DNA of 31,471 bases. It comes from a virus. The stretch is from positions 1-31,471 of IMG/VR virus record IMGVR_UViG_3300034013_000057; one strand, written 5' to 3'. The translations under genes and the position numbers were made by a program. This document shows, one piece after another, positions 1 to 31,471 of this stretch; within the stretch, counting starts at the first letter, position 1; each line of letters begins with the position of its first letter. The notes beneath the pieces are model-generated. The model saw only the letters and a list, made by a program, of their open reading frames with translations. It searched no databases and had not been told where the DNA came from.

Positions 1-97
1 AAAAGACCAATTTTTACGTTGGAATAAAGCAGGTGGTAGAGTAGTACGTGGATTAACATTAAGAAGAAATGAAGAAGCATTTATATATTTTAGTTAG
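1..97 (+). CDS. Phage lysozyme (GH24), C-terminal fragment across the circle junction
   Basis: This is the last 31 codons of the lysozyme whose full copy is at 30997-31443; the reading frame begins at base 2 and the stop is 95-97. The visible part holds the family's C-terminal signature, ending in GLTLRRNEEAFIYFS. The truncation comes from where the circular genome was opened, not from a broken gene. Confidence 0.93.
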   Translation, partial: KDQFLRWNKAGGRVVRGLTLRRNEEAFIYFS

Positions 98-125
98 TTT
101 AGTATTACTATCTTGTGGTTCAAGA
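1..125. repeat. Terminal direct repeat, left copy (circular map overlap)
   Basis: These 125 bases are identical to 31347-31471. They cross the lysozyme stop codon and the start of the spanin gene, so they lie inside coding sequence. This is most simply the overlap left when a circular or circularly permuted genome is written as a linear contig. A true physical terminal repeat is possible but would not normally sit across two genes. Confidence 0.93.
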
Positions 126-557
126 AAAGTACAAGTAAACACATCAGAAATAAAAAAAGATACATCAGTAACTATAACTCAAATTGATAGTAGTAAATCT
201 ATTAAAACTACAGATGATAACACTAATATTGATTTTAATACTGAAGAAACTGAAATCTGTATCATTCCGTTAGATTCTACAAAAGAAATTAAAGTAAATG
301 GTAAAACGTATTTTAACGTGAAATTACGCATTAAAAAACGTAAAGATAACACTATATATCAAAATACAAAGAAAGTTGCTAAAATCGATTTAAAACACGT
401 TATAAAGCATACTGAAGCTAAAAGTTCTACTAAAGAAAACACTAAAGTTAAAAATATAGACAGAAAAGAATCTATTTTAAACTATTGGTGGATTTTATTA
501 ATTATAATTTTAATCTATTCAACTTACAAATGGCAAAACAAACTTCGGTTATTGTAA
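69..557 (+). CDS. Candidate unimolecular spanin (u-spanin), 162 aa
   Basis: The protein starts with a lipoprotein signal peptide: basic MKKH, a hydrophobic core, then the lipobox LLSC with the acylated cysteine at residue 16. The middle is a charged, Thr/Lys/Glu-rich periplasmic region. A single transmembrane segment lies at about residues 137-153 (YWWILLIIILIY), followed by a short basic tail. One protein with an outer-membrane lipid anchor at one end and an inner-membrane helix at the other is the known architecture of u-spanins such as phage T1 gp11, which fuse the two membranes in the last lysis step. It overlaps the lysozyme by 29 nt, the position spanins usually take. The function is inferred from topology and context; no sequence family was recognised. 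The first 57 bases are repeated at 31415-31471. Confidence 0.72.
   Translation: MKKHLYILVSLVLLSCGSRKVQVNTSEIKKDTSVTITQIDSSKSIKTTDDNTNIDFNTEETEICIIPLDSTKEIKVNGKTYFNVKLRIKKRKDNTIYQNTKKVAKIDLKHVIKHTEAKSSTKENTKVKNIDRKESILNYWWILLIIILIYSTYKWQNKLRLL
355..378 (+). repeat. Short duplicated segment, copy inside the spanin gene
   Basis: Bases 355-378 match 875-898 at 23 of 24 positions (a core of AAAnACAAAGAAAGTTG). Weaker similarity continues on both sides, with TTTTAACG also present upstream in both places. The second copy lies just upstream of the NinG-like gene, outside coding sequence. Confidence 0.6.
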
Positions 558-664
558 AAATTGAACGTGATATTAACCGGCCTAACATTCACGCTAAATC
601 TAAAACTTCCCAATTAAAGACTTCTAAGAATTATAAAAAGAAGTATGCAGGTCAAGGTAGATAA
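530..664 (+). CDS. Small basic protein, 44 aa, unknown function
   Basis: It overlaps the spanin gene by 28 nt and starts MAKQTSVIVKIERDINRPN. The second half is very rich in Lys and Ser and ends KKYAGQGR. Peptides of this style, with an IHAKSKTS-like core and a GQGR end, are familiar near lysis genes of Bacteroidetes phages, but I know no function for them. The basic charge would allow nucleic-acid binding, which is only inference. It is the last gene before the AT-rich gap, so it probably ends the late transcript. Confidence 0.65.
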   Translation: MAKQTSVIVKIERDINRPNIHAKSKTSQLKTSKNYKKKYAGQGR

Positions 665-914
665 AAATACATTTTTTGCTTATATTATATAATTTATTAT
701 AATATTTTCGTATTGTAATAATAATATATTATAATTTTTTAGTATTATATATTATATTATAATATTTTAGTTATATATTTAACTATATTTAGTGTTATAT
801 TATATATATTATTAAAATTAAAAATAAAATAAATCAGCCGTTTTAACGCATTATTTTTATGTTAGGTATATAAGTATATCAAAACACAAAGAAAGTTGTT
901 TAAAACGCTTTAAA
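665..914. other. AT-rich non-coding region, possible origin or control region
   Basis: No credible gene is seen. Bases 665-834 contain only about ten G or C. They are made of runs such as TTATAATA and TATATTAT, with a 13-base direct repeat ATTATAATATTTT at 696-708 and 756-768. It separates the late lysis genes from the early genes. Such low melting stability fits a replication origin or a promoter region, but no DnaA box, iteron set or TAnnTTTG promoter was found. At 875-898 there is a near-copy of part of the spanin gene. Confidence 0.6.
875..898 (+). repeat. Short duplicated segment, copy upstream of the NinG-like gene
   Basis: Matches 355-378 at 23 of 24 positions. Here the segment is non-coding and ends 26 bases before the preferred start codon of the next gene, so it may supply part of that gene's leader. 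Confidence 0.6.
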
Positions 915-923
915 ATGCATTCT

Positions 924-1301
924 ATGGCTAAAGTAAGTAAGAAACCATTGCGCAAGAATCTAATAAAACAATTAGATACTGTTTTTAGTCAGTACATCAG
1001 GCAGCGTTATGCTAAATCGGGTATTGCAATATGCGTTACGTGTGGTAAACAAGATGAATGGAAAAAACTACAGGCCGGCCATTTTATGAGTAGAAGGCAT
1101 TATTCAACACGTTGGGATGAAGATAACGTACAAGTACAATGCTATGGGTGTAATGTTATGAATCAGGGTCAGCAGTTTTTATACTCTAAATACTTGGGTG
1201 AAGAAATGTCAATAACTTTATTAAATAAATCACGTGAAATAGTTAAATTTGCTGATGTAGATTTACTCGAAAAAATAGAATACTATAAAAGTAAAATATA
1301 A
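924..1301 (+). CDS. ninG: NinG/Rap-like recombination protein (HNH-type zinc protein)
   Basis: NinG (Rap) of lambda-like phages acts on recombination intermediates such as Holliday junctions and helps RecA-independent recombination. Counting from the upstream ATG at 915, the frame has two Cys pairs (CVTC at 40-43 and CYGC at 76-79) framing AGHFMSRRHYSTRW, with the His of an HNH fold at 56. This is the family's signature layout, and the length of about 125 aa suits a short NinG. I prefer the ATG at 924 (MAKVSKK) over 915 because MHSM looks like leader sequence; both are in frame. It fits with the Erf, SSB and exonuclease genes further on. No terminator precedes it apart from the AT-rich gap. 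Confidence 0.82.
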   Translation: MAKVSKKPLRKNLIKQLDTVFSQYIRQRYAKSGIAICVTCGKQDEWKKLQAGHFMSRRHYSTRWDEDNVQVQCYGCNVMNQGQQFLYSKYLGEEMSITLLNKSREIVKFADVDLLEKIEYYKSKI

Positions 1302-1359
1302 AATTTATGTATTTGCGGTACTAAATTTGCTCTCTGTTCTTTGTTATTGTCTGAAAATT

Positions 1360-1386
1360 GGGTAGTTTAATAGCTACCCTTTTTTT
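1360..1386 (+). terminator. Rho-independent terminator
   Basis: Stem GGGTAG (1360-1365) pairs with CTACCC (1374-1379) around an 8-base loop and is followed by seven T. It ends the NinG-like transcript and lies directly before the promoter at 1418-1446. Confidence 0.85.
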
Positions 1387-1394
1387 ATGAACTG

Positions 1395-1413
1395 TGTTAA
1401 AGTTATGTTAAAA
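1395..1413 (+). promoter_or_regulatory. Upstream direct-repeat element of promoter 1
   Basis: TGTTAAA occurs at 1395-1401 and again at 1406-1412, exactly 11 bases (about one helical turn) apart. The same paired element occurs upstream of the two other host-type promoters (7171-7188 and 12148-12165). It may be a regulator site or an UP-like element. Confidence 0.55.
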
Positions 1414-1417
1414 AAAA

Positions 1418-1446
1418 TTTGTGTATACTTTTTTGATATACATTTG
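1418..1446 (+). promoter_or_regulatory. Bacteroidetes-type promoter 1 (early)
   Basis: TTTG at 1418-1421, a 17-base spacer, then TACATTTG at 1439-1446. This matches the Bacteroidetes primary sigma consensus (TTTG around -33, TAnnTTTG around -7). It follows a terminator and precedes the first ORF of the next operon by about 28 bases. Confidence 0.8.
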
Positions 1447-1474
1447 CTTCATCAAACAATAACAATTTAAAATT

Positions 1475-1579
1475 ATGAAACAATTTATCAAGGATTTTTT
1501 CCAAAAACGTGAGTACCAATACACATTCTGCTTTGTATGCGCAATGTATTTTATTTTACAATTAATTTTTAGAAGCTAA
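1475..1579 (+). CDS. Tiny membrane peptide, 34 aa
   Basis: A basic, Phe-rich start (MKQFIKDFFQKREYQ) leads into one hydrophobic segment (YTFCFVCAMYFILQLIF). Its stop overlaps the next start as TAATG, which argues for translational coupling and so for a real gene. As the first ORF after promoter 1 it should be made early. It could act at the host inner membrane, but no function is recognisable. Confidence 0.55.
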   Translation: MKQFIKDFFQKREYQYTFCFVCAMYFILQLIFRS

Positions 1580-1767
1580 TGAAAGATTTAATCGACTATC
1601 AAAGATTTCAAATTGAAGCATTACAGAAAACAGTTTGCAAATTGAATACAATGCTATCACAATTAGAAACGTATTGCTTCGAGTTAGCAGATTCAGATTG
1701 CCCTGCTGATTACAAAACAATTATTAAACAACAAATTTACCAATTAAAACAAGAACAAAATGCCTAA
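1579..1767 (+). CDS. Hypothetical protein, 62 aa, likely coiled coil
   Basis: Residues 1-34 have the heptad-like hydrophobic spacing of a coiled coil (IEALQKTVCKLNTMLSQLE), followed by an acidic linker with a Cys and a Gln/Lys-rich helical end. It overlaps the next gene by 8 nt and so belongs to the early recombination operon. No family was recognised. Confidence 0.6.
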   Translation: MKDLIDYQRFQIEALQKTVCKLNTMLSQLETYCFELADSDCPADYKTIIKQQIYQLKQEQNA

Positions 1768-2335
1768 AACAGAAATGACATTAGCAGAAAAACTATCTAA
1801 AATACAGGTAGAATTTAAATCAAACAAAAGCAGGTTTAATAGCTTTGGAAAATATAACTTTAGAAGTGCTGAAGATATATTAGAAGGTTTAAAACCATTT
1901 AATGAAAAGTATGGTGTTTACTTTACTATTCGTGAAGAAGTAAGTGTAATTTTTGAAACTACACCAATACTAATTTCAACTGCAACTATTCACGATAACA
2001 ACGATATTAACGAAATAGAAGCTACTGCAATTGTAGGTGTAGATTTACAACAAAAAGGAATGCAAGTTCCACAACAATTTGGTTCTGCTTCAAGTTATGG
2101 TAAAAAGTATGCATTAGGTAATTTATTACTAATTGATGATACACAAGATGCTGATGCTACTAATTCACACGGAAAAGAAAGTAAACCGGTATCAGAAGAA
2201 AAATGGTTAAACAAAAATACACCTGAATTTAACCAAGCAATTGAATATTTAAAAAAAGGTGGTAATATTGCAACCATAGAAGCTAAATATAAATTAGCAA
2301 AAGCAGTTAAAGAAGAACTTTTAAAAATCAAATAA
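1760..2335 (+). CDS. erf: Erf-family single-strand annealing protein
   Basis: Erf proteins form rings on single-stranded DNA and anneal complementary strands, giving RecA-independent recombination or genome circularisation. The N-terminal part has the family pattern of a helix (LAEKLSKIQVEF), then FGKYNFRSAEDILEGLKP. The strongest mark is the core at about residues 106-132, QFGSASSYGKKYAL followed by NLLLIDDTQDAD, which is diagnostic of the Erf superfamily. The C-terminal tail after about residue 140 is variable and ends in a helical lysine-rich region. It sits two bases before an SSB-like gene, a usual pairing because these proteins work on SSB-coated DNA. Confidence 0.88.
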   Translation: MPKTEMTLAEKLSKIQVEFKSNKSRFNSFGKYNFRSAEDILEGLKPFNEKYGVYFTIREEVSVIFETTPILISTATIHDNNDINEIEATAIVGVDLQQKGMQVPQQFGSASSYGKKYALGNLLLIDDTQDADATNSHGKESKPVSEEKWLNKNTPEFNQAIEYLKKGGNIATIEAKYKLAKAVKEELLKIK

Positions 2336-2337
2336 AT

Positions 2338-2637
2338 ATGAGTACATTAATTAATTTTAGTTTAAGGGTAGACAAACTACCGAAAGAGAAATTTGTAATT
2401 GGTAAAGATGGTGCAGTATACTACAATGGCACAATATCAATTAGTGATGAAACAAACCAATGGGGACAAAATGTTTCTATTACTGATTCACAAACGCAAG
2501 AAGAACGTGAAGCTAAAAAAGCTAAAAACTATCTTGGAAATGGTAAAGTAGTTTGGACAGATGGCAAAGTAACAACTGCTACAAAGCAAGAAGTAAAAGC
2601 ACAAACAGTAGAAGCAGATGATTCGCTTCCATTTTAA
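2338..2637 (+). CDS. Single-stranded DNA-binding-like protein, 99 aa
   Basis: The protein has beta-rich sequence in its first 60 residues and ends in the acidic tip DDSLPF (94-99). That tip closely matches the SSB C-terminal tail (DDDIPF in E. coli), which recruits partner proteins. The body is shorter than a cellular SSB, as in other phages with compact OB-fold proteins. It lies directly after erf and directly before a hairpin terminator. An OB fold is inferred and not proven from sequence alone; the tail is the clearest evidence. Confidence 0.72.
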   Translation: MSTLINFSLRVDKLPKEKFVIGKDGAVYYNGTISISDETNQWGQNVSITDSQTQEEREAKKAKNYLGNGKVVWTDGKVTTATKQEVKAQTVEADDSLPF

Positions 2638-2643
2638 TTTAAT

Positions 2644-2667
2644 AGGGGTGTAAAAGCCCCTTTTTTT
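2644..2667 (+). terminator. Rho-independent terminator or attenuator
   Basis: AGGGG (2644-2648) pairs with CCCCT (2657-2661) and continues into seven T. The next gene starts only 12 bases later with no room for a promoter, so it probably works as a partial terminator lowering expression of the ATPase gene. Confidence 0.75.
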
Positions 2668-2678
2668 AGACAAACACA

Positions 2679-3527
2679 ATGACAAAAGACAAAGATTCAC
2701 AAAGATTAATAATGCAACTTTATGAAGAAGAATGCTATATAAATCCATTAGAAAAAGTAGAATATCCTTTACCGGCAATTTCATTTGGCACAAAAGCATT
2801 TGAAACAAAAGATGGTTTAATTGAATATCCAATACCTGTAGGAACTTATGGAAACTTTAGCTTTGTACAAGCACCACCAAAAAGCAAAAAAACGTTCTTT
2901 ATTAGTTTACTTTCAGCAGTATATTTAAACGATGAAATAAACGGCATTTCAGGCGATTTAAAAGGCAATAGACAAGGCAAACATTTGATTCATTTTGATA
3001 CTGAGCAAGGGAATTTTCACGCTTCTTTAGTGTTTAAAAGACCAATGGAAATGTCAGGCAATAAAATAGAAAACTATCACACTTACGCATTAAGGCAATT
3101 AAGTGCACAAGATAGAATAGATTTTATAGAATATTGCCTTTACGACAAATTAGAAGGTAAAGAAGTAGGTGTAGTTATAATAGATGGAATAGCTGATTTA
3201 TGTAGTGATGTAAACAATATAGAAGAATCTAATTTAGTTGTTCAAAAGTTAATGAAATGGACAAAGGAATTACATTGCCATATTATAACAGTTATTCACT
3301 CTAATTTTGGAACTGATAAACCAACAGGGCATTTAGGTTCAGCATTAGAAAAGAAGGCAGAAACACAGATTCAATTAGAACTAAACACAGTTAACAAAGA
3401 ATTAGTAACCGTATCGTGTAAAAGAAGTAGAAATACAAGTTTTGAAAACTTTAGCTTTAAAGTAAACAAAGCAGGTTTGCCACAAGTAGAAGGTAATTTA
3501 TACGATGTATTAAAAGGAGTATTTTAA
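2679..3527 (+). CDS. RecA/RepA-like P-loop ATPase with unusual Walker A
   Basis: The 282-aa protein has the core of a RecA-fold ATPase of the RepA/DnaB-like group: a P-loop at 65-72 (APPKSKKT), a FDTEQ motif at 106-110 typical of this group, Walker B at 165-169 (VVIID) and a sensor-like VIHSN at 205-209. Relatives act as replicative helicases or recombination mediators on DNA. The P-loop lacks the usual glycine before the catalytic Lys-Thr (K70 replaces it), yet keeps K71 and T72. It follows the SSB-like gene and is the best candidate for the phage's own replication motor, since no primase or polymerase is present. The exact role is uncertain. Confidence 0.75.
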   Translation: MTKDKDSQRLIMQLYEEECYINPLEKVEYPLPAISFGTKAFETKDGLIEYPIPVGTYGNFSFVQAPPKSKKTFFISLLSAVYLNDEINGISGDLKGNRQGKHLIHFDTEQGNFHASLVFKRPMEMSGNKIENYHTYALRQLSAQDRIDFIEYCLYDKLEGKEVGVVIIDGIADLCSDVNNIEESNLVVQKLMKWTKELHCHIITVIHSNFGTDKPTGHLGSALEKKAETQIQLELNTVNKELVTVSCKRSRNTSFENFSFKVNKAGLPQVEGNLYDVLKGVF

Positions 3528-3528
3528 G

Positions 3529-3819
3529 ATGCAATTAACAAACAAAATTCAGGAACTAAAAATCGAAGCAGCACGTATGGAATTGCTTTGGTGTGATAAT
3601 AGAGAAATGCTGCATTACTTTAGAACATTACAGGCTGATTTACATTTAATTGAAAGATTGTGTAATACAGAATCTAAATTTGATTACATTGCGCTCGAAG
3701 AAGTAATAAACGGATTACAAGATAAAGATGAAACACTAACTGATATAACTGTTAACTTTCAAATTAAACCAATACAACGTGAACGAAAAGAAGCACGTAT
3801 AACCGCTAAAATGTTTTAG
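3529..3819 (+). CDS. Hypothetical protein, 96 aa
   Basis: It starts one base after the ATPase stop. The sequence is mainly helical and charged (KIQELKIEAARMELLW, then LQADLHLIERLC), with a basic C-terminus (IQRERKEARITAKMF). Its immediate linkage to the ATPase suggests a helper in replication, but there is no motif to support that. Confidence 0.65.
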   Translation: MQLTNKIQELKIEAARMELLWCDNREMLHYFRTLQADLHLIERLCNTESKFDYIALEEVINGLQDKDETLTDITVNFQIKPIQRERKEARITAKMF

Positions 3820-3874
3820 GTTTACTTTGATACAAAAAATTTGCAATTTTGCATTTACTTTAAAACAATAATTT

Positions 3875-4090
3875 ATGATTTTATTTCTTGTTTGCTTTTG
3901 CTTAATTTGTTTAATAGTATTTCAGTTTGTAGACTGCGAAATTATTATAACCCCAATTAAAGGTGTAATGCTTGGTGCATTATATAACGATGATGATTTT
4001 GAAGATGAAGTAGAACATACTATACAAGTGCTTTTATTTGTAATTTCATTTTCTTTCGTATGGACAACAACAAATGGCTCAACCAAGTAG
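3875..4090 (+). CDS. Small two-helix membrane protein, 71 aa
   Basis: A very hydrophobic N-terminus (residues 2-18, ILFLVCFCLICLIVFQF) could be a signal anchor. A second hydrophobic stretch at about 50-62 (IQVLLFVISFSFV) follows an acidic loop with DDDFEDEVE. It overlaps the sigma-factor gene by 31 nt. The upstream gap (3820-3874) has an AT-rich leader with TTTAAAACAAT but no clear promoter. Function unknown. Confidence 0.6.
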   Translation: MILFLVCFCLICLIVFQFVDCEIIITPIKGVMLGALYNDDDFEDEVEHTIQVLLFVISFSFVWTTTNGSTK

Positions 4091-4602
4091 CGCAACATCA
4101 CAATGAATGGATTAAGATAATTAATTCGTTTGGTGAATATGACTATGCAGAAGATATTGTTCAGGAAACATACATAGCTTTGTACAAGTATGCAGATGCT
4201 ACAAAGATTATAGATGCTTCAGGCAATGTCAGAAAAGGATATGTATTTTTCACTTTAAAAAGTTTATTCTTTCAGTATTATAATAAGAAAATGAAAGTAA
4301 ATAAAGTTTCTATAGATGAACAGTTTACTTTATTTGATGATTCTAATTTAGATGAACACAATGCTTATCACGATATTTGTTTATTGATAGATGAAGAAGT
4401 ACAAAATTGGCATTGGTTTGATGAAAAGCTATTTAAACTTTATAGGGATTCGGGAATGTCTATGCGTGATATAGCAAAAGGAACAAACATTAGTTTAATT
4501 TCAATTTTTAATTCAATCAAAAACTATAAAGAAATTTTAAACACTAAATTTAATAAAGATTACCAAGATTACATTAATAACAATTATAACGGAATATACT
4601 AA
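4060..4602 (+). CDS. Phage RNA polymerase sigma-70-like (ECF-size) factor
   Basis: The 180-aa protein has the two-domain plan of a small sigma factor. Region 2 lies at about 12-75, with YAEDIVQETYIALYKYA and the aromatic-rich VFFTLKSLFFQYYNKK that would contact the -10 element. Region 4 lies at about 122-160, with a helix-turn-helix (EKLFKLYRDSG, SMRDIAKGTN, SLISIFNSIKNYK). Such proteins redirect host RNA polymerase to phage promoters. It is encoded in the early region, while three late genes share a leader motif unlike the host promoter, so a role in late transcription is a reasonable inference. It overlaps the preceding membrane protein by 31 nt and couples to the HNH gene. Confidence 0.75.
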   Translation: MDNNKWLNQVAQHHNEWIKIINSFGEYDYAEDIVQETYIALYKYADATKIIDASGNVRKGYVFFTLKSLFFQYYNKKMKVNKVSIDEQFTLFDDSNLDEHNAYHDICLLIDEEVQNWHWFDEKLFKLYRDSGMSMRDIAKGTNISLISIFNSIKNYKEILNTKFNKDYQDYINNNYNGIY

Positions 4603-5231
4603 TGCAAGAGTGTACTAAATGTAAAGAAAAAAAAGAATATATTAATTTTTGCAAAGATAAAAGCAGAATTAGTGGATATAATGTTACTTGTAAAAAATGT
4701 ACAAATCAGTATAGATTAGATAACAAAGAATATCTTAAAGAATATCATAAGAAATATAGATTAGATAATAAAGAATCTATTTTAAAATTACGAAAAGATT
4801 ATTATTTAAATAATAAAGAAAAAGTATTATTACACAATAAAGAATATAGATTTAATAATAAAGAAAAATTAAATTATTTTAGAGTAAATAAAAAAATAAA
4901 AAATCCTTTATTTAGATTGCGTTGTAATGTTAGCAATTTAATATTAAAATCAATTACAAGACAAGGTTATTCTAAAAAATCTAAAACCTATGAATATTTA
5001 GGATGCACATTTAAAGAATTCAAATTGCATTTAGAAAAACAATTTACTGAAGGTATGAATTGGGAAAATCAAGGACAATGGCACCTTGACCATATTTATC
5101 CTGTATCTTTAGCAAAAGACGAAGAGGAACTTATAAGGCTAAATCATTACACTAATTTTCAACCTTTATGGGCATTTGATAATTTAAGTAAAGGCAATAA
5201 AATAATAGAAAAACAATTAATACTAATTTAA
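4602..5231 (+). CDS. Free-standing HNH homing endonuclease with zinc ribbon and NKE repeats
   Basis: This 209-aa protein is probably a mobile nuclease gene that cuts DNA lacking it and spreads by repair. An N-terminal zinc ribbon uses C4, C7, C30 and C33. Residues 37-92 hold four repeats of the form Y-R-L/F-D/N-N-K-E, a DNA-binding spacer often seen in these enzymes. The HNH domain is at about 150-205, with HLDH (161-164), NFQPLW and NLSKGNK as the His, Asn and second metal-binding parts. It begins on the last base of the sigma gene stop codon and is more AT- and Lys-rich than its neighbours, consistent with insertion. Confidence 0.87.
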   Translation: MQECTKCKEKKEYINFCKDKSRISGYNVTCKKCTNQYRLDNKEYLKEYHKKYRLDNKESILKLRKDYYLNNKEKVLLHNKEYRFNNKEKLNYFRVNKKIKNPLFRLRCNVSNLILKSITRQGYSKKSKTYEYLGCTFKEFKLHLEKQFTEGMNWENQGQWHLDHIYPVSLAKDEEELIRLNHYTNFQPLWAFDNLSKGNKIIEKQLILI

Positions 5232-5241
5232 AAATAAAAAA

Positions 5242-5616
5242 ATGGCAAGATTAAAAAGTAAAGGTTTAGGAGATACTGTTGAGAAACTAACAGAAGCGAC
5301 AGGTATTAAATCTGTAGTAGAAAAGTTTAGCAAAGCAACCGGTATGGATTGCGGATGCGATAAACGAAAAGAAACATTAAACAAATTGTTTCCGTATCAT
5401 AAACCTAATTGTTTAGTAGAAGAAGATTACAATTATTTAACTGATTTCTTTGGAAGGTTAAAAGACCAAGTTTCAGTAATTGACCAATACAAACTAATAG
5501 ATATTTATTTACGTGTATTCAATAAAAAAGTAGAGCATTCAAATTGTGGTTCGTGTTGGAGGGATAGAATTTCTGAATTAAGAAAAGTTTACAACGAATA
5601 CACATTAGATGCTTAA
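5242..5616 (+). CDS. Conserved phage protein with CGC motif, 124 aa, unknown function
   Basis: The N-terminus has GLGDTVEKLTEATGIKS and then DCGCDKRKETLNKLFPY. This pairing of a GLGDT helix with a CGC-D-KRK-LNKLFPY segment recurs in Bacteroidetes phages without a known role. A second Cys pair follows (SNCGSCWRDR, about 100-107), so one zinc site made of four cysteines is plausible. It follows the HNH gene by 10 bases, and its first ATG sits in an A-rich leader. DNA binding is possible but not shown. Confidence 0.68.
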   Translation: MARLKSKGLGDTVEKLTEATGIKSVVEKFSKATGMDCGCDKRKETLNKLFPYHKPNCLVEEDYNYLTDFFGRLKDQVSVIDQYKLIDIYLRVFNKKVEHSNCGSCWRDRISELRKVYNEYTLDA

Positions 5617-6001
5617 TTGGAAAGAAGAAGATTTATTTAATTGGTTAAAGGAAAATGTGTTTCCTGATTTGGTTAAATCTAAAAATCAAATGTCAAGATG
5701 GGATTGTTACTCACCTGATACTAAATTTAGATTAGAACTAAAATGCAGAAAAGCACATTACGATACTTTACTACTTGAAAAGAAAAAGTACGATGCAATG
5801 ATAGAAGAATGTGAAAAGCATTTAGATATTCCTTTGTATATTAATTCAACACCACAAGGCATATTTTCGTTTAACCTTTTAAAAGTATTCCCAATATGGG
5901 AAATTAATTATCTGAATCCTGCAACTACACAATTTACAAACACAAATAGAATAGCAAAAGAAGTAACATATTTACAAATTAAATTAGCAGAACAATTATG
6001 A
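5609..6001 (+). CDS. PD-(D/E)XK-like nuclease candidate, 130 aa
   Basis: Residues about 31-47 read WDCYSPDTKFRLELKCR, which places an Asp, then a strand with E-L-K, as in the PD-(D/E)XK nuclease fold. It continues with YDTLLLEKKKYDAMI and a predicted strand (IPLYINSTPQGIFSF), as in small resolvase-like or VRR-type nucleases. No extra domain is visible. It overlaps both neighbours (8 nt and ATGA), so it is co-expressed with the Cys-rich protein upstream. The nuclease assignment is motif-based and moderate; a Holliday-junction or end-processing role would fit the recombination genes. Confidence 0.6.
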   Translation: MLNWKEEDLFNWLKENVFPDLVKSKNQMSRWDCYSPDTKFRLELKCRKAHYDTLLLEKKKYDAMIEECEKHLDIPLYINSTPQGIFSFNLLKVFPIWEINYLNPATTQFTNTNRIAKEVTYLQIKLAEQL

Positions 6002-6357
6002 AAGAAAACCCAATACAATTAGAATACCTAAAATCAGTTTTACTATCGCAGTTATTGTTAGAATCGAATGAAAATTTATTCTTTACAAAGCAATACAAGC
6101 AGCAGATTAAACACAAAATAAATTCTTTAAATAAAGATTTAGAAGAAGTAGTTAGAACTGAATATGCAACTATTTACAAAACTGATGCAGAAATGACTAC
6201 AAACATTTTAAATGCAATAGATGATATTATGAGCAAATTGCAAACTTCTACTATAGATGAACTTGTAATGATTAATGCGGTTATTGATAAATACAAAGAA
6301 AACAAAGAATGGTTTGCTGAGTATGCACAGGCTGAATTTTTACGAATAGATGGCTAA
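5998..6357 (+). CDS. Hypothetical helical protein, 119 aa
   Basis: Almost entirely helical by composition (LEYLKSVLLSQLLLESNEN, then KQQIKHKINSLNKDLEEVV), with an acidic C-terminus (EWFAEYAQAEFLRIDG). It starts by an ATGA overlap with the PD-(D/E)XK candidate and ends 8 nt into the next gene. No family recognised. Confidence 0.65.
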   Translation: MKENPIQLEYLKSVLLSQLLLESNENLFFTKQYKQQIKHKINSLNKDLEEVVRTEYATIYKTDAEMTTNILNAIDDIMSKLQTSTIDELVMINAVIDKYKENKEWFAEYAQAEFLRIDG

Positions 6358-6610
6358 AAAGCAGGAAACAAGATATTATCCTGCAAATAAAGAACTAAAT
6401 GATATGCGAATTTGCCACCAAAATAGTTTGGCTTATGTAATAGTTCCTGCCGGTAGTAATAAGTATTGGATTAGTAAGTACAGTTTAAACGATTTACACA
6501 ATCAGATTTATTTAACTGAAAACAATGTTAGAACTGAATTTAGTCAATACGAAGCAGATAAAAAGATTATGGAACTTTACACACAACACTCAAAACGATT
6601 TAAAAAATGA
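6350..6610 (+). CDS. Hypothetical protein, 86 aa
   Basis: A basic start (MAKKQETRYYPANKE) leads into a beta-rich middle (AYVIVPAGSNKYWISKYS) and a helical tail (EADKKIMELYTQHSKRFKK). It is embedded in the operon with short overlaps on both sides. No function recognised. Confidence 0.6.
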   Translation: MAKKQETRYYPANKELNDMRICHQNSLAYVIVPAGSNKYWISKYSLNDLHNQIYLTENNVRTEFSQYEADKKIMELYTQHSKRFKK

Positions 6611-6828
6611 CACCAAACCATTACGACAATAACAAAAGCTACGATTTAATAGATGTTGCTTTAGATTATAATTTAAATTTCTTTAGATTTAATGTTTTAA
6701 AATACATTTGTAGAGCAGGAAAAAAAGAAAATGAAATACAAGACCTTGAAAAAGCAATAGATTATTTAGAAAGAGAAATTAAACATTTAAGAAAAGAACA
6801 AGCAAAATGGATAGAACTGAACAAATAG
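6607..6828 (+). CDS. DUF3310-like protein, 73 aa
   Basis: The pattern PNHYDN, then DLIDVALDYNLNFFRFNVLKYI-C-RAGKK, then DLEKAIDYLEREI is that of the DUF3310 family, which is common in phage early regions and sometimes annotated as a nucleotide-kinase-like protein. Its biochemical activity is not established. The length is typical of a stand-alone copy. It overlaps its neighbours by 4 and 22 nt. Family assignment is fairly firm; a role in nucleotide metabolism is only a suggestion. Confidence 0.78.
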   Translation: MTPNHYDNNKSYDLIDVALDYNLNFFRFNVLKYICRAGKKENEIQDLEKAIDYLEREIKHLRKEQAKWIELNK

Positions 6829-6980
6829 TATTTGAAACATTAGAATTAGAATTTAGATTAACTCAGCTACTTAAGAAAAGAGAACAACTATACTTAAAAG
6901 GTGGCAATGATGAAAAGTTAAACGATAAAATTAGAGATGTACAACATAAATTAAGAAGCAATGCCACTACCAAAACCTAA
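6807..6980 (+). CDS. Small helical protein, 57 aa
   Basis: Starts MDRTEQIVFETLELEFRL and is amphipathic throughout, with a Lys/Arg-rich second half (KLNDKIRDVQHKLRS). It overlaps the DUF3310 gene by 22 nt and the next ORF by 20 nt in different frames, the packing used across this operon. No homology recognised. Confidence 0.5.
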   Translation: MDRTEQIVFETLELEFRLTQLLKKREQLYLKGGNDEKLNDKIRDVQHKLRSNATTKT

Positions 6981-7104
6981 ACCAAATGAAAAGAAAACTG
7001 ATTTTGTACAAAGATGTATGATTGATGAAAAAATGAAAACTGAATATCCTGATACAGAACAACGATATGCAGTTTGTAGAGAGCAAGTAAAGGGTAGCAA
7101 TTAG
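6961..7104 (+). CDS. Small conserved phage peptide with QRYAVC motif, 47 aa
   Basis: It reads MPLPKPKPNEKKTDFVQRC, then a helix with EYPDTEQRYAVCREQ. The combination PxPxxxEKKxDFVxRCM followed by EYPDxxQRxAVC is a recurring short module in phage and prophage proteins, sometimes fused to head proteins; its function is unknown. Its last codons form the left arm of the terminator at 7093-7109, so the operon ends here. Confidence 0.6.
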   Translation: MPLPKPKPNEKKTDFVQRCMIDEKMKTEYPDTEQRYAVCREQVKGSN

Positions 7105-7113
7105 CTACCTTTG
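7093..7113 (+). terminator. Hairpin terminator ending the first early operon
   Basis: GGTAGC (7093-7098) pairs with GCTACC (7104-7109) around loop AATTA. The T-tract is weak (TTTG), so it may be leaky. The stem overlaps the stop codon of the preceding gene. It belongs to the same GGGTAGC/GCTACCC type as three other terminators here. Confidence 0.62.
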
Positions 7114-7129
7114 TTCATTAAAATAGTTT

Positions 7130-7164
7130 GTTCACGTAAACGTAAACACAGAATAAAAGTGAAC
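7130..7164 (+). promoter_or_regulatory. Inverted repeat upstream of promoter 2, possible operator
   Basis: GTTCAC at 7130-7135 is mirrored by GTGAAC at 7159-7164, with a tandem CGTAAA CGTAAA between them (7135-7146). It lies just before the TGTTAAA element and could bind a regulator. The arms are only 6 bp, so chance is possible. Confidence 0.35.
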
Positions 7165-7170
7165 AGTAAA

Positions 7171-7188
7171 TGTTAAAGTTTTACTAAA
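7171..7188 (+). promoter_or_regulatory. Upstream direct-repeat element of promoter 2
   Basis: TGTTAAAGTT at 7171-7180 is identical over 10 bases to those at 1395 and 12148. The second half-site, TACTAAA at 7182-7188, is diverged but keeps the 11-base spacing. Confidence 0.5.
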
Positions 7189-7194
7189 ATGTAT

Positions 7195-7221
7195 TTTGTA
7201 TTAATAACTTGTTTATATTTG
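7195..7221 (+). promoter_or_regulatory. Bacteroidetes-type promoter 2 (early)
   Basis: TTTG at 7195-7198 and TATATTTG at 7214-7221, an exact TAnnTTTG, separated by 15 bases, which is shorter than usual. It follows a terminator and precedes the ATG at 7247 by 25 bases, so it probably drives the second early operon. Confidence 0.68.
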
Positions 7222-7246
7222 CTTATAATTTAAAAACAAATTAAAA

Positions 7247-7456
7247 ATGACAAAGACAGAAATTTTACAAGAACTACAATTGCTTACTGATTTAGCAAGT
7301 ACAATGAGTGATTCATTTACTTACAACAAACTAACCAAAGTAAAGGATTCTTTAGAATCTTTATGGCAAACAGAACACGCATACTTTGAAGAGATTAAAC
7401 AGGTATTGAACTACGATGAAACTATGGACAATTTAAACCAATTAAACATTAGATAA
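7247..7456 (+). CDS. Hypothetical protein, 69 aa
   Basis: First gene of the second early operon, with an A-rich leader. It is acidic and helical (TKTEILQELQLLTDLAS, then HAYFEEIKQVLNYDE). It couples to the exonuclease gene by sharing one base (TAATG), so it may be a partner of that enzyme, but no family is recognised. Confidence 0.65.
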   Translation: MTKTEILQELQLLTDLASTMSDSFTYNKLTKVKDSLESLWQTEHAYFEEIKQVLNYDETMDNLNQLNIR

Positions 7457-8223
7457 TGATTACAACTTTAGATAACAAGATTTGGGACAAAAAAGAAATT
7501 TTAGATAATATGTACAGTGATGACTTTTACTATGGTTATTTAGGAAAACAGGCATTATCATCTTCTACATTAAAAATGGTTCTTAAATCGCCTAAAACGT
7601 ATAAATACGTAACAAAGTATGGCCAATCAGAAACGCAGCCGTTACGTGATGGCAAACTGTTTCATACATTGATATTAGAACCACATAAGATTGATGAACT
7701 TGTAATAGTAGATGTAGCTACTAAAGCAAACAAAGTTTACAAAGAAGCAAAAGCAGAAGGTAAAGAAGTATACACTACAAAAGAAATAAAAGATGCTGAA
7801 CGTTTGGCTGATGCAATTTTAAAGAATGATGAAGCAGTACATTATATGTCTAAAGCAGAATTTGAAGTTCCTGAAATAGCAATGATAGATGGATTACCAT
7901 TTAGAGCAAAAGCAGATATATTAAAAGATAATATGATAGTAGATTTAAAAACTACTACAGGGTTAAATGAATTTCGTTATTCAGCAGATAAATACAGTTA
8001 CGATTTACAGGCTTATTTATATCGTGAAATGTTTGGAGTAGATGAATTTGTTTTTGTGTGTATTGACAAAGGTAGTTTAGATATTGGTATCTTTGAATGT
8101 TCAGATGAATTTTACCAAAGAGGAAAAGAAAAGTTAGAACAAGGTATTAGCAACTATAAATACTTCTTTGGTGCAGATAGCGATGTAGATTTGAATCAAT
8201 ATGTATTACGTGGGATTTTATAA
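7456..8223 (+). CDS. RecE/YqaJ-like PD-(D/E)XK exonuclease (DUF3799 type)
   Basis: Phage enzymes of this type resect double-stranded DNA ends so that an annealing protein such as Erf can pair the exposed strands. In 255 aa the expected order is visible: SSSTLKMVLKSPKTY near the start, DGKLFHTLILEP with H70, the strand RAKADIL with D154, VDLKTT with D163 and K165 as the D-x-K core, then YDLQAYLYRE with Q185 and Y187. The spacing is that of the RecE C-terminal nuclease domain family. It is separated from erf by about 5 kb and a terminator, though the two should act together. Confidence in fold and role is high. Confidence 0.85.
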   Translation: MITTLDNKIWDKKEILDNMYSDDFYYGYLGKQALSSSTLKMVLKSPKTYKYVTKYGQSETQPLRDGKLFHTLILEPHKIDELVIVDVATKANKVYKEAKAEGKEVYTTKEIKDAERLADAILKNDEAVHYMSKAEFEVPEIAMIDGLPFRAKADILKDNMIVDLKTTTGLNEFRYSADKYSYDLQAYLYREMFGVDEFVFVCIDKGSLDIGIFECSDEFYQRGKEKLEQGISNYKYFFGADSDVDLNQYVLRGIL

Positions 8224-8233
8224 ATAAATAATT

Positions 8234-8530
8234 ATGACAATAGAAATTTTTAATAAGATTAGAGTTTGGGCATTTAACAAAGGAATCTATAATAATTCAG
8301 ATTCAAGAACACAGTTTTTAAAACTACAAGAAGAAGCAGGAGAATTAGCAAAAGCATTACTACACAACGATAGGGATGAAATAATAGATGCTATTGGTGA
8401 TTGTATTGTAGTATTAACTAATATTGCACATTTAGAAGGTTTAATACTTGAAGATTGTATTGCTTCTGCTTATGATGTTATTTCTAAACGCACAGGCAAA
8501 ATGGAAAACGGAACATTTAAAAAGGATTAA
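8234..8530 (+). CDS. MazG-like nucleotide pyrophosphohydrolase
   Basis: MazG-type enzymes remove pyrophosphate from (d)NTPs. In phages they may trim altered nucleotides or lower host alarmone signals. This 98-aa single-domain form carries the metal-binding pattern EEAGE (33-37), then EIID (49-52) and D56 in an all-alpha setting (LQEEAGELAKALL, DEIIDAIGDCIVVL). It lies 10 bases after the exonuclease and couples to the next gene. Assignment is good; the true substrate cannot be told. Confidence 0.82.
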   Translation: MTIEIFNKIRVWAFNKGIYNNSDSRTQFLKLQEEAGELAKALLHNDRDEIIDAIGDCIVVLTNIAHLEGLILEDCIASAYDVISKRTGKMENGTFKKD

Positions 8531-8763
8531 TGAAAGAAATTACTGCTGAACATTATCACCTTGCTTTGTACGAATACGAACAGGGAATGAGTTTAGAAGA
8601 ACTACGTGAGGTTTTAAAACACTACGAAGATTTAGAACTATTTGAAGTTTGTCAGGGTGTGCATTTAGCAGTAGAAGTAATTAGATTTCATATATTATTT
8701 GATTTAGCAAGAAAAGAACCAATAAAAACAAAAAAATTAAAATGGAAATCAACGAAAAAATAA
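8530..8763 (+). CDS. Hypothetical protein, 77 aa
   Basis: A His/Glu/Tyr-rich helical protein (EHYHLALYEYEQG, LEELREVLKHYEDLELF) with a strongly basic tail (KTKKLKWKSTKK) that comes from a 22-nt overlap with the next gene. It shares one base with the MazG gene. No function recognised. Confidence 0.6.
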   Translation: MKEITAEHYHLALYEYEQGMSLEELREVLKHYEDLELFEVCQGVHLAVEVIRFHILFDLARKEPIKTKKLKWKSTKK

Positions 8764-9254
8764 AAGAATTAGTATTACAACAAACAAACATAAACGTAGA
8801 TGATACTACACGTACACGTGAGCAAGTAGAAGCACGTAGTTTATATTACACACTAATAAAAGAAATAGCACCTAAAACAACTTTAAAACAAATAGGTAAT
8901 TCAGTTAAAAAGAATCACGCTACAGTTATCTATGGATTAAATCAATGGGATATGCTTGTAAGATACAACCCAACGCTAAACAAGTACAAGGAACGCATTT
9001 TAAAGATGTTTGACAAAGAAATAGATTTAACTGATATAGATTTACTGCGCAAACAAATTAACCGCTTACAAGGCGAATTAATAGATTTACAAATAGAGAA
9101 TGAAAGACTAAAGAAACAATTACTAAGAGATGAACACGAAACAATACAAAATATTAAATTACTTTTTCATAGATTTGAAGGCACAGAACACCACGAATTA
9201 TTTTTGTTTAGATTAAACCAATTAGTAGATATAAATAGCAAAAGAAAGATATGA
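8742..9254 (+). CDS. Orphan DnaA domain IV-like DNA-binding protein with coiled coil
   Basis: Residues about 24-70 resemble the DNA-binding domain IV of DnaA: TRTREQVEARSLYYTLI, then TLKQIGNSVKKNHATVIYG. The KNHATVIYG segment corresponds to the DnaA signature that contacts DnaA boxes. The AAA+ ATPase part is absent. Residues about 95-130 form a Glu/Lys/Leu coiled coil (RLQGELIDLQIENERLKKQ), suggesting dimerisation. It could mark the phage origin, compete with host DnaA, or act as a regulator. The domain call is good; the role is inference. Confidence 0.78.
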   Translation: MEINEKIKELVLQQTNINVDDTTRTREQVEARSLYYTLIKEIAPKTTLKQIGNSVKKNHATVIYGLNQWDMLVRYNPTLNKYKERILKMFDKEIDLTDIDLLRKQINRLQGELIDLQIENERLKKQLLRDEHETIQNIKLLFHRFEGTEHHELFLFRLNQLVDINSKRKI

Positions 9255-9457
9255 AACAAACAGCAGTACAATGGTTAATAAATCAATTTGAATTGTATTA
9301 TAACGGAGAATCTGAATTTGTTTATTGTGAAATTATTGAACAAGCTAAAGAAATAGAAAAGCAACAAATAAAAGATGCATACATTTCAGGAATGTACGAT
9401 GCACATAGTAAAACATCAATAGACTATTACAAAGAAAATTATGAAACAACCTTGTAA
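9251..9457 (+). CDS. Conserved hypothetical protein, 68 aa
   Basis: MKQTAVQWLINQFELYYNG followed by EIIEQAKEIEKQQIKDAY is a frequent short ORF in Bacteroidetes phages and prophages, with no known role. It is helical and acidic. It overlaps the DnaA-like gene by 4 nt and the next gene by 17 nt. Confidence 0.68.
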   Translation: MKQTAVQWLINQFELYYNGESEFVYCEIIEQAKEIEKQQIKDAYISGMYDAHSKTSIDYYKENYETTL

Positions 9458-9674
9458 CGCTCACGCATACGAGCAAGAAGCAAAAGAAAGAGCGCAGATA
9501 TTAATGCGATTAAAAGCAGGATACAAACCAATACATAAATACAATAATGGTTTAGGTGCTACACTATGTAATAAATGCAGCATAATAATAACAACAGGAT
9601 TACAAGATGAAATAATGTGTAAAAGTTGTATAAAAGAAATAGAAGTTAAACTAATAGATGAAGATAAAGAATGA
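9441..9674 (+). CDS. Small zinc-finger-like protein, 77 aa
   Basis: A basic N-terminus is followed by LCNKCS at about 42-47 and MCKSC at 59-63, two CxxC knuckles about a dozen residues apart, so one zinc site is likely. The tail is acidic (LIDEDKE). It could bind DNA, RNA or protein; context gives no further hint. It overlaps both neighbours. Confidence 0.6.
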   Translation: MKQPCNAHAYEQEAKERAQILMRLKAGYKPIHKYNNGLGATLCNKCSIIITTGLQDEIMCKSCIKEIEVKLIDEDKE

Positions 9675-9868
9675 CACCACAAGAAAAAGCTAATCAGTTA
9701 ATTGTAAAAACCCTTGTAACTTTTGAAAAGATTACATTAATTGAAGCTAAAAAAACAGCTTTAATAGTAGTAGAAGAACTATTATCTGAAACAGAAGAAA
9801 GAGATGGTATGCGAGTTATAAATAATCCGTATTGGTTAGAAGTAAGAAACGAAATAGAAAAGCTATGA
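9671..9868 (+). CDS. Conserved hypothetical protein, 65 aa
   Basis: The pattern MTPQEKANQLIVKTL, then a helix, then NNPYWLEVRNEIEKL is common in early regions of Bacteroidetes phages, always without function. It is mainly helical. It is joined to both neighbours by ATGA-type overlaps. Confidence 0.65.
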   Translation: MTPQEKANQLIVKTLVTFEKITLIEAKKTALIVVEELLSETEERDGMRVINNPYWLEVRNEIEKL

Positions 9869-10008
9869 CAAATAAAGAAAGAGCAGAACTACTACATAAG
9901 AAATACACTAAAGACTATTTAAGATTTGTAGTAAGTGGATACATAAAACAAGGTTATCCGGAATGGATAGAAATAGGAAAAGAACTAAAACAACTTTACA
10001 ATAAATAA
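9865..10008 (+). CDS. Small protein, 47 aa
   Basis: Starts by a 4-nt ATGA overlap with the preceding stop. The sequence is basic and aromatic (RAELLHKKYTKDYLRFVV, then GYPEWIEIGKELKQLY). The overlap and the continuing operon support a real gene. Function unknown. Confidence 0.5.
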   Translation: MTNKERAELLHKKYTKDYLRFVVSGYIKQGYPEWIEIGKELKQLYNK

Positions 10009-10009
10009 T

Positions 10010-10096
10010 ATGGAAATAACAAATTTATTTTTATGGTTTATAATGATTCAATTATGTATTATAACTCATTTACTAAGTAAAATTAAAAACAAATAA
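10010..10096 (+). CDS. Tiny membrane peptide, 28 aa
   Basis: Nearly the whole peptide is one hydrophobic helix (NLFLWFIMIQLCIITHLL) with a basic end (SKIKNK), giving a predicted inner-membrane peptide with a cytoplasmic C-terminus. It starts one base after the preceding stop. It is very short, so confidence is modest. Confidence 0.4.
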   Translation: MEITNLFLWFIMIQLCIITHLLSKIKNK

Positions 10097-10097
10097 G

Positions 10098-10217
10098 ATG
10101 AAACTAACAGAACAAGAAAGAAAAGAAATTAAATTTTTAGCTAAAACTGCATTTAAAGTTTATGTAGCTTTATTATTAACTTTAGGAATAATGTATGTAG
10201 CTATTAATGTGCTTTAA
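10098..10217 (+). CDS. Tiny membrane peptide, 39 aa
   Basis: A charged N-terminus (MKLTEQERKEIKFLAK) precedes one hydrophobic segment (VYVALLLTLGIMYVAINVL). It starts one base after the previous tiny membrane ORF, so the two may form a pair. Function unknown. Confidence 0.45.
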   Translation: MKLTEQERKEIKFLAKTAFKVYVALLLTLGIMYVAINVL

Positions 10218-10302
10218 ATTGCACTATTTAATTAAATTATATAAGAAAATAAAAGAAATATAAACGATAGTGTATTAAGAAGCACTTTTAAATAAAAAAA
10301 AT

Positions 10303-10482
10303 ATGCCTGATATAACTAAATGCGAAGGTAGACAATGCGAATTAAAATATACCTGCTACCGGTACACATCTGAACGAAGTAAGTACGGGCAATCATACTT
10401 CAGTACACCACCATTAACACTAAATGAAAATGGTGAACAAGAATGTGAATACTATTGGCCTGATAAACAAAAAGAAGAATAG
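10303..10482 (+). CDS. Cys-rich conserved phage protein, 59 aa
   Basis: It begins MPDITKCEGRQCELKYTCY and later has QSYFSTPP and ECEYYW. Four cysteines in the order CxxxxC, a short gap, C, and a distant C suggest a small metal-binding or disulphide fold. Proteins with this PDITKCxGxxC-CYRYT-QSYF-P layout are common just before terminase in Bacteroidetes phages, role unknown. It has its own A-rich leader after an 85-base gap. It is the last small gene before the packaging genes. Confidence 0.65.
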   Translation: MPDITKCEGRQCELKYTCYRYTSERSKYGQSYFSTPPLTLNENGEQECEYYWPDKQKEE

Positions 10483-10517
10483 ATTATTTTTATTTCATTA
10501 ATAATTACTTTTTTGAT

Positions 10518-10823
10518 ATGGAAGATAGAAGAAAATTTAACGGAGGAAATAAGAACGCAGGCCGTAAACCTAAAGTAGAAGAAGAAAAAGTAAACAACAT
10601 CTTCTTAAAAGCATTAGGTGAATTATACAATAAAGAAACTGAAGAAGAAACAAAGATTGCGTTTGTTAAAAATACTTTAATGGAATCACAACGTGGACAG
10701 TTGTTTATAGCTGAACACATATTTGGCAAACCAAAAGAAATAATAGAAGCTACACACAACGTAAATGATTTTAATATAAAAGATATCTTCAAAGTTGGGA
10801 ATAGCAATAAATCAGAAATATAA
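10518..10823 (+). CDS. terS: Terminase small subunit (candidate)
   Basis: The small terminase binds the packaging site and loads the large subunit. This 101-aa protein lies directly before, and overlaps by 29 nt, the large subunit gene. It begins with the basic, glycine-rich NGGNKNAGRKPKVEE, typical of small subunits, followed by a helical core (FLKALGELYNKETEEETKIA) and FIAEHIFGKPKE. It is short for the family. The assignment depends on context as much as on sequence. Confidence 0.78.
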   Translation: MEDRRKFNGGNKNAGRKPKVEEEKVNNIFLKALGELYNKETEEETKIAFVKNTLMESQRGQLFIAEHIFGKPKEIIEATHNVNDFNIKDIFKVGNSNKSEI

Positions 10824-12003
10824 TTTACTTGGTTCTGATAGTAGATACTTTGTAATTACTGGAGGTAGGGGAAGTGGTAAATCATATTCCCTTAATTCCT
10901 TTTTACTATTACTTACTTATGAATCCGGACACGTTATATTATTTACACGTTACACATTAACTTCTGCAAACGTTTCTATTATACCTGAGTTTATAGATAA
11001 AATTGAAAGAGCCGATTTAAGCAATGATTTTTATATAACTAAGGATGAAATAGTAAATCTTAAAACAGGTTCTAAGATTCTATTTAAAGGTATTAAAACA
11101 AGTAGTGGAACACAAACTGCTTCGCTTAAATCTTTAGCAGGAGTTACTACTTGGGTATTAGATGAAGCAGAAGAATTAACAGATGAAGAAACATTTGAAA
11201 AGATTGATTTTAGTATAAGAACAAAAGGAATACACAATAGAGTTTTATTGGTATTAAATCCTGCAACAAAAGAACACTTCATTTATAAAAAGTTTTTTGA
11301 AGATAAAGGAGTACAAGCAGGAAGCAATTTAATAAAAGGTGATACTACATACATACACACTACATATTTAGATAATATAGAAAACCTATCTGAATCTTTT
11401 ATAACACAAATAGAGAATATAAAACAACGTAGACCGGAAAAGTATAACCACCAAATCTTAGGTGGATGGATGGATAAAGCAGAAGGAGTTATATTTACTA
11501 ATTGGACAATAGGCGAATACAAACAAGTAGGTAAATCTATCTTCGGTCAGGATTACGGATTTGCAGCAGATGAATCTACATTATTAGAATGCAATATAGA
11601 TACAACTAACAAGCGAATATACATTAACGAAAGGTTTTACTTAAAAGGTTTAACAACATCACAGATATACAGTTTAAACAAGCAGCACGCAAACGATGCT
11701 TTAATAGTTGCTGATTCAGCAGAACCAAGATTAATTAGTGAACTACAAGCATTAGGTTTGAATATTGTACCTGCAGTTAAAGGTCCTGATTCAGTAACGT
11801 ATGGCATTAGTATTTTACAAGATTATGATTTGATAGTTTCACCTGAATCTATTAATTTAATCAGGGAATTAAATAACTATTGTTGGTTAGAAAAGAAGTC
11901 AAAAACGCCACAAGACGCCCACAACCATTTATTGGACCCACTTCGATACTGCGTTACATACCAATTAGAAAATAAAAACAAGGGTAATTACTTTGTGTAC
12001 TAA
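10795..12003 (+). CDS. terL: Terminase large subunit
   Basis: The packaging motor and headful nuclease. The ATPase domain shows Walker A GGRGSGKS at 23-30, Walker B VLDEAEE at 121-127 with E124 catalytic, and the coupling motif LNPATKEHF at about 154-162. The nuclease domain shows GQDYGFAADES with D253, VADSAEPRL with D307, and HNHLLDPLRY with D381, the three acidic sites of the RNase H-like fold. At 402 aa it is a compact PBSX-like enzyme. The start is a TTG codon at 10795: the frame is closed by a stop at 10777, and no ATG lies between that stop and the Walker A motif. It overlaps terS by 29 nt. Confidence 0.95.
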   Translation: MGIAINQKYNLLGSDSRYFVITGGRGSGKSYSLNSFLLLLTYESGHVILFTRYTLTSANVSIIPEFIDKIERADLSNDFYITKDEIVNLKTGSKILFKGIKTSSGTQTASLKSLAGVTTWVLDEAEELTDEETFEKIDFSIRTKGIHNRVLLVLNPATKEHFIYKKFFEDKGVQAGSNLIKGDTTYIHTTYLDNIENLSESFITQIENIKQRRPEKYNHQILGGWMDKAEGVIFTNWTIGEYKQVGKSIFGQDYGFAADESTLLECNIDTTNKRIYINERFYLKGLTTSQIYSLNKQHANDALIVADSAEPRLISELQALGLNIVPAVKGPDSVTYGISILQDYDLIVSPESINLIRELNNYCWLEKKSKTPQDAHNHLLDPLRYCVTYQLENKNKGNYFVY

Positions 12004-12153
12004 ATGACATATGGACAATTCATAGCTACAATACAATGCTATATACATCACGTTAAAGATGTAGAAGTAGATATAGCTTTACCAAGAAACATTGGTGAAA
12101 TAAAGCTAATGAAGAAAATGTACGAAATAGCAGCAGCATACTTAAAATGTTAA
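12004..12153 (+). CDS. Small protein, 49 aa, after terminase
   Basis: Begins immediately after the terL stop. The sequence is MTYGQFIATIQCYIHHVKD, then GEIKLMKKMYEIAAAYLKC, mixed hydrophobic and basic with a terminal Cys. Tight placement supports translation; no function recognised. Confidence 0.5.
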   Translation: MTYGQFIATIQCYIHHVKDVEVDIALPRNIGEIKLMKKMYEIAAAYLKC

Positions 12154-12166
12154 AGTTTTGTTAAAA
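12148..12166 (+). promoter_or_regulatory. Upstream direct-repeat element of promoter 3
   Basis: TGTTAAA at 12148-12154 and 12159-12165, 11 bases apart, as at promoter 1. The gap from the 10-base element to the TAnnTTTG box is 44 bases here against 33-34 at the other two, a difference of about one helical turn. Confidence 0.55.
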
Positions 12167-12179
12167 TTAACAATGAGTG

Positions 12180-12209
12180 TTGATAATGTAAAAAGTAGGT
12201 GTATATTTG
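12180..12209 (+). promoter_or_regulatory. Bacteroidetes-type promoter 3
   Basis: TTG at 12180-12182, a 19-base spacer and TATATTTG at 12202-12209, a full match to the host consensus. It lies 31 bases before the ATG at 12241 and would drive three small genes inside the otherwise late region. Confidence 0.8.
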
Positions 12210-12240
12210 TACAAGAAATAACAACAAATAAAAACACACT

Positions 12241-12417
12241 ATGAGAACATTAACACAAGAACAAGCAACAAGAGTACAAAGAGAAATTGAAACTACTAAA
12301 AATCTTTTATCAAAAGAAATGCAAATATCTTCGGATTTAAGATATACAGATAAAGTTAATTTTTATAATAATCACATATTGAAATTACAAAATATGTTAG
12401 TTACAAAAGAATGGTAA
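12241..12417 (+). CDS. Small helical protein, 58 aa, first gene of the accessory cassette
   Basis: MRTLTQEQATRVQREIETT starts a long amphipathic helix, followed by DKVNFYNNHILKLQNMLV. This looks like a helical hairpin. It is the first ORF after promoter 3 and overlaps the next gene by 7 nt. No family recognised. Its own promoter suggests expression apart from the surrounding virion genes. Confidence 0.6.
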   Translation: MRTLTQEQATRVQREIETTKNLLSKEMQISSDLRYTDKVNFYNNHILKLQNMLVTKEW

Positions 12418-12632
12418 CAATAACACACACTCCTAAAAATTTATCTTATAATCGCTATACAATAGAGTGTAGCGATATAGATTTACTAATTGAAGATTGC
12501 GTTAAAAGAATAAGACCACAAAGCAAAGAATATTACAAGAAAGAATTAAGGATTGATTTAGAAAAAAATAAAACTTCAATGATAGATACCCACGCAGGAA
12601 TGGGAGTATCTTATATAATAAAATTAATATGA
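12411..12632 (+). CDS. Hypothetical protein, 73 aa, accessory cassette
   Basis: The sequence is mixed alpha/beta with a basic middle (DCVKRIRPQSKEYYKKELRID) and a C-terminus GMGVSYIIKLI. It overlaps both cassette neighbours (7 and 4 nt). No motif recognised. An inhibitor of a host function is conceivable from the context but not shown. Confidence 0.6.
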   Translation: MVTITHTPKNLSYNRYTIECSDIDLLIEDCVKRIRPQSKEYYKKELRIDLEKNKTSMIDTHAGMGVSYIIKLI

Positions 12633-12901
12633 GAATATACAGAATAAGTTACTACACAGAATACGCTGATGAATGTTTTGATTCAGAAACTACAATAGAA
12701 GCAGCAGGTATTTACGATGCGCTTATTACGTTTCATTCTAACAATATATTCAAACGTATACATAAGATAGAAGAACTCCCTGCAATGACATTAGAACGCA
12801 GAATAGAATTAAAGGTAAATGAAGGTAACGATGTATGGATTCCTTATGCACAAATATCACAATCACTTCGGGATTTTTGGATAGAGTATTTTAAAAAATA
12901 A
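12629..12901 (+). CDS. Hypothetical protein, 90 aa, accessory cassette
   Basis: Begins MRIYRISYYTEYADECFDS, a beta-hairpin-like start, then a helix AAGIYDALITFHSNN, with IPYAQISQSLRDFWIEYF at the end. The layout (YRI strands, then a helix with A-GIYDALITF) resembles small phage proteins of unknown role. It is the last gene before the strong terminator at 12928. Confidence 0.62.
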   Translation: MRIYRISYYTEYADECFDSETTIEAAGIYDALITFHSNNIFKRIHKIEELPAMTLERRIELKVNEGNDVWIPYAQISQSLRDFWIEYFKK

Positions 12902-12927
12902 ATTGGTTGGTTAAATAGTTGAAATTA

Positions 12928-12954
12928 GGGTAGCAGAAATGTTACCCTTTTTTT
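12928..12954 (+). terminator. Rho-independent terminator of the accessory cassette
   Basis: GGGTAGC (12928-12934) pairs with GTTACCC (12941-12947), with one G-U pair, followed by seven T. A second small hairpin, AATAGC-TTT-GCTATT (12960-12974), with T-rich sequence follows, so this may be a tandem terminator. Confidence 0.85.
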
Positions 12955-12977
12955 GTTTCAATAGCTTTGCTATTTTG

Positions 12978-13018
12978 TTTAATACAATTTCACATAAAAG
13001 TTATTATTAAATAAAAAA
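12978..13018 (+). promoter_or_regulatory. Candidate phage late promoter or leader, copy A
   Basis: TTTAATACAATTT (12978-12990), exactly 10 bases, then TTATTATTAAATAAAAAA (13001-13018), ending 4 bases before the ATG at 13023. The same two blocks with the same 10-base gap occur at 21328 and 23997. It follows a terminator, so a new transcript should begin near here. Confidence 0.55.
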
Positions 13019-13022
13019 CTTT

Positions 13023-13700
13023 ATGAAGTTAGAAATTTCTATACCTACATCTTTAAAAGAAATAACATTAGAACAATACCAAAGATTCACACGTATAGCT
13101 AAAGACAATCCTGAAGGCGAATTTTTGCAGCACAAGATGATAGAAATATTTTGTGGTGTATCGTTAAAAGAAATATCGTTAATGAAGTTAAAAGACATTA
13201 CAACTATCACAAATAAGTTAGGTGAAATGTTTACCGGTAGTTATAAGTTGATTCAAACATTCAAACATAAAGGTTTAGAGTTTGGTTTTATTCCTAATTT
13301 AGATGAAATAAGTTTAGGTGAATATACCGATTTAGAAACATATATTTCTGATTGGGATAATATGCACAAAGCAATGGCGGTGCTTTACAGACCTGTAATA
13401 AACAAACTGAATAAGAAGTATCTAATAGAAGAATATAAAGGTTCTGCTACGTACTCTGATGCTATGTTAGATATGCCTTTAGAAGTTGCTTTAGGTGCTA
13501 TGGTTTTTTTTTATCATTTAGGCAACGCATTGTTGAACTCTACCCTGAATTATTTGGAGACGGACAAGCAGCTGATGGATTTGATAGACAAGCAAACTTT
13601 GGAAAAAAGTGGGGATGGTATAGTTCATATTATGGCCTTGCTCAGGGAGATGTTAGAAGATTCGATGAAGTTTCCCAATTACGGCTTACAACCTGCTTAA
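13023..13700 (+). CDS. Tail assembly chaperone, short (0-frame) product
   Basis: By position and frameshift it corresponds to lambda gpG: it should coat the tape measure protein during tail assembly and be absent from the finished virion. The 225-aa protein has a helical N-terminal region (LKEITLEQYQRFTRIAKDN), then ISLGEYTDLETYISDWDNM and KAMAVLYRPV. A run of nine T at 13504-13512 (codons 161-163) allows a -1 shift into a frame that continues to 13759. After the slip site the 0 frame still codes for 62 residues (NYLETDKQLMDLIDKQTL, GDGIVHIMALLREML) that look like a folded helical end, so the DNA is read in two frames. It heads the late tail operon behind leader copy A. Confidence 0.78.
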   Translation: MKLEISIPTSLKEITLEQYQRFTRIAKDNPEGEFLQHKMIEIFCGVSLKEISLMKLKDITTITNKLGEMFTGSYKLIQTFKHKGLEFGFIPNLDEISLGEYTDLETYISDWDNMHKAMAVLYRPVINKLNKKYLIEEYKGSATYSDAMLDMPLEVALGAMVFFYHLGNALLNSTLNYLETDKQLMDLIDKQTLEKSGDGIVHIMALLREMLEDSMKFPNYGLQPA

Positions 13701-13759
13701 CATTTTTAACATTCGAAAAAGAAAAGAACGAAATAGAAATACAACAAATTAGAAAGTAA
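13023..13759 (+). CDS. Tail assembly chaperone, long product by programmed -1 frameshift
   Basis: A -1 shift at the T run gives a product of about 245 aa (163 codons, then 82 from 13511). The shifted part reads LYPELFGDGQAADGF, then FGKKWGWYSSYYGLAQGD, then VRRFDEV and a Glu/Lys-rich end EKEKNEIEIQQIRK. It ends in a TAA that overlaps the next ATG (TAATG), exactly filling a gap that is otherwise non-coding. FGKKWGW with LAQGD and VRRFDEV recurs in Bacteroidetes phage tail genes. This matches the G/GT system of lambda-like tails, where the rare long form binds the tape measure protein. The shift itself is inferred from sequence. Confidence 0.8.
13503..13513 (+). other. Slippery site for -1 ribosomal frameshift
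   Basis: G followed by nine T and an A. In the 0 frame this reads GTT TTT TTT TAT; slipping one base back gives TTT TTT then TTA TCA. The T-TTT-TTT heptamer has the X-XXY-YYZ form. The +1 frame meets a TAG within three codons, so only -1 is productive. Confidence 0.72.
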
Positions 13760-14220
13760 TGAACCAATATTATAAAGTAACCGAAGTATTAAGGGATTCA
13801 CTCTACGAGGATGGAATAGTAAACAATGTTACTACAGGCGATATTTTCAACGTAGATTTAAACAAGACTACTATATTCCCTTTGTCGCATATTATTGTAA
13901 ACAACGTAACAGAATCTGAATCAGGAAACACAAACATATTTAACGTTTCAGTTTTACTTATGGATGTGTGTGATATATCTAAAGCTAATTCAACTGATAT
14001 TTGGTTAGACAATGACAATGAACAGGATATATTCAACACTCAATTAGAAGTAGGTAAACGATTAATAGCAAGTTTACGTAGAGGCAATTTGTATGATATG
14101 GGTTTTAGATTAAATGGCAGCATTAGTTTTGAAGCATTTGCTGATAGATTTGAAAACAAATTAGTAGGTTGGACTATTACATTAAATGTAGAAACTGCAA
14201 ATAATACTACTATCTGTTAA
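13759..14220 (+). CDS. Tail terminator or tail-completion-like protein, 153 aa
   Basis: It opens with YYKVTEVLRDSLYEDGIVN, then DIFNVDLNKTTIFPLSHII and NIFNVSVLLMDVCDISK, and ends in beta strands (VGWTITLNVETANNT). This resembles small phage proteins that cap the tail or join it to the head: an N-terminal helix followed by strands with FPLxHI and a long polar loop. It sits between the tail chaperone and a gp10-like neck protein. The family assignment is tentative; a structural role is much surer than the exact place. Confidence 0.55.
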   Translation: MNQYYKVTEVLRDSLYEDGIVNNVTTGDIFNVDLNKTTIFPLSHIIVNNVTESESGNTNIFNVSVLLMDVCDISKANSTDIWLDNDNEQDIFNTQLEVGKRLIASLRRGNLYDMGFRLNGSISFEAFADRFENKLVGWTITLNVETANNTTIC

Positions 14221-14762
14221 TGGCATACAATCTATTACATACACAAAAGACTTTAGAACGCTTTAGAGACTACGTAATACAACAAAGTAGAACTAACTTA
14301 ACTAAAGGCGGAAAGAACGTTACAAGCAATCTATATAGTCAATTAAAGGGCGAAGTAAAAGCAATGCCTAATTCAATAGGTATATATTTTGAAATGCCAC
14401 AATACGGACAATTTCAAGACAAAGGGGTAAAAGGTAAATTCAGTTCTTTAAAAGCACCTAACTCGCCATTTAAGTTTGGTAGTGGAACAGGTAAGAAAGG
14501 TGGATTAACCGAAGGAATCAAAAAGTGGGTACAAGCACGTAGAATTCAATTTAAAAAGAAAGACGGAAAGTTTATGTCTTATGAATCTACTGCATTTATG
14601 ATTACACGCAGTATTTATAATAAAGGAATAAGACCAAGTTTATTTTTTACCAAACCATTTGAAGCAGGATACAAGAAATACATCACAGAAGATTTAATAA
14701 AAGGATTTGCTTTAGATGTAGAAGATTTAATGAAAACAAGTTTAAAAGATATTAAGAAATGA
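14220..14762 (+). CDS. HK97 gp10-like neck/tail completion protein
   Basis: 180 aa with an N-terminal helix (TLERFRDYVIQQSRTNLTK), the beta element SIGIYFEMPQYGQFQDKG, and a glycine-rich loop (FKFGSGTGKKGGLTEGI) followed by VQARRIQF. The end is basic, with RPSLFFTKPFEAGYKKY. Strand-loop proteins with YGxFxDKGVKG and a C-terminal P-FF-P helix are of the gp10-like type that closes the head-tail interface. It is joined by one base to the previous gene and by ATGA to the next. Confidence 0.62.
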   Translation: MAYNLLHTQKTLERFRDYVIQQSRTNLTKGGKNVTSNLYSQLKGEVKAMPNSIGIYFEMPQYGQFQDKGVKGKFSSLKAPNSPFKFGSGTGKKGGLTEGIKKWVQARRIQFKKKDGKFMSYESTAFMITRSIYNKGIRPSLFFTKPFEAGYKKYITEDLIKGFALDVEDLMKTSLKDIKK

Positions 14763-15859
14763 AAGTAATTAATACACGCTCACCGTATTTTATAGAAGTA
14801 GATGAAGCAGGACAAGCTGCTGCACAATTGCGTTTGTGGGTTTGGAATAAAAATGAAACACAACCTGCAACGGCTACATATACTATTGAAAAGAAAATAC
14901 CTTCTGAAGATTCTCCTATAATTGTATTTAACATTTCGCCTTACATAGCTGAGCAAATAGAAACTATAAGTGCTGTAATAGAAAATAACCCTGCAGAAGA
15001 TTCTGACCAAATGTGGGTTTATGTTTATGCTGAATGGTATTTTAATACAGAAGGCGATAAAGAATGGGAATTAGTTAGAAGCATATCCTATGTAGGCACA
15101 CAATCGTTTACAGGCTATTTAGATGGCGCTAATAAAACGCAAAACAATAAGGTAGAGTATTTAACTAATCCAAACATTATTCAGTATTACAACGAGGCTT
15201 CTACACAATTACAATTACCTTACTTTAATGTATTAATAGAACACGATGGCGAATCTATAACTCGTGCAAATTGGCAGAATTTACGTACAACAGGTGTAAC
15301 TTCACAAATTATTTTAGATGATAGTTACCCTGCTGAAACTTATATGTTTAAGATACCCGCCAAAAACGCAGCTATTTCGAGCCATAACTTTGGGAATAAT
15401 GTTTACATCACGACAGATTTGTTTGAAGGTGAACTTCCAATAGTTACTTTTCTACCGGTATGCGAAAGTAAATACACCCCTGTAGTTTGTACGTTTATTA
15501 ATCGTTATGGTGGTTGGCAGTTTCTAACATTTTGGAAGGCACAAACAAACAATGTAGAAGTAAAGAATAGTGAGTTTAGATTACTGCCTGATAATTGGGA
15601 TTACAATCCATTAAGAAACCAAACACAGCAGTTTAATTTTAATGGAACACAAAGTGTAAAACTAAATACAGGTTGGGTAGATGAAAACTATTCTGATTTA
15701 ATGTTTGATTTAATGGCTTCAGAAACTATTTTATTAGATAACAAACCTGCAAATATCAAAACTAAATCTATGCCAATTAAAACAGGTTTAATGGATAAGA
15801 TGATTAATTACGAAGTAGAATTTGAATATAGTTACAACCTAATAAACGATGTAGTATAA
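14759..15859 (+). CDS. Structural tail protein, 366 aa
   Basis: Beta-rich throughout, beginning with MKVINTRSPYFIEVDEAGQ and strands rich in alternating hydrophobics. The middle has NRYGGWQFLTFWKAQ and the end MINYEVEFEYSYNLIN. Proteins like this, with SPYFIEV near the start, occur beside the large tail protein in Bacteroidetes phages and are probably part of the tail tip or an Ig-like decoration. It is joined by ATGA and TAATG overlaps to its neighbours. No enzyme motif seen. Confidence 0.6.
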   Translation: MKVINTRSPYFIEVDEAGQAAAQLRLWVWNKNETQPATATYTIEKKIPSEDSPIIVFNISPYIAEQIETISAVIENNPAEDSDQMWVYVYAEWYFNTEGDKEWELVRSISYVGTQSFTGYLDGANKTQNNKVEYLTNPNIIQYYNEASTQLQLPYFNVLIEHDGESITRANWQNLRTTGVTSQIILDDSYPAETYMFKIPAKNAAISSHNFGNNVYITTDLFEGELPIVTFLPVCESKYTPVVCTFINRYGGWQFLTFWKAQTNNVEVKNSEFRLLPDNWDYNPLRNQTQQFNFNGTQSVKLNTGWVDENYSDLMFDLMASETILLDNKPANIKTKSMPIKTGLMDKMINYEVEFEYSYNLINDVV

Positions 15860-18261
15860 TGCAAACAGTACAAATATACATTTACGTAGATGGTGTAATT
15901 AATCGCATTGAATTATTTAAAGATGAAAAGATAAGTGTAACTTCTTCTATTCAGAATTTTAATGATTTAGGAAAGCTGTTTACGGATTATTCACAATCGT
16001 TTACTATTCCTGCAAGTAAGCACAACAACGCTATTTTCAAACATTGGTACGAATCAGCAGTAGGTGAAACAGATTTAGATGGAATTAATTTAGTAGAAGG
16101 TACAGCATTCGACCATAGAATAAAGTATTACGGATATATTGAAATAGATACTATTCCTTTTCGTGATGGTAAATTCACAATGGAAAAGGCTAATAAGAAA
16201 AACGGCTTTATTGAGAGTTACTCAATAAATTTCGTTGGTAATTTGGTGCAACTTAAGGACAAGTTTTTAGAGGACAAAATAGGAAGTTTACCTCGATTAA
16301 GTGAATTAAATTTAGATTACAATTTGGCCTCAGTTGTTGCTACAATGAACACAACGACTCCAACCGATGTTTACTTCCCTATTATTGGGAACGATAAAAG
16401 ATATGAATATCAAACGGGAGATATTGTAGACGATGTTACCTTATTAAGTGGCGCAATAAATTACGAGGATTTATTCCCTACTATTCGAGTTTCAAAAATA
16501 TTTGAGTATATCCAATCACAATATGGCCTAAATTTTACAGGAGAATTTTTAAATAGTCAGACATTTAGCAAGTTGTTTTTATATTGCAAAAACGCTGACA
16601 AAATGATTTTTAGAAGTAATTTAACAAAAGTAAATTTTACTTCTGGCAGCTTAACAGGTTTAAATTTAACCACTGACATATTAAATGTAGATTATAGGGA
16701 AATTTCAATGCCTTGGATTGCTATTTTTAATCCATCTCCACCGCCGCCATTTACTAATCCCGATAGTTTATTCCCTGATACTGCTATATTTAATTTAAAA
16801 GTATTTACATCTTCAACAAATTACAACGTTCACGTTTATAATAATGGCGTTCCTTATTTAACATTTTTAAATTTAAACGGAAATAGTACGAACACTTTTA
16901 GAACCCAAGGAGGCTTTTTTAGTGAAAATTTCAATTTTACGTTTTTTATTAATTCAGATATTGGAGCGGTTACTTTTACAACTCAATTAATTGCAACTTA
17001 TACTAAACTTAATAATATAGGTCTTACATTTGGCGGGTATTTTAGATCTCAACAAACAGCCTTTTCAGCAAGTCAAACAACAAATGGACAATTAAATATT
17101 GCAAGTTTAGTACCTGATATAAAAGTCAGCGATTTTGTTACAGGATTGGTTAAGATGTTCAATATGGTAATCGTTCCAACTGCTGAAAATACGTTTGAAT
17201 TTACACCTTTAGAAAAATGGTATCAGGATGGTGATACAATAGATATTACTAAATACATACAACAAAACGAATTAGAAATAAATAAACCTAAACTATTTAA
17301 AAGAATTGATTTTAAACACGAAAAATCTGAGAATATTTTAAATATAAAATACATAGAAATGAATCCACCACTTGAATATGGTGATTTGTTTTTTGAAAAT
17401 CCTAATTCAGCATTTACAGAAAATTACGAAGTTAAAACGCCTTTTGAAGATGTAATGTGGGAGCGTACAACTGGAACTGATTTTTTAACCGCTACAATGT
17501 GGACAAAAGACCTACAGCCATACGTTCCAAAACCTGTATTAATGTACGACAATGGTATTGAAACTTTTGAAGGTGCTTCTTCAAATTCAATTTACTTTAA
17601 AAATTCAAGTGGTGCAAATATTTTATCAAATAAATACCGTAGGTTTTCAAACGAAATACAATTAGGAGCAACGGATTTAACTTATTTACAAACTTTAAAT
17701 TGGGGAGTAGAAAATTCAGTTTGGAATTTATCATTTGCACCAAACGGATTGTATCAGCAATTTTATAGCCAATACATAAACAACCTATACAATCAACGTA
17801 CAAGAGTTATAAAAGCAAAAGGTAATTTCAATCCTTATTTGCTATCTACATTAAAGTTAAATGATAGGGTAGTAGTTTCTAATAAACGATACATTATAAA
17901 CACACTTACAACTGATTTAACTACAGGTGAAGTAGAATTAGAACTACTAAACGATTTTAGGGATATAACGCAAGATACGACCTATTTACGCTTTTCAAAC
18001 ATACCATTCTTACAAGTAGATAATATCGCACAAAAAGTTCAGTTTATAATTTACAAAAATAACTACGATACGTTTGATGTAAAAACATCTACCGACTTTT
18101 TAACTTATACAACATCTACAGATAACGATGCTGATATATTGTTAGATGTAACTATACCCATTAATACTACTGCTGCTGATAGAGTGGATGCAATAATATT
18201 AGAATATTTTATAGAAGGAGTTAAAACAAACATACAAATACCTGTACTACAATATGCTTAA
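15859..18261 (+). CDS. Large tail protein, 800 aa, probable tail tip or hub component
   Basis: It starts VQIYIYVDGVINRIELFKDEKIS and soon has FTDYSQSFTIPASKHNN-IFKHWY, a recognisable opening of large tail proteins in Bacteroidetes phages. The rest is beta-rich with many aromatics (FNLKVFTSS, YTKLNNIGLTFGGYF) and a Pro-rich patch (PSPPPPF, near residue 295). Residues about 405-470 (VSDFVTGLVKMFNMVIVPTAENTFEFTPLEKWYQDGD) look like hub-type domains with a helix followed by strands. It precedes the tape measure gene, an unusual order. No catalytic motif identified. Confidence 0.62.
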   Translation: MQTVQIYIYVDGVINRIELFKDEKISVTSSIQNFNDLGKLFTDYSQSFTIPASKHNNAIFKHWYESAVGETDLDGINLVEGTAFDHRIKYYGYIEIDTIPFRDGKFTMEKANKKNGFIESYSINFVGNLVQLKDKFLEDKIGSLPRLSELNLDYNLASVVATMNTTTPTDVYFPIIGNDKRYEYQTGDIVDDVTLLSGAINYEDLFPTIRVSKIFEYIQSQYGLNFTGEFLNSQTFSKLFLYCKNADKMIFRSNLTKVNFTSGSLTGLNLTTDILNVDYREISMPWIAIFNPSPPPPFTNPDSLFPDTAIFNLKVFTSSTNYNVHVYNNGVPYLTFLNLNGNSTNTFRTQGGFFSENFNFTFFINSDIGAVTFTTQLIATYTKLNNIGLTFGGYFRSQQTAFSASQTTNGQLNIASLVPDIKVSDFVTGLVKMFNMVIVPTAENTFEFTPLEKWYQDGDTIDITKYIQQNELEINKPKLFKRIDFKHEKSENILNIKYIEMNPPLEYGDLFFENPNSAFTENYEVKTPFEDVMWERTTGTDFLTATMWTKDLQPYVPKPVLMYDNGIETFEGASSNSIYFKNSSGANILSNKYRRFSNEIQLGATDLTYLQTLNWGVENSVWNLSFAPNGLYQQFYSQYINNLYNQRTRVIKAKGNFNPYLLSTLKLNDRVVVSNKRYIINTLTTDLTTGEVELELLNDFRDITQDTTYLRFSNIPFLQVDNIAQKVQFIIYKNNYDTFDVKTSTDFLTYTTSTDNDADILLDVTIPINTTAADRVDAIILEYFIEGVKTNIQIPVLQYA

Positions 18262-18406
18262 ACAAATATTTGAACTATTGCAATGTACCGAACATTACGG
18301 ACAAAGCGAATTAATAGAAATTGCTAAAGGCAAATTTGAACTGCCTACAACATTTAAAAAAGGATATACACAAATTAAAAGGGAAATGAAATGGCCGAAA
18401 AAATAG
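18254..18406 (+). CDS. Small protein, 50 aa, before the tape measure gene
   Basis: MLKQIFELLQCTEHYGQSE, then IAKGKFELPTTFKKGYTQI, ending in basic KWPKK. It overlaps the 800-aa gene by 8 nt and the tape measure gene by 16 nt, so both ends are coupled. Ribosomes could pass between the two large genes through it. No function known. Confidence 0.55.
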   Translation: MLKQIFELLQCTEHYGQSELIEIAKGKFELPTTFKKGYTQIKREMKWPKK

Positions 18407-20016
18407 AAGTTGACTTAGAAGTAAAAAGTAATTTAGAGCCAACGATTCAGAATTTAAGAGAATTAAAAAATCAGTTAAAACAAACTGCTGCGGGTAGTTC
18501 TGAATTTAATAAAATTTCTGCTCAAATTCGTGATATGGATGATGCCATATCTGATGCTAAAGCTACCAATGATGATTTTCTTGGGCAATTAGAAAATGCT
18601 TCAGGGCCATTAGGTGCATTAGGTCAAGGCATACGTGGTGCTGAAAGAACATTTAGTTCCTTTAATGGTGCTTTAAAGGCTTCTGTAATTGGTTTAATAG
18701 TTGGTTTAATTGGTGGTTTAGTAAAAGCGTTCCAAGATAATGAAGTAGCAATGAAAAAGCTACAACCATTATTGCAAGGAATGGAAAAAATATTTCAAGG
18801 AATATTTCGTGTAGTTGAACCTTTGTTTAACATATTAGTAGATTTAGCTTTACAGGCTTTACCTTACGTTTCACAAGCGTTTAATGTAGTTTATTCAAGT
18901 GTTACTGCAGTATTCCAATCTTTAGGAATGTTAGGCGGTGCAGTAAAGAAATTAATATCAGGTGATTTTAGCGGTGCTTTTGAAGATGCAAAAAAATCAG
19001 TAACATCATTTAGCCAAAACTATGATGATGCTTCTAAACGATTTATTACAGGCACAAAAGAAATGACTGCTGCAGAAAAAGAAGCAGCAGAAAAACAAAA
19101 AGAATTATTAGAAAAGCAAAAAGAAGCAAGAAGAAAAGCAGCAGAAGAATTAGCCGCACAAAGAAAAAGGGATTTAGATGCTTTAAAAGCCGCTTTAAAA
19201 GCGCAACAAGATGCAACTCAAACTACATATAATGAAGTTACACAAGCTATAGGTGATGCGCAAGATAAACAATCTGAATTTTTTATGACTGCTACAGAAG
19301 CAGAAATAAGAAATGTACAGGATAAATACTTTAGATTATTAGAATTAGCTAAACAACAAAATAGAAGCAAAGAAGAAATAGATGCTTTAGAAATTGCACG
19401 TGATAACGAAGTAAACGATATAAAGCTAAAGAACAAACAAGATGCAGGAAAAAAGGAAATAGATATTGATAAAGCAGTAGCTGAAGCAAAAAAATCAATC
19501 CAAGATGCTTCTTTTTCTGTAGTTGAAGGTGGTATTGGTTTATTAAAAGGGTTATTTGAAAAGAATAAAGGAATACAAAAAGCATTATTAATAGCTGAAA
19601 GTGCTACAGGTATTGCAAGAATTATTACCAATACATCAGCAGCCAATGCAGCAGATGCTTTTAGTGCTTCTATGATGGGACCAATAGCAGGTCCACCATA
19701 TTTAGCTACTAAATTAGCTTTAAATAAAGTTGGTGCAGGTATTGGTATTGCTGCTAACGTACTTGCTACAACAAAAGCATTAAGTGCTTTAGGTGGTGGT
19801 TCTGCAGGTGGTGGTTCTGCACCAAGCAATCAAGCAGGTGGTGGTGGTGGAAACGCACCACAATTTAACGTAGTAGGTGCTACAGGAGTAAATCAATTAG
19901 CAGGTGCAATTAGTAATAGAGAACAACAACCTGTACAAGCGTATGTAGTAGCTAATAATGTAACTACTGCACAAAGTTTAGATAGAAATATAATCCGTTC
20001 AGCTACATTAGGATAA
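18391..20016 (+). CDS. Tail tape measure protein, 541 aa
   Basis: Tape measure proteins set tail length and are ejected into the cell envelope with the DNA. Features seen: an N-terminal helical region (LEVKSNLEPTIQNLRELKN), two hydrophobic segments (SVIGLIVGLIGGLVKAF near 94-110 and a stretch near 145-170), a long Glu/Lys/Ala coiled coil (about 220-270, repeated EKQKE and KRDLDALKAALK), another hydrophobic part (LIAESATGIARII, SAANAADAF) and a Gly-rich C-terminus (SALGGGSAGGG). If length follows the usual 1.5 angstrom per residue, the tail would be about 80 nm. Confidence 0.85.
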   Translation: MAEKIEVDLEVKSNLEPTIQNLRELKNQLKQTAAGSSEFNKISAQIRDMDDAISDAKATNDDFLGQLENASGPLGALGQGIRGAERTFSSFNGALKASVIGLIVGLIGGLVKAFQDNEVAMKKLQPLLQGMEKIFQGIFRVVEPLFNILVDLALQALPYVSQAFNVVYSSVTAVFQSLGMLGGAVKKLISGDFSGAFEDAKKSVTSFSQNYDDASKRFITGTKEMTAAEKEAAEKQKELLEKQKEARRKAAEELAAQRKRDLDALKAALKAQQDATQTTYNEVTQAIGDAQDKQSEFFMTATEAEIRNVQDKYFRLLELAKQQNRSKEEIDALEIARDNEVNDIKLKNKQDAGKKEIDIDKAVAEAKKSIQDASFSVVEGGIGLLKGLFEKNKGIQKALLIAESATGIARIITNTSAANAADAFSASMMGPIAGPPYLATKLALNKVGAGIGIAANVLATTKALSALGGGSAGGGSAPSNQAGGGGGNAPQFNVVGATGVNQLAGAISNREQQPVQAYVVANNVTTAQSLDRNIIRSATLG

Positions 20017-20051
20017 ATAAAACAAAATGCTTGTAAATTAATTTTAAAAGT

Positions 20052-20603
20052 ATGGCATTAGTTTATAGACATTTAAAACCTTGTGGTGAAGTTTTTTATA
20101 TTGGAATAGGAGTTTCTAAAAAAAGAGCATACTCTAAATACGGAAGAAATAAACATTGGATTAATACTATAAATAAATATGGTTATGAAATTCAAATTTT
20201 AATTACCGGTATAGAATATGAATTAGCTAAAGAAATAGAAGTTGATTTAATTTCTTTTTATGGAAGGAAAGATTTAGATAAAGGAACTTTAGTAAATATG
20301 ACTGATGGTGGTGAAGGTGCTACTAACATAAATGCAGAAGAAAAACTAAAAAAGAAAATTAGATTAATTGATTATAACAAACACAATAAAGATTATTCTT
20401 TTACTCAAAACGAAAGTTATAAATCTAATATGCGAAATTCTTGTTTAGGAAAGAATAATAAAAAAATAATTGATTTAGAAACAAAAGTAATATTTGAATC
20501 ATTACGAAAAGCGTCTGAATTAAACAACATAAGTTATACTATGTTAAGTCAAATGTTAAACAATAAAAAACCAAATAAAACAAATTTACAATGGCTAAAT
20601 TAG
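20052..20603 (+). CDS. GIY-YIG homing endonuclease with NUMOD1-like end, copy 1
   Basis: A mobile nuclease of 183 aa. The GIY-YIG fold shows at the start: VYRH (4-7), FYIGIG (15-20), R25 in KKRAYSKYGRNKHW, a Glu-bearing helix (LAKEIEVDLISFYG) and LVNMTDGGEG. The classical GIY tripeptide is replaced by VYR. The C-terminus (about 140-183) is a NUMOD1-like DNA-binding helix-turn-helix (KIIDLETKVIFESLRKASE, then ISYTMLSQMLNN). It lies between the tape measure and the head protease, overlapping the protease by 13 nt, and is more AT-rich than both. It is paralogous to 26681-27289. Confidence 0.88.
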   Translation: MALVYRHLKPCGEVFYIGIGVSKKRAYSKYGRNKHWINTINKYGYEIQILITGIEYELAKEIEVDLISFYGRKDLDKGTLVNMTDGGEGATNINAEEKLKKKIRLIDYNKHNKDYSFTQNESYKSNMRNSCLGKNNKKIIDLETKVIFESLRKASELNNISYTMLSQMLNNKKPNKTNLQWLN

Positions 20604-21178
20604 ATACAATAGAATTGTTTATTGATGAAGAAAACATTAAAGAAGGTGTAGATGCTATTAGCTTGGTAAAGATGCCTGCAATAGAGGAAAACTTTGTGGC
20701 ATTGAATCAACATAAAATAGAATTTAAATCTATTGATGATGAAAAGCGAATTATTATAGGTTTAGCTTTAGTTCCTGATAAACTTATTTATAGAAGAAAT
20801 GGTGATTACGAATATAACATTACTTTTTCAAAAGATACGGTTAGAAAAGCAGCTGAATTGTATTTAAAGAATTTAAAAAACAATAATACTACTTTAGAAC
20901 ATAAAGAAAAAACAGATGGTGTTTCTACTATTGAATCTTGGGTAGTTGAAAATCCTAAAATGGATAAAACTGCTTTGTATAACTTAAATGCAGTTGAAGG
21001 TGCTTGGGCAGTTATTATGAAAATTGATAATGATGAAGTTTGGAAAGAAGTTAAAAACGGAACTTATTTAGGTTTAAGTGTTGAAGGATACTTCAGCGAT
21101 AAAGTAGAAATGAATTTTCAAAAAGCTAAAGAAGATGAATTGATTGAAAAAATTAAACAACTACTAAAAGATGAGTAA
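20591..21178 (+). CDS. Prohead serine protease (XkdF-like)
   Basis: It should process scaffold and capsid subunits during head maturation. In 195 aa the XkdF-type order is present: SLVKMPAIEENF (24-35), IIIGLALVPDKLIYR (54-68), LEH with H104 and YLGLSVEGYF with S163 in the usual nucleophile position. The helix FSKDTVRKAAELYLK lies between. It precedes the scaffold and capsid genes. The catalytic His and Ser are assigned by spacing; the third member is not sure. Start is ATG 20591, inside the end of the GIY-YIG gene. Confidence 0.78.
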   Translation: MAKLDTIELFIDEENIKEGVDAISLVKMPAIEENFVALNQHKIEFKSIDDEKRIIIGLALVPDKLIYRRNGDYEYNITFSKDTVRKAAELYLKNLKNNNTTLEHKEKTDGVSTIESWVVENPKMDKTALYNLNAVEGAWAVIMKIDNDEVWKEVKNGTYLGLSVEGYFSDKVEMNFQKAKEDELIEKIKQLLKDE

Positions 21179-21308
21179 GAAACTAAAAGTAACATCGCCA
21201 AAATGTGGTAAACGTGGGTGCTTGTGTAAAGATAACACGTACAACTCTAAATGCTGCACCGGTGAATTAAGAGCGCAAGGCATAGGTAGTTTAGTAGGTC
21301 AAGGTAAC
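21171..21308 (+). CDS. Small Cys-rich conserved protein, 45 aa
   Basis: KCGKRGCLCKDNTYNSKCC followed by GELRAQGIGS. Five cysteines in CxxxxCxC and CC arrangements suggest a small metal-binding knot. The motif GCLC-DNTYxxKCCxGxLxAQGIG recurs beside head genes of Bacteroidetes phages with no known role. It overlaps the protease by 8 nt. Confidence 0.62.
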
Positions 21309-21327
21309 GAACCTGCACCAAACTAAT

Positions 21328-21366
21328 TTATAACAATTTAAAACAACAATTATTAATATAAAAAAT
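21328..21366 (+). promoter_or_regulatory. Candidate phage late promoter or leader, copy C
   Basis: TTTATAACAATTT (21328-21340), 10 bases, then TTATTAATATAAAAAA (21351-21366), 6 bases before the ATG at 21373. It matches copies A and B in both blocks and in spacing. It would start a transcript for the scaffold and capsid genes. Confidence 0.5.
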
Positions 21367-21372
21367 TTTACT

Positions 21373-21783
21373 ATGACACCTGAAGCACTAAAGATTTTAA
21401 ACACGTTTCAAAAAACAGAATTAAAAAGCACAAAAGTAGAATTAGCTTTAGTTGATGATTTAAAAAGTGTTTTAAATGGAATTGAAAATGATTCAATTTA
21501 TGAAACATATTCTGAAACTATAAAAATATCTTCTGATTTAGAAGTTCTTAAAAAGAAAGCTAATGATAGATTTTCTTTAAATGAAAAAGTTGTTCAAGCT
21601 TCTTTTTCAAGAATTAAATTAGCAGAACAATATTTAGCAACAGCAGAAAGAATTTCTAAAGAATTAGGTACAGATGAAAAAGCAATACCTAATTATAATA
21701 ATGTATTAAACGCAAAAAATAAATTGCAAGATACTATTAAAAATTTATCTTCTGTTCAAAATAAATTAAAAAGTTTAATTTAA
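21373..21783 (+). CDS. Hypothetical helical protein before the scaffold, 136 aa
   Basis: All-helical by composition with long heptad-like stretches (NTFQKTELKSTKVELAL, VLKKKANDRFSLNEK, KNKLQDTIKNLSSVQNKLK). It is preceded by leader copy C and followed after 27 bases by the scaffold-like gene, so it is probably made in quantity and may assist capsid assembly. No family recognised. Confidence 0.6.
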   Translation: MTPEALKILNTFQKTELKSTKVELALVDDLKSVLNGIENDSIYETYSETIKISSDLEVLKKKANDRFSLNEKVVQASFSRIKLAEQYLATAERISKELGTDEKAIPNYNNVLNAKNKLQDTIKNLSSVQNKLKSLI

Positions 21784-21810
21784 TTATAATAAATAAATAA
21801 ATAAGTAAAT

Positions 21811-22353
21811 ATGAATGTAATTAACGAAATTAAAACTCTTTTGGGAATGGAGGTAAAACTCGCTCAAATGAAACTTGAAGATGGTGTTACTGTTATCGAA
21901 GCAGAAGTGTTTGAAGCAGAAGCAGCGGTATTCATTGTAAATGGTGAAGATAGAATTGCCGTTCCTGTAGGAGAATACAAACTTGAAGATGGAAACATTT
22001 TAAAAGTTGAAGTAGAAGGTGTTATTGCTTCTATTGAAATGCCTGAAGAAGAAATGCCTGAAGCTGAAACTGAAGCTCCTGAAGTAGAAGTAGAAGTTGA
22101 AGCACAAGCTGCTGCTCCTAAACGTGTAGTTGAATCAATCACTAAAGAAATGTTCTTTTCTGAAATTGAAAAACTACGTGCTGAAATTGCTGAATTAAAA
22201 TCAGTAAAAGAAGAAGTACAATTAAGTGCTGAAGTTGATGTACAACCATTAACACATTCACCTGAAGTTACTTCAACTGTTAAATTAAACAAAATTTCAC
22301 CTAATCGAGCAATGTCTACGCAAGATATTGTAATGTCTAAACTTTTTAACTAA
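21811..22353 (+). CDS. Capsid scaffold-like protein, 180 aa
   Basis: It lies between the protease and the major capsid gene, where scaffolds are found. It begins MNVINEIKTLLGMEVKLAQ, then has a strand region (FIVNGEDRIAVPVGEYKLE), a very acidic Pro/Glu/Ala stretch (EEEMPEAETEAPEVEVEVE near 80-97) and a coiled coil (FFSEIEKLRAEIAELKSV near 125-142). The C-terminus (LNKISPNRAMSTQDIVMSKLFN) is the usual capsid-binding type. An acidic linker plus a helix is typical of scaffolds cleaved by the head protease. Assigned by context and composition. Confidence 0.7.
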   Translation: MNVINEIKTLLGMEVKLAQMKLEDGVTVIEAEVFEAEAAVFIVNGEDRIAVPVGEYKLEDGNILKVEVEGVIASIEMPEEEMPEAETEAPEVEVEVEAQAAAPKRVVESITKEMFFSEIEKLRAEIAELKSVKEEVQLSAEVDVQPLTHSPEVTSTVKLNKISPNRAMSTQDIVMSKLFN

Positions 22354-22362
22354 ATATAAAAA

Positions 22363-23307
22363 ATGGCTACTACTACTTCTATTACTTCGACCTATGCAGG
22401 CGAATTTGCAGGAAAATATATTTCTGCTGCATTACTTTCAGGTTCTACTATCGCAAATGGTGGAATCGAAGTTATGCCAAACGTAAAATACAAACAAGTA
22501 ATTCAACGAATCGCTACAGATGGTATTGTTAAAGATGCTACTTGTGATTTTGATGCTACTTCTACAGTTACATTGACTGAAAGAATTTTGCAACCTGAGG
22601 AATTTCAAGTGAATTTACAATTGTGTAAAAAAGACTTTCACCAAACTTGGGAAGCTATCACAATGGGTTATTCAGCTTTCGATACTTTGCCTCCTTCATT
22701 TGCTGATTATTTGATTTCACACGTAGCTGCTAAAGTTGCTGAAAAAACTGAGCAAAACATTTGGAAAGGTGTTAACGCTAATGCAGGTGAGTTTGCAGGT
22801 CTTGTAACATTGGCTACTGCTGATGCTACTGTTATTGATGTTGCTTCTCCTGCTTCAGGTGGTATTACTGCTGCTAACGTAATTGCTGAACTTGGAAAAG
22901 TTGTAGATGCTATTCCTGCTGCATTGTACGGAAAAGAAGATTTGTACTTATACCTTTCACAATCAGCAGCCCGTGCTTATGTACGTGCTTTGGGTGGTTT
23001 TGGAGCTTCAGGTTTAGGTGCTAATGGTACTAACAATTTGGGTACACAATGGTGGAATAACGGAAGTTTGTCTTTTGATGGTGTAAAAATCTTCGTTGCT
23101 AACGGAATGGCTGATGATTACGTAATGGCTGCACAAAAATCTAATTTATTCTTCGGAACAGGTTTGTTATCAGACCAAAACGAAGTTCAATTAATTGATA
23201 TGTCGCCAATCGATGGTTCACAAAATGTAAGAGTTGTAATGCGTTTTACTGCTACCGTTAACTACGGAATTGGTAGTGAAATTGTATTGTATACTCCTGC
23301 TGCATAA
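22363..23307 (+). CDS. Major capsid protein (HK97-like fold inferred)
   Basis: The 314-aa protein starts TTTSITSTYAGEFAGKYIS, with a strand-rich middle (KYKQVIQRIATDGIVKD, TLTERILQPEEFQVNLQLC), a long helix (FADYLISHVAAKVAEKTEQ) matching the spine helix of the HK97 fold, and C-terminal strands (VRVVMRFTATVNYGIGSEI). Its codon pattern, with more G and C at third positions than its neighbours, suits a highly expressed gene. It is 9 bases after the scaffold and ends at a strong terminator. The fold is inferred; the role as capsid is well supported by position and size. Confidence 0.85.
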   Translation: MATTTSITSTYAGEFAGKYISAALLSGSTIANGGIEVMPNVKYKQVIQRIATDGIVKDATCDFDATSTVTLTERILQPEEFQVNLQLCKKDFHQTWEAITMGYSAFDTLPPSFADYLISHVAAKVAEKTEQNIWKGVNANAGEFAGLVTLATADATVIDVASPASGGITAANVIAELGKVVDAIPAALYGKEDLYLYLSQSAARAYVRALGGFGASGLGANGTNNLGTQWWNNGSLSFDGVKIFVANGMADDYVMAAQKSNLFFGTGLLSDQNEVQLIDMSPIDGSQNVRVVMRFTATVNYGIGSEIVLYTPAA

Positions 23308-23330
23308 TCATAACAAATAAACAAGAAAAG

Positions 23331-23359
23331 GGTGGTGGAATAAACACCACCTTTTTTTT
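23331..23359 (+). terminator. Strong rho-independent terminator after the capsid gene
   Basis: GGTGGTG (23331-23337) pairs perfectly with CACCACC (23345-23351) around loop GAATAAA and is followed by eight T. It isolates the capsid transcript from the tail tube gene. Confidence 0.9.
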
Positions 23360-23389
23360 ATTGTTACTTCAAATAAAAAAAGATAATTA

Positions 23390-23402
23390 ATTGATTATCA
23401 AT
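23390..23402. promoter_or_regulatory. Palindrome upstream of the tail tube gene
   Basis: ATTGAT-T-ATCAAT is a perfect 13-base palindrome, 21 bases before the ATG at 23424 and within the only space available for that gene's promoter (23360-23423). No host-type box or late leader motif is clear here. Confidence 0.3.
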
Positions 23403-23423
23403 AACTTATAAAAAAATATAAAA

Positions 23424-23948
23424 ATGGCTTGTGATTTAACACTTGGAAGATTAGAACCCTGTAAATCAGCAGTAGGCGGCTTGAAGGCCGTTTATTTTGT
23501 GAATTGGGGTGAAATGACAGGATACACCTACACTACAGGTACAGATATTATTGATGCTGTTACAGGTAACCCTGATGCATTTAGATACGAATTAAAAGGA
23601 ACTAATAGTTTTGACCAAACTATAACTTCATCACGTGAAAACGGAACTACATTTTTTGACCAAAGCGTAAAACTTCAGTTGAAAAGTTTAGATGCAGTTA
23701 CACACAAACAAATTAAACTACTTGCTTATGGTAGACCACAAGTAATTGTAGAAGATAACAACTCAAACTTCTTCTTGTGTGGATTAGAACACGGAATGGA
23801 TGTTACAGGTGGAACTATTGTTACAGGTACTGCAATGGGTGATTTATCAGGATACACATTAGAGTTAAAAGGTATGGAACGTGTACCTGCTAATTTCTTA
23901 GGTGATACTTTGGCTGAAGTTGGATTTAATGTAATTATTACCGACTAA
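23424..23948 (+). CDS. Major tail tube protein
   Basis: The tube protein forms the stacked rings of the tail. This 174-aa protein begins ACDLTLGRLEPCKSAVGGL, then AVYFVNWGEMTGYTYTTG, and has repeated beta strands ending VPANFLGDTLAEVGFNVII, consistent with the tube beta-sandwich. Proteins with this CDLTLGRLEPC start occur in the tail tube position of Bacteroidetes phages. It is alone between two terminators (23331 and 23971), as expected for a high-copy product, and lies downstream of the capsid gene, not next to the chaperone. Confidence 0.72.
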   Translation: MACDLTLGRLEPCKSAVGGLKAVYFVNWGEMTGYTYTTGTDIIDAVTGNPDAFRYELKGTNSFDQTITSSRENGTTFFDQSVKLQLKSLDAVTHKQIKLLAYGRPQVIVEDNNSNFFLCGLEHGMDVTGGTIVTGTAMGDLSGYTLELKGMERVPANFLGDTLAEVGFNVIITD

Positions 23949-23970
23949 TTAATTCTTACAATTTAATTAA

Positions 23971-23994
23971 GGGTGGCATTAGCTACCCTTTTTT
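23971..23994 (+). terminator. Rho-independent terminator after the tail tube gene
   Basis: GGGTGGC (23971-23977) pairs with GCTACCC (23982-23988), with one G-U pair, loop ATTA, followed by six T. Same type as the terminators at 1360, 7093 and 12928. Confidence 0.85.
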
Positions 23995-23996
23995 AT

Positions 23997-24037
23997 TTTA
24001 AAACAATTTAGACTTTTATTTATTATTTAATAAAAAA
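23997..24037 (+). promoter_or_regulatory. Candidate phage late promoter or leader, copy B
   Basis: TTTAAAACAATTT (23997-24009), 10 bases, then TTATTATTTAATAAAAAA (24020-24037), 4 bases before the ATG at 24042. It follows the terminator directly and is the closest match to copy A, differing at one base in the 18-base block. Confidence 0.58.
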
Positions 24038-24041
24038 TAGA

Positions 24042-24383
24042 ATGATAGTTTTAAAGGATTCTACATACTCACAAAATTTCAAGTTTATGCCACGTAGTTG
24101 TAATATTACTTCTATGGTATTTAAAGATGAATTAGCAAATGTAGACCACGAAATAGAAAACCCTGTACTTGTAGTAGAAAAGTATTGGATGCAATTTCAA
24201 GAAGATTTAACGTTTGAATTTCTAATAGATGGCCGTACTTATGCTTTAACTTGTTTTGATGGCGAAAACGTGGTTTATAGAGATAAAGTAATGTGTACAA
24301 ATCAATCTATTTCTACTTACACAATTAATCAGGGTGTTTACGTTGCAAACGCTACATCAAATGAATTTATAATTTATGGATAA
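24042..24383 (+). CDS. Hypothetical virion-associated protein, 113 aa
   Basis: Beta-rich, starting MIVLKDSTYSQNFKFMPRS, with LTFEFLIDGRTYALTCFDG and a strand-rich end TINQGVYVANATSNEFIIYG. It is the first gene behind leader copy B and overlaps the portal gene by 8 nt. It may be a decoration, head-tail or connector protein; no family recognised. Confidence 0.6.
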   Translation: MIVLKDSTYSQNFKFMPRSCNITSMVFKDELANVDHEIENPVLVVEKYWMQFQEDLTFEFLIDGRTYALTCFDGENVVYRDKVMCTNQSISTYTINQGVYVANATSNEFIIYG

Positions 24384-26175
24384 TAATATTTCAATTGTTA
24401 ATTTATCGGCTTATACATCTCCAGAAATTAGAGAAAGTAAAAGAAATAATTACATCGAATACGGACACGATAACAACTACTTTCAGTACTTAATAGATAG
24501 ATACTTGTATAGTACTTCAAATGGTGCTATTATTACCGGTATTACTAATATGATATATGGTAAAGGCATTGGTGCATTAGATGCTAATAAAAAGCCTAAT
24601 GAGTACGCACAAATGGTTTCTTTAATTAAACCTGACTGTTTAAAAAAGGTAGCATTAGAACGCAAGTTATTGGGAATGGCAGCAATGCAGGTTGTAATGG
24701 AAAAGAAACAAGTTAAATCTATTTCACACTTTCCTATGCATACTTTACGTGCTGAAAAATGCAACAAAAAAGGCGAAATTGAAAATTGGTTTTATTTTCC
24801 TGATTGGACAAAGAAAAAGCCAAGTGAAGAACCTACTAAAATTCCTGCTTTTGGTTTTGGTAACGGAAACGAAGTAGAAATTTATATTGTAAAACCTTAC
24901 GTTAGTGGATTTCACTATTATACACCAATAGATTATTCGGGTTCTTTACCATACGCCTATTTAGAAGAAACCATCTCGGATTATCTAATTAACGATATTT
25001 CTAACGGATTTAGCGGAACTAAAGTTATCAATTTTAACAATGGTATTCCTTCTGAAGAAATGCGTGATAGACTAAAAAGCGAGGTGCTTTCTAAACTAAC
25101 AGGCGCACGTGGTGAAAAAGTAATTGTAGCTTTTAACGCTAATGCAGAAAGTAAAACTACAGTTGATGATTTACCTTTAACTGATGCACCTGCACACTAC
25201 GAATATTTAAGCAGGGAATGTTTTGAAAAACTAATTGTAGGACATAGAGTAACTTCGCCTATGTTATTAGGAGTACGTACAGGTGATGGTGGTTTAGGTA
25301 ATAATGCAGATGAAATTAAAACTGCTACTTTGTTATTTGATAATATTGTTATTAAACCATACCAAGAAGAACTATGTGCTGCTTTAGATGAAATTTTAGC
25401 AGTTAATGGTATTTCATTGAAACTATACTTTAAAACTATTCAGCCGTTAGAATTTACTGATTTAGAAAATACTACTACACAAGAACAAGTAGCTGAAGAA
25501 ACAGGTTTAAGTTCACACACTTGTTTAGGTTCTGAATCTATAGCTGATGAATTAATAAACAAAGGCGAAGTATTGGGTGAAGAATGGTTATTGATTGATG
25601 AAACAGAAGTAGATTACGATGCAGAAGAAGAATTAGATGCTGAAATAAACTTTATTAATCAGAAGCAAAACGATAAATCTTTACTATCTAAAGTATGGAA
25701 ATTTGTTAGTACAGGAACTGCAAAGCCAAACATTAAAAGCCCTGAGCAAGATAAAGTAATTGATGGTGTAAACTTTATTACACGTTACGTTTATAGCGGT
25801 AATTTAACAGGCGAAAGAGAATTTTGCAATAAAATGTTAAATGCAGCAAAAGTATATCGTAAAGAAGATATTATAGCTATGGAAACTAAAGCAGTAAATC
25901 CGGGCTTTGGTGTTAAAGGTTCTGATTTTGTGGATGTTTGGTTATACAAAGGCGGGCCGAGATGCGAACATAAATGGTTACGTAGAACGTATGCAAATTT
26001 AGAAGGTGTAAAAGTTGACCCTACAAGTGGAACTGCTAAACCATTAAGCAATAGAATAGCTGAAAAGTACGGATATAGAATTAGAAACGAAAAAGAAGTA
26101 TCTATGAAGCCTGCTGATATGCCAACAAAAGGTTACACACAAGAATATTGGGATAAAATGGGATTTAAAAACTAA
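24376..26175 (+). CDS. Portal protein fused to a C-terminal head-morphogenesis-like domain
   Basis: The portal ring is the DNA gate of the head. Residues about 1-440 look like a portal: ESKRNNYIEYGHDNNYFQYLIDRYL, ATLLFDNIVIKPYQEELCA and SPMLLGVRTGDGGLGNNADE, the last typical of Bacteroidetes portals. Residues about 465-555 form an added domain (FITRYVYSGNLTGEREFCN, VYRKEDIIAMETKAVNPGF, LYKGGPRCEHKWLRRTYAN) resembling the C-terminal part of SPP1 gp7-type minor head proteins. The join, about residues 420-465, is acidic and Lys-rich. At 599 aa it is longer than a plain portal. The portal call is firm; the domain's role is inferred. Confidence 0.83.
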   Translation: MDNNISIVNLSAYTSPEIRESKRNNYIEYGHDNNYFQYLIDRYLYSTSNGAIITGITNMIYGKGIGALDANKKPNEYAQMVSLIKPDCLKKVALERKLLGMAAMQVVMEKKQVKSISHFPMHTLRAEKCNKKGEIENWFYFPDWTKKKPSEEPTKIPAFGFGNGNEVEIYIVKPYVSGFHYYTPIDYSGSLPYAYLEETISDYLINDISNGFSGTKVINFNNGIPSEEMRDRLKSEVLSKLTGARGEKVIVAFNANAESKTTVDDLPLTDAPAHYEYLSRECFEKLIVGHRVTSPMLLGVRTGDGGLGNNADEIKTATLLFDNIVIKPYQEELCAALDEILAVNGISLKLYFKTIQPLEFTDLENTTTQEQVAEETGLSSHTCLGSESIADELINKGEVLGEEWLLIDETEVDYDAEEELDAEINFINQKQNDKSLLSKVWKFVSTGTAKPNIKSPEQDKVIDGVNFITRYVYSGNLTGEREFCNKMLNAAKVYRKEDIIAMETKAVNPGFGVKGSDFVDVWLYKGGPRCEHKWLRRTYANLEGVKVDPTSGTAKPLSNRIAEKYGYRIRNEKEVSMKPADMPTKGYTQEYWDKMGFKN

Positions 26176-26180
26176 CAGAT

Positions 26181-26678
26181 ATGCAGGCACTATTTATAAC
26201 TCGTGATGATATTGTAAAATTTACTGCATTAAATGGGAACATTGATACTGACAAATTTATACAATTTATTAAAATTTCTCAGGATATTCATATACAGAAC
26301 TATCTTGGTACTCGATTATTTAAAAGGATTAATGATGATATAGTTTCAGGTGATTTAGAAGAACCATATACAACGCTTTTAAGCACGTATATTAAACCTA
26401 TGGTAATTCATTGGTCTATGGTAGAATATTTGCCCTACGCTGCTTATACTATTGCTAATAAAGGTGTATTTAAACATTCAAGCGAAGCAAGTACAAACGT
26501 AGATAAAAACGAAATAGATTTCTTGATAGAAAAAGAACGTGATGTAGCACAATCTTATACAAATAGATTTATAGATTATATGTGTTTCAATCAATCTTCG
26601 TTTCCTGAATATAACCAAAATTCAAACGCTGATGTTTACCCTGATACAGATAGTTCTTTTACCGGTTGGGTTTTATAA
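26181..26678 (+). CDS. Head-tail connector-like protein, 165 aa (DUF6712-like)
   Basis: Opens MQALFITRDDIVKFTALNGNID and has helices (IKISQDIHIQNYLGTRLFK) then WSMVEYLPYAAYTIANKGV. The end is acidic with SSFTGWVL. Proteins with LFITRDDIVK and LPYAAYTIANKGVFKHS after the portal occur in Bacteroidetes phages and are thought to be head-completion adaptors. It is 5 bases downstream of the portal gene. Confidence 0.62.
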   Translation: MQALFITRDDIVKFTALNGNIDTDKFIQFIKISQDIHIQNYLGTRLFKRINDDIVSGDLEEPYTTLLSTYIKPMVIHWSMVEYLPYAAYTIANKGVFKHSSEASTNVDKNEIDFLIEKERDVAQSYTNRFIDYMCFNQSSFPEYNQNSNADVYPDTDSSFTGWVL

Positions 26679-26680
26679 TT

Positions 26681-27289
26681 ATGGCAATTGTTTATAGACA
26701 TAGAAGATTAGATACCAATAAAATATTTTATATAGGTATTGGTAAAGAAGAAAGAAGAGCCTTTAGAAAAGACGGAAGAAATCAATATTGGAAAAATATA
26801 GTAAATAAAACAGATTATGAAGTAGAAATAATATATGAAAATTTGTTATGGGAAGAAGCTTGTGAATTAGAGATTTTTTTAATAAGTGAGTATGGGATAA
26901 AAAATTTATCAAATATAACTTTAGGTGGGGAAGGTAATTTTGGAAACACACATTCTGTTGAATCTAAAAAAATAATGAGCGAAAAAAAAATTGGTAAACC
27001 AAGTTGGAATAAAGGATTAAAAACTTCTAAAGAACATATTGAAAAGTCAAGAATTGGATTAATTCAATATTATAAAAATAACGAATCGCATTCTAAAAAT
27101 ATAAAATTTTCTGATGAAAGTAAATTAAAAATGGCTAAATCTAATTCTAAACCTGTAATAGATAAAATAACAAATATTGAATATTATGGTTTAAAAGAAG
27201 CTTGTAGATTAACAAATATTGATTACAATAATCAAAAATATTTATTAAGGAATAATAGATTTGATTCAAGATTTAGATGGATACTATAA
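26681..27289 (+). CDS. GIY-YIG homing endonuclease with NUMOD3/NUMOD1-like DNA-binding parts, copy 2
   Basis: From ATG 26681 the protein is 202 aa and begins MAIVYRHRRLD, aligning with MALVYRH of copy 1, so this start is preferred over 26666. The nuclease part has FYIGIG (16-21), an Arg pair in RRAFRKDGRN, the Glu helix (EEACELEIFLISEYG) and LSNITLGGEG. The middle has NUMOD3-like repeats (NTHSVESKKIMSEKKIG, then KEHIEKSRIG). The C-terminal part is NUMOD1-like (KPVIDKITNIEYYGLKEAC). It stands two bases after the connector gene and is extremely AT-rich, consistent with recent insertion. Confidence 0.88.
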   Translation: MAIVYRHRRLDTNKIFYIGIGKEERRAFRKDGRNQYWKNIVNKTDYEVEIIYENLLWEEACELEIFLISEYGIKNLSNITLGGEGNFGNTHSVESKKIMSEKKIGKPSWNKGLKTSKEHIEKSRIGLIQYYKNNESHSKNIKFSDESKLKMAKSNSKPVIDKITNIEYYGLKEACRLTNIDYNNQKYLLRNNRFDSRFRWIL

Positions 27290-27355
27290 AAGAAACATAT
27301 AAACCCAAAGAAAAGAACGTACAAAAATTACAATTATTTTTAAATAAAATAGAAA

Positions 27356-27688
27356 ATGAGTTTAAACTTCACACACATAAAATCAGATACGTTCGAGGCG
27401 GTAAACTTCGAGATTAATGTAGATACTGTACCGGTAGATTTAACAGATACTATTATTCGTATGCAATTGCGTAAAGAATACGGTGGTGTAGTAGGTTTAT
27501 CTTTAACTTCTGTAGGTAATGCAGGAATTACTATTACAGATGCTGCAAACGGCTTATTTCGTATTAATCAGCAAATCATAAACATACCTGCTTTTAATTA
27601 TATTTATGATATTGAGTTTGATTTTGATGGAGTTGTAAAAACTTATATTTCAGGGAATTTTTTAATTAAAAATGATGTAACCCGCTAA
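27356..27688 (+). CDS. Baseplate upper protein-like beta-sandwich, 110 aa
   Basis: The layout SLNFTHIKSDTFEAVNFEI, VDLTDTIIRMQLRKEYGG, then an Ig-like series and FNYIYDIEFDFDGVVKTYI-G-FLI-DVTR resembles the N-terminal domain of BppU-like baseplate or receptor-attachment proteins, where a short beta-sandwich joins the tail tip to a fibre. It precedes the tail fibre and shares one base with it. The family is suggestive and not proven. Confidence 0.65.
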   Translation: MSLNFTHIKSDTFEAVNFEINVDTVPVDLTDTIIRMQLRKEYGGVVGLSLTSVGNAGITITDAANGLFRINQQIINIPAFNYIYDIEFDFDGVVKTYISGNFLIKNDVTR

Positions 27689-30120
27689 TGTGTGAAAATG
27701 TAAACATAAACGTTTCTGAAACAAATGAAACAATTAATATAGTATCTTCTGAAATTCAAGAAGTAATTGATATTAATGTGTTTGAAACTACTGAAGATGT
27801 TACTTTAAACATTACTGAAGAAATAATTCAAGTAAACATAAACAAGGTAACTGCTGCTGAACAAATACAATCTGATTGGGCGCAAACTGACAATGAAGCA
27901 TTAGACTTTATTAAGAACAAACCTACTATACCTACAAACACTTCAGATTTAATTAACGATGGTGAAGATGGTGTACATCCTTTTATTACATTAGAAGACA
28001 TACCTGTAGTTACAGGCTTTGTTCCTTACACAGGCGCAACAGAAGACGTGAACTTGGGAGAGTTTGGACTTTTAACAGGCAACGTAGAGTTTGACAATAC
28101 ACCTACAAACGTGCCAACAACTGCGGGGGCGATGTATTGGAATGATGCAGACGGAACTGCAGATTTGATTTTAAAAGGCGGTAACGTAAAATTACAAGTA
28201 GGTCAAGAGTCAGTTATTCGAGTGGTTAATAAAACCGCTACCAATATAAATTTATTAGAGGCAAACTACCAAGCCGTAAGAGTTACAGGAGCGCAAGGTC
28301 AAAGATTAAAAGTTGATTTAGCGCAAGCCACAACCGACAATTTAAGCGCAGAAACGATTGGACTTGTAACCGAAACAATAAACAACAACCAAGAGGGTTT
28401 CATTACTACAAGCGGAATTGTTCGAGGCATAAATACAACGGGAAGTTTACAGGGCGAAACGTGGGCCGATGGTGATATACTATATTTGTCGCCTACAACT
28501 GCGGGAAATGCCACAAAAGTTAAACCAACTGCGCCAAATCATTTGGTTATACTTGGTTACGTTATTCACGCTCACATAAATCAGGGGAGTATTTTTATTA
28601 AGGTCGATAACGGCTACGAATTAGACGAACTGCATAATGTAAAAATAACAAGCGCAGCGAATAACAACGTTTTAGCTTACACTTCAGCGACTGACATTTG
28701 GGAGAATAAAACAGTTGAAACGGCTTTGGGTTATACACCGCAGCAACAACTTATAAGCGGCACAAATATCAAAACTATAAATGGAGCTTCAGTTTTAGGA
28801 AGTGGCGATTTGGTAGTGGGTGGCTCAACAAGTTTAGCTATTGGAACTACACCAATAACAAGCGGAACTATTGGCCGAGTTTTATTTCAAGGAACGGGCG
28901 ATGTATTGCAACAAAGTGCAAACTTTTTTTGGGATAATACAAACGGAAGGTTAGGTGTTGGAACGGCCACACCCGCTAATAGTTTAGATATATTAGGTAA
29001 CGTTAGAATATCAAATCAAACTTTAGTTGGTAATAATGGAGGGCAAATATCTCTAAAAGCAACAGATGGAAATCCGGCAGTTATAGGTATTCAAGGTAAC
29101 TACTTTCAAGCCTTAGGATTTTGGGGTATGAATAGATTTACAAATTCATCAACTCCTGATTTTAGGATTTTAGGTACAGGAGATGTAAATGTAGTAACAA
29201 ACTTACTTATCAATACCACAACAAACGCAGGCTTTAAATTAGACGTAAACGGCACGGCGAGGGTTGTTGGAGAAGGTTTAATAAGTGGTTTAACTATTGG
29301 TAAAGGTAGCGGAGCAGGTAACGCTGAAAATACTTCGTTAGGTTTTAGAGCTTTGTCTACAAACTCAACAGGAGCAAGAAATACGGCAGTTGGTTATGAT
29401 TCACTTTTTAGTAATTCAACGGGAACTGATATAACGGTTGTTGGTAGATATACAGGTAGGCTAAACACAGGGAGTTTTGTTACTGCAATTGGTGGTGAAG
29501 CAGTAGGCGGTAATGTTACCTCAAGTGGAGCATATAATACAGGTGTTGGATATCAAGCAATTAAAGGAGGCACAGGCGCTCAAAATACTGCTATTGGTGC
29601 TTTAGCTTTAGCTGCTAATACAACAGGTGGAGATAACACTGCAATGGGAATGCAATCTTTAAATACAAACATTTCGGGTAGTAGAAATGTTGCAATAGGT
29701 TATCAATCTTTGTTTAATAATACAGCCTCAAATAATACCGCTTTAGGTCATAGAACTGCTTTTAATTTAACAACAGGAGATTTTAATATAACAATAGGCT
29801 CATTTGTAAATCCCGCTTCAAATACTGCAATTGGACAGTTAAATATAGGGAATGTTTTATATGGTGTAAATCTTTATCAAAACACATCAATGAGCAGTAC
29901 TCCAACAACAAATGGAGCAATATCAATTGGTGTTACTGCGCCCGCTGCTTCTGCCGTGTTAGATGTAACATCAACAACAAAAGGATTCCTACCGCCGAGA
30001 ATGACACTCGCACAACGTAACGCTATAACTACACCTGCTGCGGGATTGGTTGTTTACGATACGACTTTGAATAAATTATGTTTATATACAACAACTTGGG
30101 AAACCATAACATCACTTTAA
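27688..30120 (+). CDS. Tail fibre or adhesin, 810 aa, with YadA-like NTAxG repeats
   Basis: The receptor-binding fibre. The N-terminus (1-60) is a beta-rich attachment part (NINVSETNETINIVSSEIQ). Next come IQSDWAQTDNEALDFIKNKPTIP and GFVPYTGATEDVNLGEFG, fibre shaft elements, and ALGYTPQQQL, another usual fibre motif. Residues about 547-714 are a series of YadA-head-like repeats (NTSLGFRALSTN, NTAVGYDSLFSN, NTAIGALALAAN, NVAIGYQSLFNN, NTALGHRTAF), which would form a trimeric beta-roll. The C-terminus (PPRMTLAQRNAITTPAAGLVVYD) is typical of Bacteroidetes phage fibres. Residues about 100-450 are richer in G+C than the rest. Confidence 0.8.
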   Translation: MCENVNINVSETNETINIVSSEIQEVIDINVFETTEDVTLNITEEIIQVNINKVTAAEQIQSDWAQTDNEALDFIKNKPTIPTNTSDLINDGEDGVHPFITLEDIPVVTGFVPYTGATEDVNLGEFGLLTGNVEFDNTPTNVPTTAGAMYWNDADGTADLILKGGNVKLQVGQESVIRVVNKTATNINLLEANYQAVRVTGAQGQRLKVDLAQATTDNLSAETIGLVTETINNNQEGFITTSGIVRGINTTGSLQGETWADGDILYLSPTTAGNATKVKPTAPNHLVILGYVIHAHINQGSIFIKVDNGYELDELHNVKITSAANNNVLAYTSATDIWENKTVETALGYTPQQQLISGTNIKTINGASVLGSGDLVVGGSTSLAIGTTPITSGTIGRVLFQGTGDVLQQSANFFWDNTNGRLGVGTATPANSLDILGNVRISNQTLVGNNGGQISLKATDGNPAVIGIQGNYFQALGFWGMNRFTNSSTPDFRILGTGDVNVVTNLLINTTTNAGFKLDVNGTARVVGEGLISGLTIGKGSGAGNAENTSLGFRALSTNSTGARNTAVGYDSLFSNSTGTDITVVGRYTGRLNTGSFVTAIGGEAVGGNVTSSGAYNTGVGYQAIKGGTGAQNTAIGALALAANTTGGDNTAMGMQSLNTNISGSRNVAIGYQSLFNNTASNNTALGHRTAFNLTTGDFNITIGSFVNPASNTAIGQLNIGNVLYGVNLYQNTSMSSTPTTNGAISIGVTAPAASAVLDVTSTTKGFLPPRMTLAQRNAITTPAAGLVVYDTTLNKLCLYTTTWETITSL

Positions 30121-30132
30121 ATAAATAAAAAA

Positions 30133-30402
30133 ATGGCACTAATTGAACCGATTAATTTCCCTTTCACAGGAGAGGCTACTGAACTAAAAGTTTTAATTCT
30201 TAATTTTGCAACCGATGCGACTACTTGCGCAACTTATAACCAACTATTAACTGAGGAGGGTGTAGTTTGTACCGAATGGAACTATGCTTTAACCGATGAG
30301 GAATTTTCAGCGTGGGGCGAGGATAACACTTGGGTAGAAACTTGCGTAGCAAAAGATAAAGGAATTGTAATTTTAAAACCCTTAGACTTATGGAAGAATT
30401 AA
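30133..30402 (+). CDS. Hypothetical protein, 89 aa, after the tail fibre
   Basis: ALIEPINFPFTGEATELKV, then LILNFATDATTCATYNQLL and acidic strands. It lies 12 bases after the fibre gene and shares its higher G+C. It could be a fibre partner or chaperone, but no family supports that. It overlaps the next ORF by 13 nt. Confidence 0.6.
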   Translation: MALIEPINFPFTGEATELKVLILNFATDATTCATYNQLLTEEGVVCTEWNYALTDEEFSAWGEDNTWVETCVAKDKGIVILKPLDLWKN

Positions 30403-30527
30403 ACGTAATTAAACAAGCGATTGAAATCGCAGTAAAAGCGGGAGTTTATCAAATGGCTGACGTGGTTGCTTTGTCACAAATACTTGACAAATTAGCGGCT
30501 AAATTGCAAGACGATGAAGCAAATTAA
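30390..30527 (+). CDS. Small helical protein, 45 aa
   Basis: MEELNVIKQAIEIAVKAGV, then QMADVVALSQILDKLAAKL, two amphipathic helices. It overlaps the neighbours by 13 and 14 nt. Peptides of this kind are frequent near fibre genes of Bacteroidetes phages, function unknown. Confidence 0.55.
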   Translation: MEELNVIKQAIEIAVKAGVYQMADVVALSQILDKLAAKLQDDEAN

Positions 30528-30714
30528 GGAGCATTTACTGCCGATTATTCTAATCGTTTTGGGGATACTCGACCAAACGACTCATTTGCTTGTTGATTTA
30601 ATTAGTCAAGTAGGATTGCCTGAATACGTAGGAACTATATTTAAAATATTAGTAATAACACTTGGTGCAGTAAAACTATATTTATCGCAACCTAATAAAT
30701 TTAAAAATGAGTAA
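30514..30714 (+). CDS. Putative holin, 66 aa
   Basis: Two transmembrane segments, about 8-28 (LLPIILIVLGILDQTTHLL) and 38-56 (VGTIFKILVITLGAVKLYL), joined by a short loop, with a charged tail NKFKNE. Small size, two helices and position before the lysozyme are holin traits. A holin makes inner-membrane holes that release or activate the lysozyme. There is no sequence family to confirm it, and the next protein is an alternative candidate. Confidence 0.62.
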   Translation: MKQIKEHLLPIILIVLGILDQTTHLLVDLISQVGLPEYVGTIFKILVITLGAVKLYLSQPNKFKNE

Positions 30715-31000
30715 TTTAGAATCAGAAAGATTAGACAGAATAGAACAACACTTAAAACTATTAAAACAAGATAGTGAAATTCGTTCTGCTGATATAAAAG
30801 AAATTAAAATAGCTTTAATAGGTTCTGCGTTAAACGATTTTAAGGGTTTAGTTTGGAAGGTATCAGATATTGATAACAGAGTAACTGAACTTGAAGATAA
30901 CGATAACGAAATGAAAGTTTATGTTCGACAGGCTAAATTTGTTATAGCTGCTTTTACTGCTGCATTAGTTACTTTACTTTTTAAAACTTTTTCTAAATGA
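30707..31000 (+). CDS. Membrane-anchored lysis accessory protein (XhlA-like), 97 aa
   Basis: An N-terminal coiled coil (SERLDRIEQHLKLLKQDSE) and a second heptad region (DIDNRVTELEDND) precede one C-terminal transmembrane helix (about 77-93). This is the plan of XhlA-type phage lysis proteins. It overlaps the putative holin by 8 nt and the lysozyme by 4 nt. It could be the second holin component or an antiholin. Confidence 0.6.
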   Translation: MSNLESERLDRIEQHLKLLKQDSEIRSADIKEIKIALIGSALNDFKGLVWKVSDIDNRVTELEDNDNEMKVYVRQAKFVIAAFTAALVTLLFKTFSK

Positions 31001-31443
31001 AATTAAATTCAGAAGGTTACCGGTTAATTACAAAATTTGAAGGTTTTAGTGCTAAACCATATTTGTGTTCTGCAAAAGTGCCTACGATTGGGTACGGGAA
31101 TTGTTACTATACAAATGGTAAAAAAGTAACTTTATTAGACAAACCAATTACAGAAGCAGAAGCGTTTGAAATGTTTAAAGAAATAGCTGATAGATTTGCT
31201 GATAAAGTAAGTAAGTTAGTTACCTATCCTATAAATCAAAATCAATTTAATTCTTTAGTTTCACTTTGTTACAACATTGGAGTAGCTGCGTTTCAATTAT
31301 CTACTTTGTTAAAAATGGTAAATGAAAACGCAAACAATCCAAAGATAAAAGACCAATTTTTACGTTGGAATAAAGCAGGTGGTAGAGTAGTACGTGGATT
31401 AACATTAAGAAGAAATGAAGAAGCATTTATATATTTTAGTTAG
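30997..31443 (+). CDS. Phage lysozyme (GH24, T4-like family)
   Basis: The muralytic endolysin cleaves the peptidoglycan glycan. In 148 aa the catalytic triad is visible with family spacing: E15 in KFEGF, C24 where T4 lysozyme has D20, and T30 in VPTIGYGN (E-x8-C-x5-T). The rest follows the family: INQNQFNSLVSLCYNIG and the closing GLTLRRNEEAFIYF. No signal peptide or SAR segment is seen, so release depends on the holin. It overlaps the holin-side gene by 4 nt and the spanin by 29 nt. The end is repeated at 1-97. Confidence 0.93.
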   Translation: MKLNSEGYRLITKFEGFSAKPYLCSAKVPTIGYGNCYYTNGKKVTLLDKPITEAEAFEMFKEIADRFADKVSKLVTYPINQNQFNSLVSLCYNIGVAAFQLSTLLKMVNENANNPKIKDQFLRWNKAGGRVVRGLTLRRNEEAFIYFS

Positions 31444-31471
31444 TTTAGTATTACTATCTTGTGGTTCAAGA
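31347..31471. repeat. Terminal direct repeat, right copy (circular map overlap)
   Basis: Identical over 125 bases to 1-125, so base 31347 corresponds to base 1. Closing at this repeat gives a circular map of about 31,346 bp. Confidence 0.93.
31415..31471 (+). CDS. Candidate u-spanin, N-terminal fragment across the circle junction
   Basis: The first 19 codons of the spanin gene described at 69-557 (MKKHLYILVSLVLLSCGSR), including the whole lipobox. The rest is at the left end because the circular genome was opened inside this gene. Confidence 0.9.
   Translation, partial: MKKHLYILVSLVLLSCGSR

Follow-up and report, generated by a model that had tools for sequence, protein, structure and literature searches.

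A direct repeat, TGTTAAA-N4-TGTTAAA, set in helical register with the TAnnTTTG box of host-type sigmaA promoters, is common to very many Bacteroidota phages and is not private to the phage analysed here, which carries it upstream of three promoters. Related half-sites occupy a fixed place at the promoter of the host kinase gene rprX. We give slightly better than an even chance to the reading, drawn from sequence comparison, that the element is bound by an OmpR/PhoB-family (winged-helix) response regulator of the host, RprY being the most likely one.

The phage and its three element-bearing promoters

The window, that is, the whole stretch of 31,471 nucleotides that was analysed, is a 31.5-kb virus record whose termini (1–125 and 31347–31471) overlap exactly over 125 bp, which indicates a circular or terminally redundant genome of about 31.3 kb. 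The named phages nearest in terminase sequence are Nonlabens phage P12024L (55% identity) and Riemerella phages. Among the products that the genome encodes are ERF and NinG, a protein with a DnaA C-terminal domain, an AAA ATPase and a protein resembling exonuclease VIII. In all probability the host belongs to the Bacteroidota, most likely to the Flavobacteriia. The record OQ791282.1, named "Shigella phage Henu10", showed a terminase match and coordinates identical to those of Riemerella phage vB_RanS_PT15, and its host name may be wrong.

The elements and promoters of the window are listed below. The gap is the number of bases from the end of the second half-site to the TAnnTTTG box.

1360..1387, + strand: terminator-like hairpin with T-run, directly 5' of element 1 (identified by eye from the sequence)
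1395..1412, + strand: element 1, exact TGTTAAA-GTTA-TGTTAAA; gap 26; same site in close relatives
1418..1446, + strand: promoter 1, sigmaA-type, TTTG-N17-TACATTTG; box at 1439–1446; heads the ERF/AAA operon
7171..7188, + strand: element 2, TGTTAAA-GTTT-TACTAAA, two mismatches; gap 25
7195..7221, + strand: promoter 2, sigmaA-type, TTTG-N15-TATATTTG; box at 7214–7221; heads the exonuclease VIII-like operon
12148..12165, + strand: element 3, exact TGTTAAA-GTTT-TGTTAAA; gap 36, one turn further; also in relatives
12180..12209, + strand: promoter 3, sigmaA-type, TTG-N19-TATATTTG; box at 12202–12209; after terL

The first-pass annotation had reported that TGTTAAAGTT is identical at 1395, 7171 and 12148, that a second half-site follows 11 bp on, and that a TAnnTTTG box lies downstream of each copy at distances of 34, 33 and 44 bases. 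All of this was confirmed in the sequence, the second half-sites being TGTTAAA at 1406, TACTAAA with two mismatches at 7182 and TGTTAAA at 12159, and the boxes starting at 1439, 7214 and 12202. The diverged fourth copy proposed at 3812–3829 did not hold, as about 7 of its 14 half-site positions are mismatched and no TAnnTTTG box precedes the next gene. The counterpart of element 2 in a relative (L111) is the exact TGTTAAAGTTTTGTTAAA. All three promoters have the layout of the Bacteroidota sigmaA promoter, with TAnnTTTG at -7 and TTG or TTTG about 15–19 bp upstream. The sigmaA-type consensus TAnnTTTG lies at -12 to -5 (PMC9723704), which places the half-site centres near -42/-53 or -52/-63. No such upstream element is among the main-text motifs SM1–SM6 of the F. 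psychrophilum transcript map (PMC9723704).

No TAnnTTTG box lies close to the late operon starts (13000–13022, 21340–21372, 24015–24041 and 27330–27355); what these have in common is an A/T-rich motif resembling TTATTATTWAATAAAAAA directly 5' of the ATG, which possibly represents late promoters of another sigma factor. The ORF at 4060–4602 weakly resembles sigma factors of RNA polymerase (phrog_1740, E 3e-4), and a comparable gene of P12024L is annotated with Sigma-70 region 2; its product is a candidate recogniser of the late A/T-rich motif.

Chance occurrence of the phased element

Chance or A/T-rich composition is an extremely improbable origin of these sites. Some counts agree with it: within the window the bare pattern with up to three mismatches is not enriched (30 matches against 34 expected) and is uninformative, TAnnTTTG alone is likewise not enriched (64 against 61 expected), and in 61 Bacteroidota genomes the exact element taken without a box is no more frequent than its mirror (14 against 18), host density alone being uninformative. 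The combination of element and box gives a different result. The phase classes for this count were taken from other phages, independently of the window. The exact element followed by an in-phase box was observed twice and appeared in none of 1,000 dinucleotide shuffles; when up to two mismatches were allowed, three such sites were observed, and the same number of dinucleotide shuffles had 0.058 on average and never more than 2. As described below, the element is phased in other phages while both control patterns are flat, and the chance explanation is thereby already refuted.

Spread and helical phasing in phages

A search of related phages for the element upstream of TAnnTTTG, which had been recommended at the outset, revealed that it is widespread and phased in IMG/VR. 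Among the matches listed for the pattern TGTTAAA-N4-TGTTAAA-N20-45-TAnnTTTG, the gap between element and box is sharply bimodal, 25–28 or 35–38 bp with almost none between. These two classes are one helical turn apart, and the window gaps of 26, 25 and 36 fall inside them. The reversed form, TTTAACA-N4-TTTAACA, is also common among the matches listed and is phased at 20–21, 30–32 and 41–43, so that the element occurs in either orientation; the version with a 10-bp period (N3) is, again among the matches listed, both common and phased. The N5-spaced version (at least 119 stretches in IMG/VR) and the mirror word (44 stretches) showed no phasing. Rayleigh statistics at 10.5 bp on dereplicated loci, among the matches listed, gave R 0.75 for N4 forward (n=108, p ~2e-27), 0.81 for N4 reverse (n=126, p ~3e-36) and 0.74 for N3 (n=70, p ~2e-17), where the p-values are indicative only since the sequences are partly related. 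The controls were not significant in the same statistics (R 0.08 for N5 and 0.13 for the mirror).

Loci gathered by terminase or ERF homology, independently of the element, gave the same picture. Downstream of terL the element was in register at 55 of the 67 loci with a box (34 with a gap of 25 and 21 with a gap of 35–37), and upstream of ERF at 44 of 48 (17 with a gap of 26–27 and 27 with a gap of 36). GTTAA is near-invariant in both half-sites of these relatives and the 4-bp spacer varies. Orthologous promoters of related phages switch between registers one helical turn apart, which strongly indicates that whatever binds there is confined to one face of the helix. The early suggestion of a factor on one face upstream of host-type promoters is thus strongly supported, by other phages as well as by host genomes.

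Bacteroides phage B124-14 carries the element four times, twice exactly and twice nearly so, and the gap is 36 each time. Exact copies were absent from most of the known Flavobacteriia phages fetched, and the element is therefore widespread in phages and not universal.

The element in host genomes and at rprXY promoters

The exact pattern with a box also occurs in genomes of Flavobacteria, Sphingobacteria and Bacteroidales, with gaps of 24–29 or 34–38 and only 3 of 121 at 30–33. The exact site is rare, being found in 3 of 41 Flavobacteriaceae genomes. Downstream genes encode regulators of the TetR, PadR, MerR and BlaI types, ABC transporters, two PHO4-type phosphate transporters and, three times, an RprX-like histidine kinase; they are diverse and form no obvious regulon. 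Upstream of PadR/TetR genes an inverted repeat often lies between the element and the -7 box (L132, L143, L147, L168, L175 and L122, L135, L162), an arrangement suggestive of an activator site joined to a repressor operator. PhoB, the best-known of the other candidate regulators, and the Pho box were rejected: no element with a box was found at 30 pstC loci with 1.5 kb flanks, from which a promoter further upstream could escape.

The kinase-gene (rprX) promoters of several lineages hold GTTAA repeats 10–11 bp apart, in runs of as many as four. Next to the kinase gene lies one for an OmpR-family regulator; the NCBIfam model that fits it best is RprY, with scores that fall short of the cut-off in the lineages tested. 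In two families the RprX/RprY pair is near-universal and mostly present as a single copy. In Flavobacteriaceae, one GTTAA-N6-GTTAA was found in 30 of 30 loci, always at the rprX promoter and nowhere else in 136.6 kb, and in 25 of these loci the gap to TAnnTTTG is 27, which is in phase. The pattern TGTTAA-N5-GGTTAAA-N24-28-TAnnTTTG had 23 matches in 23 of 41 Flavobacteriaceae genomes, all directly upstream of rprX, and control patterns had no matches across the same genomes. As this pattern was drawn from rprX promoters, matches there are expected, and the informative part is that none lies elsewhere. The rprX sites are imperfect (TGTTAAn/GGTTAAA), and their tolerance of 10–11 bp is that seen in phages, where N3 and N4 are phased and N5 is not.

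Outside this family, a 10-bp version is present at 14 of 30 Bacteroidales rprX promoters. The arrangement does not extend over the whole phylum: the pair with a 10–11 bp period was found at none of 29 Muribaculaceae rprX promoters (L511–L539), 22 of which have instead a TGTTAA pair with a 19-bp period whose first copy overlaps the -7 box TAATTTTG. Our guess is that the latter may be a repressing arrangement.

Similarity to known regulatory sites

In Firmicutes the WalR/VicR (YycF) box was described as TGTWAH-N5-TGTWAH and refined to TGTWAHA-N4-TGTWAHA, the sequence recognised by VicR of S. mutans (PMC4168254). TGTTAAA-N4-TGTTAAA is one instance of this consensus; two of the three window sites, together with those of the independently gathered relatives, have such repeats with a 4-bp spacer, and the spacing that is phased is one helical turn. 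For WalR of S. aureus, the effect of a site depends on where it lies and not on its orientation, and activation comes from sites upstream of -35 (PMC10746227). The similarity covers the half-site formula, the direct repeat, the 11-bp period, the freedom of orientation and, for activation, a location 5' of the core promoter, whereas the phylum, the TAnnTTTG sigmaA promoter, the regulator, the additional 10-bp period and the use at phage promoters differ. The first-pass annotation knew no named regulon of this kind; that stands for the Bacteroidota in the literature searched, but the type of site is known from Firmicutes.

For RprX/RprY the likeness lies in the rprX promoter, which holds the same half-sites in phase with TAnnTTTG, and the differences are the imperfect half-sites and the deviating Muribaculaceae. 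In P. gingivalis, binding of RprY to its own promoter was seen by EMSA, and the authors proposed that it acts as a repressor (PMC3646045). No RprY DNA motif or consensus was found in PMC3646045 and PMC6032018, and the PDB chains nearest to the RprY C-terminal domain are PhoB-family relatives only and are uninformative about its DNA specificity.

A precedent for two-component control of phage promoters by the host, as proposed here, is cyanophage S-PM2d, genes of which are under host PhoBR control (PMC10976474). The regulator and hosts are different, and there it is a nutrient-stress gene set, whereas here it is the core-operon promoters of many phages.

Candidate binding factors

The factor could be the host RNA polymerase itself, if alphaCTD bound both half-sites as an UP element and made very strong promoters without any regulator. 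Half-sites near -42/-53 and -52/-63, whole-turn phasing with the core promoter and use in either orientation are also expected for alphaCTD, and use by phages and by repressor-controlled host genes (TetR, PadR, MerR, BlaI) fits strong promoters. Yet the element consists of base-specific 7-mer direct repeats, the G of each half-site being near-invariant at loci gathered independently of the pattern, and its only strictly conserved place in Flavobacteriaceae genomes is a regulator's own promoter, which is not expected to be especially strong. Moreover, the readable Bacteroidota rRNA promoters have A-tracts such as AAAAAAAACTTCAAAAAA or AAAAAAAACTTCAAAAAACATTTG upstream of -33 and none has a TGTTAAA pair, a suggestive result as few genomes have usable rRNA flanks. 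We regard the UP element as an unlikely explanation. Of the protein and the UP-like element, both considered at first, a regulator is favoured by the half-site, the likeness to VicR, the rprXY promoters and the rRNA A-tracts, with the UP element kept as the main rival. In 16S rRNA upstream regions (L434, L435, L442 and L437) the A-tracts are about 10–11 bp apart (AAAAAACTTCAAAAAA type) and abut the -33 hexamer; they are likely the true UP element of Bacteroidota.

A phage-encoded factor is very improbable, even though this phage encodes the sigma-70-like protein of ORF 4060–4602, because the same geometry is found at host genes outside a phage context and in very diverse phages, and the host-type TAnnTTTG box is kept at every site. 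A small share of the probability goes to some other activator of the host, such as a different member of the OmpR family, that would have rprXY as just one of its targets. Bacteroidota have many two-component systems, with up to 28 kinase matches per genome, and Muribaculaceae rprX is without the standard pair although Bacteroidales hosts and B124-14 hold exact elements; the conserved placement at rprX points, however, to RprY itself.

RprY is the best candidate, as suggested by the conservation of the element at rprX, its phase with TAnnTTTG and the VicR-type site. Counting against it are the imperfect rprX sites, the deviation of Muribaculaceae, the matches below cut-off, the diversity of the host genes, the repressor proposal for P. 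gingivalis and the Flavobacteriia phages without exact copies. Under the RprY reading, two regulator subunits would sit head-to-tail on the two TGTTAAA half-sites, 10–11 bp apart and on one face of the DNA. From this position 5' of the -33 hexamer, the regulator would assist the host sigmaA RNA polymerase at phage early and middle promoters, acting as an activator rather than a repressor, and phage transcription would track the state of the host sensor. The host would autoregulate rprXY through the same arrangement.

Implications for Bacteroidota and their phages

This work describes a widespread, portable promoter module of Bacteroidota and their phages, and proposes a DNA site for RprY, a conserved regulator without a published motif in the two studies cited above. 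We suggest, as a tentative proposal rated somewhat below an even chance, that a phylum-wide design of Bacteroidota phage promoters ties early and middle transcription to one host system, RprXY. If this were true, phages would hold near-ideal copies of a site that is found in their hosts chiefly at the rprXY promoter, and phage genomes would reveal the as yet undefined sequence bound by RprY. Infection would then follow the envelope or stress state of the host, and many Bacteroidota phages may sense host physiology through a single host regulator.
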